NCBI GenBank assembly: GCA_027487945.1
Contig: JAIYCQ010000014.1
Coordinates: 1-64,000 of the forward strand
Direction of reading: 5' to 3'
Source of the DNA: Caulobacteraceae bacterium
GTDB taxonomy: Bacteria > Pseudomonadota > Alphaproteobacteria > Caulobacterales > Caulobacteraceae
Length of the DNA: 64,000 nt
Notes under the pieces: model-generated
Databases searched by the model: none
Told to the model about the DNA's origin: nothing
Seen by the model: the letters and a program-made list of their open reading frames with translations, nothing else
In this document: positions 1-64,000 of the stretch, one piece after another
Layout: each line of letters opens with the position of its first letter
Numbering within the stretch: position 1 is the stretch's first letter
Translations under genes and position numbers: made by a program

Positions 1-609
1 CTGCAACCGAACTTTCGCGGCTCGGCCGGGCTGGGCGTCGAGTTCCTAGAAGCCGGCTACGGCGAATGGGGTCGCAAGATGCAGACCGACCTCTCCGATG
101 GCGTCCGCGACCTCGCCGCCAAGGGCGTGATCGACCCACGCCGCGTCTGCGTCGTCGGGGCCAGCTACGGCGGCTATGCGGCCCTGGCTGGCGTGACCCT
201 GGATACAGGCGTCTATCGGTGCGCCGCAGCCGTGGCGGGCGTCTATGACCTCAAGCGGTTTTTCGAGGCGGAGCGGCAGGCCTATGGTTCGACCGAGAAC
301 ATCGCCCTGCGCTACTGGTCCCGGTTCCTGGGCGTGGAAGGCCGCAAGGACCCGGACCTTGACGCCCTGTCCCCTGCAAGGCTGGCGGCAAAGGCGGATG
401 CACCGGTGCTTCTGATCCACGGCAAGGACGACACGGTCGTGCTTTACGAACAGAGCCGCATCATGGCCGACGCCCTGCAGAAGGCGGGCAAGCCGGTGGA
501 ACTGGTCACCCTTCACGGTGAGGACCACTGGCTGTCCCGGGGCGATACACGGCTTCAGATGCTGACCGCCGTCGTCGCCTTCCTCGAGAAGCACAACCCG
601 GCGGATTAG
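1..609 (+). CDS. S9-family prolyl oligopeptidase-like serine peptidase, C-terminal part
   Basis: The gene runs in from the left edge without a start, so only the last 202 residues are present. They form the alpha/beta-hydrolase catalytic domain of S9 peptidases (acylaminoacyl or dipeptidyl peptidase type). The nucleophile elbow GASYGGYA puts the catalytic Ser near visible residue 55. The Asp is probably in LIHGKDDTVV and the His in GEDHWLS, so the triad is complete. Family members usually carry an N-terminal beta-propeller, which would lie outside the window. Such enzymes cleave short peptides, often in the periplasm; substrate and location cannot be read from this fragment. Confidence 0.88.
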   Translation: MQPNFRGSAGLGVEFLEAGYGEWGRKMQTDLSDGVRDLAAKGVIDPRRVCVVGASYGGYAALAGVTLDTGVYRCAAAVAGVYDLKRFFEAERQAYGSTENIALRYWSRFLGVEGRKDPDLDALSPARLAAKADAPVLLIHGKDDTVVLYEQSRIMADALQKAGKPVELVTLHGEDHWLSRGDTRLQMLTAVVAFLEKHNPAD

Positions 610-666
610 GGCCTTGGGGCGAGGTCCCAATGCGAACGCCATCCGGATGGTGTACGGGGGTGTCCC

Positions 667-1155
667 ATGTCCCCGGAAACGGTTCAGCTGATTGCAAATC
701 TCGCGCTGGCGAGCGGTATGGTCGCCTGCACCGTGCTCGTCCACTTCTGGGGCCTGCTGCTGCTGACCTATCTGATGCGCAGCGGGGGCAAACGCCTGCG
801 GCCGCATGCCAGCCATACTCGCCAGGCCGCGCTGATCCTCCTGGTCGTGTTCGGCATCTTCGGCCTGCACACGGTGGAGATCTGGCTCTACGCGTCGCTC
901 TACCTGCTGCTCGGTGAGATGCGCTCGCTGGAGGAGGCGCTCTACTTCTCGACCGTGACCTTCGCCTCGCTCGGCTTCGGTGACGTTGTCCTGTCGCCGC
1001 GCTGGCGGCTGCTGAGCGCGATCGAGGCCGCCAACGGCGTCATCCTGTTCGCCTGGTCGACGACCTTCCTTCTGGGCGTCAACACCCGGCTGCGCCTGCT
1101 GGAGCATCAGTGGCTGGAGCCGGACGACAAGGAACGACCCGCCCCCGGCGATTGA
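667..1155 (+). CDS. Small ion-channel-domain membrane protein
   Basis: This 162-residue protein has hydrophobic segments near residues 10-37, 55-78 and 115-138. Between the last two is a pore-loop-like stretch, FSTVTFASLGFGD, as in the ion-channel 2 (two-TM potassium channel) family. The filter reads SLGFGD rather than the classical TVGYGD. The Gly-x-Gly-Asp core is kept, so conduction of K+ or another monovalent cation is plausible but not shown. No cytoplasmic RCK or cyclic-nucleotide domain follows; the C-terminus is a short charged tail. It stands 57 bases after the S9 peptidase on the same strand. Confidence 0.72.
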   Translation: MSPETVQLIANLALASGMVACTVLVHFWGLLLLTYLMRSGGKRLRPHASHTRQAALILLVVFGIFGLHTVEIWLYASLYLLLGEMRSLEEALYFSTVTFASLGFGDVVLSPRWRLLSAIEAANGVILFAWSTTFLLGVNTRLRLLEHQWLEPDDKERPAPGD

Positions 1156-1211
1156 CCAGGGGCCGCTCCGATTTGCCTCCGCCGGTCTAGGGGCGTAGAC
1201 CGCCTCCCCTC

Positions 1212-2441
1212 ATGCCTGCCTCAGATCAGCCCCCCGTGACCGCCCCCGCCGCGCCGGACCAGGGGGACAGCAAGGCGCTCTACGTCCTGCTGTCGGTGGT
1301 GTTCATCAATATCGCGGGCTTCGGGGTGATCATCCCGCTGCTGCCCTTCTACGCCAAGTCGTTCGGGGCGCCGGACTGGCAGGTCTTCGTGCTGTTCGCG
1401 GCCTATTCGGTCGGCAACTTCTTCGCCGAGCCGATCTGGGGCCGGCTGTCGGACCGCATCGGCCGGCGGCCGGTGCTGATGATCACCATCTTCGGCAACG
1501 CCCTGACCTATGTGCTGCTGGCCTTCGCCCCCAACCTGTGGGTCGCCTGCCTGATCCGGCTGGCAGGCGGGGTGCTGACGGGCAACATCTCGACCATCCA
1601 GGGCTATATCGCCGACGTCACGCCGCCCGACCGGCGGGCCGGGCGGCTGGGCCTGATGGGCGCGGCCTTTTCACTCGGCTTCATGACCGGTCCGACGATC
1701 GGCGGTCTGCTGGCCCACGCGGACCAGGGCGTCGCCGGCTTCCGGCCGCCGCTGTTCTTCGCCGCCACCCTGGCCCTGGCGGCGGGCATCGGCATCACCC
1801 TGTTCGTGCGTGAGACCCGACACGGCCACAAGGACGCCCCGCGCCGGGCGCGGCTGGCCGGGCTGAACGACGCCCTGGCCCATCCGATCATCTGGCGGGT
1901 GCTCACCGTGACCCTGATCTCCATGGCCGGGTTCGCCGGAATGGAGGCGACCTTCGGCCTCTGGGCCGAGGCGAAGTTCGACTGGGGCCCGCGCGAGATC
2001 GGCTTCTGCTTCTTCGCCATCGCCATCACCGCGGCGAGCGCCCAGGGCTTCCTGACCGGCTTTCTGGCCCGCCGCATCGGCGAGACCACGACTCTGATGA
2101 TCGGACTGTCGCTGATCTTCGCGGGCTTCGCGCTGCAGCCGTTCGTGCCCACCTGGCAGCTAGCGGTCGTCGGGATGATCACCGTGGCCCTCGGCCAGTC
2201 GCTGGCCTTCCCCAACATCGCCGCCATCATTTCCAAGGCCGCCTCGCCCGAGCGGCAAGGCGAGATGATGGGTCTGAACTCGGCCGCCGGCGCCCTTGCG
2301 CGCATCATCGGCCCGCTGATGGCCGCGCCGCTGTTCATGAACCTCGGCCCCAGCGCCCCCTTCGCGGTGGCGGCCGGCCTGTGCGTGCCGGCCCTGTTCA
2401 TGGCCTGGCGGGTCAGCAAGGCGATGCGGCGCTCGGCCTGA
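1212..2441 (+). CDS. MFS transporter, TCR/Tet-like drug:proton antiporter family
   Basis: A 409-residue inner-membrane protein with about 12 hydrophobic helices after a short Pro/Ala-rich cytoplasmic N-terminus. The loop after helix 2 carries MFS motif A as GRLSDRIGRRPVLM. The helix 4-5 region has a Pro/Gly-rich antiporter-like stretch (GAAFSLGFMTGPTIGG), as in TetA-type exporters. It therefore probably exports a small hydrophobic compound in exchange for protons; the substrate is not predictable. A MarR regulator starts 87 bases downstream on the same strand. MarR proteins often control neighbouring exporters, but no operator was identified here. Confidence 0.87.
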   Translation: MPASDQPPVTAPAAPDQGDSKALYVLLSVVFINIAGFGVIIPLLPFYAKSFGAPDWQVFVLFAAYSVGNFFAEPIWGRLSDRIGRRPVLMITIFGNALTYVLLAFAPNLWVACLIRLAGGVLTGNISTIQGYIADVTPPDRRAGRLGLMGAAFSLGFMTGPTIGGLLAHADQGVAGFRPPLFFAATLALAAGIGITLFVRETRHGHKDAPRRARLAGLNDALAHPIIWRVLTVTLISMAGFAGMEATFGLWAEAKFDWGPREIGFCFFAIAITAASAQGFLTGFLARRIGETTTLMIGLSLIFAGFALQPFVPTWQLAVVGMITVALGQSLAFPNIAAIISKAASPERQGEMMGLNSAAGALARIIGPLMAAPLFMNLGPSAPFAVAAGLCVPALFMAWRVSKAMRRSA

Positions 2442-2527
2442 ACGCCCGCCGCCATCCGTCGATGATGACAGCGAATTCATCGAGAACCTTCTTGTCGCGA
2501 CAATCCGTTAGCGCTTACTGATATGCG

Positions 2528-3016
2528 ATGGATGACACGGAAACACCCTCGACCGCCGGGTTCGGCACGCGGCTGCGCAAGCTGGTCGAACGGCTCGACC
2601 GCGACGTCCAGGCGCTCTATCGCCAGGCCGGTGTCCGGTTCGAGCCACGCTGGTACGCGGTGTTCGTCAGCCTGCGCGACGACGGCGCGGCGACGGTCGG
2701 CGAGCTGGCCCAGCGGCTCGAGATCACCCACGCGGCGGTCAGCCAGGTGCGCTCGGCCCTGCTCGGCGAAGGTCTGATCGAGACCCGGGTCGACCCCGGC
2801 GACGGCCGTCGCCATGTGCTGACCCTGACCCCGAAAGGGGCCGCGACGGCTCTGCAGCTGCAGCCCCTCTGGGACGCGATCAACGCCGCCACGGCGGAAC
2901 TTCTGACGCACGAGGCGCCCGGACTTCTGGACGGCCTGCGCGATCTGAACGCCGCCCTGGACCGACGGGCCATTTCCGCCCGGGTCGAAGACATCCTTTC
3001 AACGGAGCGCCAATGA
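2528..3016 (+). CDS. MarR-family transcriptional regulator
   Basis: A 162-residue protein with a winged helix-turn-helix at about residues 55-105. ATVGELAQRLEITHAAVSQV forms the recognition helices, and the RVDPGDGRRHVLTLTPKG wing is typical of MarR. An N-terminal helix and a C-terminal helical pair would form the dimer. It probably senses a small ligand and represses nearby genes. Its stop codon overlaps the start of the downstream S41 peptidase gene by four bases (ATGA), so the two are probably translationally coupled. The start at 2528 was chosen because the conserved domain follows it directly in this frame. Confidence 0.88.
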   Translation: MDDTETPSTAGFGTRLRKLVERLDRDVQALYRQAGVRFEPRWYAVFVSLRDDGAATVGELAQRLEITHAAVSQVRSALLGEGLIETRVDPGDGRRHVLTLTPKGAATALQLQPLWDAINAATAELLTHEAPGLLDGLRDLNAALDRRAISARVEDILSTERQ

Positions 3017-4344
3017 ACCCGCATCACCGCCTCGCGGCCTCCAGCCTCGCGCTGGCGCTGGCCGCCTTCGCCCCTGCCTTCGCCCAACCCGTACCCGCGG
3101 CGCCCGCTGCGGCCTCGGCGCCGGCCCCTCTGTCCGCCGCCCGGCGGGCCGCGCTGCTGGCCGGGATCAAGGCGCAGGTGAACGCCCTCTACGTCTTCCC
3201 GGAGAAGCGCGCCGCCATCGTCGCCGCCCTGACCCGATCCGAAAAGGCCGGCCGCTACGACCTCGCCAGCCCCCTGGCCTTCGCCGAGGCGGTCAGCGGC
3301 GACCTGGCCCAGGCCAGCGGCGACAGGCACATGTACCTGACCTTCGATCCGGCCCAGGCGGAGGCCGCCGCGACCCGACCGGCCGACGCGGAGGACGCCT
3401 TCTGGCGCGCCCGGGCCCTGCGAGACAACCACGGCCTTGGCGAAATGAGGATCCTGCCCGGTAATGTCCGCTACCTGAAGCTCACCGCCTTCCTGTGGAC
3501 GGGCGACCGGTCCGCCCCCGCCTATGACGATGCGATGCGCTTCCTGCAGGAGGGGGATGCGATGATCATCGACCTGCGCGGGAACGGCGGCGGGGACGCG
3601 GCGGCGGTCAACTACCTGACCAGCCACTTCATGAAGCCGGACAGCCTGCTGATGACCTTCCTGCGTGGCTCGGAAACGCCGTCGCAGTCGCGGACCCAAG
3701 CCTACCTTCCGGCGGGACGCCAGAGCGGCAAGCCGCTGTACGTGCTCGTCGACCGCGGCTGTTTCTCGGCCTGCGAGGAGTTCGCCTACCACGTCCAGCA
3801 GTTCAAGCTGGGCGAGCTGATCGGGGCTACGACCGGCGGCGGCGCGAACAACAACGACCTCGTCCCGGTCGGGTCGGGCTTCCTGCTCAGTGTTTCGGCC
3901 GGCCGCCCGGTCCATCCGGTCAGCGGGACCAACTGGGAAGGCGTCGGCATCCCGCCGACCGTCGAGGCGGCCCCGCCGCAGGCCCTCGATGTGGCGTTGC
4001 AGCGGGCCCTGACCACGCTGGCGGCCTCGCCCTCAGCCTCGGCGGATGCGAAGGCGGACTATGCCTGGGCCCTGCCCGAGGCCGAGGCCAAGCTGCGTCC
4101 GCCGACGGTCCCGGCCGATCGTCTTCAGGCCATGGCCGGGCGCTACGGCGAGGTCGCCATCACCCTGCGCGAGGGCCAGCTCTGGTACCGGCGCGGCGAT
4201 CGGCCCGAACGACGGCTGGTCCCGCTCGACGACAACGGGCTGTTCGCCATCGACGGCGCGCCGATGGTCCGCGTCGGCATCAACGGCGATACCCTGGCGC
4301 TGACGCCGCGCGGCGCCCCGCCCATGGTCTTCAGGAAGTCCTGA
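3013..4344 (+). CDS. Secreted S41-family peptidase-like protein
   Basis: A 443-residue protein with a signal peptide (a hydrophobic Ala/Leu stretch ending in FAPAFAQP near residue 25), so it is likely periplasmic. The core from about residue 140 resembles tail-specific/tricorn-type S41 peptidases: AMIIDLRGNGGGDAAAVNYL forms the central strand and turn, and GCFSACEEFAYHVQQ contains the likely nucleophile Ser. No PDZ domain was recognised, unlike CtpA. The C-terminal 100 residues resemble the beta-rich tail of some bacterial S41 proteins (YRRGDRPERRLVPL). It shares four bases with the MarR gene, so the regulator may govern this hydrolase. The substrate is unknown. Confidence 0.8.
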   Translation: MNPHHRLAASSLALALAAFAPAFAQPVPAAPAAASAPAPLSAARRAALLAGIKAQVNALYVFPEKRAAIVAALTRSEKAGRYDLASPLAFAEAVSGDLAQASGDRHMYLTFDPAQAEAAATRPADAEDAFWRARALRDNHGLGEMRILPGNVRYLKLTAFLWTGDRSAPAYDDAMRFLQEGDAMIIDLRGNGGGDAAAVNYLTSHFMKPDSLLMTFLRGSETPSQSRTQAYLPAGRQSGKPLYVLVDRGCFSACEEFAYHVQQFKLGELIGATTGGGANNNDLVPVGSGFLLSVSAGRPVHPVSGTNWEGVGIPPTVEAAPPQALDVALQRALTTLAASPSASADAKADYAWALPEAEAKLRPPTVPADRLQAMAGRYGEVAITLREGQLWYRRGDRPERRLVPLDDNGLFAIDGAPMVRVGINGDTLALTPRGAPPMVFRKS

Positions 4345-4465
4345 TGCTGGACTCAGCCCGACCTTTGGCGTATTAGCCCCGCCTTCCTGAACCGCCGGGC
4401 CAAATGGCATGCCTTGGCGGTTCTTATGCGTATATCCAGAGGACAGGGTTTCGGCCCTGAGCAAA

Positions 4466-4666
4466 ATGCCCAAACTGAAGACCAAGTCTGGCGCCAAAAA
4501 GCGCTTCAAGATCACGGCGACCGGCAAGCTGAAGGCCGGCGTGGCCGGCAAGCGCCACCGCCTGATCAGCCACAACGGCAAGTACATCCGCCAACAGCGC
4601 GGCACGAAGGTCATGAGCGCTTCGGACACGAAGACGATCAAGTCCTACCTGCCCTACGGCCTGTAA
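4466..4666 (+). CDS. rpmI: 50S ribosomal protein L35
   Basis: A 66-residue, Lys/Arg-rich protein that begins with the family signature [14 protein letters not shown] and ends KSYLPYGL. Both ends match bL35 and the length is standard. The frame stays open upstream to 4409, but the conserved N-terminus fixes the start at 4466. It lies 16 bases ahead of rplT, the usual pairing. infC, the common upstream neighbour in enterobacteria, is not present; the preceding gene is the unrelated S41 peptidase. Confidence 0.98.
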
Positions 4667-4682
4667 GAAGGAGCGCTGAGAA

Positions 4683-5039
4683 ATGGCTCGCGTCAAAAGG
4701 GGCGTCACCGCCCACGCCAAACACAAGAAGGTTCTTGAACAGGCCAAGGGTTTCTACGGCCGCCGCAAGAACACCATCCGCACGGCCAAGGCCGCTGTCG
4801 ACAAGGCCGGCCAGTACGCCTACCGCGACCGCAAGGTCCGCAAGCGCAGCTTCCGCAGCCTGTGGATCCAGCGCATCAACGCCGCCGCGCGTCTGGAAGG
4901 CTTCACCTACTCGCAGTTTATCCACGGCCTTGATCTGTCGGGCATCGAGATCGACCGCAAGGTCCTCGCCGACATCGCCGGTCAGGATCCGACCGCGTTC
5001 AAGGCCATCGCCGACAAGGTTCGCGCCGCGCTGGCTTAA
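4683..5039 (+). CDS. rplT: 50S ribosomal protein L20
   Basis: A 118-residue protein starting [18 protein letters not shown], typical of bL20, which binds 23S rRNA early in 50S assembly. The basic N-terminal half and the globular C-terminal half ([20 protein letters not shown]) are both intact. A good ribosome-binding site (AAGGAG) lies just upstream. It follows rpmI closely and is followed by a strong intrinsic terminator, so rpmI-rplT ends as a transcription unit before pheS. L20 represses this operon in E. coli; no equivalent structure was identified here. Confidence 0.98.
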
Positions 5040-5068
5040 GGTCACGGGACGACAGTCCCCGAAACTTG

Positions 5069-5101
5069 AAAAGCCCTCCGGTGTGAGCCGGGGGGCTTTT
5101 T
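5069..5101 (+). terminator. Rho-independent terminator after rplT
   Basis: AAAAGCCCTCCGG and CCGGGGGGCTTTT form a 13-bp stem with one G-U pair and a 5-nt loop, followed by T residues. It lies 30 bases after the rplT stop. Confidence 0.9.
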
Positions 5102-5273
5102 GCTTGTCTCTTGCGTCCCTCGACACGCCGCGTCGCTGCTGTTCAGGTTGACGTCGTTGGAGCGCAACCCTCCCACGTCCGGGTGAGCAGGCCCGAAGCG
5201 CCGCGTCGAACCACGCAAGGCCCTTCACCGACCGGTTCCACCGCCTCTCCGAATGCTCTAGACGGACACCGTC

Positions 5274-6386
5274 ATGACCGATCTCAACACCCTCGAAGCC
5301 GAGCTGTCGGCCCAGATCGCCGCCGCCGCCGATGTCGCCGCGCTGGAGGCGATCCGCGTCGCCGCGCTCGGCAAGTCCGGCTCCATCTCCGGCCTGCTCA
5401 AGACCCTGGGCTCCATGAGCCCGGACGAGCGCAAGGAGGCCGGTCCCGCCATCAACGGCCTGCGCGACCGCGTGCAGACCGCCATCGGCGAACGGAAGGC
5501 CGCACTGGAAGCCGCCGAGCTCGACGCGCGCCTCGCGGCCGAGCGCCTGGACCTCACCCTGCCCGCCCCGGCCCGCCGCAAGGGCTCGGTGCACCCGACC
5601 ATGCAGGTGCAGGACGAGATGATCGCCATCTTCGCGGAGATGGGCTTCGCCGTCGCCGAAGGGCCGGACATCGAGACCGACTTCAACAACTTCACCGCCC
5701 TGAACTTCCCCGAGAAGCACCCGGCGCGGGAGATGCACGACACCTTCTTCTTCAACCCGGGCCCGGATGGAGAGCGCAAGCTGCTGCGCACCCACACCAG
5801 CCCGGTGCAGGTGCGGTCGATGAAGAAGACCAACACGCCGCCGCCGGCGCCGTGGATCGCCACCGGCATGGAGCCGCCGATCCGCATCGTCGTGCCCGGC
5901 CGCACCTATCGCTGCGACAGCGACGCGACCCACACGCCGATGTTCCACCAGATGGAGGGCCTGGTCATCGACAAGGGCATCCATATGGGCCACCTGAAGT
6001 GGACGCTGGAGACCTTCATCGCGCGGTTCTTCGAGACACCGGAAGTGGTCACGCGGTTCCGTCCGCACCACTTCCCGTTCACCGAGCCCAGCGCCGAGAT
6101 GGACGTCGGCTGCGACCGCTCCGGCGGCGAGATCCGTATCGGCACGGGCAGCGACTGGCTTGAGATCCTCGGTTGCGGGATGGTCCATCCCAACGTGCTG
6201 CGCCACTGCGGCATCGACCCGGACGTCTACCAGGGCTTCGCCTTCGGCCTCGGCATCGACCGGCTGGGGATGCTGAAGTACGGCATGCCCGACCTGCGCG
6301 ACATGTTCGAGAGCGACACCCGGTGGCTGGGCCACTACGGCTTCTCCGCCTTCGCCGCCCCCAACCCCGCCACGGGGCTGAGCTGA
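5274..6386 (+). CDS. pheS: Phenylalanyl-tRNA synthetase alpha subunit
   Basis: A 370-residue class II aminoacyl-tRNA synthetase catalytic subunit. The N-terminal coiled-coil tRNA-binding region (residues 1-90) precedes the catalytic core. [15 protein letters not shown] leads into motif 1, [12 protein letters not shown] is the motif 2 region, and [18 protein letters not shown] is motif 3. It forms an alpha2-beta2 enzyme with PheT that charges tRNA-Phe. About 170 bases separate it from the rplT terminator, so it probably has its own promoter; TCTAGAC near 5257 is a possible -10. Its stop overlaps the start of the next, unknown gene by one base (TGATG). Confidence 0.98.
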
Positions 6387-6769
6387 TGGCCGCTGTCCAG
6401 ACCTGGAAGCTCCCGGCCGACTACGGCGCGGACGTCTTCGACGGCGTGGCCGTCAGCCTGTTCGAGCTGTACCGCGCGCGGATGGCCCGCAAGCAGCCGA
6501 TGATCTCCGGCGTGACCTTCAGGGACTGCCGGATCGAGGGGCCGGCGGTGCTTCTGGTCATCGACGGCTGCACCTTCGACGGCGTCCGCTTCGGCGCCTC
6601 GAACGGCGACATGCGCAACATCGTGCTGCATCCGGCGTCGCCGACCTCGGTCACCGGCGCCCTGCCGATCAAGGACTGCACCTTCCAGGGCGGCCACTTC
6701 TTCGGCGTCGGATTCACCGGCGCGCCCACCTTCCTTCAGCAACTGCTCGACCTCGGTAAGGCCCAATGA
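6386..6769 (+). CDS. Unknown protein encoded between pheS and pheT
   Basis: A 127-residue protein with no recognised family. From about residue 41 it shows repeated short strand-like units with aromatic/Cys spacing: [39 protein letters not shown]. These look like the turns of a small right-handed beta-helix or pentapeptide-like solenoid. There is no signal peptide or membrane segment. It overlaps pheS by one base and pheT by four, so it must be co-translated with the two PheRS subunits. That suggests, but does not prove, a role linked to the synthetase. The usual arrangement is pheS directly followed by pheT. Confidence 0.8.
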
Positions 6770-9168
6770 AATTCACCCTGTCCTGGCTGAAGGACCACCT
6801 CGACACCTCGTCGACCGTCGCGCAGGTCGTCGACGCGATGACCATGGCCGGCCTCGAGGTCGAGCACGTCACCGATCCGGCGACGAAGCTGGCGCCGTTC
6901 ACCGTGGCGAAGATCGTCGAGGCGGTGCAGCACCCGAACGCCGACCGGCTGCGCGTCTGTCAGGTCGACACCGTCGACGGCCGCAAGGAAATCGTCTGCG
7001 GCGCGCCCAACGCCCGCGCCGGCCTGACCACCATCTACGCCCCGATCGGCGCGTACGTGCCGGGCCTCGGCGTCACCCTGGTCGAGAAGCCGGTGCGCGG
7101 CGTGGTCTCCAACGGCATGCTCTGCTCGGCCGCCGAGATGGAGACCGCCGAGGAGTCCGACGGCATCCTGGAACTGCCCGACGATCTCGCCGTGGGAACG
7201 CCCGCCGCCGTGGCCCTGGCCCAGGAGGCGGTGATCGACTTCGAGGTCACGCCCAACCGTCCTGACTGGCTCGGCGTCGCCGGCATCGCCCGCGACCTGT
7301 CTGCCGCCGGCGTCGGCCGGCTGAAGACCCCGGCCGTCAAACCGGTTCCCGGGATCTTCCCCTGCCCGATCGCCGTCAAGGTCGACGGCGACGCCTGCCA
7401 GGTCTTCTCCGGCCGGGTCATCCGCGGCGTGAAGAACGGCCCGAGTCCCGACTGGCTGCAGGCCCGGCTCAAGGCCGTCGGCCTGCGCCCGATCAACGCC
7501 CTGGTCGATGTCACCAACCTGATCAGCTACGACCGTGCGCGGCCGTTGCACGTCTACGACCTGTCCAGGCTGGTCGGGACGACGATCGAGGCGCGCCTCG
7601 GCCGGCACGGCGTCAACGGCGACGAGCACCTGATCGCGCTGGACGGCAAGACCTATGAGCTGACGCCGGAGATGAGCGTCATCGCCGACGCCGATGGCGA
7701 ACGGCCCGTCGGACTGGGCGGCGTCATGGGCGGCGAGAGCACAGGCTGCTCGGAGGAAACCACCGATGTCTTCGTCGAAAGCGCCTGGTTCGATCCCATC
7801 CGTACTGCCCAGACTGGGCGCGCGACCGGCATCACCTCCGACGCGCAGTACCGGTTCGCCCGCGGTGTGGATACGCATTTCGTGGTCCCGGGTCTGGAGT
7901 TGGCCACGGCCCTCATCCTCGAGCTCTGCGGCGGCGAGGCCAGCGACATCGTCGTCGCCGGAGAGCCCCTGCCTGCCCCCGAGCCCATCGCCTTCGACCC
8001 TGCCTACGTCCACCAGCTCGCCGGACTGAGCATCCCGCGTGACGGGGTGATCGACATCCTCGCCAAGCTCGGCTTCGAGATCGACAAGGCCCACGCCACG
8101 CTCAGCGTCACCCCGCCGACCTGGCGCCGCGACGTCGAGGGGAAGGCCGATCTGGTCGAGGAAGTGGCCCGCATCGCCGGCTACGACGCCCTGCCCGCCA
8201 CCCCGCTGCCCGAGACGGCCCGTCAGGCCGGCGGCGTCCTGACCGCGCGGCAGAACCGGGCCCGCATCGCCCGCCGGGCGCTGGCCGCGGCCGGTTACAG
8301 CGAGGCGCTGACCTGGTCCTTCACCGGCAACGCCGTCGCCCGTCTGTTCGGCGGCGGCGACGCGGCGCTCGTGCTGGCCAACCCGATGTCGGCCGAGATC
8401 GACACGATGCGGCCCTCGATCCTGCCGAACCTGATCGAGGCGGCCGGCCGCAACGCGCGGCGCGGCTTCCCCGACGCGGCCCTGTTCGAGGTCGGGCCGG
8501 TGTTCGCCGGCGACCAGCCGCAGGACCAGCGTCTGGCCGTGGCCGCCATCCTGGCCCCGCACGCACCGCGCGGGTGGGACAGGCGATCGGCCGAGGACCT
8601 GTTCACGGTGAAGGCCGACCTGCTGGCCCTGCTGGAGGAGATGGGCGCGCCCGTCGGCTCCCTGCAGACGGCGCAGGGCGCGGCCGCGTCCTGGTGGCAC
8701 CCGGGCCGTTCAGCGCGCCTGCAGCTGGGTCCCAAGGCCGTGATCGCCGAGTTCGGCGAGCTGCATCCGGCGGTGCTCAAGGCCATGGACGTCAGCGGAC
8801 CGGTCTACGGTTTCGAGATCTGGGTCGAGGCCGTCCCCGAACCCAAGAAGAAGGCGACGAAGACGAAGGGCGCCCTGGCGCTCTCGCCGCTGATGCCGCT
8901 CAGCCGCGATTTCGCCTTCCTGATGGACGCGGGCAAGGCGGCCGGGGACCTGGTCAAGGCCGTGGCCGGCGCCGACAAGGCGCTGATCGCCGGGGCCCGG
9001 GTCTTCGACGTCTACCAGGGGGCGGGCGTCCCCGAGGGGCAGAAGTCGGTCGCCGTCGAGGTCACCATCCAGCCGCGCGACAAGACGCTGGGCGAAGCCG
9101 AGATTGAGGCGCTGTCCGCCCAGATCGTGGCCGCGGCGGCCAAGGCCGGCGGCGCGCTGCGCGGATGA
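6766..9168 (+). CDS. pheT: Phenylalanyl-tRNA synthetase beta subunit
   Basis: An 800-residue protein of normal length. It has an EMAP/OB-fold tRNA-binding domain at about residues 40-150 ([23 protein letters not shown]), then B3/B4 editing, B5 and catalytic-like domains. A C-terminal anticodon-binding domain begins near residue 705 ([14 protein letters not shown]). It completes the PheRS tetramer with PheS and hydrolyses mischarged Tyr-tRNA-Phe. Its start overlaps the upstream unknown gene by four bases and its stop overlaps the following VOC gene by four bases, both ATGA. Confidence 0.98.
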
Positions 9169-9548
9169 GCGCGCGGATCGGCCTCGTCACCCTGGTCGTC
9201 CGCGACTACGACGAGGCCATCGCCTGGTATGTGGGCGCCGCAGGCTTCACCCTGGTCGAGGATACCGACCAGGGGGGCAAGCGCTGGGTGACCGTCGCCC
9301 CGTCCGGCGGCGGCCCCAGGCTGCTGCTGGCCCGGGCGACAACCCCGGAACAGGTCGCCCGCATCGGCGACCAGACCGGCGGTCGCGTCGGCTTCTTCCT
9401 GCACACCGACGCCTTCGACGCCGACCACGCCCGGATGGCGGCCGCCGGCGTGCGGTTCCTCGAAGCGCCGCGGCGCGAGCCCTACGGCAGCGTGGCGGTG
9501 TTCGAGGACCTGTACGGCAATCGCTGGGACCTGCTGGAACAGCGCTAG
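9165..9548 (+). CDS. VOC-superfamily (glyoxalase/bleomycin-resistance-like) protein
   Basis: A 127-residue protein with the paired beta-alpha-beta-beta-beta layout of the vicinal oxygen chelate fold: [20 protein letters not shown] at the N-terminus, and [17 protein letters not shown] with [14 protein letters not shown] in the second module. The terminal Glu region and YGNRWDL match metal-site positions in many VOC enzymes. Reaction and substrate are unknown. It is translationally coupled to pheT by a four-base overlap, so it is expressed with PheRS, although nothing in the sequence explains why. Confidence 0.82.
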
Positions 9549-9932
9549 ATGCCACGCGATACGGCAAACCGATGGATCTACCTCGCCGCGATCCTGACCC
9601 TCGCCGCCTTCTGCCTCCACCTCGGTCTGGAAGGACTGGACCAGATCGTCGGACCCGCTCTCGGCGGCGCCATTACAGCTTCGCAGACCTGGTTGATGGC
9701 CGGATGGCTGTTCCTCGGTAACGCAGTCCTTCTCGGCCTGTCGGCCATCAGAGTCCGTTCTTGGAGTGTCGGGCATCTGGCCGTGCTGGGGCTAAATGGG
9801 CTCGTCTGGTCCGCTGCGGGTCTCAGCATGGGCCTTCCGGTCCGGAGCCTGTTGATCTGGGCCGCTCTCGGGGGCGTCTTCCTGGCGCTCACCGTCCTTC
9901 ACGTTCGAGTCTCGGCGAGACCGGCTGACTAG
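9549..9932 (+). CDS. Small integral membrane protein, four predicted helices
   Basis: A 127-residue hydrophobic protein with membrane segments near residues 10-30, 45-68, 77-95 and 101-120 and a short positive N-terminus. No family was recognised. The ATG follows the VOC stop codon with no intervening base, so it is the last gene of the pheS-orf-pheT-VOC unit. Codon use is like its neighbours. It could be a DoxX-like or general small multi-helix protein; no motif supports either. Confidence 0.7.
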   Translation: MPRDTANRWIYLAAILTLAAFCLHLGLEGLDQIVGPALGGAITASQTWLMAGWLFLGNAVLLGLSAIRVRSWSVGHLAVLGLNGLVWSAAGLSMGLPVRSLLIWAALGGVFLALTVLHVRVSARPAD

Positions 9933-10000
9933 GCGAGGCCGGCTTGCCACGCCAGGCAATCCCGCCTATCCCATGCCCCGCACAACGGAGCCTCGCCGGA

Positions 10001-10132
10001 ATGCTTTCGCGTTTCGACATCGCTGACATGACCGCCGCGCCTTCGGGCGTGAGCGTCGCCGCCTGCGTCATGTGCAAAACCATGATGATTATGACCGATC
10101 CCCCCGGACCGGAGCGCAGGCGCGCGTCTTAA
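10001..10132 (+). CDS. Putative attenuator leader peptide rich in Met/Thr/Ile/Lys codons
   Basis: A 43-codon frame with ATG at 10001 and a GGAG 11 bases upstream. Codons at 10070-10096 read Met-Cys-Lys-Thr-Met-Met-Ile-Met-Thr: eight of nine specify aspartate-family amino acids. The stop at 10130 lies 32 bases before a strong terminator. Three mutually exclusive helices can form across this region (see the attenuator entry), so the frame probably serves as a ribosome-stalling sensor rather than as a functional protein. An internal ATG at 10028 would give 34 residues with the same control codons but has no clear ribosome-binding site. A weak upstream promoter may be TTGCCAC (9944) with GCCTATC (9964). 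Confidence 0.62.
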   Translation: MLSRFDIADMTAAPSGVSVAACVMCKTMMIMTDPPGPERRRAS

Positions 10133-10193
10133 CGACCGCCGATTGATCGCAAGATCTTCGAAAGCCCCGCTCCGGAAACGGCGCGGGGTTTTT
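10060..10193 (+). promoter_or_regulatory. Transcription attenuator with alternative 1:2, 2:3 and 3:4 helices
   Basis: Segment 1 CGCCTGCG (10060-10067) is perfectly complementary to CGCAGGCG (10115-10122). Overlapping that, CCGGAGCG (10109-10116) is perfectly complementary to CGCTCCGG (10168-10175), which lies inside the 5' arm of the terminator at 10165-10193. A ribosome stalled on the control codons (10070-10096) would cover segment 1 and free segment 2 to pair with segment 3, preventing termination. A ribosome that reaches the stop codon would cover segment 2 and allow the terminator. This is the architecture of amino-acid biosynthetic attenuators. Confidence 0.65.
10165..10193 (+). terminator. 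Attenuator terminator hairpin
   Basis: CCCCGCTCCG and CGGCGCGGGG pair over 10 bp with one mismatch around a GAAA tetraloop, followed by five T. It sits between the leader frame and the first ACT-like gene. Confidence 0.85.
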
Positions 10194-10238
10194 GCTGTGC
10201 GGTCTGTCGGTCCCCCTCTCAAGCAAAGGACCAACACC

Positions 10239-10526
10239 ATGCCACTCCCCTGTTCTGCCATAGACCTTCCCGATCCAGAGGCCCGCCACGTGCTGCGCTT
10301 CGCGGCCCATGACGTCGCCACCGCCCTCGACGCTGTGCGCGACGGCCTCGCCGCCTCCGGCGCCGAGGTCTGCAATCTGCAGCTCAAGGCCGTCGGCGCC
10401 CTGGTCGAGGGCGTCCTGCGGCTGCAGCGGCTCGACGAGGCCGGCGCGGTGCGTCTGAGCCACCGGCTCGCCGACCTGCCGGGCGTGCTGTCCTCCCGCG
10501 TCGAGCACCAGTGGGGGCGGTCATGA
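10239..10526 (+). CDS. Small ACT-like protein (first of a tandem pair)
   Basis: A 95-residue protein with the alternating pattern of an ACT fold: a strand (HVLRFAAHD), a helix (ATALDAVRDGLAASG), two strands (EVCNLQLK, VEGVLRLQ), a helix (AGAVRLSHRLADL) and a final strand (GVLSSRVEHQW). ACT domains bind amino acids and regulate amino-acid enzymes. No catalytic domain is attached. AAAGGA lies eight bases upstream of the ATG. The gene is the first after the attenuator and overlaps the second ACT-like gene by four bases. The ACT assignment rests on pattern only. Confidence 0.6.
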   Translation: MPLPCSAIDLPDPEARHVLRFAAHDVATALDAVRDGLAASGAEVCNLQLKAVGALVEGVLRLQRLDEAGAVRLSHRLADLPGVLSSRVEHQWGRS

Positions 10527-10807
10527 GCACGGAGGATCCGAAACGGCGGCTGTTTCTCGTCCGCGCCGCCGATGAGCCGGATGCCCTGGTTCGCGTGCTG
10601 GGGGTGGTGACGCTGTTGCAGGCGAGGCTGCGCCGCATCGAGGCTGAGCCGGTCGGCGACGGCCTGTCGATCCGGCTGGAGATCGAGGACGCCGGCGAGC
10701 ACAAGGCCGAGGCGCTGGCCCGGCGGCTGGAGGCCTGCCCGTCCGTGCGGCGGCTGGCCTTCGGCTGGCGGGGCGGTCTTGCTCCTGTCGCAGCGACAGG
10801 CCAGTAG
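10523..10807 (+). CDS. IlvM-like ACT-domain protein (second of the pair)
   Basis: A 94-residue protein whose core, RLFLVRAADEPDALVRVLGV followed by a beta-beta-alpha-beta unit ending PSVRRLAFGWR, resembles the small regulatory subunit of acetolactate synthase (IlvM/IlvN ACT domain). In those enzymes the small subunit binds a catalytic large subunit and mediates valine feedback. No acetolactate synthase large subunit is encoded in this window, so this is either a remnant of an ilvGM-type operon or a free regulator acting on a partner elsewhere. It overlaps the preceding ACT-like gene by four bases. The upstream attenuator supports an amino-acid-related role. Confidence 0.62.
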   Translation: MSTEDPKRRLFLVRAADEPDALVRVLGVVTLLQARLRRIEAEPVGDGLSIRLEIEDAGEHKAEALARRLEACPSVRRLAFGWRGGLAPVAATGQ

Positions 10808-10829
10808 AGGGCGTGACGTCGGAGGTCCC

Positions 10830-11366
10830 ATGAGCGGCAAGCCCACACTGGAAACCCTGCTGGAGCGCGGCCTGTTCGCGTCCCGCTGGCTGATGGCCCC
10901 CATGTACGTGGGCCTGGTGATCGCCCTGCTGGCCCTGGTGGTGATCTTTTTCCAGGAACTCTTCCACGTCATCCCGGTGCTGCTGTCGGGCAATGCCGAC
11001 GCAGAGGACGCCATCCTGCTGGCGCTGGCCCTGATCGACCTGTCGCTGGCGGGTAATCTCGTGCTGATCGTGATCTTCTCGGGCTACGAGAATTTCGTGT
11101 CCAAGCTGGACATCGGCGAGACCGAAGACCGCCCCTCCTGGATGGGCACGGTCGACTTCTCGGGCCTGAAGATGAAGCTGGTGGCCTCGATCGTCGCCAT
11201 CTCGGCCATCGCGCTGCTCAAGGCCTTCCTGGAGGCCAGCGACAAGGGCGCGACGATCGATGAGGCCAAGATGCTGTGGCTGGTGGTCATCCACCTGACG
11301 TTCGTCGTCTCGGGCGTGCTGCTGGCGCTTATGGACTGGCTCGCGAGCCTGACCGACAAGCACTGA
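10830..11366 (+). CDS. YqhA/UPF0114-family inner-membrane protein
   Basis: A 178-residue protein with four membrane segments (about residues 20-40, 62-85, 108-128 and 145-168). It has the family's conserved central pieces: the LERGLFASRWLMAP start and the NLVLIVIFSGYENFVSKLD loop. Function is not established in the family. GGAGG lies four bases before the ATG at 10830, which decides the start over an upstream in-frame codon. It follows the ACT-like genes by 22 bases and could be read through from the same transcript. Confidence 0.87.
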   Translation: MSGKPTLETLLERGLFASRWLMAPMYVGLVIALLALVVIFFQELFHVIPVLLSGNADAEDAILLALALIDLSLAGNLVLIVIFSGYENFVSKLDIGETEDRPSWMGTVDFSGLKMKLVASIVAISAIALLKAFLEASDKGATIDEAKMLWLVVIHLTFVVSGVLLALMDWLASLTDKH

Positions 11367-11371
11367 GGCAT

Positions 11372-11395
11372 CGGGGACGGTTCAAGGTGTCCCCG
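11372..11395. terminator. Possible hairpin between convergent genes
   Basis: CGGGGAC (11372-11378) pairs with GTCCCCG (11389-11395) around a 10-nt loop in the gap between two convergent genes. No T tract follows on either strand, so it is only a possible bidirectional terminator. Confidence 0.35.
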
Positions 11396-11407
11396 ACCGC
11401 CGCCACC

Positions 11408-11992
11408 TCAGAACGGGATGATGTTCCGCTGCCGGCTGTAGGCCAGGTAGCCGACGCTCGCGCCCAGGCGCAGGCCGACGCCGGCGCGGATCGGCGCCAG
11501 GGTGATGCCGTCGGCGCGCTGGTAGTTCACGCCCACGCCGCCGACCACATAGGCCGAGCCCTCGACGCCGGGGAACCGGCGAAAGACCATATCCGGATAG
11601 TGCAGATTGTAGCAGAGGGTGAAGACCCGGCTGGCGTTGCCGCCCATGTCGAAACCGATGGACGGGCCCTGCCAGAAGACCTCCATCGTCTCCCGCTCTT
11701 TCATGTAGAGCAGGCCGCGGCCGTACCGGGCGCCGATGGTCATGGCGCCGGACGCTTCCTCGCCGGCGATGTAGCCAGTGGGCTGACCGTTGTCCCTGAA
11801 GATCTTCTCGATCGCCGCGCCCGCCGCCTCGGCGGTCACGCCCAGGAAGTCGGAGGTCGCGTTGACAATCTCGTCCGAGCTGTAGGTGCGCAGGGGCGAG
11901 CCGCCGGCCTCCTGGTAGCCGGCGCTGCCGGTGCTGACGCAGCCGCCGAGGCTGGCGGCCATTCCGGAGAGGATCAGGGTGCGGCGGTCCAT
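11408..11992 (-). CDS. eipA: EipA-family (DUF1134) envelope lipoprotein
   Basis: A 194-residue protein with a lipoprotein signal peptide; the lipobox LGGC puts the lipidated Cys at residue 18. The mature part matches DUF1134: YSSDEIVNATSDFLGVTAEA, a central VFWQGPSIGFDMGGNASRVF and the GGVGVNYQR strand. In Brucella this family (EipA) is a periplasmic beta-barrel protein needed for envelope integrity. It is oriented toward the YqhA-like gene and shares its strand with the RND efflux genes, whose permease stop lies 79 bases upstream of this start. The symbol is given by family, not by proven orthology. Confidence 0.82.
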   Translation of the reverse strand: MDRRTLILSGMAASLGGCVSTGSAGYQEAGGSPLRTYSSDEIVNATSDFLGVTAEAAGAAIEKIFRDNGQPTGYIAGEEASGAMTIGARYGRGLLYMKERETMEVFWQGPSIGFDMGGNASRVFTLCYNLHYPDMVFRRFPGVEGSAYVVGGVGVNYQRADGITLAPIRAGVGLRLGASVGYLAYSRQRNIIPF

Positions 11993-12071
11993 GGACGACT
12001 CCGAGTCAGTGGGGAGCCGTCAGACTCCCATTCCATTGGGACCGGTTTGCGGCGCGAATCCTAAAGCCGGG

Positions 12072-15000
12072 TTAACCATGCCCGCCCTCGCCGCCGCCGC
12101 CCTGCACGACCGGCGTCTTGAGCACCTTCTGGTTGGCGAACATCCGGTCCAGCTGACGGTGCCCCCAGGTGCGCATGTCGTCGATGATCGTGAAGATCGC
12201 CGGAATGTAGAGCAGCGACAGCAGGGTCGAGGTGATCAGGCCGCCGACAACGGCGACCGCCATCGGCTGGCGGAACTCGACGTCGGCGCCAAGGCCCGCC
12301 GCCACCGGCGCCATGCCCGCGCCCATGGCCACGGTGGTCATCAGGATCGGTCGCGCCCGCTTGTGGGCGGCGTCCATCAGCGCCTCGGTGCGCGTCATGC
12401 CCGACTTGATCGCCTCAAGCGCATACTCGACCAGCAGGATCGAGTTCTTCGCCGCGATCCCCATCAGCATCAGGATGCCGATCAGGGACGAGATCGAGAA
12501 GGTGCTGCCCATCAGCAGCAGGCCGACGAAGGCCCCGCCGATGGCCAGCGGCAGCGCCGCCATGATGGTGATCGGGTGGGTGAAGCTTTTGAACAGCAGC
12601 GCCAGCACCGCGTACATCAGGATCAGGCCCGTGCCGAACGCGCCGGCGAAGCCGACGACCATCTCGATCAGGAACTCGGCGTCGCCGGTCATGCCCTGGC
12701 GGACGCCCTCCGGCAGCTTCTCGACGGAGGGCAGGCGGTTGACCGCGATAGTGGCCTCGCCGCTGGTGATGCCGTTCAGCTCTGCGGTGATGGTGGCCAC
12801 CCGGGCCCGGTCGAGACGGTTTACCTGCGAAGGGCCGGCGCTGTAGGTGACGTCGGCCACCGCGCTGAGCGGCACCGATCCGCCGGTGGCGGTCGGGACC
12901 CGCAGGTTCTCGAGCACAGCGATGTCCTGCCGCCCCTCCTCGCTCAGCCGCAGGCGGATAGGCACCTGGCGGTCGCCCAGATTGTACTTGGGCAGGGCCT
13001 GGTCGATGTCGCCGATGGTGGCGACCCGGATGGCCTGCGACAGGACCCCGGCCGATACGCCCAGGCGCGAGGCCTCGTCGGCCCGCGGGGTGACGAGGAT
13101 TTCCGGACGGGCGATGGAGGCGGTGTTGACGACGTTGGCCAGACCTTCGACGCCGCGCATCTCGCGCTCGATCGCCTGGGCGGCGGCCATCAGCTTGTCG
13201 CCGTCGTCGCTCTGGATCGAATAGGAGAAGACGCTGCCGTCGGTCGGCCCGCCGCCCAGCTGGGACGGCACGCCGATGCGCGCACCCGGCACGGTCTTGA
13301 AGGCGTCGACCATCTCGCGGACGAACTGCTTCTGGCTGAGCTTGCGGTCACCCTTGTCGACCAGCTCGGCCGTCACTGTCGCGGTGTTGACCTCGCTGCC
13401 GCCGACCGAGGCGTAGACGTTGGTCACTTCGGGCCGCTTGCGCAGGTCGCGTGTGACGCGGGCGACCACCTCGTCGGTCTGGTCCAGCGTCGCGCCCGGC
13501 GGGAGCTCGACGGAGAAGGCGGCCCGGCCGATGTCGACCGACGGCTGCACCTCGACCGGCACCAGCGGCGTGATCATCGCCGTGGCGACGAACACCGCCG
13601 CGCCCATGCCGAACACCTTCCAGCGGTTGGCCAGCGCCCATCCGAGCCAGCGCAGGTAGCTGGTCATCCACGGCGGGTCCCTGTCCTCGTGCGGCTTGTG
13701 CTTGAGCAGGTAGGCGGCCATCAGCGGCGTCAGCATCCGCGCCACGACCAGCGAGAACATCACCGAGATACAGGCGGCCAGGGCGAAGGCCTTGAAGAAC
13801 TGGCCGATGATGCCCGGCATGAAGCCGACCGGCGCGAACACGGCGACGATGGTGGCGGTGGTGGCGACGACGGCCAGGCCGATCTCGTCCGAGGCCTCGA
13901 TGGCCGACGGGTACGGCGCCTTGCCGCCCCGCATGTGGCGCACGATGTTCTCGATCTCGACGATGGCGTCGTCGACGAGAATCCCGATGGTCAGGGACAG
14001 GGCCAGCAGGGTGATCATGTTGAGCGACTGGCCCAGCGGCTCCAGCACCGCGAAGGTCGGGATCAGCGACAGCGGCATGGCTACCGCGGCGATCAGCGTC
14101 GCCCGCCAGTCCCGCAGGAACAGCCAGACCACGATCACGGCCAGCAGGGCGCCGAGCCCCACGGCTTCGAGCGAGGCGATGTAGCTTTCCTCGGCGAACT
14201 CGACATTGGCGTTGATCTGCTCGATCGACAGCTCCGGATGGGCCGCATCGATCTTCGCGATCTCCTGACGGACCTTCTCGGCAGTCTTGACCTCGCTGGC
14301 GTCACGCGAGCGCAGGAAGTTGAAGGTGATCACCTCCTGCCCGTCGTAGCGGGCCCGGGAGCGCGGCTCGGTCCAGTTGTCCTCGATGCGGCCGAGGTCG
14401 GCCAGACGGATGCTGCCGCCGCCGGCGAGCGGGACGCGGGTCTCGGCCAGCTCCTGCACCGAGCCGGCGGAGCCGAGCGTGCGGATCGACCGCTCCGAGC
14501 CCCCGACCGTGACGCGGCCGCCGGGCAGGTTGTTGTTCACATTGACCAGCGCCTGGCTGACCTGTGCCGCCGTCACCCCGAACGAGGCGAGGCGGTCAGG
14601 GTCGAGGTCGATCCGGATCTCGCGGTCCACGCCGCCGAGGCGGTTGACCTGTCCCACACCAGGGATGGCCAGCAGGGCGCGGCTGACCTCGTTGTCGACG
14701 AACCAGGACAGCTGCTCGGGCGTCATCGAGCCGGAGCGGACCACCCAGGTAATCAGCGGATCGCCGGTGATGTCCCAGCGGATGACGGACGGTTCCTGCA
14801 TGTCCTGCGGCAGGTCGGCGCGCAGGTTGCTCATGGCGTTGCGGACGTCGTTCGTGGCCTTCTCGACGTCGGTCGAGAGCTCGAACTCGATCATCGTCAC
14901 CGACACGCCGTCGGTGACGGTCGAGCGCATGTGCCGCACGCCGCTCAGGCCGGCGATCTTGTCCTCGATCAGCCGGGTGACCTGGGTCTCCATCTCGCTC

Positions 15001-15170
15001 GGCGCGGAACCCGGGCGGGCGGCGGCGACCTGGATCAGCGGGAAGTCGATGTCAGGGTTGTTGTTGATCCGCATGGCGTTGAAACCGGCAATGCCGGCCA
15101 ACATCAGCATGACGAACAGCATGATGACGGGGATGGGGTTCCTGATCGACCAGGAGGAGATGTTGCGCAT
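12072..15170 (-). CDS. RND-family efflux permease (HAE1/AcrB-type)
   Basis: A 1032-residue inner-membrane pump of normal length with two homologous halves. Each has one N-terminal helix, a large periplasmic loop and five further helices. The proton-relay helix 4 carries the Asp pair in TIGILVDDAIVEIENIVRHM near residue 400. The start, ISSWSIRNPIPVIMLFVMLM, is typical of AcrB/MexF relatives. It would form a tripartite exporter with the adaptor encoded six bases upstream on the same strand. No outer-membrane TolC-type partner is encoded nearby. Substrate is not predictable. The opposite strand holds a very long open frame that is only a codon-bias shadow. Confidence 0.95.
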   Translation of the reverse strand: MRNISSWSIRNPIPVIMLFVMLMLAGIAGFNAMRINNNPDIDFPLIQVAAARPGSAPSEMETQVTRLIEDKIAGLSGVRHMRSTVTDGVSVTMIEFELSTDVEKATNDVRNAMSNLRADLPQDMQEPSVIRWDITGDPLITWVVRSGSMTPEQLSWFVDNEVSRALLAIPGVGQVNRLGGVDREIRIDLDPDRLASFGVTAAQVSQALVNVNNNLPGGRVTVGGSERSIRTLGSAGSVQELAETRVPLAGGGSIRLADLGRIEDNWTEPRSRARYDGQEVITFNFLRSRDASEVKTAEKVRQEIAKIDAAHPELSIEQINANVEFAEESYIASLEAVGLGALLAVIVVWLFLRDWRATLIAAVAMPLSLIPTFAVLEPLGQSLNMITLLALSLTIGILVDDAIVEIENIVRHMRGGKAPYPSAIEASDEIGLAVVATTATIVAVFAPVGFMPGIIGQFFKAFALAACISVMFSLVVARMLTPLMAAYLLKHKPHEDRDPPWMTSYLRWLGWALANRWKVFGMGAAVFVATAMITPLVPVEVQPSVDIGRAAFSVELPPGATLDQTDEVVARVTRDLRKRPEVTNVYASVGGSEVNTATVTAELVDKGDRKLSQKQFVREMVDAFKTVPGARIGVPSQLGGGPTDGSVFSYSIQSDDGDKLMAAAQAIEREMRGVEGLANVVNTASIARPEILVTPRADEASRLGVSAGVLSQAIRVATIGDIDQALPKYNLGDRQVPIRLRLSEEGRQDIAVLENLRVPTATGGSVPLSAVADVTYSAGPSQVNRLDRARVATITAELNGITSGEATIAVNRLPSVEKLPEGVRQGMTGDAEFLIEMVVGFAGAFGTGLILMYAVLALLFKSFTHPITIMAALPLAIGGAFVGLLLMGSTFSISSLIGILMLMGIAAKNSILLVEYALEAIKSGMTRTEALMDAAHKRARPILMTTVAMGAGMAPVAAGLGADVEFRQPMAVAVVGGLITSTLLSLLYIPAIFTIIDDMRTWGHRQLDRMFANQKVLKTPVVQGGGGEGGHG

Positions 15171-15176
15171 GGCGGT

Positions 15177-16253
15177 CTACTTCGCCACGACGCGGACGTG
15201 ATCGCCGTCGGCCAGGAAGCCGGCGCCCTGGACCACGATCCGCTCGCCCGAGGTCAGGCCCTCGGTGATCTCGACCTGGTCCCGGGTGCGCGCGCCGACC
15301 ACCACCGGGCGGAAGCGGACCACCGACTGGGCGCCGATGACGAACACGCCGGACTTGTTGTCCCGGTAGACTACCGCCAGCGACGGCGTGGTGATGGCCG
15401 GCTGCTCGCCGACATTGATCACACCGCGCGCGAACATCCCGGGGCGGAAGCCGCCGGCGGTCGTCAGGGCGATGCGGGCCACGCCGACCCGGCTCTGGGG
15501 ATCGACCTGGGAGGTGATGATGCGGACCGAGCCGGGGACCTCGCCCAGCTGGTCGGAGGCGATGGTGGCCGGCATGCCGGCCCGCAGCTGGGCCAGCTGG
15601 GTCTCGGGCACCTCGGCGTTCAGCTCCAGCCGGCCGTCGCGGACGATGCGGAACAGTTCGGTCCCGGGGGCGACGATCTGGCCCTGGACGACCTTGCGCG
15701 AGGCGACGAGGCCGGCGACCGGCGCGCGGACGGTAGCCTGGCTGAGGCGGGTGCGCACTTCCGACAGGCCCGCCTCGGCGGCAGACAGCTGGGCGGCGGC
15801 GGTGGCCTGGCTGGCGACGGCGTTGTCGAGGCCGGCCTGGGCGAGGTAGCCGCGCTCCTTCAGCTCACGGGCCCGGCGCAGGGCGGCGTCGGCCTGGGCC
15901 ACGCCGGCGCGGGCGGCCGCGACATTGGCCTCCTGCTGGCGCAGCTGGGCGCGCAGCAGGGCGTCGTTCATCTGGACCAGCGGCTGGCCCTGACGCACCC
16001 AGGCGCCTTCGTCGACCAGCACCTGGGTCGCCGTCAGGCCGCCGGTCTCGGCGCCGACCACGACCTCGTTCCAGGCGACGATGTCGCCGCTGGCGGTGAT
16101 CCGGCGCGGCAGGCTGGTCATGCCCACGGCCTGCACCGTGACGGTCTGGCTGGCCTGGGGCTCGGTGGGGGCCTTCTCCGCCTTGCCGCAGGCGGCGAGC
16201 ACGACGGACGCCACGGCGAGAACCGCCAGTCGCCGCGCGAAGCGGCCTTGCAT
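15177..16253 (-). CDS. RND efflux periplasmic adaptor (membrane fusion protein)
   Basis: A 358-residue HlyD/AcrA-type adaptor. The lipobox VLAAC near residue 22 predicts a lipoprotein anchored in the inner membrane. The lipoyl half-motifs flank an alpha-helical hairpin rich in Ala, Gln and Arg (residues 80-150), followed by the beta-barrel and membrane-proximal domains (ITEGLTSGERIVVQGAGFL at the C-terminus). ATG at 16253 is preferred to a longer in-frame start at 16376 because the signal peptide begins there. The adaptor and permease genes form a two-gene operon with a 6-bp gap. Confidence 0.92.
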   Translation of the reverse strand: MQGRFARRLAVLAVASVVLAACGKAEKAPTEPQASQTVTVQAVGMTSLPRRITASGDIVAWNEVVVGAETGGLTATQVLVDEGAWVRQGQPLVQMNDALLRAQLRQQEANVAAARAGVAQADAALRRARELKERGYLAQAGLDNAVASQATAAAQLSAAEAGLSEVRTRLSQATVRAPVAGLVASRKVVQGQIVAPGTELFRIVRDGRLELNAEVPETQLAQLRAGMPATIASDQLGEVPGSVRIITSQVDPQSRVGVARIALTTAGGFRPGMFARGVINVGEQPAITTPSLAVVYRDNKSGVFVIGAQSVVRFRPVVVGARTRDQVEITEGLTSGERIVVQGAGFLADGDHVRVVAK

Positions 16254-16426
16254 GTCTCGCACGTCGCTATCCTCTTGATCGATGCGCCGAAGGCCCGCCG
16301 GGCGGGCCCGGCAGGTGAACGTCGTACTTAGGGATGAAAAGGCTTTTCGCAAGTGCGAAATGCGAATGCTTCGCACAGGGTCGAGCGGGTCTCGCCTTGG
16401 CCGCCCAATGTGCTAGACGGGCCCGC

Positions 16427-18232
<1,806 letters not shown>

Positions 18233-18273
18233 GGGTTAGCGCCCGCGCTGCCGATTCAGCTACACTCTCTTTC

Positions 18274-19131
18274 ATGAACAGTGCGCCGGGGCCCGCCATC
18301 ACCGAAATCAGAAAGAAGTTTCTTTCTGGCATGATCGACTGTGGGCTCCTGGCGCCTGACAAGGACGGCGTCGCAAGCATTGCTGACTCCTCGTCTACGA
18401 GTAGCAGGCTGATCGCGGCAACCTTGCTTTCGAAGATCGGAAGCGAAATTGCCGGTGACAGGAGGGCAGGACAAACCTCTGGACGCCAACTGGAAGATTT
18501 TGTCCGGACGTTCCTTGAAGACGTGTTTCCCAAGCTTGCCGTCGTGCGATGTGGGAAATTTCACGTCGCAGCGGGGAAGGACATATCGAAGTACGACCAG
18601 TACTCTCACCTCGTTGAGGTAGAGCGGGCTGTCAAACGAGATCCAGAGCTAAGAATCGCGCTCGGTCGCGACTACATCATCAAGCCCGACGTCGTGATCT
18701 ATCGATCGCCCGTGGACGACGACGAGATCAATGCTTCTGGCTGGCTGGTCGACGATGAACATGCGCGGCTGACGCCGCTGCGGTCCGCAAACAGCTCCCT
18801 TCCGACCCTCCACGCTAGCATCTCCTGCAAATGGACCATCCGTTCTGATCGCGTCCAGAACGCCAGGAGTGAGGCGCTAAACCTCATCAGGAATCGAAAA
18901 GGAAAACTGCCCCATATCGCGGTCGTAACGGCGGAGCCTATGGCGAGCCGACTCGCATCTATTGCTCTGGGAACAGGTGATATTGACTGCGTCTACCACA
19001 TTGCCCTGCCAGAACTCCGCGACGCCATCCACGAGGTTGGGAGCGAAGAAGCACGCGAGTTGATCGACGTGATGATCGAGGGCCGCCGTCTTCGGGACAT
19101 TGCCGACTTGCCGTTCGACCTAGCGACCTAG
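18274..19131 (+). CDS. NgoMIV-family type II restriction endonuclease
   Basis: A 285-residue protein, close to NgoMIV's length. The active site fits the rearranged motif of the NgoMIV/Cfr10I/Bse634I group, PD-X46-K-X13-E: Asp139 in IIKPDVVIY, Lys186 in SISCKW and Glu200 in RSEALN. Glu74 (RQLEDF) is a candidate fourth residue. The RSDR tetrapeptide at 190-193 matches the NgoMIV residues that read the CCGG core, so a GCCGGC-like target is likely. The protein would act as a tetramer in the cytoplasm. The gene starts 41 bases after lepA, converges with the methyltransferase gene and shares CTAG with its stop. DNA here is visibly more AT-rich than the flanks, suggesting transfer. Confidence 0.88.
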   Translation: MNSAPGPAITEIRKKFLSGMIDCGLLAPDKDGVASIADSSSTSSRLIAATLLSKIGSEIAGDRRAGQTSGRQLEDFVRTFLEDVFPKLAVVRCGKFHVAAGKDISKYDQYSHLVEVERAVKRDPELRIALGRDYIIKPDVVIYRSPVDDDEINASGWLVDDEHARLTPLRSANSSLPTLHASISCKWTIRSDRVQNARSEALNLIRNRKGKLPHIAVVTAEPMASRLASIALGTGDIDCVYHIALPELRDAIHEVGSEEARELIDVMIEGRRLRDIADLPFDLAT

Positions 19132-20195
19132 GCAGCTACAGCTTGATGCGAAAGCACTTCGAGCACTAGCTTGCTCAGCGCCCCAGCCAGTGGCGGAGGG
19201 ACGGCATTGCCAATCTGCCGTGCGACCTCGATCTTCGTGCCGTAGAACTTGAAGTCGTCGGGGAAACCCATGAGCCGAGCGGCCTCACGGTGGCTGATCG
19301 GCCGATCCGCCTCAGGGTGTAGATAGCGCCCCTTCTCGGGTTTGTAGAATTCGGTGCGAATAGTGACCGAAGGTCTATCCCACCACAGGCGACCGAATAG
19401 ATCTGTTCCCCCGCTCGTCTTTCGCACCCAGCAATCGGGGGTGATATCCGGTCGATTGGCGAGGAGATCGAAACGATTTCCGCCAGCAGGGACGGCCCGA
19501 TATCTCTGCAGGCTCTTCTCGGTGGGCATGCGGCCGAAGTGCAGGTCGAGCGTCGCGCGAGACCCGATCTCCGTCCCAATCGTCTGCAGCGGCAGATCCG
19601 CGATCACATCGCGGACTGTGCGCCAGCGGGGCAGATTGGACTTGAGCTTTGGGTCTGCATGCGACGGCAGCGGAGGAAAGCTGGGAAAGTTGGAAGCCTC
19701 GCGCCAACCGAGGATGATCGTGCGCTTGCGCGTCTGCGGCGCGCCGTAGTCAGCCGCATTGAGGATCGTCGCTTGGGTCAGAAATCCATGCTGTCGCGCC
19801 TTAGCCTCAATCAGCTGACGCTCCGGCGAGCGGTACAGTTCAGCGACGTTCTCCATCACGAAGACTCGAGCGCCTGATTTTTCGGCGGTCTCGATAAACG
19901 GCTCCCAAAGGGCTCGCCGGGCGTCGCCTTCGCGCTTCTTATTCAGGAGGCTGAAGCCTTGGCACGGTGGCCCGCCGATGACCACATCGGCCTGGGGCAC
20001 CTCGTTGTGCAGAAGCCACTCTTCAATATTCGCGCAGACTGCTCGCCCAGGGAAATTCAACTCATGTGTCTTGGAAGCGGCCTTGTCGTTGTCGATCGCT
20101 AGGACCGTTTCAAAACCGCCACAGAAGCGCTTGTCGCAGAACCCCAGGCTCATTCCACCGGCGCCGCTGAAGAGGTCGATGATCCTGAGAGTCAT
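19128..20195 (-). CDS. C5-cytosine DNA methyltransferase
   Basis: A 355-residue m5C methyltransferase with the ordered motifs: I DLFSGAGGMSLGF, IV GGPPCQGFS with catalytic Cys78, VI MENVAEL, VIII QTRKRTIILG, and X RQIGNAVPPPLA at the C-terminus. Between VIII and X is the target-recognition region. It presumably protects the site cut by the convergent NgoMIV-like enzyme. ATG 20195 is preferred over an in-frame codon at 20240 because motif I then sits at the usual distance and GGGAAA precedes it. vsr lies 83 bases upstream on the same strand. A partial palindrome, CACGCTAAGTGTG at 20239-20251, precedes the gene. Confidence 0.94.
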   Translation of the reverse strand: MTLRIIDLFSGAGGMSLGFCDKRFCGGFETVLAIDNDKAASKTHELNFPGRAVCANIEEWLLHNEVPQADVVIGGPPCQGFSLLNKKREGDARRALWEPFIETAEKSGARVFVMENVAELYRSPERQLIEAKARQHGFLTQATILNAADYGAPQTRKRTIILGWREASNFPSFPPLPSHADPKLKSNLPRWRTVRDVIADLPLQTIGTEIGSRATLDLHFGRMPTEKSLQRYRAVPAGGNRFDLLANRPDITPDCWVRKTSGGTDLFGRLWWDRPSVTIRTEFYKPEKGRYLHPEADRPISHREAARLMGFPDDFKFYGTKIEVARQIGNAVPPPLAGALSKLVLEVLSHQAVAA

Positions 20196-20278
20196 GGCGC
20201 TTTCCCAGCGGCTTTCCACGCCGAAACAAAAGGCGAACACGCTAAGTGTGTCAACCGCCCATCTCGCTTAAGATGATT

Positions 20279-20677
20279 CTACGCCACATGTGCCGCGACG
20301 ATTTCCACCAAGCGCGAGGCGTCTTTGAGCTCGCACTCCCAGATCGTCAGGACACGTAAGCCTCGTGCTGTGAGAAGCGTCTCCTGCTCCAAGTCACGCT
20401 GCTTGTTTCGGGCGAATTTTGTCTCCCAGTCTGGACGATTGTGGGCGGGCACAGTGCTGCGCGGACAGCCGTGCTGGTGCCAGAAGCAGCCGTGTACCTG
20501 TATCGCCCATCCCTTGGTCTGGTTGGCGAAATCAGGGGAACCGGGAAGCGATTTGACATTCCGCCGGTAAGAGGAACCCAGCCCTCGCAGTATGCTGGCG
20601 ACTTTCTCTTCGGGCGCTGTCCGCTTTTGCGGCACTCGAGACATGGCCATAGATGTACGGGCATCCTTTGGCATCAT
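20279..20677 (-). CDS. vsr: Very-short-patch repair endonuclease (Vsr)
   Basis: A 132-residue protein with the Vsr hallmarks: RTSMAMSRV near the N-terminus, LPGSPDFAN with the metal-binding Asp49, VHGCFWHQHGCP with His62, Phe65-Trp66 (the mismatch wedge) and His67, and TIWECEL near the C-terminus. Vsr nicks next to T:G mismatches left when methylated cytosine deaminates, so it repairs mutations caused by the adjacent methyltransferase. Counterparts of the E. coli catalytic residues are all present. It is transcribed ahead of the methyltransferase gene. The start at 20677 keeps the conserved RTSM segment; later Met codons are possible. Confidence 0.92.
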   Translation of the reverse strand: MMPKDARTSMAMSRVPQKRTAPEEKVASILRGLGSSYRRNVKSLPGSPDFANQTKGWAIQVHGCFWHQHGCPRSTVPAHNRPDWETKFARNKQRDLEQETLLTARGLRVLTIWECELKDASRLVEIVAAHVA

Positions 20678-20716
20678 TCTCAGTCGACTCCTTCAGGCAC
20701 GACACATGGTGACACC

Positions 20717-21145
20717 TTGACCACCTCTAACGCTACACACGCGCAAACGGCCACCACCGCCTACATCGGCGCCGTCGGCATCGGCGTGTCGGACCTCGCG
20801 CGGTCGGCCGACTTCTACACCCGGGTGCTGGGGATGAAGGTCATCAACACCTTCAGGCTCGACTACATGGACGAGATCGTCGTCGGGTTCGAGGGGCGGG
20901 GGTCGGCGCTGGTGTTGATGCACTGGACCGACGGGTCGGTGCGGAACTATCGCGACAATCCGATCAAGATCGTTCTCTACCTGCCCGACCCCGTCGCGGC
21001 GGCCGAGGCCATCCGCGCCGAGGGGCTGGAGATCGTCCGCCAGCCGACGCCGGTCGCCGCGCTGGGCGGCGCCGTGATGGGTTTCGCCAAGGATCCCGAC
21101 GGCCATCTGGTCGAGCGCCCGCTGCAGCGGCCGATGAAGGCCTGA
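20717..21145 (+). CDS. VOC-superfamily protein with TTG start
   Basis: A 142-residue vicinal oxygen chelate protein. It begins GAVGIGVSDLARSADFYTRV, the typical first module with a possible metal-binding residue. The second module is IKIVLYLPDPVAAAEAI with FAKDPDGHLVE, where the terminal Glu is the usual metal ligand. This resembles lactoylglutathione lyase-like proteins, but the reaction is unproven. No ATG exists at the right place in frame; TTG at 20717 is the best start, with a weak GGTG upstream. It marks the right border of the AT-richer restriction-modification segment. Confidence 0.8.
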   Translation: MTTSNATHAQTATTAYIGAVGIGVSDLARSADFYTRVLGMKVINTFRLDYMDEIVVGFEGRGSALVLMHWTDGSVRNYRDNPIKIVLYLPDPVAAAEAIRAEGLEIVRQPTPVAALGGAVMGFAKDPDGHLVERPLQRPMKA

Positions 21146-21386
21146 ACCGGGGCCCCGCAAGGCGAAACCGGCGTTAACCCCGCCCGGCAGAACCCTGCTT
21201 TCCCGTTTTGCGGGAATGTGCCATGTTTTGAGGTGTCGTTATCTGCAGGGCTTCGGACGCGCTCTCCCCGGTCGTTTCTCTTCTTCGGATCGAGCCCCGG
21301 ACTCGCCCTGATCTTCCTGCAAATTTCGTCTCTCTGAACCCGCCACCCCTTGGCGGTAATGCTCTGCTCTGAAAGGCACTACGACT
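21146..21386 (+). other. Gene-free stretch: probable promoter and leader of the cold-shock gene
   Basis: 240 bases with no coding frame. It holds small hairpins near its start (GCAGAACCCTGC and CCCGTTTTGCGGG, about 21186-21216). Cold-shock mRNAs often have long structured leaders, so this is probably the csp 5' region; no promoter could be fixed. Confidence 0.35.
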
Positions 21387-21596
21387 ATGGCTACCGGTAC
21401 TGTGAAGTGGTTCAACACCACGAAGGGCTACGGCTTCATCCAGCCGGACGACGGCGGCGCCGACGTCTTCGTGCACATTTCGGCCGTTGAACGGGCCGGA
21501 CTGCGCAGCCTGAACGAAGGCCAGAAGGTCAACTACGACCTCGAACAGGATCGCCGCAGCGGCAAGATGGCCGCCGGGAACCTGCAGCCGCTCTAG
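21387..21596 (+). CDS. csp: Cold-shock domain protein
   Basis: A 69-residue single cold-shock domain. RNP1 is GYGFIQPDD and RNP2 is DVFVHISAV, after the canonical [10 protein letters not shown] start, with the final strand MAAGNLQPL. It binds single-stranded RNA/DNA and acts as an RNA chaperone. It is monocistronic: a long leader lies upstream and a strong terminator begins 24 bases after the stop. Which paralogue it is cannot be told from one copy. Confidence 0.97.
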
Positions 21597-21620
21597 GGCG
21601 GGCTGAGAGGCCACAACGCG

Positions 21621-21654
21621 AAACGGGTCGGCGGTGACGCTGGCCCGTTTTTTT
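21621..21654 (+). terminator. Rho-independent terminator after csp
   Basis: AACGGGTC pairs with GGCCCGTT (one G-U) around a GC-rich loop and is followed by seven T. Confidence 0.85.
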
Positions 21655-21729
21655 GTGGGCGCGACCGGGCTTGCAACCCGCACCGCTCCGCGCGCATTTG
21701 GCCATGGGCGCGCGGGCTTTGGGGGTTTC

Positions 21730-23163
21730 TTGGCCGATCTGAATTTCGGGGCGCTGTTTCACGCCCTTCCCAGTCCCTACATGGTCCTCGATCGGCAGCT
21801 GCGCTACATCGAGGCCAACGCGGCCTATGAGGCGGCGGTGTTCCGCACGCGGGACGAGCTGGTCGGCGGCCATATCCTTGACCTGTTCCCGGACCCCGAG
21901 AACGGCGAGCGGCTGCGGACGTCGCTGCAGCGGGTGCTGGACACCGGACAGCCCGACACCCTGGCCTTCATCCCCTACGACATCCCCACGGCCCAGGGCA
22001 TCGAGCGGCGCTACTGGACGGCCGTTCACACCCCGGTGCGGGACGCCTCGGGCGCCGTGGCCTGGGTGATGCAGAACACCGTCGACGTGACCGAGTTGCA
22101 CCGGCTGCGCCGGCAGGCCGGCCACCTGCCGGGCGAGACCGATCTGCTGCAGCGCGCCCGCGAGGCCGAGACCGTCAGCCGCGCCCTGCAGCGCGAGACG
22201 GCCGGTCTGCGCGACCTGTTCATGCAGGCGCCGGGCTTCATGGCCGTCCTGTCGGGGCCCGACCATGTCTTCACCCTCAGCAACGCCGCCTATCAGCAGG
22301 TGATCGGCCACCGCGACATCCTGGGCAAGACGGTCGCCGAGGCCCTGCCCGAGCTGCACGGCCAGGGGTTCTACGATCTGCTCGACACGGTGTTCTCCAG
22401 CGGCGAGCCCTATGTCGGCCTGTCAGCGCCGGTGACGCTGATCCGCGTGCCCGACGGCGCGCCGGAGGAGCGGTTCCTCGACTTCATCTACCAGCCGATC
22501 CGCGACCTCGAGGGCGCGGTGATCGGCATCTTCGTCGAGGGCTCGGATGTCACCGAACGGGTCCGGGCCGAGGACCAGCGCAAGCTGCTGCTCGACGAGC
22601 TGAACCATCGGGTCAAGAACACCCTGGCCATCGTCCAGTCGATCGCCGCCCAGACCGTGCGGGCGACGCCCGAGCCGGCCGCCTTCCGCACCGCCTTCGA
22701 GGCCCGGCTGATGGCCCTGTCGGGCGTCCATAACGTCCTGACCACCGCCAACTGGCAGGGCGCCCGGCTCGAGGCGCTGCTGGCGCTGGAGCTCAGCCCC
22801 TACGGCCCGCCCCACTACCGGCTCGACGGACCGTCGGTGACCCTGTCGGCGCAGGAGGCGCTGACCTTCGCCCTGGTCACCCACGAGCTGGCGACCAATG
22901 CGGCCAAGTACGGCGCCCTGTCCGCCCCGGACGGTCAGGTGACTGTGACCTGGAGTCTGGCCGCCGACGAAACCGGCGGACGGCGGCTGACCCTCGACTG
23001 GCGCGAGACCGGCGGCCCGCCCGTGGCCCCCCCGACACACCAGGGCTTCGGCTCGCGCCTGATCCAGCGGTCGATCCAGGTCGACATGGACGGCGAGACC
23101 ACCATGGCCTTCGATCCCGACGGCCTTCGCTGCCGGATCGCGCTGCGGCTCAGCGCGACCTGA
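21730..23163 (+). CDS. HWE-family sensor histidine kinase with two PAS domains
   Basis: A soluble protein of about 477 residues. PAS 1 covers roughly residues 5-120 (FHALPSPYMVLDRQLRYIEA), PAS 2 about 155-280 (LFMQAPGFMAVLSGPDHVF), then the HWE kinase core: LDELNHRVKNTLAIVQSIAA with the phospho-acceptor His, the N box ALVTHELATNAAKYGAL, and DWRETGGPP, which supplies the defining WxE. HWE kinases in alphaproteobacteria often act in general-stress or light signalling. TTG at 21730 with GGGGG six bases upstream is the likely start; the frame upstream overlaps the csp terminator. No response regulator lies beside it. Confidence 0.87.
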   Translation: MADLNFGALFHALPSPYMVLDRQLRYIEANAAYEAAVFRTRDELVGGHILDLFPDPENGERLRTSLQRVLDTGQPDTLAFIPYDIPTAQGIERRYWTAVHTPVRDASGAVAWVMQNTVDVTELHRLRRQAGHLPGETDLLQRAREAETVSRALQRETAGLRDLFMQAPGFMAVLSGPDHVFTLSNAAYQQVIGHRDILGKTVAEALPELHGQGFYDLLDTVFSSGEPYVGLSAPVTLIRVPDGAPEERFLDFIYQPIRDLEGAVIGIFVEGSDVTERVRAEDQRKLLLDELNHRVKNTLAIVQSIAAQTVRATPEPAAFRTAFEARLMALSGVHNVLTTANWQGARLEALLALELSPYGPPHYRLDGPSVTLSAQEALTFALVTHELATNAAKYGALSAPDGQVTVTWSLAADETGGRRLTLDWRETGGPPVAPPTHQGFGSRLIQRSIQVDMDGETTMAFDPDGLRCRIALRLSAT

Positions 23164-23236
23164 GCAGCCCGTTACCCGGTGGTAACCGTTGGGATTTGCG
23201 CTAGGCTCGCGAAAACAGATCGCGGGAGGAGCGACC

Positions 23237-25465
23237 ATGGCCGGCAAGATCGGGCGCACCATTCAGGACTCTACGCCCTGGTGGCCGACGCCGCCCGCAC
23301 CGCCGAAGGGCGCGCCCAACATCCTGGTGGTGCTGTTCGACGACGTCGGCTTCTCGGACTTCGGCTGCTACGGCTCGCCGATCGAGACCCCGACCATCGA
23401 CCGGCTGGCGGCCGAGGGGCTGCGCTACACCGGCTTCCACACCACGGCGATGTGCTCGACCACCCGGGCGGCGCTGCTGACCGGCCGTAACCACCACAGC
23501 GTCGGCGTCGGGTGCCTCGCCAACTTCGACAGCGGCTATCCGGGCTATCGCGGCAAGATCGCGAGGGAGGCCGGTATCCTGCCCGAGATGCTGCGCCCGC
23601 ACGGCTACCGGAACTACATGCTGGGCAAGTGGCATGTGACGCCGCTGACCGAGAGCGGCGCCACCGGGCCGTTCGACGGCTGGCCGCTGGGCCGGGGCTT
23701 CGACCGCTTCTACGGTTTTCTGGATGCCGAGACCGACCAGTACTCGCCCGAGCTGGTGCGCGACAACACGCCCGTCGCCGCGCCCGGAACCTTCGAGACC
23801 GGCTACCACCTGACCGAGGACCTGGTCGACCAGGCCATCCGCTATATCGCCGACCACACCGCCGACGCGCCGCAGACGCCTTGGCTGACCTGGATCGGCC
23901 TTGGCGCCTGCCACGCCCCGCACCAGGCGCCGCGCGATCTGATCCTGAAATACGATGCCGTGTTCAATGAAGGCTGGGACGTCGAGCGCGAGCGCCGGCT
24001 GGCCCGGCAGAAGGCGCTGGGCATCGTCACGGCCGACACCGCCCTGCCGCCGCGCAACGACCATGTCGGCGCCTGGGCTGATCATTCGCCCGACGAGCAG
24101 CGGGTCTTCACCCGGCTGCAGGCCGCCTTCGCCGCCATGCTGGAGCATGCCGACCAGCATCTGGCGCGGCTGGTCGGCTTCCTGGAGGAGGCGGGCTTGA
24201 GGGACGACACACTGATCCTGGTGATGTCCGACAACGGCGCCAGCCAGGAGGGCGGTCCGCTGGGGATGGTCAACGCCATGGGGCCCTTCAACGGCAAGCG
24301 CGAGCCGATGGCCGAGAAGCTGGCCCGCATCGACGACATCGGCGGGCCCGACACCCACTCCAACTTTCCGCTCGGCTGGGCGATGGCGTCCAACACGCCG
24401 CTGAAGCGCTACAAGCAGAACACCCACGGCGGCGGCATCCGCGACCCGCTGGTGATGAGCTGGCCGGCCGGGATCAAGGCGGCGGGCGAGACGCGCAGCC
24501 AGTTCACCCACGCCAGTGACGTGGTCCCGACCCTGCTGGAGCTGCTCGGGATCACGCCCCCGGACAGCATCGCCGGGGTCGAACAGATGCCGCTGGAGGG
24601 AACCAGCTTCGCCGCCTCCCTGACCGACCCGGCCGCGCCGTCCAAGGCCGGCGCACAGTACTTCGAGATGTTCGGCCACCGGGGGCTGGTCAAGGACGGC
24701 TGGAAGGCGGTCGCCTGGCACCCGCCGGGCCGGCCGTTCGAGGACGACGTCTGGGAGCTCTACCACCTGGCCCGGGATTTCTCGGAGAGCCACGACCTCG
24801 CCGCCGAGCATCCCGACAGGCTCGAGGCGCTGAAGGCCGAGTGGTGGGCGCTGGCGGAGGCGTCCAAGGTGCTGCCGCTGGACGACCGCTTCGGTCCGCG
24901 CTTCGCCGAGAACGCCCAGCGCTTCCACGGGGCCCGCACCCGCTTCGTGTTCCACAAGGGCATGGGCCATGTGCCCACCGACGTGGCGCCGGACGTGCGC
25001 AGCCGCAGCTATCGCATCGAGGCCGACGTCCGCGTCGCGGCGGGCGACGAGGGCGTGCTGATCGCCCACGGCGACATGACAAGCGGCTACTCGCTGTTCC
25101 TGAAGGACGGCCGGCTGGTCCACGACCTCAACATCGGCGGGACCCACGCGGTGGTCACCAGCGACCAAATCGTCGAGCCCGGCCAGCGCAGGCTGGGTGT
25201 GGCGGTGCGGCCCGGACCGGACGGGCGGCGGATCGTGCTGTTGATCGACGGTATCCCGGCCGGCAAGATCACCACGCCGCTCGGCTTCCATACCCTGATC
25301 AGCTGGTCGGGCCTGGACATCGGCCTGGACCGCGGCAGCCCGGTCGGCGACTACGCCGCCCCGTTCGCCTTCACCGGCCTGCTGCGCAAGGTGACCGTGA
25401 CCATGAACGACGACCAGGCCCTGGACGGCGACGCGGTCGGCGAGGCGGAGATGGCGCGGCAGTAG
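23237..25465 (+). CDS. Arylsulfatase (sulfatase family)
   Basis: A 742-residue sulfatase. The N-terminal half has the metal site (VLFDDVGFSDFGCYG) and the formylglycine motif MCSTTRAALLTGRN; the Cys in CSTTR would be oxidised to formylglycine. KWHVTP and DNGASQEGG supply the remaining conserved active-site residues. The C-terminal 200 residues, from about residue 560, look like a lectin/laminin-G-type beta-sandwich found in large arylsulfatases. No signal peptide was seen. It would hydrolyse sulfate esters; the substrate is not known. GGGAGGAG precedes the ATG at 23237. No formylglycine-generating enzyme gene is in the window. Confidence 0.9.
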   Translation: MAGKIGRTIQDSTPWWPTPPAPPKGAPNILVVLFDDVGFSDFGCYGSPIETPTIDRLAAEGLRYTGFHTTAMCSTTRAALLTGRNHHSVGVGCLANFDSGYPGYRGKIAREAGILPEMLRPHGYRNYMLGKWHVTPLTESGATGPFDGWPLGRGFDRFYGFLDAETDQYSPELVRDNTPVAAPGTFETGYHLTEDLVDQAIRYIADHTADAPQTPWLTWIGLGACHAPHQAPRDLILKYDAVFNEGWDVERERRLARQKALGIVTADTALPPRNDHVGAWADHSPDEQRVFTRLQAAFAAMLEHADQHLARLVGFLEEAGLRDDTLILVMSDNGASQEGGPLGMVNAMGPFNGKREPMAEKLARIDDIGGPDTHSNFPLGWAMASNTPLKRYKQNTHGGGIRDPLVMSWPAGIKAAGETRSQFTHASDVVPTLLELLGITPPDSIAGVEQMPLEGTSFAASLTDPAAPSKAGAQYFEMFGHRGLVKDGWKAVAWHPPGRPFEDDVWELYHLARDFSESHDLAAEHPDRLEALKAEWWALAEASKVLPLDDRFGPRFAENAQRFHGARTRFVFHKGMGHVPTDVAPDVRSRSYRIEADVRVAAGDEGVLIAHGDMTSGYSLFLKDGRLVHDLNIGGTHAVVTSDQIVEPGQRRLGVAVRPGPDGRRIVLLIDGIPAGKITTPLGFHTLISWSGLDIGLDRGSPVGDYAAPFAFTGLLRKVTVTMNDDQALDGDAVGEAEMARQ

Positions 25466-25481
25466 GCGGGCTCTTTGCGGG

Positions 25482-25570
25482 CTTCGACACGCGCTCGTCC
25501 GGCGCTGCTCAGCATGCCTTGGGTGGGTAGCCTACAATCGACGTCGTCCTGCGCAGCGGGCGTGTCGAAG
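25482..25570. repeat. Intergenic palindromic repeat element
   Basis: CTTCGACACGC (25482-25492) and its exact reverse complement GCGTGTCGAAG (25560-25570) bracket an 89-bp element with further GC-rich partial pairing inside. It lies between the arylsulfatase and the DUF4893 gene. Elements with TTCGACACGC ends are frequent between genes in related genomes, as far as I recall. Confidence 0.6.
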
Positions 25571-25616
25571 GACGCAAGCCCTTTACGCAACCCTTTGGCC
25601 GCGCCAACCTTCCACC

Positions 25617-26342
25617 ATGATGATCCGCACCCTCGTCGCCTCCGCCCTGGCCCTGACCCTGGCGGCCTGTTCCCGGCCGAGCGAGCCGACGCAGCCTCGC
25701 GAAGCCCCCGCGACGCCCGACACGACCGTCCCGGCCGGCCCGCCCGCCACCGACCCCACCGCCACAGCGCCGGTGGACGGCGGGCTGCAGGGCGGCACGG
25801 ACAAGTGGAAGACGGTCGCCTCGGCCGATGACCAGGACCGCCTCGCCCGCCTGAACGATGCCTGGAAACAGGCCCTGCGCGAGGCCAACAACGAGTTCGG
25901 CGCCCAGCTCGACGCCCTGGGCATGCTCTCGGTGCAGGACGCGGCGCTGGCGACCCCGCCCCTGGAGCCGGGACCGGGCAGGTACCGCTGCCGCACCATC
26001 AAGGTCGGCTCCCTGAACGGCGACGGCCTCAAGTACGTCGCCTACCCCTGGTTCACCTGTACGGTCGACCTGACCCCAGGCGGCGACCTGATCCTGACCA
26101 AGACGACGGGCAGCCAGAGGACGAAGGGCCTGATCTACCCGGACAGCGAAAACCCGGGGCGGCTGATCTACGTCGGCGCCCAGGCCTGGGGCGATACGGA
26201 GACCACCTTCCCCGCCTACGGCGCCCAGCCCGAGCGCGACCAGGTCGGCGTCATCGAGCGCATCGGCAACTGCCGCTGGCGGATGGTCGTCCCCTGGCCG
26301 AAGCAGGAGTCCAAACTCGACATCCTCGAGATCCGGAGCTGA
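25617..26342 (+). CDS. DUF4893-like lipoprotein
   Basis: A 241-residue protein. The signal peptide ends in the lipobox TLAAC with Cys near residue 18. A Pro/Thr-rich linker to about residue 60 is followed by a domain resembling DUF4893: KTVASADDQDRLARLNDAWK at its start, then GPGRYRCRTIKVGS and ERIGNCRWRMVVPWP. Function is unknown in the family. It is probably anchored in the envelope. Two adjacent Met codons make the start ambiguous by one residue. The following VOC gene begins five bases after the stop, so the two form an operon. Confidence 0.76.
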   Translation: MMIRTLVASALALTLAACSRPSEPTQPREAPATPDTTVPAGPPATDPTATAPVDGGLQGGTDKWKTVASADDQDRLARLNDAWKQALREANNEFGAQLDALGMLSVQDAALATPPLEPGPGRYRCRTIKVGSLNGDGLKYVAYPWFTCTVDLTPGGDLILTKTTGSQRTKGLIYPDSENPGRLIYVGAQAWGDTETTFPAYGAQPERDQVGVIERIGNCRWRMVVPWPKQESKLDILEIRS

Positions 26343-26347
26343 CCGCC

Positions 26348-27094
26348 ATGCGCCTGCGCCAGATCGCCCTGGTGGGCGCCGACCTGGAGGCCGCAGAGGC
26401 CGACATCCGCGCCGTGCTGGGCCTGGACTATGCGTACGACGACCCCGGCGTCGGCAAGTTCGGACTGAAGAACGCGGTCTTCCCGGTCGGCGAGTTCTTC
26501 CTCGAGGTGGTCTCGCCCAAGGCGGAGGGCACGACGGCCGGCCGCCTCCTGGACAAGCGCGGCGGCGACGGCGGCTACATGGTCATCCTGCAGGTGCACG
26601 ATATCGCGGCGGCCCGCGCCGGCATCGCGGCGGCGGGCGCGCGGGTGGTCGAGGACATCGACCTGCCCCGCGCCCGGGCGGCGCACATCCATCCCCGCGA
26701 CGTCGGCGGCGCCATCCTGTCGCTCGACTGGATGGACGGCTGGGATCACTGGGAGTGGGGCGGCCCCGTCTGGCGCGACGGCGTCCGCACCGACGTGTCG
26801 AGCGCGATCGTCGGCGCCGAGCTCCAGGGCGCCGACCCGGACGCCATGTCGGCCCGCTGGGCCCAGGTGCTGGGTGTGGCCCGCGAAGCGGCGGGCGACG
26901 GCTGGCGCATCCCGCTGGAGGACAGCGAGCTGCGCTTCGTTTCGGCGACGGACGGTCGGGGCGACGGCCTGCGCGCCTTCGACGTGGCCGTGCGGGATGT
27001 GGACGCGGTCCGTGCGGCGGCGCAGGCGCGCGGCCTGGTCAAGGACGGCGAGGTCACGCTGTGCGGGACGGTGGTCAGGCTGGTTCAGGCTTGA
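26348..27094 (+). CDS. VOC/glyoxalase-like domain protein
   Basis: A 248-residue protein with two VOC-like modules: RLRQIALVGADLEAAEADIR at the start, and TDVSSAIVGAELQGADPDAM opening the second half near residue 160. The first module resembles glyoxalase-like domain 3 proteins that act on bulky hydroxylated substrates. No signal peptide is present. It is co-transcribed with the DUF4893 lipoprotein gene five bases upstream. The reaction is not predicted. Confidence 0.75.
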   Translation: MRLRQIALVGADLEAAEADIRAVLGLDYAYDDPGVGKFGLKNAVFPVGEFFLEVVSPKAEGTTAGRLLDKRGGDGGYMVILQVHDIAAARAGIAAAGARVVEDIDLPRARAAHIHPRDVGGAILSLDWMDGWDHWEWGGPVWRDGVRTDVSSAIVGAELQGADPDAMSARWAQVLGVAREAAGDGWRIPLEDSELRFVSATDGRGDGLRAFDVAVRDVDAVRAAAQARGLVKDGEVTLCGTVVRLVQA

Positions 27095-27118
27095 AACCTT
27101 TCCCCCTCTAAACCGCTC

Positions 27119-27138
27119 ATCCCGGTGAATACCGGGAT
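27119..27138. repeat. Short palindromic (REP-like) element
   Basis: ATCCCGGT and ACCGGGAT form a perfect 8-bp stem with a GAAT loop, within a TCATCCCGG...CCGGGATCA context typical of dispersed alphaproteobacterial palindromes. It may also end the upstream operon, but no T tract follows. Confidence 0.55.
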
Positions 27139-27163
27139 CAGCCGAAGCGCTCTAACGGGCCCG

Positions 27164-27197
27164 CCACCCTTGTGTTGCCCTTGGGCCACACCTACAT
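27164..27197 (+). promoter_or_regulatory. Possible RpoH-type heat-shock promoter of clpB
   Basis: CCACCCTTGTG at 27164 and CCACACCTACAT at 27186 loosely resemble the alphaproteobacterial sigma-32 pattern (CCCTTG, then CCNCAT). The position suits clpB, a known heat-shock gene, with about 60 bases of leader. The match is weak. Confidence 0.3.
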
Positions 27198-27260
27198 CGT
27201 TGAGGTCCGGTTGCGCTTGATCAAGGCGACCGGACACATTCCGCCGTACCGGGGATAGCC

Positions 27261-29858
<2,598 letters not shown>

Positions 29859-29891
29859 CGAGAACTGGGGAAGGGGGCGATCCCTCTGTCC

Positions 29892-32066
29892 CTACCCCGC
29901 CATACGGTCCCATTCCTCGGTCATCAGGCGGCTGATCTCCGCGAGCAGCGCGGCGGGGGAAATGGGTTTGGCGACCACGCCGTTCATGCCGGCGGCGAGG
30001 TATTCGGCGCGCTGATGGACCATGACGTTGGCGGTCAGGCCGATGATCGGCGTCTGACCGGCAGGACCCTTGAGGCCCCGGATGGCGCGGGTCGCTTCGA
30101 CGCCGCTCATGTGGGGCATCTGGATGTCCATCAGGATCAGGTCGAAGACGCCGGTCCGGGCAGCGTCCAGACCGGCGACGCCGTCCTCGGCCTCGGCGAT
30201 CCGGGCGCCGAGCCGGGTTAGCATGGTCCGGGCCACGAGGCGGTTGGTGGCGTTGTCCTCGACCAGAAGGATGTTCACCCCGTGCAGCAGCTCGCCTTCG
30301 ACCGCGGGCTGGGCCGTCGCCTCGGCGGCGGCGGCCTCGAAGCTCATGCGGAAGGTCGACCCCTCGCCCTCGACGCTGGTGAAGGTGATCTCCCCGCCCA
30401 TCATCCGGGCCAGAGCCTGGGTGATCGACAGGCCAAGGCCCGCGCCCCCGAAGCGCCGGGCCGTGGAGGCCTCCGCCTGGCTGAAGCGCTCGAACAGATG
30501 CAGGCGCGCGGCCTCGCTGAGCCCGATACCCGTGTCCTCGACCTCCAGCACGACCTGACGACGGCCGGGCCCCGCCGGAGCGACAGCGAGCCGGGCGGTG
30601 ACGTGTCCCTTGACCGTGAACTTCACGGCGTTGCCCACCAGGTTGAACATCGCTTGCTGGAGACGCACCGGGTCCGCGTCGATCCAGAGGTCCTCGCCGG
30701 TGATCTCGCAGTGCAGATCGACGCCCTTGGCCCGGGCCTGGCCGTCGAGCAGGCCGACAACCGTCTTGAGCGCCTCCCCGGCCTGCATGGGCTCGGGCGC
30801 CAGGTCGAGCTGCCCGGCCTCGATCTTGGAGAAGTCGAGCACGTCGTTGAGCAGTTGCGAGAGCATCCGGCCGCACTCCTCGGCCTGCCGCATCAGCTCG
30901 CGGCCCTCCGGCGAGATTCTCTCCCGCTCCAGCAGATGCAGTGCGCCCAGCACCCCGTTCATCGGGGTGCGGATCTCATGGCTGACATTGGCCAGAAACT
31001 CGGCCTTGGCCCGGCTGGCGGCGTCCGCCTCGGCCTTGGCCTCCCGCAGCGCCGCTTCCGCCGCCATCCGTTCGGTAACATCGCGATTGACGTCGATGAC
31101 GCCCACAGGAACGCCGTTCTCGAACACCAGCTTGGCGCTGGTCTGCAGCCAGACCCAGTGGCCGTCCTTGTGGCGGACCCGCAGGGAGACGACCTCCGGC
31201 CGATCAGGCTTGGCCAGCATGCGGGCCATGGCCAGCGGCAGGTCGGCCTTGTCATCGGGGTGGACCAGCTCGATGCGCCGGCGGCCGATCAGCTCGTCGG
31301 GACGAAAGCCGAGCACGGCGTAACAGGCGGGCGACACATACTGGCAAAAGCCCTGCAGGTCGGTGCGGAGGATGATGTCGCTGACATTGTCGGCCAGGGC
31401 CTGAAACTCGTCCAGGCTGGCGTTGAGTCGCCGCTGGGACTCTTGGGCAGACGGCGTGTCGAGGGCGCGTCCGAGGCTGAAGACGAGGCTCAGCCCCAGG
31501 GCCAGCCAGACCGGCGTCATCTCGCGCCAGTCCCGGCCGTCGGCCATCACGATCACGGCCAGCGCGACCATGACCGGCATCGCCCCTGCGACCAGGAAGA
31601 CCGGCGGCGCGCTGTGGAACAGAAGGACCAGCAGCGCCGCGACGGCCGCCAGCAGAATGCCGCCGCTGGCCAGTCCGGCGGTCGTGCCGGTCGACAGGAA
31701 CAGGACGCCGAGCGTCACCCAAGCCAGGTTGGTCGCGACGTAGCTGGCCAGGAACATGTAGCGGATGCGCCAGGTGATCGGCTCGCCCCGCGCCGAGGGA
31801 AGGGTGGCGAACCAGGACCAGACCTCAAGCGCCAGCACGCCGGCCAGCCAGGCCGCGCACACCGGCGCCGGCAGGATCATCAGGGCGGCGACGGTTGCGA
31901 GCAGGTCCAGCGCGAGGCGGACGATGGCGACGCCGCGGATGGCGACGGCCGCCTCGTCCAGCACCAGGGCCAGGCCGGGCTTGCCGGTCCGGTCGGCCGC
32001 CGGTCCGGTCGGGGCGCGGAGGGTCGGGGCCTCGTTGGCGTAAACGGCGGTCGGCGCGATGAACAT
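29892..32066 (-). CDS. Membrane-bound hybrid histidine kinase with PAS and receiver domains
   Basis: A protein of about 724 residues. Six or so hydrophobic helices (residues 45-190) form a membrane sensor. A PAS domain with PAC (about 215-340, FQALADNVSDIILRTDLQGF) follows. HisKA has NVSHEIRTPMNGVLG. The HATPase has FNLVGNAVKF, DTGIGLSE and GGAGLGLSI. A C-terminal receiver (about 600-715) has VEDNATN and the phospho-Asp in LILMDIQMPHMSG. A TTG at 32123 extends the frame by 19 residues; ATG 32066 was chosen, but neither has a strong ribosome-binding site. The partner of the phosphorelay is unknown. Confidence 0.9.
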   Translation of the reverse strand: MFIAPTAVYANEAPTLRAPTGPAADRTGKPGLALVLDEAAVAIRGVAIVRLALDLLATVAALMILPAPVCAAWLAGVLALEVWSWFATLPSARGEPITWRIRYMFLASYVATNLAWVTLGVLFLSTGTTAGLASGGILLAAVAALLVLLFHSAPPVFLVAGAMPVMVALAVIVMADGRDWREMTPVWLALGLSLVFSLGRALDTPSAQESQRRLNASLDEFQALADNVSDIILRTDLQGFCQYVSPACYAVLGFRPDELIGRRRIELVHPDDKADLPLAMARMLAKPDRPEVVSLRVRHKDGHWVWLQTSAKLVFENGVPVGVIDVNRDVTERMAAEAALREAKAEADAASRAKAEFLANVSHEIRTPMNGVLGALHLLERERISPEGRELMRQAEECGRMLSQLLNDVLDFSKIEAGQLDLAPEPMQAGEALKTVVGLLDGQARAKGVDLHCEITGEDLWIDADPVRLQQAMFNLVGNAVKFTVKGHVTARLAVAPAGPGRRQVVLEVEDTGIGLSEAARLHLFERFSQAEASTARRFGGAGLGLSITQALARMMGGEITFTSVEGEGSTFRMSFEAAAAEATAQPAVEGELLHGVNILLVEDNATNRLVARTMLTRLGARIAEAEDGVAGLDAARTGVFDLILMDIQMPHMSGVEATRAIRGLKGPAGQTPIIGLTANVMVHQRAEYLAAGMNGVVAKPISPAALLAEISRLMTEEWDRMAG

Positions 32067-32242
32067 GGCAGGCGATGCTCGCAGGAATTGCGAGCCGACC
32101 TTTCGCCTGATCAGGTGGGACAAACCCTAACGCCGGGTGCGTCAATTCGTCCTTTGGCCGGGCTCCGCCGGATCGCGCCGGACTGGACGACGCCCCCGTC
32201 AGCGCCATGTCCCCTTCCGCCCCCCTGCCGGAGACCGCGCCC

Positions 32243-32455
32243 ATGATCCAGCCTCACGATCGCTCCGCCGAGGCGACCCGCACGACCGCGATGGCGCTGA
32301 TCGCCCAGTACGGCGGCGACGCCTCGACCATCGCCATGCTGCGCGCGGCGGAGCTGGCGGCGGTCGGGGACGTCGACGGCCTCGCCCAGTGGGACGAGAT
32401 CATCGCCTTCATCCTTCTGTTCGAGGAGGACGGGCCCGCCGGCCCGATGCACTGA
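32243..32455 (+). CDS. Small hypothetical protein
   Basis: A predicted 70-residue acidic helical protein (AQYGGDASTIAMLRAAELAA, then DGLAQWDEIIAFILLFEE). I do not recognise the family. ATG at 32243 has GGAG nine bases upstream; an earlier ATG at 32207 has none. It converges with the next gene across a 2-bp gap. Codon use looks coding. There is no signal peptide. Confidence 0.6.
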   Translation: MIQPHDRSAEATRTTAMALIAQYGGDASTIAMLRAAELAAVGDVDGLAQWDEIIAFILLFEEDGPAGPMH

Positions 32456-32457
32456 GC

Positions 32458-32700
32458 TCAGAGCTCGTCGAACGGTGGCGGCAGCCGCCCCGCGTGGAAC
32501 AGGATCACCGGGTTGTCGTCGTAGTCGCCCAGGTCCGCATCGGCCGTCGCCGAGAAGGCGACAACGCCCAGGCGCAGGGTCGACAACCGCTCGGCCTTGC
32601 GGCGCGCCTCCTCGGCCGAGGCGCAGACCAGGGTCTGCTCGGCCTTCAGGGCCTGCCCCTTGCCGGCGATGAAGGCCTGGACAAGGTGGACCGTCTGCAT
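32458..32700 (-). CDS. Small hypothetical protein
   Basis: A predicted 80-residue protein starting MQTVHLVQAFIAGKGQAL. It has an alternating strand/helix pattern (QTLVCASAEEARRKAERL, LGVVAFSATADADLGDYDDN) that suggests a small alpha/beta fold. Family and function are not recognised. It follows the 39-residue basic protein gene by 11 bases on the same strand, so the two may be co-transcribed. Confidence 0.6.
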   Translation of the reverse strand: MQTVHLVQAFIAGKGQALKAEQTLVCASAEEARRKAERLSTLRLGVVAFSATADADLGDYDDNPVILFHAGRLPPPFDEL

Positions 32701-32711
32701 CGCCACGGCCG

Positions 32712-32831
32712 CTACTTCTGCTTGCCGATCTTGAGTGGCGTCAGGAAGGACGGCGCGGCGGCGATGACCTTCGGCTTCTCCGCCTTGGGCTTGCGGGTTT
32801 CCTTGTTGGATTTCTTCTGGCCCTTGGCCAT
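32712..32831 (-). CDS. Very small Lys-rich protein (MAKGQKKSNKE type)
   Basis: A 39-residue highly basic protein, MAKGQKKSNKETRKPKAEKP at its start and ending LTPLKIGKQK. Similar tiny proteins beginning MAKGQ.RSNKE occur widely in Alpha- and other Proteobacteria, as far as I recall; function is unknown. The charge suggests nucleic-acid or ribosome association. GGAAAG lies upstream of the ATG. It is transcribed ahead of the 80-residue hypothetical gene. Confidence 0.7.
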   Translation of the reverse strand: MAKGQKKSNKETRKPKAEKPKVIAAAPSFLTPLKIGKQK

Positions 32832-33123
32832 GGGGAGCTTTCCGGAGCGGGGGCCAAGACACGCGGCGCGCGTCGGTTCGTCCCCTTCCCGGCCTGTCTG
32901 GCCGGTTTCCGATCAGGCGAGGATACCACGCCCGGGGCAGACCCACGGCACGATATCGCAGGCGGGGCCGCGGCCCGGTGGTCCGGCGGCGAGGGCGGAT
33001 CGGGGGCAAGGCGACATTCCGCCCCGGCTTCAGCGCCGATGTGCTATAGAGGCCTCTTCCCGCGCGCTGAAGGCGTGCTCAGCCCCCGGCAAGTCTGCAT
33101 GGCCGGGGCAGATCGGAGATCCG
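32832..33123. other. Gene-free stretch with a promoter-like element
   Basis: 292 bases without a convincing gene. GCTATAGA at 33045-33052 fits the Caulobacter-type -10 pattern; no good -35 was found. The downstream hairpin at 33084-33108 would then be in the leader of the 33124 gene. Confidence 0.35.
33084..33108 (+). promoter_or_regulatory. Leader hairpin before the 33124 gene
   Basis: CCCCGGC (33084-33090) pairs perfectly with GCCGGGG (33102-33108) around an 11-nt loop, ending 15 bases before the ATG. It may shape translation initiation. Confidence 0.35.
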
Positions 33124-33462
33124 ATGATCGAGGAAGGCTTCGTGCGCATGTATGCGCATGACTTCGCTACACTGGCCGCCCGCGCCGAGACCGGCACGGA
33201 CGTTGAGGCGCTGGTTCAGAAGCGTATCGGCGAAGCCCGCTCGCACGCCGCCATCATGGATGCCCGCAAGGGTGACGGCCACCTGCCCGCGGTCGCGGAC
33301 CGTCTGGTGCTGGAGGCGGCGCGCGACGACGTTCGGATGATCCGGGCAGGCGAGGACATCCCCGGCGCCCTGGCGCGTCGGCGGGCGTTCCTGAACCGGA
33401 TCGTCGACATCCTGCGCTCGCCGACCACACCGGCCAAGGTCACCATGGCGGTGCGCGCCTGA
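33124..33462 (+). CDS. Hypothetical 112-residue protein
   Basis: A soluble, mostly helical protein (MIEEGFVRMYAHDFATLAAR, with a Leu/Ala/Arg-rich C-terminal half). No family is recognised and there is no signal or membrane segment. GGAG lies 7-10 bases before the ATG at 33124. It is preceded by a leader hairpin and a GCTATAGA promoter-like element, and it converges with the TorF-like porin gene. Confidence 0.65.
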   Translation: MIEEGFVRMYAHDFATLAARAETGTDVEALVQKRIGEARSHAAIMDARKGDGHLPAVADRLVLEAARDDVRMIRAGEDIPGALARRRAFLNRIVDILRSPTTPAKVTMAVRA

Positions 33463-33474
33463 CGCCCTGCGGCG

Positions 33475-34143
33475 CTAGAAGGCGGCGTTGAGTCCACCCG
33501 CGACCACGCCTTCCGCGCCCGGACCGTCGGAGTCGGCCCAGCCCAGGCTCACCGTCACCGGCCCGAAGGTCCTCGCCACGCCAATCGACCAGTCCAGCTT
33601 TTCATCCGCGAAGGCGCCATCTTCGTAGCCGAAGCCTGCGTTGAGGCTGACAGGCCAGTGCTCCGGCGCATAGTCGGCGGCCAGGTTGAAGTAGCGGTTC
33701 TCCTCCGCGACGTTGTCCTGCTCGGGCACATACTGGACGCTGGCCGTTCCGGTGAACGCCCCCCAGGTCTTCGAGGCGGAGACCGGGATCTCCCAGTAGT
33801 CGACATCGACGCCGTCGGGGTAGGTGTAGCGAACAGCGCCCAGGTCCCAGTCGAGCCCGCCGGCGCTGAAGGCCACGCCCGCCGACAGGTCCAGCTCGAT
33901 GTCCGCCCCGGCGTAGTCGGCGATGCTGGAGGCCCAGACCCCAAGGTAGAGGCCGCCCGGCAGATTGAGGGTCAGCCCGCCCTGCAGCGCCGGATCCTCG
34001 TTACTCAGCGAGTAGCCGCGGAAGCGGTAGTCGGACACCATGCCGATCTCGCCCTCGAGATTGACCGACCGATCTTCGGCCAGGGCTGGCCCCGACAGGA
34101 TCAGGGTCGCGACGCCTGCAAGCCCCAGGATGCTTCGCTTCAT
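33475..34143 (-). CDS. TorF-family putative outer-membrane porin
   Basis: A 222-residue protein with a Sec signal peptide (ILGLAGVATLILSGPALAED, cleavage near residue 22). The mature part is made of amphipathic beta strands and begins VNLEGEIGMVSDYRFRGYSL, the hallmark of the TIGR02001/TorF porin-like family. It ends in a C-terminal Phe, as expected for outer-membrane barrels. The likely role is a small beta-barrel channel; its substrate is unknown. The start at 34143 was chosen because the signal peptide begins there. It is divergent from the CHASE4 kinase gene. Confidence 0.85.
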   Translation of the reverse strand: MKRSILGLAGVATLILSGPALAEDRSVNLEGEIGMVSDYRFRGYSLSNEDPALQGGLTLNLPGGLYLGVWASSIADYAGADIELDLSAGVAFSAGGLDWDLGAVRYTYPDGVDVDYWEIPVSASKTWGAFTGTASVQYVPEQDNVAEENRYFNLAADYAPEHWPVSLNAGFGYEDGAFADEKLDWSIGVARTFGPVTVSLGWADSDGPGAEGVVAGGLNAAF

Positions 34144-34288
34144 GGAAATCCCCCGCTTTGGCGGAAGTCTCACCTCGCCCGGTTAACGGCTCGCAACCTA
34201 CGCCGGGGGTGCGGCAGGCGGGCGCAGGCCATGTTCAGTGCTCGTTATGATCTCGCGCCCAAACTGGGCGCCTGATCTCGGGGGCACG

Positions 34289-35953
34289 ATGACCGTCACA
34301 GAGTCATCAACGACACGGACTCGGCTGCGACGCACGCTCCTGCTCGGCGTGCTGGTCGCGCTGTTCGTGATGACCGGCGCCATCGGGACGATGGTCTGGT
34401 GGGCCCGCGCGGTCGACGACCTGACAGCCCGCGAAGAGCAGACCCTCGTCTCGCGCACAGTCGACCGCCGGCTGGAGCAGATGGTTGAGAACGTCACCTC
34501 GGCGACCATCTGGGACGATGCCTGGACCCGGACAACAGGCCCCCTCGACCTGGCCTGGGCGCATATCAACTTCGGGGAGTACTATGCCCAATACATGGGG
34601 CATGATTGGACAGTGCTGTTCGACGGGTCCGGCGCGCTGCGCTACGCCTCGGCGGCCGGCGAGGCGCGCCCCCTGTCCGAAGCGGCAGGCTTCGCAGACG
34701 CCCTGGCGCCCTTCCTGTCAGATATCCGCGAGGCTGAAGGCGGGATCACCGCCCGCTTCGGCTTCGCCGGCAATGTGACGCAGAAAAGGCTGATCGCCGC
34801 AGACAACGCGATCTGGCTTGTCGTCGCGTCGACGGTCACACCGGAGACCGACATCCGGACAGCGATGGCCCCGGCGCCGGTGGTGGTGTCCGCCCGCCAG
34901 GTCGGCGACGATTTTCTGGCGGAGTTGAACAAGGATCTGGGCATCAGATCGCCAAGGCTGGTCGGCGCAGACAAGGCCGTCTCCGGGCCTTCCGTGGCGC
35001 TGAAGGACAGCGCAGGCGCCGTGATCGGACGGCTGGCCTGGACCCCGGCGCGCCCCGGCGTGGATCTGATCCGTCAGGTGGCTCCGGCCTTCGGAGTCCT
35101 GCTGCTCGCCGTCGTGGCCGCCTGCACCCTGCTGATCGTCAGCGTCTCACGCGGGTTCGGCGCGCTGGAGGCCAACGACGCGCAGCTGGCGCGTACGCTT
35201 CGGGACCTGACCGAGGCGAGGGACAGGGCCGAGGCCGCCAGCGTGGCCAAGTCGCAGTTCCTGGCCAACATCAGCCACGAGATCCGGACCCCGATGAACG
35301 GCGTCCTCGGCATGGCCCAGATCATGGCCCGTGGCGACCTCGCCGACACGCAACGCGAGCGGCTGGAGATCATCCGCGAATCCGGCGCCACCCTGCTGAA
35401 GATCCTCAACGACGTTCTGGACCTGGCCAAGATCGAGGCCGGCAAGCTGGAGATATGCCGCGAGGATGTCACCCTGCCCGCCGCCGTCACGGCCATCTGC
35501 GACCCCTTCCGCAACGCAGCCGCCGAAAAGGGCCTGGCGTTCGAGTTCCGCATCGACCCCGAGGCGGTCGGGTTGTGGCGGCTGGACGCCATGAGGGTCT
35601 CGCAAGTGCTGGGCAACCTGCTGTCCAACGCGGTGAAGTTCACCGCCGCGGGAACCGTCCACACCCGCGTCTGGCGCAGCCGGCGCGGCCTGGAGTTTGC
35701 CGTCCGTGATACCGGGCCAGGCATACCGGAGGACCGGATCGCCGAGCTGTTTGGCAAGTTCAGCCAGCTCGACACCTCCACGACCCGCCAGCACGGCGGC
35801 ACGGGCCTCGGCCTCGCTATCTGCCGTGAACTGGTGGAGCTGATGGATGGCGAACTGACCGTAGAAAGCCGCCTGGGCGAGGGCAGCGGGTTCACGTTCT
35901 GGCTGCCGGCCGAACCCGGTCGACCGGCCGAAAGCTGCCGCGCCGCCGCCTGA
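34289..35953 (+). CDS. CHASE4-domain sensor histidine kinase
   Basis: A 554-residue membrane kinase. A transmembrane helix at about residues 13-35 is followed by a periplasmic CHASE4-like sensor (VTSATIWDDAWTRTTGPLDL and the NFGEYYAQYMGHDW region). A second helix near 258-280, HisKA with NISHEIRTPMNGVLG and a HATPase with LSNAVKFTAAG, RDTGPGIPE and GGTGLGLAI follow. There is no receiver domain, so a separate response regulator is needed and none is adjacent. GGGGG precedes ATG 34289. Confidence 0.87.
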   Translation: MTVTESSTTRTRLRRTLLLGVLVALFVMTGAIGTMVWWARAVDDLTAREEQTLVSRTVDRRLEQMVENVTSATIWDDAWTRTTGPLDLAWAHINFGEYYAQYMGHDWTVLFDGSGALRYASAAGEARPLSEAAGFADALAPFLSDIREAEGGITARFGFAGNVTQKRLIAADNAIWLVVASTVTPETDIRTAMAPAPVVVSARQVGDDFLAELNKDLGIRSPRLVGADKAVSGPSVALKDSAGAVIGRLAWTPARPGVDLIRQVAPAFGVLLLAVVAACTLLIVSVSRGFGALEANDAQLARTLRDLTEARDRAEAASVAKSQFLANISHEIRTPMNGVLGMAQIMARGDLADTQRERLEIIRESGATLLKILNDVLDLAKIEAGKLEICREDVTLPAAVTAICDPFRNAAAEKGLAFEFRIDPEAVGLWRLDAMRVSQVLGNLLSNAVKFTAAGTVHTRVWRSRRGLEFAVRDTGPGIPEDRIAELFGKFSQLDTSTTRQHGGTGLGLAICRELVELMDGELTVESRLGEGSGFTFWLPAEPGRPAESCRAAA

Positions 35954-36026
35954 GCCCGGACGGCGCTGCACGGCGCCGACCTGAACGCCCCGCGAAGACG
36001 CAGGCGAGCGTCGAGTTCGCCTTCCA

Positions 36027-36050
36027 TGACGCCGCGTCGTCGCGCTAGAA
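36027..36050 (+). promoter_or_regulatory. Caulobacter-type housekeeping promoter of cobT
   Basis: GCTAGAAC at 36043-36050 matches the GCTANAWC -10 pattern exactly, with TGACGC at 36027 as a possible -35. Transcription would start within a few bases of the ATG at 36061, giving a leaderless or near-leaderless mRNA. Confidence 0.45.
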
Positions 36051-36060
36051 CGTACGGGCG

Positions 36061-37995
36061 ATGAGCAAGCCCGAGAGTCCCACCGAACCGTTCAAGCGCG
36101 CCTTGGCCCACGCCGCGCGCTCACTGGCCGAGACGCCGGACCTCGAGGTCGTGTTCTCGGGCGACGGGCCGTCACTGTCGGGCAACCGCGCCGTGCTGCC
36201 CCATCCGCCCCGCGACCTGAACAGCAAGGAGGCCTCGCGGCTCCGCGGGCTCGCCGACCAGATGGCGCTGCGGTACGCGCACCACGACGCGGCCACCTAC
36301 GCCCGGGGGCGTCCCGGCTCGCCCGAGGGGCAGGCGATCTACGAAGCGGTCGAACAGGCGCGGATCGAGGCCATCGGCTCCAATGCCCTTGGCGGCGTGC
36401 GCGCGAACCTCACCACGGTTCTTGAGCAGTCCATCGAGCGCAAGGGCCTGGTCCGGATGAAGGATCGGGCCAGCATCCCGATGGCCGATGTGCTGTCGTT
36501 GATGGTGCGCGAGCGCCTGACCGGCGACGCCCCGCCCGAGGGGGCTCGGGACGCGGTCGACCTGTTCCGGGCCGACATCGAGGCCAGGGCCGGGGCAGAC
36601 CTCGACCGGCTGTCGTCGGACATCCTTGACCAGGCCGCCTTCCAGAAGACCGTCCGCACCATCCTTCGCGACCTCGACCTCGGCGACGCCGAGCTCGACG
36701 CCCAGGAGAGCAGTGAGGATGAGGGCGAGGACGACGAGCAGCAGACCGAGTCCGACGAGAACGACGACGGCGAGGGCGATGGCCAGTCGCCCGAAGGCGC
36801 CTCCATGGACGAGATGGAGACCGACGAGCAGCAGGCCCAGGACGGCGAGCAGCAGTTGGTCGAGGCCGAGGACGACGAAAACGCCGAGATGTCCGACGAG
36901 GCGCCCGAGATGGGTGACGGCGCCAAACCGGCCCGCCCCGAGATCCGGGACAACAACCAGCCCGAGCCGCCCTACAAGGTCTTCACGACGGCGCATGACG
37001 AGATCGTCGGCGCCGAGGACCTCTGCGACGCCGAGGAGCTGACCCGGCTGCGGGCCTATCTCGACCAGCAGCTGGCCAGCCTCTCGAGCGTGGTTTCGCG
37101 CCTGGCCAACAAGCTGCAACGCCGGCTGATGGCGCAACAGAACCGGTCCTGGCAGTTCGACCTCGAAGAGGGGATGCTGGACGTCGCCCGCCTGCCGCGG
37201 ATCATCATGGATCCGACCGCCCCCCTGTCGTTCAAGCAGGAGTCGGACACCGAGTTCCGCGACACGGTGGTCACCATCCTGATCGACAACTCCGGTTCGA
37301 TGCGCGGTCGACCGATCATGGTCGCCGCCGTCTGCGCCGACATCCTGGCCCGGACGCTGGAGCGCTGCGCGGTCAAGACCGAGATCCTCGGCTTCACCAC
37401 CCGCGCCTGGAAGGGCGGCCTGTCCCGCGACGAGTGGATCAAGGCCGGCAAGCCCGCCTCGCCCGGACGGCTGAACGATCTGCGCCACATCATCTACAAG
37501 GGCGCCGATGCCCCCTGGCGGCGGGCGCGTCGCAACCTCGGCCTGATGATGCGCGAGGGACTGCTCAAGGAGAACATCGACGGCGAGGCGCTGATGTGGG
37601 CGCACCAGCGCCTGATCTCCCGGCCGGAGCAGCGCCGCATCCTGATGGTCATCAGCGACGGCGCGCCGGTTGATGACTCGACGCTTTCGGTCAACAGCGG
37701 CCACTATCTGGAACGCCACCTGCGCCACGTGATCGGCGAGATCGAGGGCAAGAGCCCGGTCGAGCTGCTGGCCATCGGCATCGGTCACGACGTGACCCGC
37801 TACTACAAGAAGGCCGTTACGATCGTCGACGTCGAGCAGCTGGGGGGAGTGCTGGTCGAGCAGCTCGCCGCGCTCTTCGAGGAGGAGCCCAAGCGGGTGG
37901 CCGCCAATCGCGGCCTGCTGGCCCCGCCGCCGGTAACCCAGCCGCCGCCGGTCAAGACGACCACCTTCCGAGAAGTGCGCGGGGCGCTGGCGTGA
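36061..37995 (+). CDS. cobT: Aerobic cobaltochelatase CobT subunit
   Basis: A 644-residue protein of standard CobT layout. The N-terminal domain begins [21 protein letters not shown] long acidic Glu/Asp/Gln linker spans roughly residues 215-300. A C-terminal von Willebrand A domain carries the MIDAS motif DNSGSMRG near residue 410. CobT works with the AAA+ CobS and with CobN to insert Co2+ into hydrogenobyrinate a,c-diamide in aerobic B12 synthesis. Neither cobS nor cobN is in the window. It heads an overlapping operon with a phytase-like esterase gene and lldD, which is not an obvious B12 context. Confidence 0.94.
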
Positions 37996-38981
37996 CGCCG
38001 CCAAGGGGGATCGGTGTTGTCGCGGCGATCCTGCTGGCCGTCGTCGCCTGCACCACCCCCGCGCACCTCCGGCCCATCCCGCCGCGAGGCCCGGTCCCGG
38101 CCGACAGCCGGATCATCATCGAGGCGGCGCCAGTCCCGCTGGACCCTGCCGATCCATCGCGGCAGGAGATCGACGACTTCCGGTACGCCGGCGGCCTGGC
38201 GCTGACCAGCAGCATGACCAGCCGCCTTCACGGCCTGTCCGATCTTCAGGTCGCCGCGGACGGGACCTTCATCGCCCCGACGGATGACGGCGACGTCGTC
38301 ACCGGCAGGATCCTGCTCGGGTCGGACGGGCGCCTGACCGGCGTTGGCGAAGCCGTTTTGAAGCCGTTGCTCGGCGTCGACGGCCAGCCCCTGCAGGGCA
38401 AGCGGGAAAGCGACGCCGAAGGCCTCGCGCGGCTTGCCGACGGACAGCTGCTGATCAGCTTTGAGCGCGACCACCGCATCTGGGTCTACGACGAGGCCGG
38501 ACGGCCGGCCCGTGCCGAGGCGCCCCCGGTCGTCCTGGGCGACAATGAAGGCATGGAGGGCCTCGCGACCGCCCCGACATCCGGCGGGCTGTACTTTGTC
38601 GGTCTCGAACCGGGCGGCATCTGGATGTGCCGCCTGTACGCCGGATGTGATGAGCTGGACGGCCTGCCCACGCCGCCGCCGGGCTACCGCCTGTCCGCGC
38701 TGGGTCTGGGGCCGAAGGGCGAGCTGCTGATCCTGCACCACAGCTTCGTCCCGGGGATCGGCTCGCGCATCATCCTGACCATCGTCGGGGACCCGTTCTT
38801 CGACAGGATGGTGATCGGCAGGCTGTCGATGGGCCCCAACACGACCGTCGACAACTTCGAGGGCGTCTCGGCGATCGCAGGTCCGGAGGGACACTGGCGG
38901 ATCTTCCTGGTCTCGGACGACAACTTCAATGACAGGCAGCGGACGATCCTGCTCGCCTTCGACTGGACGCCGCCGAAATGA
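37992..38981 (+). CDS. Esterase-like activity of phytase family protein (lipoprotein)
   Basis: A 329-residue protein with GTG start overlapping the cobT stop by four bases. A short hydrophobic N-terminus with VVACTTPAH looks like a lipoprotein signal (Cys near residue 20). The body matches the phytase-like esterase family, a beta-propeller: [20 protein letters not shown], then [27 protein letters not shown] and [11 protein letters not shown]. Envelope location is likely; the substrate is unknown. Its stop overlaps lldD by four bases, so expression is tied to both neighbours. Confidence 0.85.
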
Positions 38982-40123
38982 TCGCCGCCGCCGTCAGCGA
39001 CTATCGCGAGCTGGCGCGGCGCCGCCTGCCCAGGCTGCTGTTCGACTACATCGACGGCGGCTCCTACGCCGAGGCGACCCTGCGGCGGAACGTCGAGGAC
39101 TTCGAGGGTCTGGCCCTGCGGCAGCGGGTGCTGCGCGACGTCTCGGAAATCAGCCTCTCGACGGAGCTGTTCGGACAGGCTCTGTCCATGCCGGTGATGC
39201 TCGCCCCGGTCGGGATGGCCGGCATGTACGCCCGGCGAGGGGAAGTTCAGGCGGCGCGGGCGGCGAAGGCTGCGGGCGTGCCGTTCTGCCTGTCCACGGT
39301 CGGCGTCTGCGACCTGGACGAGGTCGCCGCCGGCGCGGGTGTCGCGCCCTGGTTCCAGCTCTATATGATCCGCGACCGGGGCTACATGGCGGAGCTGCTG
39401 GCCCGGGCCAGGGCCGTGGGTTCTCCGGTGCTGGTCTTCACCGTCGACCTCCCGGTGCCGGGCGCGCGCTATCGCGACATGCGCACCGGTCTGTTCGGCG
39501 GCGCGCCGTCCCTGACCGGCGGCTTGAAGCGCGCCCTCGACGGGATCACCCACCCGCACTGGCTGATGGACGTCCAGCTGGGCGGAAAGCCGCATGTGTT
39601 CGGCAACCTTGCCGCCGCCATCCCCGAGGCGAAGGGCATGGCCGAGTTCTGGCCCTGGGTGACGAAGAACTTCGACCCTCGCCTGACCTGGAAGGATCTG
39701 GAGTGGATCCGCACCCATTGGGACGGCCCCATCGTCATCAAGGGCATCCTCGACCCCGAGGACGCGCGTGAGGCGGTCAAGGTCGGCGCCGACGGCATCG
39801 TCGTCTCCAACCACGGCGGGCGCCAGCTGGACGGCGTGCTGTCGGGCGTCCGCGCCCTGCCGCCGATCGCCGAGGCGGTGGGCGATGACCTGACCATCCT
39901 GATGGATGGCGGGGTGCGCTCGGGCCTCGACGTGGTCAAGGCGCTGGCGCTCGGCGCCAAGGCCTGCCTGATCGGCCGCCCCTGGGCCTGGGCCCTGGGC
40001 GCCCGGGGCGAGGCCGGCGTCGCGCACGTGCTCGACATCCTGCGTCAGGAGATGACGATGGCCATGGCGTTGACCGGATGCACCGACGTGGCCCGGGCGA
40101 ACCGGGACCTGCTGGCCTCCTGA
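38978..40123 (+). CDS. lldD: FMN-dependent L-lactate dehydrogenase
   Basis: A 381-residue alpha-hydroxy-acid dehydrogenase, close to E. coli LldD throughout: FDYIDGGSYAEATLRRNVED at the start, MLAPVGMAGMYARRGEVQAA, FQLYMIRDRGYM, and the catalytic His in SNHGGRQLDGV with the FMN phosphate site MDGGVRSGLDV. It oxidises L-lactate to pyruvate and passes electrons to the quinone pool at the inner membrane. It overlaps the phytase-like gene by four bases. Neither a lactate permease nor an LldR regulator is adjacent. Confidence 0.94.
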   Translation: MIAAAVSDYRELARRRLPRLLFDYIDGGSYAEATLRRNVEDFEGLALRQRVLRDVSEISLSTELFGQALSMPVMLAPVGMAGMYARRGEVQAARAAKAAGVPFCLSTVGVCDLDEVAAGAGVAPWFQLYMIRDRGYMAELLARARAVGSPVLVFTVDLPVPGARYRDMRTGLFGGAPSLTGGLKRALDGITHPHWLMDVQLGGKPHVFGNLAAAIPEAKGMAEFWPWVTKNFDPRLTWKDLEWIRTHWDGPIVIKGILDPEDAREAVKVGADGIVVSNHGGRQLDGVLSGVRALPPIAEAVGDDLTILMDGGVRSGLDVVKALALGAKACLIGRPWAWALGARGEAGVAHVLDILRQEMTMAMALTGCTDVARANRDLLAS

Positions 40124-40165
40124 TTGCCGCGCCGCACCCAAGAAAGGTGCAATGCAACATAATCG

Positions 40166-40193
40166 TTGATAACCTTCAGAAACGCGCTAAATA
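40166..40193 (+). promoter_or_regulatory. Caulobacter-type promoter of the UrcA-like gene
   Basis: TTGATAA (40166-40172), a 13-bp spacer, then GCTAAATA (40186-40193) resembles the Caulobacter housekeeping pattern TTGaCgS-N10-14-GCTANAWC. The leader would be about 85-90 bases. Confidence 0.5.
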
Positions 40194-40288
40194 GGGATTC
40201 GATGGTTCAAGACGGACGATGAGCCGCATCCATCAGGGGAAGCGTGCCGGAAGCGGTTGAAACCCAACCCCTTTCGGGAGTGCTTATT

Positions 40289-40600
40289 GTGACCAAGTTC
40301 AAGAAGACCCTCGTGGCCGTCCTCGCCGCCGCCGCCGCTGGCGCCGCCGGTTTCGCCGGCGCCGCCGAGATCCGCGTCCCGGTGGCCGGCAAGTCGACCG
40401 AGCAGCTGCACGCCGACATCGTCAAGGCCGCCAACAGCGCCTGCTGGGCCGACCTGAAGGGCGAGCCGCTGGCCGGCTACATCTACCCGGAATGCGTCCG
40501 TCGCAGCGTCGCCCGCGCCGTGGCCCAGATCGGCGATGCCGAGCTGGCCTCCTACGCGGCCCGCACGCCGGCCACCTCGGTCAGCTACGCCGCTCGCTAA
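40289..40600 (+). CDS. Secreted UrcA-like small protein
   Basis: A 103-residue protein with GTG start and GGGAG nine bases upstream. A signal peptide (KKTLVAVLAAAAAGAAGFAG, cleavage near residue 26) is followed by an UrcA-like pattern: EQLHADIVKAANSACW, a second Cys in YIYPECVRRSVARAVAQIG and a short tail. The two Cys probably form a disulfide in the periplasm. UrcA proteins are common in alphaproteobacteria and have no known function. The gene is monocistronic, with a promoter upstream and a perfect terminator downstream. Confidence 0.68.
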   Translation: MTKFKKTLVAVLAAAAAGAAGFAGAAEIRVPVAGKSTEQLHADIVKAANSACWADLKGEPLAGYIYPECVRRSVARAVAQIGDAELASYAARTPATSVSYAAR

Positions 40601-40625
40601 CGCGACGCGGACAGCCGAAAACGAA

Positions 40626-40659
40626 GAAGGCCCGCGGGATCATCCCGCGGGCCTTTTTT
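40626..40659 (+). terminator. Rho-independent terminator
   Basis: GGCCCGCGGGAT and ATCCCGCGGGCC form a perfect 12-bp stem with a 2-nt centre, flanked by AA and followed by six T. Confidence 0.95.
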
Positions 40660-40687
40660 CGTACGGTGCGTCCGGTAAAGGCGCGGC

Positions 40688-40984
40688 TCAGGCCGCCGCC
40701 TTCTCCGCCAGCTTCGCCTTGACCTGGCGCTTGATCTTCAGGGCGCGGGGCGACAGGGCCTCGTCCTTGGCGCCGACCAGGAACACGTCCAGGCCGCCGC
40801 GGAAGTCCAGCGTGCGCAGCGCCGCATTGGTGATGCGGAGCTTGAACGACTGGCCGAGCGCTTCGGACTGAAGCGTGGCGGGCGACAGCGCGGGCAGGAA
40901 GCGGCGCTTCGTCTTGATGTTGGAGTGGCTCACGTTGTGACCGACCATCGGTCCAACACCAGTGAGTTCGCAGCGGCGCGACAT
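40688..40984 (-). CDS. rpmB: 50S ribosomal protein L28
   Basis: A 98-residue bL28 starting [20 protein letters not shown], with [12 protein letters not shown] and a Lys/Ala-rich C-terminus, the long form typical of alphaproteobacteria. An in-frame upstream extension to 41092 is not conserved. It stands alone, without the rpmG partner seen in many bacteria. The strong hairpin at 40626-40659, read from this strand, could also end rpmB transcription. Confidence 0.97.
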
Positions 40985-41088
40985 GGAAGCGACCTTCGCA
41001 TAAAGAAATCGGGCGCGGGAAAGCAGGGCTTCCACGCGAGAGGGAGCGGTATAGGCAGAGAGTCCTCGGGCGTCAAGTTTGGAGTCGC

Positions 41089-41430
41089 TCACCCCTGTTC
41101 CGCCAAGGTCTCGGCCGCCCAGCGTTCCGCGAAGGCGTTGAGCGGCAGGAACTGGTCGAGCAGTTCCCTGCCCAGCGGAGTCAGAGCGTAGCCGTGCCGA
41201 TGCTCGAGGGTGATCAGCCCCGCCGCGCGCAGCTCGGACATGCGGGATTGCAGGACGGTCGGTGAAACATCGTCACAGGCCTCGCGCAGCTGGCGGGATG
41301 TCAGCCAGCCGTCCCGCAGCTCCCAGATCACCCGCAGCGCCCAGCGGCGGCCCAGCAGGTCCAGCAGCGCCATGACCGGGCGGCCGGTGCGTGATCCGCG
41401 CACGGTCCGCCGGGGCCTCGCCTCAACCAT
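41089..41430 (-). CDS. HxlR-family transcriptional regulator
   Basis: A 113-residue winged-helix protein. [20 protein letters not shown], then [20 protein letters not shown] (recognition helix) and [20 protein letters not shown] (wing) are typical of HxlR. These regulators respond to aldehydes, quinones or redox signals. ATG 41430 was chosen; another in-frame ATG at 41463 would place translation inside the inverted repeat. It is divergent from the carboxymuconolactone decarboxylase-like gene, which is its likely target. Confidence 0.87.
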
Positions 41431-41451
41431 ACTTGACTCCGCTATTATTTC

Positions 41452-41471
41452 TGTAGCAAACACTCGCTACG
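41452..41471. promoter_or_regulatory. Candidate HxlR operator
   Basis: GTAGC (41453-41457) and GCTAC (41466-41470) are an inverted repeat with 8-bp spacing, in the 66-bp gap between the divergent HxlR and CMD-family genes. An HxlR dimer could bind here and control both. Confidence 0.5.
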
Positions 41472-41496
41472 GAAATCGTAACAAGGAGACAGACCC

Positions 41497-42033
41497 GTGC
41501 CAAGGATCACGCCCCTGACCGCGCCCTACGCTGACGACGTCCGGAAGAGCTTCGACGCCATCATGCCGCCGGGCGCCGATCCGCTGGTCCTGTTCCGCAC
41601 CCTGGCGACCAGCCAGCGGCATTGGCGGAAGTTCCGGGCCGGATCCCTGCTGGACCGTGGGCCCCTCTCCCTTCGCGAGCGCGAGATCATTATCGACCGC
41701 ACCTGCGCCCTCGCCGGCTGCGAATACGAGTGGGGCGTCCACATCACCGCCTTCGCGAAGGCCGCCGGCCTGACGGACGACCAGGTGGCCGCCACGGTCA
41801 GCGGCGCGCGCGGCAGCTGGTCGCCGGCCGAGGTGGCGCTGTTGGACGCCGTCGAAGCGCTGCATGACAGGGCGACGCTGGACGAGGCCGAGTGGGCGTC
41901 CCTCCGCGGGCACTATGAAGAGGACCAGATCCTGGAGGTTCTGCTGCTCTGCGGATTCTACAGGACAGTGGCCTATGTCTCGAATGGCCTGGCGTTGCCG
42001 TTGGAACCCGCAGCCGCCCGATTTCCGGCTTGA
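41497..42033 (+). CDS. Carboxymuconolactone decarboxylase/AhpD-like protein
   Basis: A 178-residue protein of the CMD family. The conserved helix-turn region is REREIIIDRTCALAGCEYEW followed by GVHITAFAKAAGL. The CxxC of AhpD peroxidases is replaced by a single Cys (ALAGCEYEW), so an AhpD-type peroxidase is unlikely. GTG start with AAGGAG eight bases before it. It is divergent from an HxlR regulator and probably controlled by it. The reaction may be a decarboxylation or a stress-related one; it is not proven. Confidence 0.85.
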   Translation: MPRITPLTAPYADDVRKSFDAIMPPGADPLVLFRTLATSQRHWRKFRAGSLLDRGPLSLREREIIIDRTCALAGCEYEWGVHITAFAKAAGLTDDQVAATVSGARGSWSPAEVALLDAVEALHDRATLDEAEWASLRGHYEEDQILEVLLLCGFYRTVAYVSNGLALPLEPAAARFPA

Positions 42034-42049
42034 GCGCGAAACACTCGTA

Positions 42050-42150
42050 TGGTTAATCCATATTAAGATACAATAGCTTGTGGCGAACATCTGAGGAACT
42101 GGCCCAGATCGCCGATTCGGTCCTGATTCGTTGCCGTCCTGTCCCGCCGG
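42050..42150 (+). repeat. Direct repeat copy 1, downstream of the CMD-like gene
   Basis: About 100 bp that aligns in the same orientation with 42813-42910. Shared blocks in order: GGTTAA, GATACAATA, TTG, G(C/T)GAACA, TCGCCGATTCGGTCC, GATTCGTT, CTGT, CGCCG. It lies between the CMD-like stop and the DUF1080 stop. Confidence 0.7.
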
Positions 42151-42172
42151 GCGTTAACCTCTTGAACGGCGG

Positions 42173-42751
42173 TCAGATTTCCCGGATCTCGACCCTGCGG
42201 AACCTTACGGTCCCCGCCCCGTACTGCAGGGCGATCGGCCCCTCGGCATGCGCCGTGTCACGAACCCCGTCGACGGTCGTCACCCCGTTGAACACGACAG
42301 ACAGCACCGGCCCACGGGCGCTGATCTCCAGCAGGTTCCACCGGCCGCCGGCCTTTGGCATCGGCGAGACCGGCGCGATGTCGACGATGGCGCCGGTACC
42401 GTAGGTCGGGTCCGGCCTCTGGTCGAAGAGGTTGATCTCGTAGGCGTTGGCCGGCGAGACCCGGGCCCGGTCCGAACAGCGGATGAAGATGCCGGAGTTG
42501 GCGTCCGGGCTGACCCAGATCTCGGCCCGCAGCTCGAAGTCGCGGAAGCTGTCCCGCGAGACCAGAAAGCTCATGCCACCCCGGTCCGCGGAGATCGCAC
42601 CGTCCGCCAGCGTCCAGTTGGCGTCGCCCATGGACGACCAGCCGTCGAGACTGGTCCCGTCGAACAGGACCGCGAACGGCTTCCCGGCACGAGCCGGCGT
42701 GGCCAGCGCCACGGCGGCAAGGCCCAGGATGACGGTGCGACGGTCGGTCAT
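42173..42751 (-). CDS. DUF1080 (3-keto-disaccharide hydrolase-like) protein, exported
   Basis: A 192-residue protein with an N-terminal signal (RRTVILGLAAVALATPARAG, cleavage near residue 22). The mature part is a concanavalin-like beta-sandwich typical of DUF1080: FDGTSLDGWSSMGDANWTLADG at the start (quoted in part), then FELRAEIWVSPDANSGIFIR and VFNGVTTVDGVRDT. Some members hydrolyse 3-keto-glycosides. It is divergent from the amidohydrolase gene and bracketed by two ~100-bp direct repeats, which suggests insertion or duplication of this gene. Confidence 0.84.
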   Translation of the reverse strand: MTDRRTVILGLAAVALATPARAGKPFAVLFDGTSLDGWSSMGDANWTLADGAISADRGGMSFLVSRDSFRDFELRAEIWVSPDANSGIFIRCSDRARVSPANAYEINLFDQRPDPTYGTGAIVDIAPVSPMPKAGGRWNLLEISARGPVLSVVFNGVTTVDGVRDTAHAEGPIALQYGAGTVRFRRVEIREI

Positions 42752-42812
42752 GGCGCTTCCCCCTTCCCGCCAGCATCGTCGCCAGGGCGGGGTCCTGCAA
42801 CAGTTTGGGATT

Positions 42813-42910
42813 GTGGTTAACAGGCTATAGGATACAATATGTTGCGGTGAACAAATCCCGAATCGGACGAAGTCGCCGATTCGGTCCCGATTCGTTTCGC
42901 CCCTGTTCGC
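42813..42910 (+). repeat. Direct repeat copy 2, before the amidohydrolase gene
   Basis: The partner of 42050-42150. In this copy CCGAATCGG (42858-42866) and CCGATTCGG (42876-42884) also form a perfect 9-bp hairpin. GATACAATA could serve as a -10 element. Confidence 0.7.
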
Positions 42911-43033
42911 CGATCCCGTCCCTGCCGTTAATCCGCCCGCTCCGCTGCGTTGACGGCGGACCGTCCCGCGTCCAAGCCTGACGGCGTGCGGTTCAGGATC
43001 TGTCCGGAGCCGGTTCGCTGTCGGAGTCCCGCC

Positions 43034-44695
43034 ATGGGCCGTGTCCTTGCTCTCCTCGTCACCGCCTGGTGCCTCGTGACGGCTCCGGCCGCCCAGGCGC
43101 AGGAGGCTGGCTTCCTGATCTTCGGCGGGCCGATCCACACCGGTCGCGAGTCGGGCGATCCGGCGCCGGAGGCCCTGGTCGTACGGGACGGCAAGGTCGC
43201 CTTCGCCGGACGCCTGGTCGAGGCTCGCAAGATCGCGAAAGACCTGCCGCAAATCGACCTCAAGGGCGCTGCCGCCTACCCGGGGTTCATCGATTCCCAC
43301 GTCCACCTCACGGGCGTCGGTCAGCGCGAGATGACGCTGAACCTGGATCAGGTCGCCTCGGTCGCGGACCTCGTCGCCGTGGTGAAGGCCTGGGACGCGA
43401 CCTATCCGGGCGCAGGTCCCCTGACCGGTCGCGGCTGGATCGAGACCCACTGGCCGGAGAAGCGCTTCCCGACCCGCGCCGACCTCGACGCGGTCTCGAC
43501 CACCCGTCCCATCGTCCTTGGCCGGTCGGACGGCCATGCCACGGTGCTCAACACAGCGGCGCTGAAGCTGGCCGGCATCACCCGCGACACCCCGGATCCG
43601 GCCGGCGGCCGGATCGAGCGCGACGCCTCGGGCGAGGCGACCGGCATGCTGATCGACACCGCCCAGAGCCTGATCCGGGCCAAACTGCCCCAGATGTCCT
43701 ACGAGACCCGCAAGGAGGCGCTGGCCCGGGGCGCGGCGCTCTACGCCGCCAGGGGCTGGACGCGTGGGGTGAACATGAGCACCAGCGCCGAGGACGTGAA
43801 GGCCCTGTTCGAACTGGCCGCCGAGGGCCGGCTGCCGATCCGCGTCGATATCTTCATGACTCCGGAGGATTCGGCGGAGGTGCTGAAGTGGGGTCCGTAC
43901 CAGGACCCGACCGGTCTGGTCCGGGTCCGGGGCGTGAAGCTTTACATGGACGGCGCCCTGGGCTCGCGCGGCGCGGCGCTCAAGGCGCCCTACAGCGATC
44001 GGGCGGACACGTCGGGCCTGGTGATCGCCGAGCATGATCCGACACTGGCGCTGATGAAGCGCGCGCTGGACGTCCGCGCCCAGATCGCGTTCCACGCCAT
44101 CGGGGATCGTGCGAACCGCATGGCTCTGGACTGGATGGTCGAGGCCTTTCGGACCAACGGGCCCGGCGCGGCCCAGGTCGTCTGGCGCATCGAGCACGCC
44201 CAGATCATTGATCCGGGCGACATCGCCTGGTTCCACAAAAGCGGCGTCGTCGCTTCCATGCAGCCGTCACACGCCATCGGCGACTTCTACTTCGCCCCGG
44301 CGCGGCTGGGCGACGGGCGCCTCACCGGCGCCTATGCCTGGCAGACCTTGCTCGAAGAGGGTGTCGTCGTGGCCGGCGGCACGGACGCCCCGGTCGAGGT
44401 CGGCGATCCGCGGATCGAGTTCTACGCCGCCGCCATCCGCAAGGACCTGCAGGGTCGGTCGGGCCCTGACTGGCGCCCCGAAGAGGCCCTGTCCCGCGAC
44501 GATGCCCTGTACCTGTTCACCGGCGCCGGGGCCTACGCAGTGATGGACAAGGCGGCCGGGGCGCTGAAGCCCGGCGCCGCCGCCGACATCACCATTTTCT
44601 CGGCAGATATCCTCACCATCCCCGAGGCCGACATCCTCACCGTGAAGCCTCTGCTGACCATCGTCGCCGGAAAGATCGTTCACGACGGACGGTAG
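43034..44695 (+). CDS. Exported amidohydrolase (family 3, YtcJ-like)
   Basis: A 553-residue protein with a Sec signal peptide (VLALLVTAWCLVTAPAAQAQ, cleavage near residue 21). The amidohydrolase fold shows the metal site GFIDSHVHLTG, then GVKLYMDGALGSRGAALKAP, FHAIGDRANRMALDWM, RIEHAQII and GGTDAPVEVGDPRIEFYAA. Family 3 enzymes hydrolyse N-acyl or formyl bonds in various small molecules. The start at 43034 (GGAG upstream) matches the signal peptide; the frame is open further upstream but lies in the repeat region. The 5' region contains direct repeat copy 2. Confidence 0.9.
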   Translation: MGRVLALLVTAWCLVTAPAAQAQEAGFLIFGGPIHTGRESGDPAPEALVVRDGKVAFAGRLVEARKIAKDLPQIDLKGAAAYPGFIDSHVHLTGVGQREMTLNLDQVASVADLVAVVKAWDATYPGAGPLTGRGWIETHWPEKRFPTRADLDAVSTTRPIVLGRSDGHATVLNTAALKLAGITRDTPDPAGGRIERDASGEATGMLIDTAQSLIRAKLPQMSYETRKEALARGAALYAARGWTRGVNMSTSAEDVKALFELAAEGRLPIRVDIFMTPEDSAEVLKWGPYQDPTGLVRVRGVKLYMDGALGSRGAALKAPYSDRADTSGLVIAEHDPTLALMKRALDVRAQIAFHAIGDRANRMALDWMVEAFRTNGPGAAQVVWRIEHAQIIDPGDIAWFHKSGVVASMQPSHAIGDFYFAPARLGDGRLTGAYAWQTLLEEGVVVAGGTDAPVEVGDPRIEFYAAAIRKDLQGRSGPDWRPEEALSRDDALYLFTGAGAYAVMDKAAGALKPGAAADITIFSADILTIPEADILTVKPLLTIVAGKIVHDGR

Positions 44696-44743
44696 GGCCG
44701 CCCCGCCCTTGTCGACCTGCCCCGACTCCCCCACCTTTTCGGC

Positions 44744-47266
44744 ATGAGCGACCGATCCACAGGGCGGGCGGAACACAGGCTGGTGGCGGTCCTCGGCCCG
44801 ACCAACACCGGCAAGACCCATCTCGCCGTCGAGCGGATGCTCGGCCACCACAGCGGCATGATCGGCCTGCCGCTTCGCCTGCTGGCGCGCGAGATCTACG
44901 ACCGGATCGTCAAGCTCAAGGGCGCGCGCGAAGTGGCCCTGATCACCGGCGAGGAAAAGATCGTCCCGCCGCGCGCCAACTATTTCGTCTGTACGGTCGA
45001 GGCGATGCCGCTGGGCCGCGAGGTTGATTTCCTGGCCATCGACGAGATCCAGCTCTGCGCCGATCCCGAGCGCGGCCACGTCTTCACCCACCGCCTGCTG
45101 CACGCCCGGGGCAAGTCCGAGACCATGCTGCTGGGGGCCGGAACCATGGCGCCGCTGATCCGCCGCCTGCTCCCCCAGGCCGAGATCGTCAGCCGGGAAC
45201 GGTTCTCGTCCCTGCGCTACACCGGCAGCAAGAAGCTGACCCGCCTGCCCAGGCGGACCGCCATCGTGGCCTTCAGCGCCGACGACGTCTACGCCATCGC
45301 CGAGCTGATCCGCCGCCAGCGCGGCGGGGCGGCGGTGGTCATGGGATCGCTCAGCCCGCGCACCCGCAACGCCCAGGTCGCCCTCTACCAGTCCGGCGAG
45401 GTCGACTTCCTGGTGGCCACTGACGCCATCGGCATGGGCCTGAACATGGACGTCGACCACGTCGCCTTCGCCGGCCTGCGCAAGTTCGACGGCAAGAAGA
45501 CCCGCTACCTGCACCCGCAGGAGATCGGCCAGATCGCCGGTCGCGCCGGTCGCCATATCCGCGACGGGACCTTCGGCGTCACCGGCGAGGCCGAGGAGAT
45601 GGACGAGGATCTGGTCGGCGCGGTGGAAAACCACGAGTTCCAGCCCGTCCAGAGCGCCGAGTGGCGAAACCACCGCCTCGACTTCGCCAACCTGCCCTCG
45701 CTGATCCGCTCCCTCGACGCCAGACCACCCCGCGAGGGACTTATGCTGTCGGCCGAGGCGATCGACGAGAAGGCCCTCAAGCGCCTGGCCGAGGACGAGG
45801 ACATCATCCACCGGGTCAGGGACCGCGCAGCGCTGGAGCGGCTGTGGGAGGTCTGCCAGACGCCGGACTTCCGCAAACAGACGCCCGACGAGCACCTCCG
45901 GCTGGTCCGCGCCCTGTTCGACGCCCTGACCACTGGCCGCCGCCGGGTGCCCAACGACTGGATGGCCGGACAGTTCAACGGGCTGGACCGCACCGAGGGC
46001 GAGATCGACACCCTGGCGACGCGGCTGGCCGGGGTGCGGACCCTGACCTACATCGCCAACCGGCCCAACTGGCTGCACGACCCGGCCCACTGGCAGGGCG
46101 TCACCCGCGCGCTGGAGGACCGGCTCAGCGACGCGCTGCACGAGAAGCTGATGGCCCGGTTCATCGACCGCCGGACCAGCGCCCTGATGCGGCAGCTGGG
46201 CGAGCGCGGCGAACTGCTGGCCGGCGTCGGCGAGGACGGGGCGGTCACCGTGGAGGGCCACTTCGTCGGCCGCCTGAACGGCCTCGCCTTCGAGGCGCCC
46301 AGAGCCGCCACCTCCCTGGAGGAAAAGGCCCTGCGGGGCGCCGCCCAGCGGGCTGTCGGCCCGGAAGTCGCCCGACGTCTCGGCCGGCTTGCGGCGGAGC
46401 CGGACGAGGCCTTCACCCTCACGCCCGACGGCGCCCTGCTCTGGCGGGGCGGCGCGGCCGGGGTGCTGGGAGCCGACGGCAAGGTGCGGCTGATCGGCGA
46501 GCTGGGCCCGGAGCCGGCGCGCGAACGGGCGCGCCAGCGACTGCAGGCCTTCCTCGCCGCCGAGCGCGAACGCCGCCTCGCGCCGCTGTCCCGGCTCGAA
46601 AGGGCCATGTCGGAAGGACGGCTGAAGGGCCTGCCGCGCGGCATTGGACATCGGCTGGTCGAGGCCGGCGGCGTCATCGACAAGCGACCGGTCGAGGCGG
46701 ATCTCAAGGCCCTGAGCCAGGGCGAGCGGCGCGCTCTGCGGGAACTGGGCGTCCGTATCGGAGCCTTCAGCGTTTTTCTGCCCCGCCTGCTGGCGGATGA
46801 GGCGCTGGCCTTCGCCCAGGCCGTCGGCGGCGGCGCCTGGAAGGGCGCGGTTGACGGGCTCGTGAAGCTGTCGGGGCCAGCGCCCGCGCCCCGGGTGCTG
46901 TCGGCGCGCGGCCTTCGCGCGGTCGGCGGCTTCGCCGTACCGGTGCTGCAGCTGGAGCGGCTCGACGACCTGATGCGCGCCGGCTTCAAGCCAGGGACGG
47001 GCATGATCCTCGCCGACGCGGCGCGGGAGGAGCTGGGCTGGAGCGAGCCGGAGGCCGAGACGATCCTGCGGGCGCTCGGCTACACCCCGACCGGACGGGC
47101 GCGGCCGCTGGCCTGGCGCCGACGCGGCGAGGCGGCAAAGCCGGAAGCCGTCAGGCCGGCGCCCGCCGGCTCGCCCTTCGCCGCTCTTGCGGAACTGCGG
47201 GTTGTGCAGCCCGCCGCGCCCGACCGCCGCCGGAAACCGCGCCGCCGCAAGGTCGCCCGTCCATGA
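44744..47266 (+). CDS. SUV3-like DEAD/DEAH RNA helicase
   Basis: An 840-residue helicase related to mitochondrial SUV3, common in alphaproteobacteria. Walker A is GPTNTGKTHLA near residue 18, the DExH-type box is AIDEIQLCADPERGHVF, and motifs V-VI are ATDAIGMGLNMDVDHVAFAG and QIAGRAGRHIRDG. A SUV3-type C-terminal domain is followed by an Ala/Arg-rich basic tail (RRRKPRRRKVARP-like end), which suits RNA binding. It probably works in RNA turnover. Its stop overlaps the S4-domain gene by four bases (ATGA). Confidence 0.9.
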   Translation: MSDRSTGRAEHRLVAVLGPTNTGKTHLAVERMLGHHSGMIGLPLRLLAREIYDRIVKLKGAREVALITGEEKIVPPRANYFVCTVEAMPLGREVDFLAIDEIQLCADPERGHVFTHRLLHARGKSETMLLGAGTMAPLIRRLLPQAEIVSRERFSSLRYTGSKKLTRLPRRTAIVAFSADDVYAIAELIRRQRGGAAVVMGSLSPRTRNAQVALYQSGEVDFLVATDAIGMGLNMDVDHVAFAGLRKFDGKKTRYLHPQEIGQIAGRAGRHIRDGTFGVTGEAEEMDEDLVGAVENHEFQPVQSAEWRNHRLDFANLPSLIRSLDARPPREGLMLSAEAIDEKALKRLAEDEDIIHRVRDRAALERLWEVCQTPDFRKQTPDEHLRLVRALFDALTTGRRRVPNDWMAGQFNGLDRTEGEIDTLATRLAGVRTLTYIANRPNWLHDPAHWQGVTRALEDRLSDALHEKLMARFIDRRTSALMRQLGERGELLAGVGEDGAVTVEGHFVGRLNGLAFEAPRAATSLEEKALRGAAQRAVGPEVARRLGRLAAEPDEAFTLTPDGALLWRGGAAGVLGADGKVRLIGELGPEPARERARQRLQAFLAAERERRLAPLSRLERAMSEGRLKGLPRGIGHRLVEAGGVIDKRPVEADLKALSQGERRALRELGVRIGAFSVFLPRLLADEALAFAQAVGGGAWKGAVDGLVKLSGPAPAPRVLSARGLRAVGGFAVPVLQLERLDDLMRAGFKPGTGMILADAAREELGWSEPEAETILRALGYTPTGRARPLAWRRRGEAAKPEAVRPAPAGSPFAALAELRVVQPAAPDRRRKPRRRKVARP

Positions 47267-47565
47267 CGGACGCGGGCTCCTGCCGGGCGGATGTCTGGCT
47301 GTGGCGGGCGCGGTTCTTCAAGACCCGTTCGATGGCGTCGCGTTTTGTCGAAGAGGGCCGTATGCGCCTGAGCAGGGCGGGATCGACCGGCCGGATCGAC
47401 AAGGCTTCGCGCGGCCTCAAGGTCGGGGACGAACTGGTGTTCGCCCTCGGCGGGCGGGTGGTGGCGATCCGGGTCGAGGCCTTCGGCGACCGCCGCGGTC
47501 CGCCGGCTGAGGCGCGCGCGCTCTATGCGCCGGCGACGCAGACGCCCCCGGAGGCGCAGGTGTAA
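47263..47565 (+). CDS. S4-domain RNA-binding protein (Hsp15/HslR-like)
   Basis: A 100-residue protein with an S4 domain: RADVWLWRARFFKTRSMASR, then RLSRAGSTGRIDKASRGLKV and GDELVFALGGRVVAIRV. This resembles HslR/Hsp15, which binds 50S subunits carrying stalled peptidyl-tRNA. It is translationally coupled to the SUV3-like helicase by a four-base overlap, so a joint role in RNA or ribosome quality control is a fair inference. Confidence 0.88.
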   Translation: MTDAGSCRADVWLWRARFFKTRSMASRFVEEGRMRLSRAGSTGRIDKASRGLKVGDELVFALGGRVVAIRVEAFGDRRGPPAEARALYAPATQTPPEAQV

Positions 47566-47664
47566 GATTTCCTGTGATGGCCAGAAGACCTCGCCGCATT
47601 GACAAGGCGGCCCCCGCCTTCGAAAAGGCGCGCGCAGCAATCGCCAGGACAGCCCCGTTCCCCG

Positions 47665-48006
47665 ATGACCTACATCGTCACCGACCCCTGCATTAAGTGC
47701 AAGTTCATGGACTGCGTCGAGGTCTGCCCCGTCGACTGCTTCTATGAGGGCGAGAACTTCCTCGTCATCAATCCGGACGAGTGCATCGACTGCGGCGTCT
47801 GCGAGCCCGAGTGCCCGGTCGACGCGATCAAGCCGGACACGGAGGACGATCCCGACGGCAAGTGGCTGCGGATCAACTCCGAATACGCCGCTGTCTGGCC
47901 GAACATCACCCTCAAGGGCGAGCCGCCCGAGGACAAGGAACTGTTCGAGCGCGAGACCGGAAAGTTCGAGAAGTACTTCAGCGAGAAGCCCGGCAAGGGC
48001 AACTGA
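47665..48006 (+). CDS. fdxA: Ferredoxin FdxA (7Fe-8S/2[4Fe-4S] type)
   Basis: A 113-residue ferredoxin. The first cluster site, [20 protein letters not shown], and the second, [12 protein letters not shown], match the FdxA family, followed by the acidic C-terminal extension ([20 protein letters not shown]). It is an electron carrier in the cytoplasm. An in-frame upstream region is not conserved; ATG 47665 starts the family signature [10 protein letters not shown]. It lies between the helicase-S4 pair and cdnL, an order conserved in alphaproteobacteria as far as I recall. Confidence 0.96.
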
Positions 48007-48320
48007 CAGGCCGGGCCCGGAATTCCCAGCACTCCGGTCGGATTCCGCAACCCTTTCTTTGTGTTCATTTTTGTGATAGGGTCTTGTCTGACGTGACGGG
48101 TCCGCCGTCGCGCCTTGGTTCAAGAACAGCCGCACTCGAACGGCGCGCCTATTCAAGGGCGAGGGTGTCCTAGAGGCCTATTCAATCTGAAGCGAAATCC
48201 TCCGGGGCGCTGCCGCGGTCGGGATTCTTTTCGTCTCGGACAAGGGCTTCAGACGCCGGTCTACGGGTTGCGGCCCGCAGGGGAAACCCTGCGGACAGGG
48301 TGCTAGAGAAGGACGATCTG
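48007..48320 (+). other. Gene-free stretch: probable promoter and leader of cdnL
   Basis: 314 bases with no convincing gene. It contains an AT-rich patch at about 48050-48080 (TTTGTGTTCATTTTTGTGATAG) that may hold a promoter, and GC-rich segments that could fold in a long leader. Nothing more specific could be fixed. Confidence 0.35.
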
Positions 48321-48824
48321 ATGAGCAAGAACGGTCTGGCGTTTTCGGTCGACGACCACGTTGTCTATCCCGCCCACGGGGTTGGGACCATCCGTGCGGT
48401 CGAGACCCAGGAAGTCGCCGGCATGTCGCTCGAGGTCTATGTCATCACCTTCGACCATGAGAAGATGACCCTGCGCGTCCCGACCAAGAAGGCCATCACC
48501 TCCGGCCTGCGCCCTCTGGCCGAAGGCAATGTCGTCTCCAAGGCTTTGACGACCCTGAAGGGTCGCGCCCGGGTGAAGCGCACCATGTGGTCGCGCCGCG
48601 CCCAGGAGTACGAAGCCAAGATCAACTCCGGCGACCTGATCTCCATCGCCGAGGTCGTCCGCGACCTGCACCGCGCCGAGAACCAGCCGGAACAGTCCTA
48701 CTCCGAGCGGCAGCTCTATGAGTCGGCCCTGGACCGCATGGCCCGCGAAGTCGCCGCCATCGAGAAGATCGACCGCGACGCCGCCGTCGGCATCCTGACC
48801 AAGTCGCTGCAGAAGGCCGCTTAA
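48321..48824 (+). CDS. cdnL: CdnL/CarD-family RNA polymerase-binding transcription regulator
   Basis: A 167-residue CarD_N/RID-domain protein. The Tudor-like N-terminal half (SVDDHVVYPAHGVGTIRAVE, YVITFDHEKMTLRVP) binds the RNA polymerase beta subunit; the helical C-terminal half (TMWSRRAQEYEAKINSGDLI) contacts promoter DNA. CdnL stabilises open complexes at housekeeping and ribosomal promoters. The C-terminus ends in KAA, like Caulobacter CdnL, whose terminal Ala pair makes it a ClpXP substrate. AAGGA lies upstream of ATG 48321. A strong terminator follows. Confidence 0.95.
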   Translation: MSKNGLAFSVDDHVVYPAHGVGTIRAVETQEVAGMSLEVYVITFDHEKMTLRVPTKKAITSGLRPLAEGNVVSKALTTLKGRARVKRTMWSRRAQEYEAKINSGDLISIAEVVRDLHRAENQPEQSYSERQLYESALDRMAREVAAIEKIDRDAAVGILTKSLQKAA

Positions 48825-48852
48825 GGCGGCTTCAGGCACGGCTGAAACGATG

Positions 48853-48881
48853 AACGCCCGGTCTCAGGACCGGGCGTTTTT
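48853..48881 (+). terminator. Rho-independent terminator after cdnL
   Basis: AACGCCCGGTC and GACCGGGCGTT form a perfect 11-bp stem with a TCAG loop, followed by T residues. Confidence 0.95.
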
Positions 48882-48891
48882 CGTTGCGGCG

Positions 48892-49815
48892 TCAGGTGGC
48901 GGCGGCGACCGGTGGTTGATCGAGCCCCGCCTCGCGCAGCAGCCGCTGTTGCTCGGCCGGCTTGCGCCACAGGAAGTCGGCCGGCAGGCCCAGCCGGACG
49001 CTGGCCTGGGCGGGCGGCGAGCCCGGCTGGAACACCCGGTCGGCCAGTCGTCCGGCGGCCTTCAGCGCCAGTCGATCGAAGGTCGTCAGATCCCATTCGC
49101 GGCCCAGCTGCAGCCTGCCCCGCACCAGCGGCGGCAGCAGCGACACCGACGCCCGGGCCAGCGCCCGGTGCAGGAACTTCGGCACATTCGGCGCCGCCTG
49201 GCCCGAGACGATGATGGCCAGGAACTCGTCGACGATCGGATGCGGCTCGAAGCGTGGGCCAAGCTTCTCCATCATGGCCATGAAGTCGGCGGTCGACTTC
49301 GGCGAATGCTGCACGCCATACAGCGCCGGGATCGCCGAGGCCTCGCTGTAGAAGCGGGTCTTCTCCGCCTCGCTGAGCGGGCTGACGAAGCGGTCATAGG
49401 CGTTGAGGAAACCGTAGCCGGCGGTGGCCGCCACCCAGTCCAGCAGTTCCGGATCCAGCGCCCTGTAGGCCTCGCCCGACGGCGTGGTCCCGCTGACCTT
49501 GGCATGCATGTTGGTGACGCCCTGGATCACCCGGCGGGCGGCGCTCTGGGGCCCATAGACCCCGACCATGGCCGCCACGCCCGTGCGCCGCGACCGTCCG
49601 ATCGGATCGGCCTTGTAGGTCGAGTGATCCCAGACTCCGGACCGGATGCGGGCGTCGGCGAATTCCAGCAGCACCGCCGCCACCCCGCCTATGCCCAAGG
49701 CGATCTGGTTCTTGTAGACCCGCCAGGCCATCGAGGTCGGCGGCAGGAACGACGGCTCTCCGACCGGGTTGCCGTAGTCGATCTTCCAGCCGAGGTAGGA
49801 GGTCATCTCGTTCAT
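48892..49815 (-). CDS. MpaB-like (DUF2236) oxygenase-family protein
   Basis: A 307-residue protein of the DUF2236/MpaB family, which includes latex-clearing heme oxygenases. Recognisable parts are GGVAAVLLEFADARIRSGVW, IQGVTNMHAKVSGTTPSG with its His, LDWVAATAGYGFLNAYDRFV with Tyr/Arg, and SEAEKTRFYSEA. The Arg/His residues would bind heme b. No signal peptide is present, so it is probably cytoplasmic. GGAG is seven bases upstream of the ATG at 49815. It is convergent with cdnL and divergent from the DUF938 methyltransferase gene. Confidence 0.86.
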   Translation of the reverse strand: MNEMTSYLGWKIDYGNPVGEPSFLPPTSMAWRVYKNQIALGIGGVAAVLLEFADARIRSGVWDHSTYKADPIGRSRRTGVAAMVGVYGPQSAARRVIQGVTNMHAKVSGTTPSGEAYRALDPELLDWVAATAGYGFLNAYDRFVSPLSEAEKTRFYSEASAIPALYGVQHSPKSTADFMAMMEKLGPRFEPHPIVDEFLAIIVSGQAAPNVPKFLHRALARASVSLLPPLVRGRLQLGREWDLTTFDRLALKAAGRLADRVFQPGSPPAQASVRLGLPADFLWRKPAEQQRLLREAGLDQPPVAAAT

Positions 49816-49963
49816 GGGCGCTCCGGCGTTTGACACAGCCTACAGCGTTCGACGCCGATCAGGGTAGGCCGGCGGGCGCGCCAGGCGCTATGGACGACCC
49901 CGCCCGCCTCGACCTTACCAACGCGAGACGGACCGACCGGCAGCTCGACAGGATGCATGCGCC

Positions 49964-50566
49964 ATGACCGCCGCCCTCCCCGCCTCGCCCGCCTCCGCCC
50001 GCAACCGGGGGCCCCTCCTCGACGTCCTGCGCCGCTGGCTTCCCGCGTCCGGAACGGTGGTGGAGATCGCCAGCGGCCTGGGCGAACACGCCGCCTGGTT
50101 CGCGCAGGCGCTTCCCGGCGTGACGTGGCGTCCGACGGACCGGTCGGTGGAGGCGCTGGACATCCTCGTCGCCCGGCGCGAAGCGGCCGGCCTGCCCAAC
50201 CTCGCCCCGCCCCTCGTGCTGGACGCCGCATCGCCGGACGCCTGGCCCATCGACCGGGCCGACGCGGTCGTCTGCATCAACATGGTCCACATCTCGCCCT
50301 GGGCGGCGACCGAGGGCCTGATGGCGGGCGCGGGGCGGATCCTCCCGGCGGGAGCGCCCCTCTGCCTCTATGGCCCCTACGTCGAGGCCGGCGTGGAAAC
50401 CGCGCCCAGCAACCTCGCCTTCGACGCCGATCTGCGCCGCCGCGATCCGGCCTGGGGGCTGCGCGATCTCGAGGCCGTGAAAGCGCTGGCGGCGAGCCGT
50501 GGCCTGACCTTCGCCGAACGCGTCGCCATGCCGGCGAACAATCTCTGCCTGCTGTTTCGGCGGTGA
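49964..50566 (+). CDS. DUF938 class I SAM-dependent methyltransferase-like protein
   Basis: A 200-residue protein with the DUF938 pattern: SARNRGPLLDVLRRWLPASG, then the SAM-binding VVEIASGLGEHAAWFAQALP, RPTDRSVEALDIL, and a characteristic VVCINMVHISPWAATEGLMA. The glycine motif VEIASGLGEH fits SAM binding; substrate is unknown. The C-terminal NNLCLLFRR is typical of the family. It is followed by a thioesterase gene 84 bases on, same strand. Confidence 0.87.
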   Translation: MTAALPASPASARNRGPLLDVLRRWLPASGTVVEIASGLGEHAAWFAQALPGVTWRPTDRSVEALDILVARREAAGLPNLAPPLVLDAASPDAWPIDRADAVVCINMVHISPWAATEGLMAGAGRILPAGAPLCLYGPYVEAGVETAPSNLAFDADLRRRDPAWGLRDLEAVKALAASRGLTFAERVAMPANNLCLLFRR

Positions 50567-50649
50567 AGCGGCGTCATCGCCGATGGACTGCCGTCGCGGC
50601 GCCCGTCTAGAGATCGCCTCCGCCCATCAGAGTTCCGAGCCCAACACCC

Positions 50650-51096
50650 ATGAAGCCGCCCGCCTGGCGCCAGGATCGCGCCGTCTATCCGCACAGCTTC
50701 CACATCCAGACCCGCTACCGCGACGAGGACGGGCTGCACCACATCAACAACATCGCGGTCGCGGCCTACTACGACGAAACGCGGGCCCGGTTCTCGCGCG
50801 AGGTGTTCAGGACCGCCGGACTGGGCGACCGCGTTCGAATCGTCACCGCCGACAGCCGGGTGAGCTATCTGGCCGAGGTGTTCCATCCCGACGAGGTCGA
50901 GGTTCGATCGGGCATCCTGCGGATCGGTACGGCCTCGTACGAGATCGGCCAGGCCATGTTCCAGAAGGGCCGCTGCGTGGGGATCTGCACCACCACCTTC
51001 GTTCAGGCCTCGGCCGAGGGCTCGAGCCCGCTCGCGCCCGGCCTGCGGACCGCGCTCGAAGCGATGCTGATCAAGGCCCCCGAGGCGGCGGCCTGA
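50650..51096 (+). CDS. 4HBT-type hotdog thioesterase
   Basis: A 148-residue hotdog-fold protein. TRYRDEDGLHHINNIAVAAY corresponds to the active-site loop (Asp, His, Asn) of 4-hydroxybenzoyl-CoA-type thioesterases, followed by YYDETRARF and SRVSYLAEVFHPDEVEVRSG. It hydrolyses acyl- or aryl-CoA esters in the cytoplasm; the substrate is not predictable. It is convergent with the SRPBCC gene across a 1-bp gap. Confidence 0.85.
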   Translation: MKPPAWRQDRAVYPHSFHIQTRYRDEDGLHHINNIAVAAYYDETRARFSREVFRTAGLGDRVRIVTADSRVSYLAEVFHPDEVEVRSGILRIGTASYEIGQAMFQKGRCVGICTTTFVQASAEGSSPLAPGLRTALEAMLIKAPEAAA

Positions 51097-51097
51097 C

Positions 51098-51535
51098 TCA
51101 GGCGCGGGCGACCCGCGCCGCCAGCGCCGCGTTCACCGCCTCGTACCAGGGAACGAACTTCTCCCGCAGGACCGCCTCCGAAAAGGTCATGGCGATCAGC
51201 CCGCCCATGTCCTCGCCATGCACCAGGCGCGTCCCCTCGCCCTCCGGAGTCAGGGTGAAATGGTGCCGGCCGTGGAACAGCAGCGGCACGTTGCCCGACC
51301 AGGCCAGCGCGCGCTGCGGCTCGAAGGTGGTCAGGGTCACCGTCTGTGTCACCGTCGCGCCCGGCCTGCCCGCCGGATTGACAAAGGTCGTCCGGATCTT
51401 TCCGCCGGACCGCGCCACGCCGCTGGCCCTGATATTCAAGGGATTCCAGTCGGCGTAGGCGTCAAAGTCGGTCAGCACGGCCCAGACCCTGGCCGGGGTC
51501 GCCGGAATGAACGCCACGGTGCGGATGGTCTTCAT
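51098..51535 (-). CDS. SRPBCC-family (START-like) protein
   Basis: A 145-residue protein with the helix-grip fold pattern: RTVAFIPATPARVWAVLTDF and DAYADWNPLNIRASG at the start, then ALAWSGNVPLLFHGRHHFTL and TRLVHGEDMGGL. These proteins bind hydrophobic ligands; enzymatic activity is unknown. It lies eight bases downstream of the PaaI-type thioesterase gene on the same strand, so the two probably form an operon. Confidence 0.83.
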   Translation of the reverse strand: MKTIRTVAFIPATPARVWAVLTDFDAYADWNPLNIRASGVARSGGKIRTTFVNPAGRPGATVTQTVTLTTFEPQRALAWSGNVPLLFHGRHHFTLTPEGEGTRLVHGEDMGGLIAMTFSEAVLREKFVPWYEAVNAALAARVARA

Positions 51536-51543
51536 GATCCGCC

Positions 51544-51978
51544 TCAGGTCGCCGCGCGGGCGGCGGACTCCACGCGGGCGCGCTCGGCCAGCATGAGCGT
51601 GGAGCTGGCCTTGGCCAGAACAGTCCCGGCCGGGTCGAGCAGCCGCCCTTCAAAGAAGCAGGTGCGCTTTCCCTTCCGCTCGACCCAGGCCTCGGCGATC
51701 ACCCGCCCGGGACGGGCCGGGGCGAAGAAGCTGACCTTCAGCTCCAGCGACATGGGCACGATGCCGTCGCCCGCCATGGCGATGGCCGCGTGGGCCATGG
51801 CCGCGTCGATCCAGCCGGTGATGAAGCCGCCCTGAACCACGCCGCCCGAATGGCACATGTGATGCCCGGCCTCGTACTCGAGCACCGCCCGTCCGGCCGG
51901 ATCCATCTCCACGCGGCGCACCAGTCCGAGCGTCCTGTTCAGGTCCTCCACGCCGGAGGACTTGCTGCTGTCGGTCAT
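51544..51978 (-). CDS. PaaI-family thioesterase
   Basis: A 144-residue hotdog thioesterase. HSGGVVQGGFITGWIDAAMA contains the G-G-F-x-x-x-x-D-x-x-x motif of PaaI enzymes (with the catalytic Asp), followed by ELKVSFFAPARPGRVIAEAW and EGRLLDPAGTVLAKASSTLM. It likely hydrolyses an acyl-CoA. It is co-transcribed with the SRPBCC gene, which follows by eight bases. Confidence 0.87.
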   Translation of the reverse strand: MTDSSKSSGVEDLNRTLGLVRRVEMDPAGRAVLEYEAGHHMCHSGGVVQGGFITGWIDAAMAHAAIAMAGDGIVPMSLELKVSFFAPARPGRVIAEAWVERKGKRTCFFEGRLLDPAGTVLAKASSTLMLAERARVESAARAAT

Positions 51979-52042
51979 GGAACGCTCCCCTGTGTTTTGC
52001 GCAGCATAGCCGAAGCCGGCCGGGAGATCGCAAGCCTGTCGG

Positions 52043-52648
52043 TCAGAGCCCCGCCGCCAGCGCCAGCCGCATTAGCTCGGCCATGTTGCGGGCCCCGGTC
52101 TTGGTCATCAGATTGGCGCGATAAATCTCGACCGTGCGGGGACTGATGCCGAGGTCATAGGCGATGACCTTGTTGGCCTTGCCCGCCACGACGCCGGCCA
52201 GCACGTCCCGCTCGCGGGGCGACAGGGAGGCAAGCCGGGCCTGCGCTTCCTTGAGCCCTCCGTCCTCCGCCGGCGGGGGGCGACGCTCCAGGGCGCTGCG
52301 GACAGCCCGCAGCAGCACGTCATCGGCGAACGGCTTTTCGATGAAGTCGACCACCCCCGCCTTCATCGCCTCAACCGCCATGGGCACGTCCCCGTGCCCG
52401 GTCATGACAACGACCGGCAGATCACAGCCCTGGGCACGCAGGTGATCAATCAGCTCCAGACCGCTCAATCCCGGCATGCGCACATCGGTGAGGACGCAGC
52501 CGCCGGACAGACGGGGCAGCGCGTCGAGGAACGTCGTCGCCGACTCATACACGCAGGTCTCGAAGCCCTGGATATCGAGCAGGAACGACAACGAGTCCCG
52601 CATCGCCTCGTCGTCGTCGATGACATGCACGGTCCGGCTAGTGGCCAA
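52043..52648 (-). CDS. fixJ: FixJ response regulator
   Basis: A 201-residue two-domain regulator. The receiver has the acidic pocket Asp11-13, phospho-acceptor Asp55 ([11 protein letters not shown]), Thr in VVMTGHGD and Lys in [10 protein letters not shown] LuxR/FixJ helix-turn-helix follows ([33 protein letters not shown]). It probably activates fixK when FixL phosphorylates it at low oxygen. TTG at 52648 with GGAGG seven bases upstream is the likely start; it lies 11 bases inside the 3' end of fixL, so the two are coupled. Confidence 0.93.
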
Positions 52649-54113
52649 GGGTCGCCTCCGCTTCCGCCAGGGGGAGTGTGAAGGAGAAGGTCGCGCCGCC
52701 CAGCCGGTTGCGATCTGCCCAGATTCGTCCGCCATGAGCCTCAATGATGGTGCGGCAAATGGAAAGACCGACGCCGAGTCCCGACGATTTGGTCGTCAGG
52801 AAGGGCTCGAACAGTCGCTCCGCGACAGCGGGATCCACACCCGGCCCGGTGTCGGCCACGGTGACCAGCGCCATGCCGTCGTCGCCGTGCGCGACCGACA
52901 CGATCAGCTCCCGTCGCTCGCTGGCCTCCATGGCGTCGATCGCGTTGCGGATCAGATTGAGCGCCACCTGCTGCACCTGGATCTTGTCGACGATGACGGG
53001 ACCGAGATCACGATCGAAGCGCAGATCGACGCGCACCCCCTGTTCCTTGGCGCCGACGAGCGCGAGGGCGCTGGCCTCCTCCATCAGCTTGGCGGGATCC
53101 TCCAGCGTGTGGTCGGTCTCGCCCTTGGCGACGAATTCGCGAAGGCGCTTGATGACATCGCCGGCCCGGATAGCCTGGTCACCGGCCCGGTCGAGCGCCT
53201 GGCGCAGGCGGGCGGGGTCAGGCGCGCCACTGTCCAGCATAATGGCCGCGCCCTTCATGTAGTTGGCGATCGCCGACAGCGGCTGGTTGAGCTCATGCGC
53301 GAGGGCCGATGCCATCTCCCCCATCGCGGTCAGGCGGGAGACATGGACCAGTTCCGACTGCAGCTCTTGCAGCCGCCGTTCCTGGTCCCGGCGTTCGGTC
53401 AGGTCGCGGACGAAGCCGGTGAAGAACTGCTCCCGCCCCGCCGACGCCTCGCCGACCGCCAGCTCCATCGGGAACGTCGAGCCGTCGCGCCGCTCGCCGA
53501 CCACGATCCGACCGATGCCGATGATCCGGCGCTCGCCGGTGCTGAGATAGCGTTCCAGATAGCGGTCATGCTGCTGCCGGTAGGGCGATGGCATCAACAT
53601 GCTGACATTGCGCCCGATGGTCTCCTCCGGCGTCCAGCCGAACAGCCGCACGGCGGCGGCGCTGAAGGACCGGATCACGCCCCGACCGTCGATGACGATC
53701 ATCGCCTCGGGGACCGTATCGAGGATCGACTGCAGATGGGACTGACGGGCGACGCCGTCGCTGGCGTCACGCCTCAGGCGATCGCCGACCCCGCCCAGCA
53801 CCGGCGCCAGCATCAGGAAGGCGACGGTCTCGATGATGTTGGGCAGGTCGAGCATCTGCCCGCGCAGCAGGGCGGCGTTTACAGAGACGCAGAGCAGGGC
53901 GGCCAGGGTCGCGGGGCCGCGCCCTCCCAGCCAGGCCGCGATGAGGATCGCCGGCACATAGATGACGAAGGCGGTGCGCCCCTCGAACCAGACGCCGATC
54001 AACCATTGCGCGCCGAACGCCAGGGTCGCGGCCACGGTCGCCACGGCGTAGCCCGCCGGGATCATCGGGTCGTTGGGCAGCGTCCTGGAAAGCCTGGACA
54101 GGAACGTCGTCAT
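52638..54113 (-). CDS. fixL: Oxygen-sensing histidine kinase FixL
   Basis: A 491-residue membrane kinase. Hydrophobic helices lie at about residues 18-105. The heme PAS domain (125-245) has the proximal His182 in [10 protein letters not shown] and the heme-pocket stretch [15 protein letters not shown]. HisKA carries the phospho-His in [12 protein letters not shown] near residue 273. The HATPase has [16 protein letters not shown] and SGLGVGLSI. Oxygen bound to the heme should inhibit autophosphorylation. It is transcribed with fixJ, and fixK lies 64 bases upstream. A 7-bp palindrome, AATCGGGcatCCCGATT, precedes its ATG at 54128-54144. Confidence 0.94.
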
Positions 54114-54177
54114 GCGGTCAGCCGTTCAATCGGGCATCCCGATTAGCACAGGCCGGACCGGAACGGCGACCCGGCCG

Positions 54178-54816
54178 TCAGGCGGCGACGAGCCGCGTCA
54201 TGGCCTGGCGGTTGCCGATCCTGAACTGCCGGCATCCCGTGAAGGTCACCAGGCCCTCGGCCTGCAGCTGGGTCAGCATGCGGGACACCGTCTCGATGGT
54301 CAGGCCGAGATAGTCGGCCATGTCCTGGCGCCCCATGACCAGGGTCTGGACCTCGCCGCCCTGACGGTCGGCCAGGTCATGGAGAAAGCTGGCGACCTTT
54401 TCCCGCGCGGTCTTGCGGCCCAGCATCATCAGATGCTCGCGTGTCCGCTCGAGCTCGCGGGCGGTGGCGGTCCAGATCGTCCGTTCGACGCCGGCCGTAT
54501 CGTCCGCCATGGCGAGGGTCGTGCGCTTGAAGACCTGCACCTGCGACTCGCAGAGCGCCTCGGCCGAGAACCGGTGCTCGGGGCCGGCCTCCAGCCCGAA
54601 GAAGTCCCCGGCGTAGTAGAAGTCGCCGATCTGACGGCGACCGTCGCTGTCCAGTCGGGTCGTGCGGACCGCGCCGCTGGTCACGCGATAGATCAGGTCG
54701 GTCTCTTCCGCCTGGGCGTAGATCTCCTCACCCGGTCCGTAGGCGATAGTCGCGCCCGGAAAGCTGCGGGCGTCCGCCTGGGCGGCGCGGGCGAAGGTGA
54801 CGATCTGCGCGGTCAT
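54178..54816 (-). CDS. fixK: FixK-type Crp/Fnr transcription factor
   Basis: A 212-residue Crp/Fnr protein with a cNMP-like beta-roll (RVTSGAVRTTRLDSDGRRQI, FYYAGDFFGLE), a dimerisation helix and a helix-turn-helix: GRQDMADYLGLTIETVSRML, whose E..SR residues contact TTGAT half-sites. It lacks the N-terminal Cys cluster of FNR, so it is the oxygen-blind FixK type, controlled through FixLJ. GGAGA precedes ATG 54816. It probably binds the TTGAT-N4-ATCAA boxes downstream in this region. A weak FixJ-like site lies about 70-85 bases upstream. Confidence 0.92.
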   Translation of the reverse strand: MTAQIVTFARAAQADARSFPGATIAYGPGEEIYAQAEETDLIYRVTSGAVRTTRLDSDGRRQIGDFYYAGDFFGLEAGPEHRFSAEALCESQVQVFKRTTLAMADDTAGVERTIWTATARELERTREHLMMLGRKTAREKVASFLHDLADRQGGEVQTLVMGRQDMADYLGLTIETVSRMLTQLQAEGLVTFTGCRQFRIGNRQAMTRLVAA

Positions 54817-54883
54817 GGGATGTCTCCGTCTGTGGCCCAAGGGGTAGGCGACAGGACGGGGTCCGGAAATTCAGGGCCGCTGC

Positions 54884-54902
54884 ATAAGGGAAAACCCCTA
54901 GT
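54884..54902 (-). promoter_or_regulatory. Weak candidate FixJ-binding site upstream of fixK
   Basis: Read on the minus strand, TAGGGGTTTTCCCTTATG resembles the FixJ site pattern TAAGTAATTTCCTTAA (roughly 10 of 16 positions by eye). It is 68-86 bases upstream of the fixK ATG, a suitable position. The match is imperfect. Confidence 0.3.
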
Positions 54903-54909
54903 GACCGGA

Positions 54910-55722
54910 TCAGCGTCCGGAGAAGACCGGCGGTCGCTTCTCAAGGAAGCTCGCCACGCCCTCCCTGTGGTCCTCGGTCTTCATCAAGGCGCGGATCGTC
55001 TCGATGGCCCAGCCTCCCAGCTCCCGGGGATCGCCGTAGGTCCCGCGACGCAGCCCCTCCTTCATGTAGCGCAGGGCCAGCGGCGGATTGACCGCGATAC
55101 GGGCCGCCAGGGCCCGGGCGCGAACCATAAGCTGGTCATGGGGCGTCACCTCGCTGACCAGGCCGATGCGGAGCGCCTCCGCCGCGTCGATGACGTCGCC
55201 GGTGAACAGGAGCTCGGCGGCCTTGGCCGGTCCGACGATCGAGGGCAGGCGGTAGAAGCCGCCCACGTCGCAGACCAGCCCCCGCTTGATGAACAGTTCG
55301 GCGAACTTCGCCTTTTCGGAGCAGAGACGGATATCGGCATAGAGCGCCAGCTCCATCCCCCAGCCGACGGCGGCGCCATTGACCGCGGCAATCAGCGGCT
55401 TGTCACACTCCAGCGCCGCCATCGCCGCCGGCGTCGGCCGGTGCCGCACCACCGGCGTGGTGTCCGCGGAAACCGCTTTGGGACCCGCCATGATCTCGCG
55501 GACATCATCGCCCGAGCAGAAGGCCGGGTCGGCGCCGGTGATGATCACGCACCGGGCGTCCGGGTCGGTCACCGCGCGGCGAAGCGCCTTCTCGAGGCGG
55601 TCGTAGGCGTCCCAGTTGAGGGCGTTTCGCTGCTCGGGCCGGTTCAGGGTGATGACCGCAACCTGGTCGGCGACCTCGTAGAGTACAGCAGCAGCGCCCG
55701 TCGTGGTCCCGTCGTCAGCCAT
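54910..55722 (-). CDS. Enoyl-CoA hydratase/isomerase-family protein
   Basis: A 270-residue crotonase-fold protein. ITLNRPEQRNALNWDAYDRL, then ITGADPAFCSGDDVREIM (oxyanion hole), PLIAAVNGAAVGWGMELALY and KRGLVCDVGGFYRLPSIVGP are all family motifs. In the catalytic helix the usual Glu positions near GFYRLP are not clearly both present, so the exact reaction (hydratase, isomerase or other) is open. GGGAGGA precedes ATG 55722. It lies upstream of fixK on the same strand, possibly by chance. Confidence 0.87.
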   Translation of the reverse strand: MADDGTTTGAAAVLYEVADQVAVITLNRPEQRNALNWDAYDRLEKALRRAVTDPDARCVIITGADPAFCSGDDVREIMAGPKAVSADTTPVVRHRPTPAAMAALECDKPLIAAVNGAAVGWGMELALYADIRLCSEKAKFAELFIKRGLVCDVGGFYRLPSIVGPAKAAELLFTGDVIDAAEALRIGLVSEVTPHDQLMVRARALAARIAVNPPLALRYMKEGLRRGTYGDPRELGGWAIETIRALMKTEDHREGVASFLEKRPPVFSGR

Positions 55723-55821
55723 GGTCTGTTCCTCCCGTCCGGCGCTCGCCGGCGCCGTTCCGGGAATGATGCGCCGCGCAGGCAGAGGCCACAACGGCGC
55801 CCCAACGTCACCTGAAGCGGC

Positions 55822-56397
55822 TCAGGCGGCGCGAACCCCGAGGTTTTCGATCCGCGACAGCCAGGCCTTGCGCCCCTCCGCCGAGCCCTCGACGCCGCCG
55901 ATGACCGTGCTGCGCACCGAGAACCCGGCCAGCCTCATGATGCCCCGCGTCAGGCATTTCAGGCCCGCGGCGTCGAACACCAGGCTGAAGACGGGGGCGG
56001 GCATGCCCATGGTGATGATCACGCGGGCCGTCTTGCCCTTCATGAGACCGCCGCCCTTTTCCCCCGGCGCCGCCACCGCGAAGCCGTAGCGGAAAACCTG
56101 CTCCAGAAACGCCTTGAGCGCAGCGGGCGGGCCGCCCAGCCAGAGCGGATAGACGATGACGACGTGCTGGGCCCAGCGAACGGCTGCCTGAACAGCCTGG
56201 GTCGCCTCGTCCGGTTCGGCGAGGAACTCGGCCGCCGTCCGAATCGAGGGCAGATTCAGAGACCCGACGTCGAGACGCCGGATCTGGTGCCCGGCCAGAT
56301 CGGCGCCGCGAAGGTAGGCTGCCGACAGCGCGGTGCAGTACCTCTGGCCGGAGGGGTCGGGGTGCCCGTTGATGACCAGCACGCGACGGCCGCCCAT
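55822..56397 (-). CDS. NAD(P)H dehydrogenase (quinone)/flavodoxin-fold protein
   Basis: A 191-residue protein of the NQO1/KefF-type flavodoxin fold. VLVINGHPDPSGQRYCTALS is the FMN-binding N-terminus, followed by VIVYPLWLGGPPAALKAFLE, with GKTARVIITMGMPA near residue 125. It probably reduces quinones by two electrons using NAD(P)H and FMN. The ATG overlaps the hemN stop by one base (TGATG), so it is co-translated with hemN and belongs to the low-oxygen island. AGGAG precedes it. Confidence 0.87.
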   Translation of the reverse strand: MGGRRVLVINGHPDPSGQRYCTALSAAYLRGADLAGHQIRRLDVGSLNLPSIRTAAEFLAEPDEATQAVQAAVRWAQHVVIVYPLWLGGPPAALKAFLEQVFRYGFAVAAPGEKGGGLMKGKTARVIITMGMPAPVFSLVFDAAGLKCLTRGIMRLAGFSVRSTVIGGVEGSAEGRKAWLSRIENLGVRAA

Positions 56398-57791
56398 CAG
56401 AGGCTCCTGGAATGACGCCCGGCGTCGGGGTCGAGATAGGCGTCGAAGACCGCCGCGATCGACCGGACCAGAGGTCGCCCGGCCTCGGTCACGACAAGCC
56501 GCTCGCCGTCCAGGACCAGCAAGCCGTCCTCGACAAACGGCGCAAGGCGGGCGAAAGCGACCGTCAGGTCCGGGCCGGCTCCGATGGCGTTGGCATGCCG
56601 CGCGCGGACTGCCTCGACGTCCACGGCGAGGTCGCACATAAGCCCCTCGATGAGGTCGCCGCGGAAGCGATCCTCATCCGTCAGGGCCACGCCGCGCGCC
56701 GTCGGCAAATCACCCCGCAGGATCGCATCGCGCCAGTTGCGCTCCAGCCCGTGGTTCTGGACGAAGCCCTGCGGCAAGCGGCTGATGGACGAGGCTCCGA
56801 CCCCGATCAGCACGGCGTTGGGGTCGGTGGTGTAGCCCTGGAAGTTGCGGTGCAGCCGCTGCTCGGCCAGCGCCCGCGCAAGCTCGTCGTCCGGCAGGGC
56901 GTAGTGGTCGAGGCCGATGCGGACATAGCCCTCGCGCGCCAGCCTCTCCGCGGCCGCCTCGCTCTGGTCCAGGCGCTCGGACGGGCCCGGCAGTTCGGAG
57001 TCCTGGATGAGCTGCTGGTTGGCCTTCATCCAGGGCACATGGGCGTAGCCGAACAGCGCCAGACGTTCAGGCTTCAGCGTCAGGACTGCATCCAGCGTGT
57101 TGTTGACGTCCGCCACGGTCTGGCGCGGAAGGCCGTACATCAGGTCGAGATTGATCGACAGGACGCCGGCCTCGCGCAGCCAGCCCACCGCCTGTTGAAT
57201 GACGGCGAACGGCTCGATCCGGTTGACGGCCGCCTGCACCCGCGGCGACAGGTCCTGGACGCCGAGGCTGGCGCGGCCCAGGCCATGGAAGGCGGCGGCC
57301 CGCACCCAGTCCCGGGTCAGGACCGCGGGATCGAGCTCGGCCGCGACCGTCGCGCCGGGCGAGACCCGGAAGACATGCCGGATCGCCTTGAACAGACGCC
57401 CCATGTCCTCGCGCGACAGCATGTTGGGCGTCCCGCCGCCGAGGTGGATGTCCCGCGCCCGCAGCCGGTCCGGCAGCACGGCCTCCAGCAGCGCCAGCTC
57501 GTCGACCAGCCGATCAACATACTCCGCCACGGGCTCGGCCCGCGTGGTCGCGCGGGTGTTGCAGCCGCAGTACCAGCAGAGTCGGGCGCAGAACGGGATG
57601 TGCAAATAGAGCGAGACCGCCTGCTCGGGCGGCAGCGCAGACAGCCAGCCGGCGTGCACCCCCGCATCGACCGCGCCGCCGAACTGCACCGCCGTGGGGT
57701 AGCTGGTGTAGCGCGGCGCACGACCGTCGTAGCGGGCGATCAGCTCATCCCGGGAAGGGCTTGTGGCCGGCTTCGGCAAAGCGCTTGGCAT
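56397..57791 (-). CDS. hemN: Oxygen-independent coproporphyrinogen III oxidase
   Basis: A 464-residue radical SAM enzyme. The cluster motif is C-x3-C-x2-C with Cys68, Cys72, Cys75 and the extra Cys77 of HemN (PFCARLCWYCGCNTR). It is followed by DIHLGGGTPNML and INLDLMYGLPRQT. The C-terminal HemN domain is present (GLDHYALPDDELARAL, QGYTTDPNAVLIGVGASSIS). It makes protoporphyrinogen IX for heme without oxygen, which suits heme supply for the cbb3 oxidase. A good TTGAC-N4-ATCAA box lies 83 bases upstream. It is co-translated with the NAD(P)H dehydrogenase gene. Confidence 0.96.
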   Translation of the reverse strand: MPSALPKPATSPSRDELIARYDGRAPRYTSYPTAVQFGGAVDAGVHAGWLSALPPEQAVSLYLHIPFCARLCWYCGCNTRATTRAEPVAEYVDRLVDELALLEAVLPDRLRARDIHLGGGTPNMLSREDMGRLFKAIRHVFRVSPGATVAAELDPAVLTRDWVRAAAFHGLGRASLGVQDLSPRVQAAVNRIEPFAVIQQAVGWLREAGVLSINLDLMYGLPRQTVADVNNTLDAVLTLKPERLALFGYAHVPWMKANQQLIQDSELPGPSERLDQSEAAAERLAREGYVRIGLDHYALPDDELARALAEQRLHRNFQGYTTDPNAVLIGVGASSISRLPQGFVQNHGLERNWRDAILRGDLPTARGVALTDEDRFRGDLIEGLMCDLAVDVEAVRARHANAIGAGPDLTVAFARLAPFVEDGLLVLDGERLVVTEAGRPLVRSIAAVFDAYLDPDAGRHSRSL

Positions 57792-57873
57792 ATCTGTCCG
57801 GGACCTGGTTGGAGAACGGGCCTGTGGCGGCGACGCGCCGCCTTGACCTGCTAGCGCGCACGCCGCCCGCGTT

Positions 57874-57887
57874 CCTTGACGAGGATC
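57874..57887. promoter_or_regulatory. FNR/FixK box upstream of hemN
   Basis: TTGAC-GAGG-ATCAA matches TTGAT-N4-ATCAA at nine of ten positions and lies 83 bases before the hemN ATG. Confidence 0.75.
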
Positions 57888-57906
57888 AAATCGCGCCGTC
57901 GCGGTC

Positions 57907-57920
57907 CCGATCCAGGTCAA
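57907..57920. promoter_or_regulatory. Degenerate FNR/FixK-like box
   Basis: CCGAT-CCAG-GTCAA has one good half-site and one poor one, between hemN and ompW. Confidence 0.35.
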
Positions 57921-58016
57921 TGAAGGCGTCGCCGGACCCGCACGGCCTCTCGCCAGCCGGATGGCCCCAAGGGGGTCCTCCGTCGGGCCGATAAATCGCC
58001 GGATCCCGCCCAAGGA

Positions 58017-58030
58017 TTGATCCAGGTCAG
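58017..58030. promoter_or_regulatory. FNR/FixK box upstream of ompW
   Basis: TTGAT-CCAG-GTCAG: a perfect left half and a near-match on the right, 77 bases before the ompW ATG. Confidence 0.65.
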
Positions 58031-58106
58031 CGAATGGTCTGGCGCGATACGCGAAAAGACAGCGTGAGGCGGAGATCAACCGCCAGGAATTCAAGGGGAT
58101 AGACCA

Positions 58107-58754
58107 ATGAAAACGCTGTTTGCCGCCGCCGCCGCCGTAGCCCTGATCGCCGGCGCGGGCGCCGCCTCGGCCCAGGACTTCCAGCCCAAGGAGAAGGGGA
58201 CCCTGATGGTCAACTTCCGGGCCACCACGGTCGCGCCTGACGAGACGGCTCCGATCCTGACAGCCGCCGGTGCGGCGACCGGTCTCAACGCCGGGGTCAG
58301 CGACGACACGATCCCGAGCCTGGGCATCGCCTATTTCATCACCGACAAGCTGGCGATCGACGTGACGCTCGGAACGTCCAAGCACGAAATCGACGCCGTG
58401 GGCGCCGGACCGGCGACGCGGGTCCACGAAACCTGGGTCCTGCCGCCGGTCGTGGCCCTGCAGTACCACCCGCTGCCGGCAGCCCGTGTCAGCCCCTATG
58501 TCGGCGCCGGCATCAACTACATGATGTTCTTCAACGGCAGCGACAAGAACGGCTTCACCGTCGATCTGGACGACGGCTTCGGCTTCGCCCTTCAGGCCGG
58601 CGTGGACATCGCCGTCAAGGGCCCGTGGTCGGTGAACCTCGACGCCAAGAAGGTCTTCTTCGAAACCGACGCCAGCATCAACGGCGGCGCCTTGAAGAGC
58701 AAGGTCGAGCTCGACCCGTGGGTCGTCTCGGTGGGCCTGGGACGTAAGTTCTAG
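58107..58754 (+). CDS. ompW: OmpW-family outer-membrane protein
   Basis: A 215-residue protein with a signal peptide (LFAAAAAVALIAGAGAASAQ, cleavage near residue 21). The mature part is an eight-stranded barrel: LMVNFRATTVAPDE, GIAYFITDKLAIDV, YHPLPAARVSPYVGAGINYM and a C-terminal strand ending in Phe. OmpW forms a small hydrophobic-compound channel and is often FNR-regulated in other bacteria. An FNR/FixK box lies 77 bases upstream. It is convergent with fnrL, and both stops share CTAG at 58751-58754. Confidence 0.93.
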   Translation: MKTLFAAAAAVALIAGAGAASAQDFQPKEKGTLMVNFRATTVAPDETAPILTAAGAATGLNAGVSDDTIPSLGIAYFITDKLAIDVTLGTSKHEIDAVGAGPATRVHETWVLPPVVALQYHPLPAARVSPYVGAGINYMMFFNGSDKNGFTVDLDDGFGFALQAGVDIAVKGPWSVNLDAKKVFFETDASINGGALKSKVELDPWVVSVGLGRKF

Positions 58755-59500
58755 GCGCAGATCTCCTCGGCCTCGGCCTCGAGGCCGGCCAGGTGAAGCA
58801 GTTCACCCGGCCGCTCGATGCTGAGGCTGTGCATCGACAACAGCCGGATTACGCCCCTCGTCTTCAGACGGGTCGTGTTCCGGCTGACGGTCTCGGTCGT
58901 AAGGCCGAGATAGTCGGCGATCTCGGCCCTGGTCATCGGCAGGGCCAGCAGACGCCCGTCTCCGCCCGCCCTCAGAGCGCGCTCGGACAGACCGACCAGG
59001 AACGAGGCCAGCCGCTCCATGGCGGTCTTGCGGCCAAGCAGCAGCATCTGGTCGTGCGCGGCCTTGAGCTCGTGGGCGGCGCGGTCAAGCAGCGCATGCT
59101 CCAGCTCCGGCATCTCCCGCAGGATCTTCCGGTAGTCGACCTTCCGGAAGCGGCAGGCCGAGCCCGGCCCGAGCGCCTCCGCCGAAAAGGCGTACCGGTC
59201 GCCGGTCGCCAGGCCCAGGAAGTCGCCGGGCGACAGGAAGCCCACGATCTGGCGCCGGCCGTCCGACAGCAGCTTGTGAACGCGGACATCGCCCGAGGTG
59301 ATGTTGAACAGGTGGGTCGCCGGATCACCCTCGCGCAGCAGGATGTCGCCCGCTGAAAAGCTGACATGGTCGGCCGCCGCGTTCAGACGACGAAGCCCCT
59401 CCTGTTCCAGCACCCCGCACACACTGAGGCGCCGGGCCGAGCACCCGGCGCAGACGTCGGTCGTCCCGGCTCCGGAGCAGGCAGTCGTTGTTGCGGTCAT
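58751..59500 (-). CDS. fnrL: FnrL-type oxygen-responsive Crp/Fnr regulator
   Basis: A 249-residue Crp/Fnr factor with an N-terminal Cys cluster: Cys17, Cys20 and Cys28 (C-x2-C-x7-C) and a likely fourth ligand at Cys116 (GSACRFRK). This should hold an oxygen-labile [4Fe-4S]. The helix-turn-helix is TRAEIADYLGLTTETVSRNT, with E..SR for TTGAT recognition. It would sense oxygen directly, alongside the FixLJ-FixK route. A TTGAT-GCAG-GTCAA box 30 bases before its start suggests autoregulation. It is convergent with ompW (shared CTAG). Confidence 0.92.
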   Translation of the reverse strand: MTATTTACSGAGTTDVCAGCSARRLSVCGVLEQEGLRRLNAAADHVSFSAGDILLREGDPATHLFNITSGDVRVHKLLSDGRRQIVGFLSPGDFLGLATGDRYAFSAEALGPGSACRFRKVDYRKILREMPELEHALLDRAAHELKAAHDQMLLLGRKTAMERLASFLVGLSERALRAGGDGRLLALPMTRAEIADYLGLTTETVSRNTTRLKTRGVIRLLSMHSLSIERPGELLHLAGLEAEAEEICA

Positions 59501-59529
59501 CGCGCGGTGCTCCAGGGACTCGGTCGCTC

Positions 59530-59543
59530 TTGATGCAGGTCAA
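59530..59543. promoter_or_regulatory. FNR/FixK box upstream of fnrL
   Basis: TTGAT-GCAG-GTCAA matches the palindrome at nine of ten half-site positions. It lies between fnrL and the divergent 59579 gene and could act on either. Confidence 0.75.
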
Positions 59544-59578
59544 CGATTCGGCCGTGTCGACCTGACAGCGTGATCGTC

Positions 59579-60028
59579 ATGAAGCCGTCGCTCGCCGCCA
59601 TCTCCGTCGCGCCCCTGACATCGGGCGATATCGATGAGGCCTTTGGCCTGGCGAGGTTGGCGTTCAGCGAGCTGACACCGGGTCGCTGGCGCCGGATCGC
59701 GCGACGCTGGGCGACGGGCGGCAACCTGACCTCGGGCGCCCTGCTGGCGCGGGACGCGACCGGGCGGCTGGTCGGGCTGGCGCCGTTCGCGGTCAGGGCC
59801 GATCTCTGCCCGGGCAAGACCCTCTGGGTCGAACGGGTCGCGGCCTTCGCCCTCGTCGATTCGGAGCCGGTGGTCATCGCCCTCGCCGAAGGCCTGCGCG
59901 CCACGGCGCGGGCGCTCGACTGTCGGCGACTGAAGGTCGAAACCGGCGTCGGCGACAACAGTCTGCGCGAGGCGCTGGCCCGCGCGCCGGACTGCGTCCG
60001 CTCGACGCTGGTCGAGTCCACGGTCTAG
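59579..60028 (+). CDS. Uncertain GNAT-like protein
   Basis: A 149-residue protein with a weak GNAT-like pattern: ISVAPLTSGDIDEAFGLARL at the start, GALLARDATGRLVGLAPFAV as a strand-turn unit, then SLREALARAPDCVRSTLVES. No convincing acetyl-CoA loop (Q/RxxGxG/A) was found, so the family call is uncertain. An alternative GTG start lies at 59570. It is divergent from fnrL with an FNR/FixK box between them, and convergent with the 81-residue membrane gene (shared CTAG). Confidence 0.5.
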   Translation: MKPSLAAISVAPLTSGDIDEAFGLARLAFSELTPGRWRRIARRWATGGNLTSGALLARDATGRLVGLAPFAVRADLCPGKTLWVERVAAFALVDSEPVVIALAEGLRATARALDCRRLKVETGVGDNSLREALARAPDCVRSTLVESTV

Positions 60029-60270
60029 CCGCGCCGCTGAAGGCGCATGAGCTGCAGACCGGCAACGAAGCTGACGACGGTCAGCACGGCGGCCGGGGCG
60101 CAGAGGGGGCAATGTCCGAACAGGCCCTGGGCCTCGCTGCAGATCGGGCCGTAGGCCAGCTGCGGCAATTCCTGCCACAGCACCGCCAGCCACAGGGCCG
60201 CGGCCCCGGCTCCGCTATGCAACGCGATCGCCTCCAGGGGCCGGCGGGCGGCCAGGGCGCGGATGGTCAT
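60025..60270 (-). CDS. Two-helix membrane protein with Cys pair, divergent from ccoN
   Basis: An 81-residue protein with two hydrophobic segments (about residues 22-42 and 56-75). Between them is ICSEAQGLFGHCPLCAPAAV, with a CxxC that could bind metal or heme-copper cargo or form a disulfide. No family is recognised. It is divergent from ccoN and shares the perfect FNR/FixK box at 60325 with it, so it is probably part of the same regulon. It converges with the 59579 gene on a shared CTAG. Confidence 0.62.
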   Translation of the reverse strand: MTIRALAARRPLEAIALHSGAGAAALWLAVLWQELPQLAYGPICSEAQGLFGHCPLCAPAAVLTVVSFVAGLQLMRLQRRG

Positions 60271-60324
60271 GACGTCTCTCCAACTGGGTCGCGCCGAACA
60301 TCCCGCGACTGCGAAGAGCGGGCC

Positions 60325-60338
60325 TTGATACAGATCAA
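60325..60338. promoter_or_regulatory. Perfect FNR/FixK box upstream of ccoN
   Basis: TTGAT-ACAG-ATCAA is an exact match to TTGAT-N4-ATCAA, 64 bases before the ccoN ATG and 55 bases before the divergent small membrane gene. Confidence 0.9.
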
Positions 60339-60401
60339 GGCGACCCCGCCCGCCCGCCGATAGCTGGGACCCATGAACGCCATGGGGGCTTGAACGGGCC
60401 A

Positions 60402-62045
60402 ATGAGCCAGCTTGCAAAACCAACCGTCGGGACGCCGGGCGCACCAGCGCTCCTGACAGCCACCATCATCGGTGGCCTCGTCTTCTTCTTCGCCGCGATG
60501 TTCAGCGATGACCCGCTGTTCCAGTTCCAGGCCTTCATCTTCGTCGCCGCCGCCCTGCTGGCCGGCTTCGCGCTGACGGCCGGCCTGAGCGGCGGGCTCT
60601 TCAGCAACGACACGGACCGCTACATGGACGGCGTCGTCCGGGCAGGCGTGATCGCCACCATGTTCTGGGGCGCGGTCGGGATGCTGGTCGGCGTCGTCAT
60701 CGCCGCACAGCTGTCGTGGCCCAACCTCCTCTACTTCCCGGATGCCGGCTGGCTGAACTTCGGCCGGCTGCGTCCGCTGCACACCTCGGGGGTCATCTTC
60801 GCCTTCGGCGGCAATGCGCTGATCTGCACCTCCTTCTACGTCGTGCAGCGCACCTGCCGCGCGCGACTATTCGGCGGCGTGCTGTCGTGGTTCGTCTTCT
60901 GGGGCTACCAGCTGTTCATCGTCCTGGCGGCGACGGGCTACCTGGCCGGCATCACCCAGTCGCGCGAATACGCCGAGCCGGAATGGCTGGTCGACCTCTG
61001 GCTCACCGTCGTCTGGGTCGCCTACCTGCTGGTCTTCCTGGGCACGCTCTGGAAGCGCAAGGAACCGCACATCTACGTGGCCAACTGGTTCTACCTGGCT
61101 TTCATCGTGACGGTCGCGCTGCTGCACGTGGTCAACAACCTGGCCCTGCCGATCAGCCCGCTGCATCACCGCAGCTACTCGCTGTTCTCCGGCGTCCAGG
61201 ATGCCCTGACCCAGTGGTGGTACGGCCACAACGCGGTCGGCTTCTTCCTGACCGCCGGCTTCCTGGCCATGATGTACTACTTCGTGCCCAAGCGCGTTGA
61301 GCGGCCGGTCTACAGCTACCGCCTGTCGATCGTGCACTTCTGGGCGCTGATCTTCATCTACATCTGGGCCGGCCCGCACCACCTGCACTACACGGCTCTG
61401 CCGCAGTGGGCGCAGACGCTGGGCATGACCTTCTCGATCATGCTCTGGATGCCCAGCTGGGGCGGCATGATCAACGGCCTGATGACCCTGTCAGGGGCCT
61501 GGGACAAGCTGCGCACCGATCCCGTCGTGCGGATGATGGTGGTGGCCATCGCCTTCTACGGCATGTCGACCTTCGAGGGCCCGGTGATGTCGATCCGGGC
61601 GGTCAACGCCCTGTCGCACTACACCGACTGGACCATCGGACACGTCCACTCCGGCGCGCTCGGCTGGGTCGGCTTCATCACCTTCGGCGCCATGTACTGC
61701 CTGGTGCCCTGGCTGTGGAAGAAGGACCGCCTCTACTCCGACAAGCTGGTCGAGTGGCACTTCTGGATCGCGACCACCGGCATCGTTCTCTACATCTGCG
61801 CGATGTGGGTCTCCGGGATCATGGAGGGCCTGATGTGGCGGGAATACACCCCGCAGGGCTTCCTCGCCTGGTCGTTCATCGAGACGGTTTCGGCCAAGCA
61901 CGTCGAGAACGTCATCCGCACCATCGGCGGCGCGATGTTCCTCTCCGGCACACTCATCATGATCTACAATCTTTGGCGCACGGTCCGGCTGCCGTCCGTT
62001 GAAACCCGCGACGCGCTCAGCGCGCCGCTCCCGGCAGCCGCCTGA
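60402..62045 (+). CDS. ccoN: cbb3-type cytochrome c oxidase subunit I
   Basis: A 547-residue heme-copper oxidase catalytic subunit with about 12 helices. [15 protein letters not shown] carries a low-spin heme b ligand. [18 protein letters not shown] holds a CuB His and the cross-linked Tyr region, and [18 protein letters not shown] holds the other CuB His pair. [10 protein letters not shown]-like residues near 415 ([17 protein letters not shown]) bind heme. It reduces oxygen with high affinity and pumps protons at the inner membrane. ATG 60402 was chosen over TTG 60390. A perfect FNR/FixK box lies upstream. Confidence 0.96.
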
Positions 62046-62055
62046 GGACCGCGTC

Positions 62056-62799
62056 ATGAGCCTTTGGAAACATCACGGTAAACTCGAGCGGCACTCGCTG
62101 CTCCTGATCGTCGGCATCGTCCTGGTCGTCTCGATCGGCGGCCTTGTCGAAATCGCCCCGCTGTTCTGGCTGAAGAGCACGGTCGAGAAGGTGGAGGGCG
62201 TCCGTCCCTACACCCCGCTCGAGCTCGCGGGCCGGGACATCTACATCCGCGAGGGATGCTACACCTGCCACTCGCAGATGATCCGCCCCCTGCGGGACGA
62301 GGTCGAACGCTACGGCCACTACAGCCTGGCGGCCGAGAGCATGTACGACCACCCGTTCCAGTGGGGATCGAAGCGCACGGGGCCTGACCTGGCCCGCGTC
62401 GGCGGCAAGTACTCGGACGGCTGGCACCGCGACCACCTCATGGATCCCCGGTCGGTGGTCCCCGAGTCGGTGATGCCGCCCTACGCCTTCCTCGTGCAGC
62501 GCGACGCCTCGATCCGGGACATCCGCGCCAAGATGAAGACGATGACGGCGCTGGGCGTGCCCTACACCCAGGAGCAGCTCGACACCGCCGAGGCGGACTT
62601 CGAGGCCCAGGCCGATCCGTTCTCGATGTCGGCCGGAGACCTGCGCAAGCGCTACGGCGCCAAGGTGGTCAACCGCGACTTTGACGGCGACCCCGAGCGG
62701 GTCACCGAAATGGACGCCCTGATCGCCTACCTGCAGATGCTCGGCACCATGGTCGACTTCAGCACCTATGAGGCGGCCGCGCCCGCCAACCAGCGCTAG
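62056..62799 (+). CDS. ccoO: cbb3-type oxidase subunit II, monoheme cytochrome c
   Basis: A 247-residue membrane-anchored cytochrome. An N-terminal helix ([20 protein letters not shown]) is followed by [20 protein letters not shown] with the CYTCH heme c site, and a distal Met ligand region later on. It passes electrons from CcoP to CcoN. It starts 10 bases after ccoN, with an in-frame upstream extension that is not conserved. [14 protein letters not shown] is the typical start. Confidence 0.95.
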
Positions 62800-62808
62800 G
62801 AGCCGACG

Positions 62809-62964
62809 ATGACCTACGAAACGGTCGCGCGTATCGCGCAACAGGGCGGGCTGATCTACTTCGGCCTGATCTTCCTCATGGGCTGCGCCTACGCGCTGTG
62901 GCCGGCCAACCGCGAGGCCTTCGACAAGGCGGCGCGCCTCCCTCTCGAGGATGACGATCAATGA
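62809..62964 (+). CDS. ccoQ: cbb3-type oxidase subunit CcoQ
   Basis: A 51-residue single-helix protein: MTYETVARIAQQGGLIYFGL begins it and the helix runs to about residue 32, followed by NREAFDKAARLPLEDDDQ. CcoQ stabilises the oxidase. Its stop overlaps ccoP by four bases (ATGA). Length and position between ccoO and ccoP make the call clear. Confidence 0.9.
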   Translation: MTYETVARIAQQGGLIYFGLIFLMGCAYALWPANREAFDKAARLPLEDDDQ

Positions 62965-63830
62965 GTGAGCATAAACGCGAAACGGACGCCATCAGCGGCG
63001 TCGAGACGACCGGCCACGAGTGGGACGGGATCCGTGAACTGGACAATCCCCTCCCGCGCTGGTGGCTCTGGGTATTCTGGGCCTGCGTGGTGTTCGCCAT
63101 CGGGTACTGGGTCGCCTATCCGGCCTGGCCCGGGGTGAGCAGCTACACCCGGGGGGTCCTTGGCAGCTCCGACCGGCGGGCGGTCGCCGTCGCGCTGGCG
63201 GACCTGGAAAAGGTGCGCGGCGCGGGCGCTGCGGGCCTCCGGGACGCCAGCCTGCAGCAGATCGAACAGAACCCCGAGCTGCAGGCCTATGCCCTGACGC
63301 TGGGCCAGTCGGTCTTCGGCGACAACTGCGCCACCTGCCACGGTACGGGCGGCGCCGGCGGCAAAGGCTATCCCAACCTGCGCGACGACATCTGGCTCTG
63401 GGGGGGCACGCTCGACGACATCGCCCTGACCCTGAAGCACGGGATCCGCTCCGGCGACCCGCAGGCCCGCACGTCGATGATGCCGGCGTTCGGTCGCGAC
63501 AAGCTGCTGACCACCGTCCAGGTGCAGGACATGACCGAGTATGTGGTCGCCCTGTCCGGAAGGCCGGCCGACCGGCCTGCCGTGGAGCGCTCCAGGGTGC
63601 TCTTCGCGGAACAGTGCTCCGCCTGCCACGGCGTCGCCGGCAAGGGTGACCCTGTCCAGGGCGCGCCGAACCTCACCGACGGCGAATGGCTCTACGGCAG
63701 CGATCGCGCCGCGATCAACGCCCAGATCCATAACGGCCGCGGCGGGGTGATGCCGGCCTGGGGCGGTCGCTTCAGCCCCGAGACCATCAAGGCGCTCGCC
63801 GTCTACATCCACGCCAACTCAGGGCAGTAA
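62961..63830 (+). CDS. ccoP: cbb3-type oxidase subunit III, diheme cytochrome c
   Basis: A 289-residue protein. An N-terminal helix (about 35-55, WWLWVFWACVVFAIGYWVAY) anchors two cytochrome c domains with heme sites CATCH (near residue 118) and CSACH (near 218). Both are followed by Met ligands (MMPAFG, VMPAWGG). It accepts electrons from soluble cytochrome c. The N-terminal TGHEWDGIRELDNPLPRWW is typical of CcoP. It overlaps ccoQ by four bases and precedes ccoG by five. Confidence 0.96.
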   Translation: MSEHKRETDAISGVETTGHEWDGIRELDNPLPRWWLWVFWACVVFAIGYWVAYPAWPGVSSYTRGVLGSSDRRAVAVALADLEKVRGAGAAGLRDASLQQIEQNPELQAYALTLGQSVFGDNCATCHGTGGAGGKGYPNLRDDIWLWGGTLDDIALTLKHGIRSGDPQARTSMMPAFGRDKLLTTVQVQDMTEYVVALSGRPADRPAVERSRVLFAEQCSACHGVAGKGDPVQGAPNLTDGEWLYGSDRAAINAQIHNGRGGVMPAWGGRFSPETIKALAVYIHANSGQ

Positions 63831-63835
63831 CCGCC

Positions 63836-64000
63836 GTGACCGTCGTCATCGACCGGACCAGGTCTCCCAACCCCAACGATGACCAGGGTCCGGTCTCGGC
63901 CGCCGCCGCCGCCCGCCGCAAGGCCGGCGAGGGCGGCGGCAGCCTCTACAAGCCGCGCACCCCGATCTATCCCAAGCTGGTCCATGGCCGGTGGCGGATG
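63836..64000 (+). CDS. ccoG: cbb3 oxidase assembly protein CcoG/FixG, N-terminal part
   Basis: GTG at 63836 opens a frame that runs off the right edge (55 codons seen). The text SLYKPRTPIYPKLVHGRWRM matches the typical CcoG N-terminal region, just before the first membrane helix. CcoG is a membrane ferredoxin-type cupric reductase that supplies Cu(I) for cbb3 assembly. It lies five bases after ccoP, the usual ccoNOQP-ccoGHIS order. The downstream cco genes are outside the window. Confidence 0.82.
   Translation, partial: MTVVIDRTRSPNPNDDQGPVSAAAAARRKAGEGGGSLYKPRTPIYPKLVHGRWRM

Follow-up and report, generated by a model that had tools for sequence, protein, structure and literature searches.

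A probable ribosome-mediated attenuator with aspartate-family control codons before two free-standing ACT-domain genes in Caulobacteraceae

In a Caulobacteraceae genome, two free-standing ACT-domain proteins (ACT1 and ACT2) are encoded in a two-gene operon that is probably controlled by a ribosome-mediated transcription attenuator that responds to shortage of Thr, Ile or Met (or Lys). The attenuator mechanism is well supported, through comparison of sequences among relatives and analogy with known leaders; ribosome stalling, read-through and ligand binding by the ACT pair are inferred. For the pair itself, a free amino-acid sensor is the favoured reading.

Layout of the locus

The window is the whole stretch of DNA analysed, 64,000 nucleotides on contig C16 of a host genome of 3.33 Mb; among named records, Caulobacter sp. 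and C. vibrioides come nearest to it, judged by carriage of these genes. The order over positions 9944–10807 is a promoter-like site, a leader ORF, an antiterminator/terminator and two overlapping ORFs (table 1). Upstream of the leader, the pattern TTGn3-N15-18-TAT was present at 15 of the 65 aligned loci, against 2.0 expected from mononucleotide shuffles. The leader ORF runs from ATG at 10001 to TAA at 10130–10132 and has the product MLSRFDIADMTAAPSGVSVAACVMCKTMMIMTDPPGPERRRAS. A sequence-only reading made earlier had described a 43-codon leader with the run Met-Cys-Lys-Thr-Met-Met-Ile-Met-Thr (MCKTMMIMT), and the run lies exactly at 10070–10096. The ACT1 and ACT2 ORFs share four bases (ATGA), the ACT2 start lying within the ACT1 stop.

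Table 1. Positions of the features at the locus, numbered from the first letter of the window.
Feature	Position	Strand	Evidence
Promoter-like TTGCCA-17-TATCCC	9944..9972	+	read from sequence; candidate only
Leader peptide ORF, 43 codons + stop	10001..10132	+	sequence; same-layout leaders in relatives
Control codons ATG TGC AAA ACC ATG ATG ATT ATG ACC	10070..10096	+	Met/Thr/Ile/Lys/Asn enrichment, 59 leaders
Hairpin 1:2 (CCG.TCC....GGA.CGG)	10095..10112	+	position kept directly 3' of control codons
Helix 1 of the sequence-only reading	10060-10067/10115-10122	+	possible in window; 3/7 window-clade genomes
Antiterminator 5' arm (strand 2)	10109..10116	+	folding and strand 2/strand 3 pairing comparison
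GATC-GCAA-GATC hairpin, GNRA loop	10145..10156	+	conserved just 5' of terminator; z −5.2
Antiterminator 3' arm (strand 3)	10168..10175	+	overlaps 5' arm of terminator
Intrinsic terminator and U run	10164..10193	+	−21 kcal/mol, z −3.4; outer stem columns invariant in 65-locus alignment
Hairpin GGTCC/GGACC over ACT1 Shine-Dalgarno AAAGGA (10225-10230)	10209..10232	+	46/65 loci vs 14.3 expected
ACT1, 95 aa	10239..10526	+	AlphaFold2 pLDDT 82, predicted ACT fold; no Pfam match
ACT2, 94 aa	10523..10807	+	AlphaFold2 pLDDT 85, predicted ACT fold; Pfam ACT_5 below cut-off

Helices of the leader

Three competing helices had been proposed from the letters, with RNA folding as a check, and the positions given for the antiterminator and the terminator proved correct. 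The antiterminator (strand 2 with strand 3) was contained in the minimum-energy structure of 10105–10176 (−33 kcal/mol, z −2.9 against dinucleotide shuffles), and the terminator segment 10163–10196 folded alone gave −21 kcal/mol (z −3.4); the two structures are mutually exclusive in silico. A simple terminator scan of the window did not flag the terminator, probably because of a mismatch within its stem. The third helix, helix 1, was rejected as a conserved element since it can form in only three of the seven window-clade genomes, the window counted. The full leader folded with z −2.5, its minimum-energy fold containing seven of the eight helix 1 pairs together with the local hairpin at 10095–10112, and the competition of helix 1 with hairpin 1:2 follows no fixed pattern.

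Strand 2 is part of the 3' arm of hairpin 1:2. The five window-clade members of the 65-locus alignment form such a hairpin immediately 3' of the control codons, and the remaining two clade members have the same stem letters as the window hairpin; across the alignment the z value was below 0 in 56 of the 65 loci (mean −0.98), only a modest gain over shuffles. The pairing of strand 2 with strand 3 was better than that of a shuffled strand 2 (z below −1.5) in 62 of the 65 loci, with a mean z of −2.98. Strand 2 averaged −17.5 with its own strand 3 and −15.7 with those of other loci; the window-clade strand 2 (five rows) gave −17.0 with strand 3 of its own clade versus −11.2 with other clades, but the converse fails, strand 2 of the other clades giving −18.7 with the window-clade strand 3 and −15.9 with their own. 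Paired cells of the antiterminator amounted to 80% versus at most 56% when slid. Its column covariation in the 65-locus alignment was not above shuffles, 211 of 500 of which reached its score.

A further hairpin, 3' of the terminator and over the Shine-Dalgarno sequence of the first gene, was present in most leaders. It covaries (GGTCC/GGACC to GGTTCC/GGAACC), with a score that 2 of 500 shuffles attained and 89.2% of cells paired versus at most 62.7% when slid; two of the five measures taken were no better than shuffles, and the hairpin folded alone in the window gave z −0.7, no gain over shuffles.

Conservation and control codons

Attenuators were extracted at 95 loci from Caulobacteraceae, some genomes contributing twice, which gave 77 distinct sequences; 30 of the 95 were dropped as over 96% alike and 65 were aligned. 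L110 and L116 stand outside the 95, no terminator having been matched there by the extraction pattern. The shared layout consists of the control run, a local hairpin, strand 2, the stop, mostly a GATC-GCAA-GATC hairpin, and the terminator. A covariance model of the attenuator matched in 158 of 249 family genomes (E up to 0.01), including on G001:C9. The exact pattern was found at 17 places in 16 of 41 genomes; one of the 17 (L154, on G021:C139) is embedded in an unrelated coding frame, and another two belong to a Leu/Val/Ile type. Neither the exact pattern nor the model found a second copy in the window's genome. At gathering score, Rfam gave no matches in the window and none at the attenuators of L094, L109 and L131; low-threshold Rfam matches were chance-like and were rejected.

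ACT2 was present in 43 and ACT1 in 38 of 81 genomes searched, the window's genome included and all of its own genus; an ACT2 match was also obtained in Caulobacter vibrioides DSM 9893. A profile search placed ACT2 in 74 of the 249 family genomes, spread over 6 of 22 genera, and the attenuator together with ACT2 is retained in several genera. At L192 (G275) the attenuator and ACT1 are kept and ACT2 has apparently been lost, UPF0114 being next.

Control codons were counted in an 11-codon window before the hairpin of 59 aligned leaders (649 codons); the 59 include L119, whose control window was in the wrong frame, and since the genomes are related the counts across loci are not independent. Met accounted for 129 codons (8.6 times background), Thr for 118 (3.8 times), Ile for 110 (4.3 times), Lys for 64 (4.1 times) and Asn for 29 (2.3 times), so that these five, all of the aspartate family, filled 450 of the 649 positions. 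Leu and Arg were depleted (0.2 times each), Val was not enriched (0.7 times), and none of the nine amino acids listed besides the five exceeded 1.4 times background. Rare synonyms were preferred, Ile being ATT in 101 of 110 cases (5% in background genes) and Lys being AAA in 50 of 64 (11% in background genes). The order within the run varies by lineage (KTTTMIIITP, MTIMMSIKTP, MWNMINQIKTV, MCKTMMIMTD), and this lineage-dependent arrangement indicates that composition is kept and not one peptide. On the conservation check proposed in the sequence-only reading, codon composition and layout are shared by several genera, in support of a complete amino-acid attenuator with an aspartate-family run, although the antiterminator columns did not covary above shuffles.

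Related attenuators before other genes

Related attenuators were found before genes of several amino-acid pathways. Leu/Val/Ile leaders precede a protein resembling the serine-dehydratase beta domain (SDH_beta-like, see below) at six loci, three of them with ilvE next: at L152, L153 and L160 (Caulobacter G009, G013 and G222) the attenuator is followed by the SDH_beta-like protein and ilvE, and at L155, L156 and L157 a leader with ALLLTVLITAW and the attenuator precede an SDH_beta-like gene, with no adjoining ACT2 or ilvE seen. Thr/Ile/Met leaders with terminators stand before aspartokinase-type genes at L185, L187, L189 and L196 (those in G255 and G283 carry a homoserine dehydrogenase domain), a Met/Thr/Ile/Lys leader stands before asd at L198, and Leu/Ile/Val leaders stand before ilvD at L184, L186, L188 and L201. 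Twenty further, weaker covariance-model matches that were read comprised four ilvD, four aspartokinase-type, one asd, three ACT1 and eight unclear cases; the eight (L190, L191, L195, L197, L199, L200, L202 and L203) did not resemble this attenuator ahead of a clear amino-acid gene. One ilvD, one aspartokinase-type gene and asd were assigned by family search with the first 150 residues and the other genes by resemblance. This match between codons and gene function is the best evidence that the control codons report the pathway. Against the view that a Met-rich aspartate-family run is unusual, leaders of the Thr/Ile/Met type recur before aspartokinase and asd genes of relatives, so that such a leader is not exceptional in this family.

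Two of the loci listed above, L191 and L203, have a Gln-rich leader (THAQQQQHR and CTQQQNRR) and a terminator before a protein of about 155 residues, possibly a glutamine-sensing attenuator.

The ACT proteins and their partners

Both AlphaFold2 models have the predicted beta-alpha-beta-beta-alpha-beta ACT fold. Their fold matches included NikR and ribosomal protein S6 besides the ACT domains of PGDH, RelA, homoserine dehydrogenase and AHAS small subunits; Z values within 1 were taken as tied, so that no family is singled out. Profiles of ACT1 and ACT2 matched each other with 96% probability (E 1.3e-9), and the two are homologous. Pfam gathering scores were not reached, ACT2 scoring 19.8 bits against ACT_5 (cut-off 27) and ACT1 having no match. 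The genome's own IlvB, IlvH and homoserine dehydrogenase, used as tblastn queries, found nothing in the 64-kb window, in agreement with the earlier description of two overlapping ACT-like genes that lack a catalytic subunit.

Among the 31 distant loci L091–L121, six had a strong ACT1 match and 21 had, in place of ACT1, the SDH_beta-like protein of about 100 residues (E below 1e-20); L097, L116, L120 and L121 had neither match, L120 and L121 being SDH_beta-like by eye. This family has its relatives in the serine-dehydratase beta (ASB) domain, the best solved match being Legionella sdhL (E 6.5e-5), with weak Pfam SDH_beta matches in 5 of 13 members (best E 0.009). It was rejected as a diverged ACT1, since profile comparison gave 0.8% with ACT1 and 0.2% with ACT2. 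It was found at 25 places at E below 1e-20 in the 249 genomes, with many weaker matches in long frames. At L106, L111 and L118 an extra short ORF follows the Shine-Dalgarno region and overlaps the ACT1 start.

Downstream, msrA is present in 25 of 25 typical Caulobacter loci (L040–L064; by motif, one by Pfam), UPF0114 in five of five window-clade loci (by motif, the window's by Pfam), and other neighbours elsewhere among the distant loci. This variability indicates that the pathway partner is not co-encoded and that the constant unit is the attenuator, a sensor-type partner and ACT2.

In a class-wide search the ACT2 profile matched in 80 of 337 genomes (E up to 0.001); 20 places were examined, and many of the weaker places match IlvH in frame length. 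In other alphaproteobacterial families, GCGAATTA is conserved within a short ORF (Arg-Ile-Thr/Ser-x-Pro); after it come a CCCGG/CCGGG-type hairpin and then a stand-alone ACT ORF. This arrangement, seen at 14 of 20 loci (L164, L167–L169, L172–L176, L178–L180, L182 and L183) about 80–190 bases upstream of the ACT match and giving no Rfam match at the seven loci searched, may be another leader of orphan ACT genes, unrelated to the first.

Alternative readings

It is unlikely that the ACT pair is an extra or alternative acetolactate synthase (AHAS) small subunit of the IlvM/IlvN type acting on an IlvB encoded elsewhere. The best solved relative of the ACT2 family by sequence is E. coli IlvH (2f1f, E 5.4e-4), the best Pfam family is ACT_5, and the fold matches include both IlvH and IlvN; the single-ACT length of the pair also resembles that of IlvM and IlvN. 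However, PGDH, RelA and homoserine dehydrogenase tie with those fold matches, Leu is scarce in the codon run and Val shows no enrichment there, and the window's genome already encodes a complete ilvB-ilvH at another place, behind a leader of its own. For the ACT1 family no sequence relation to IlvH or IlvN was found. Co-occurrence with acetolactate synthase, suggested as a search in the sequence-only reading, was not borne out: tblastn with the genome's own IlvB in 70 neighbourhoods (mostly about 4 kb each side, with two repeats and seven having an SDH_beta-like gene only) gave no large subunit except a ThDP-type match of 27% identity in L110, which is probably iolD since it sits behind a gene resembling iolC. 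The homoserine dehydrogenase of the window's genome carries its own ACT domain, and the pair was therefore rejected as the missing ACT of that enzyme. With homoserine dehydrogenase and AHAS thus each provided for, by its own ACT domain and its own ilvH respectively, the pair appears to be an addition and not a replacement.

A leader that works as a functional small protein, or as an arrest peptide sensed through its nascent chain, rather than as a sensor through its codon content, is improbable. At the typical Caulobacter loci L040–L064 the leader has a hydrophobic N-terminus and an almost invariant stretch, IKTVxxRTGQ; this stretch, though, overlaps strands 1 and 2, other lineages keep composition only, and in related attenuators the codons change along with the function of the gene. 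In the window clade, nonsynonymous changes in the leader were as fast as synonymous ones (dN 0.053, dS 0.033, from few changes).

A decaying remnant of an ilvGM-type operon that has lost its large subunit, as raised in the sequence-only reading, is very improbable: leader endings such as KTVIITPCHMGTGR resemble the E. coli ilvG leader, but no AHAS large subunit turned up beside the sampled loci, several genera keep the attenuator with ACT2, and dN/dS against G028 (one genome pair) is well below 1 for both ACT1 (dN 0.055, dS 0.270) and ACT2 (dN 0.048, dS 0.396). Scarcely credible is the sensing of the t6A tRNA modification, which occurs on tRNAs reading A-starting codons: the codons for Met, Ile, Thr, Lys and Asn, hence nearly all control codons, start with A, but Ser AGC was unpreferred (6 of 28 Ser codons versus 34% in background) and related branched-chain-type leaders use CTT and GTA.

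Discussion

Under the attenuator mechanism, with plentiful charged tRNA for Thr, Ile and Met (or Lys) the ribosome would clear the leader, hairpin 1:2 would tie up strand 2, and the terminator would end transcription. With one of these amino acids short, the ribosome would stall on the ATG/ATT/ACC/AAA run and cover the 5' arm of that hairpin, so that strand 2 could pair with 10168–10175, no terminator would form, and ACT1-ACT2 would be transcribed. The hairpin over the ACT1 Shine-Dalgarno sequence may add a translational step. Most likely the pair would be a regulatory subunit, amino-acid-binding and detached from its aspartate or branched-chain enzyme, which would be encoded elsewhere. Three points suggest a free-standing sensing regulator as the output: the domain type, the exchange of one sensor-type partner domain for another, and the lack of an enzyme beside the pair.

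The locus can be set beside four known systems. The enteric Thr operon leader (thrL) has Thr/Ile control codons and the same attenuator logic; the locus adds Met and Lys codons and its genes encode ACT proteins, and the Rfam thrL model (RF00506) matched with 13.8 bits over the terminator part only (gathering score 55). E. coli ilvGMEDA combines an attenuator with the single-ACT small subunit IlvM in one operon, whereas here there is no large subunit, Val and Leu codons are unenriched and there are two ACT proteins. ASB and ACT domains also go together in the beta chain of L-serine dehydratase (SdaAB) and in PGDH, and the order in that beta chain, SDH_beta then ACT, is that of the loci with an SDH_beta-like and then an ACT protein; here they are two separate proteins without a catalytic chain, with weak similarity to SDH_beta. 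The Caulobacter ilvBN (ilvIH) attenuator likewise belongs to this genus and combines control codons in a leader with an intrinsic terminator, but it differs in its codons and genes and controls an enzyme; in the window's genome its leader is short (VRSATAKITIVLT) and lacks the GATC-GCAA-GATC hairpin.

Attenuators and ACT domains are already known. Neither an account of the locus nor a study of the ACT pair was found in open-access PMC literature, nor in open-access literature an aspartate-family-wide leader before orphan sensor domains kept across several genera; a term search of PMC4833913 and PMC2965389 gave no Caulobacter passage.

It is likely that starvation for Thr, Ile, Met or Lys induces free-standing amino-acid-sensor subunits. 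More tentatively, Caulobacteraceae may use attenuation to control detached allosteric sensors, aspartate-family starvation raising free ACT-ACT (or SDH_beta-like and ACT) regulators that would retune feedback control of enzymes encoded elsewhere, with sensor partner and control codons swapped like modules. Attenuators usually stand before enzymes; in this model genus a conserved one precedes only regulatory-type domains, which is an unusual target. The natural swap of control codons among related attenuators offers a ready-made test of codon-based sensing, and the locus gives a handle on the ACT pair and on how Caulobacter coordinates its supply of Thr, Ile, Met and Lys.
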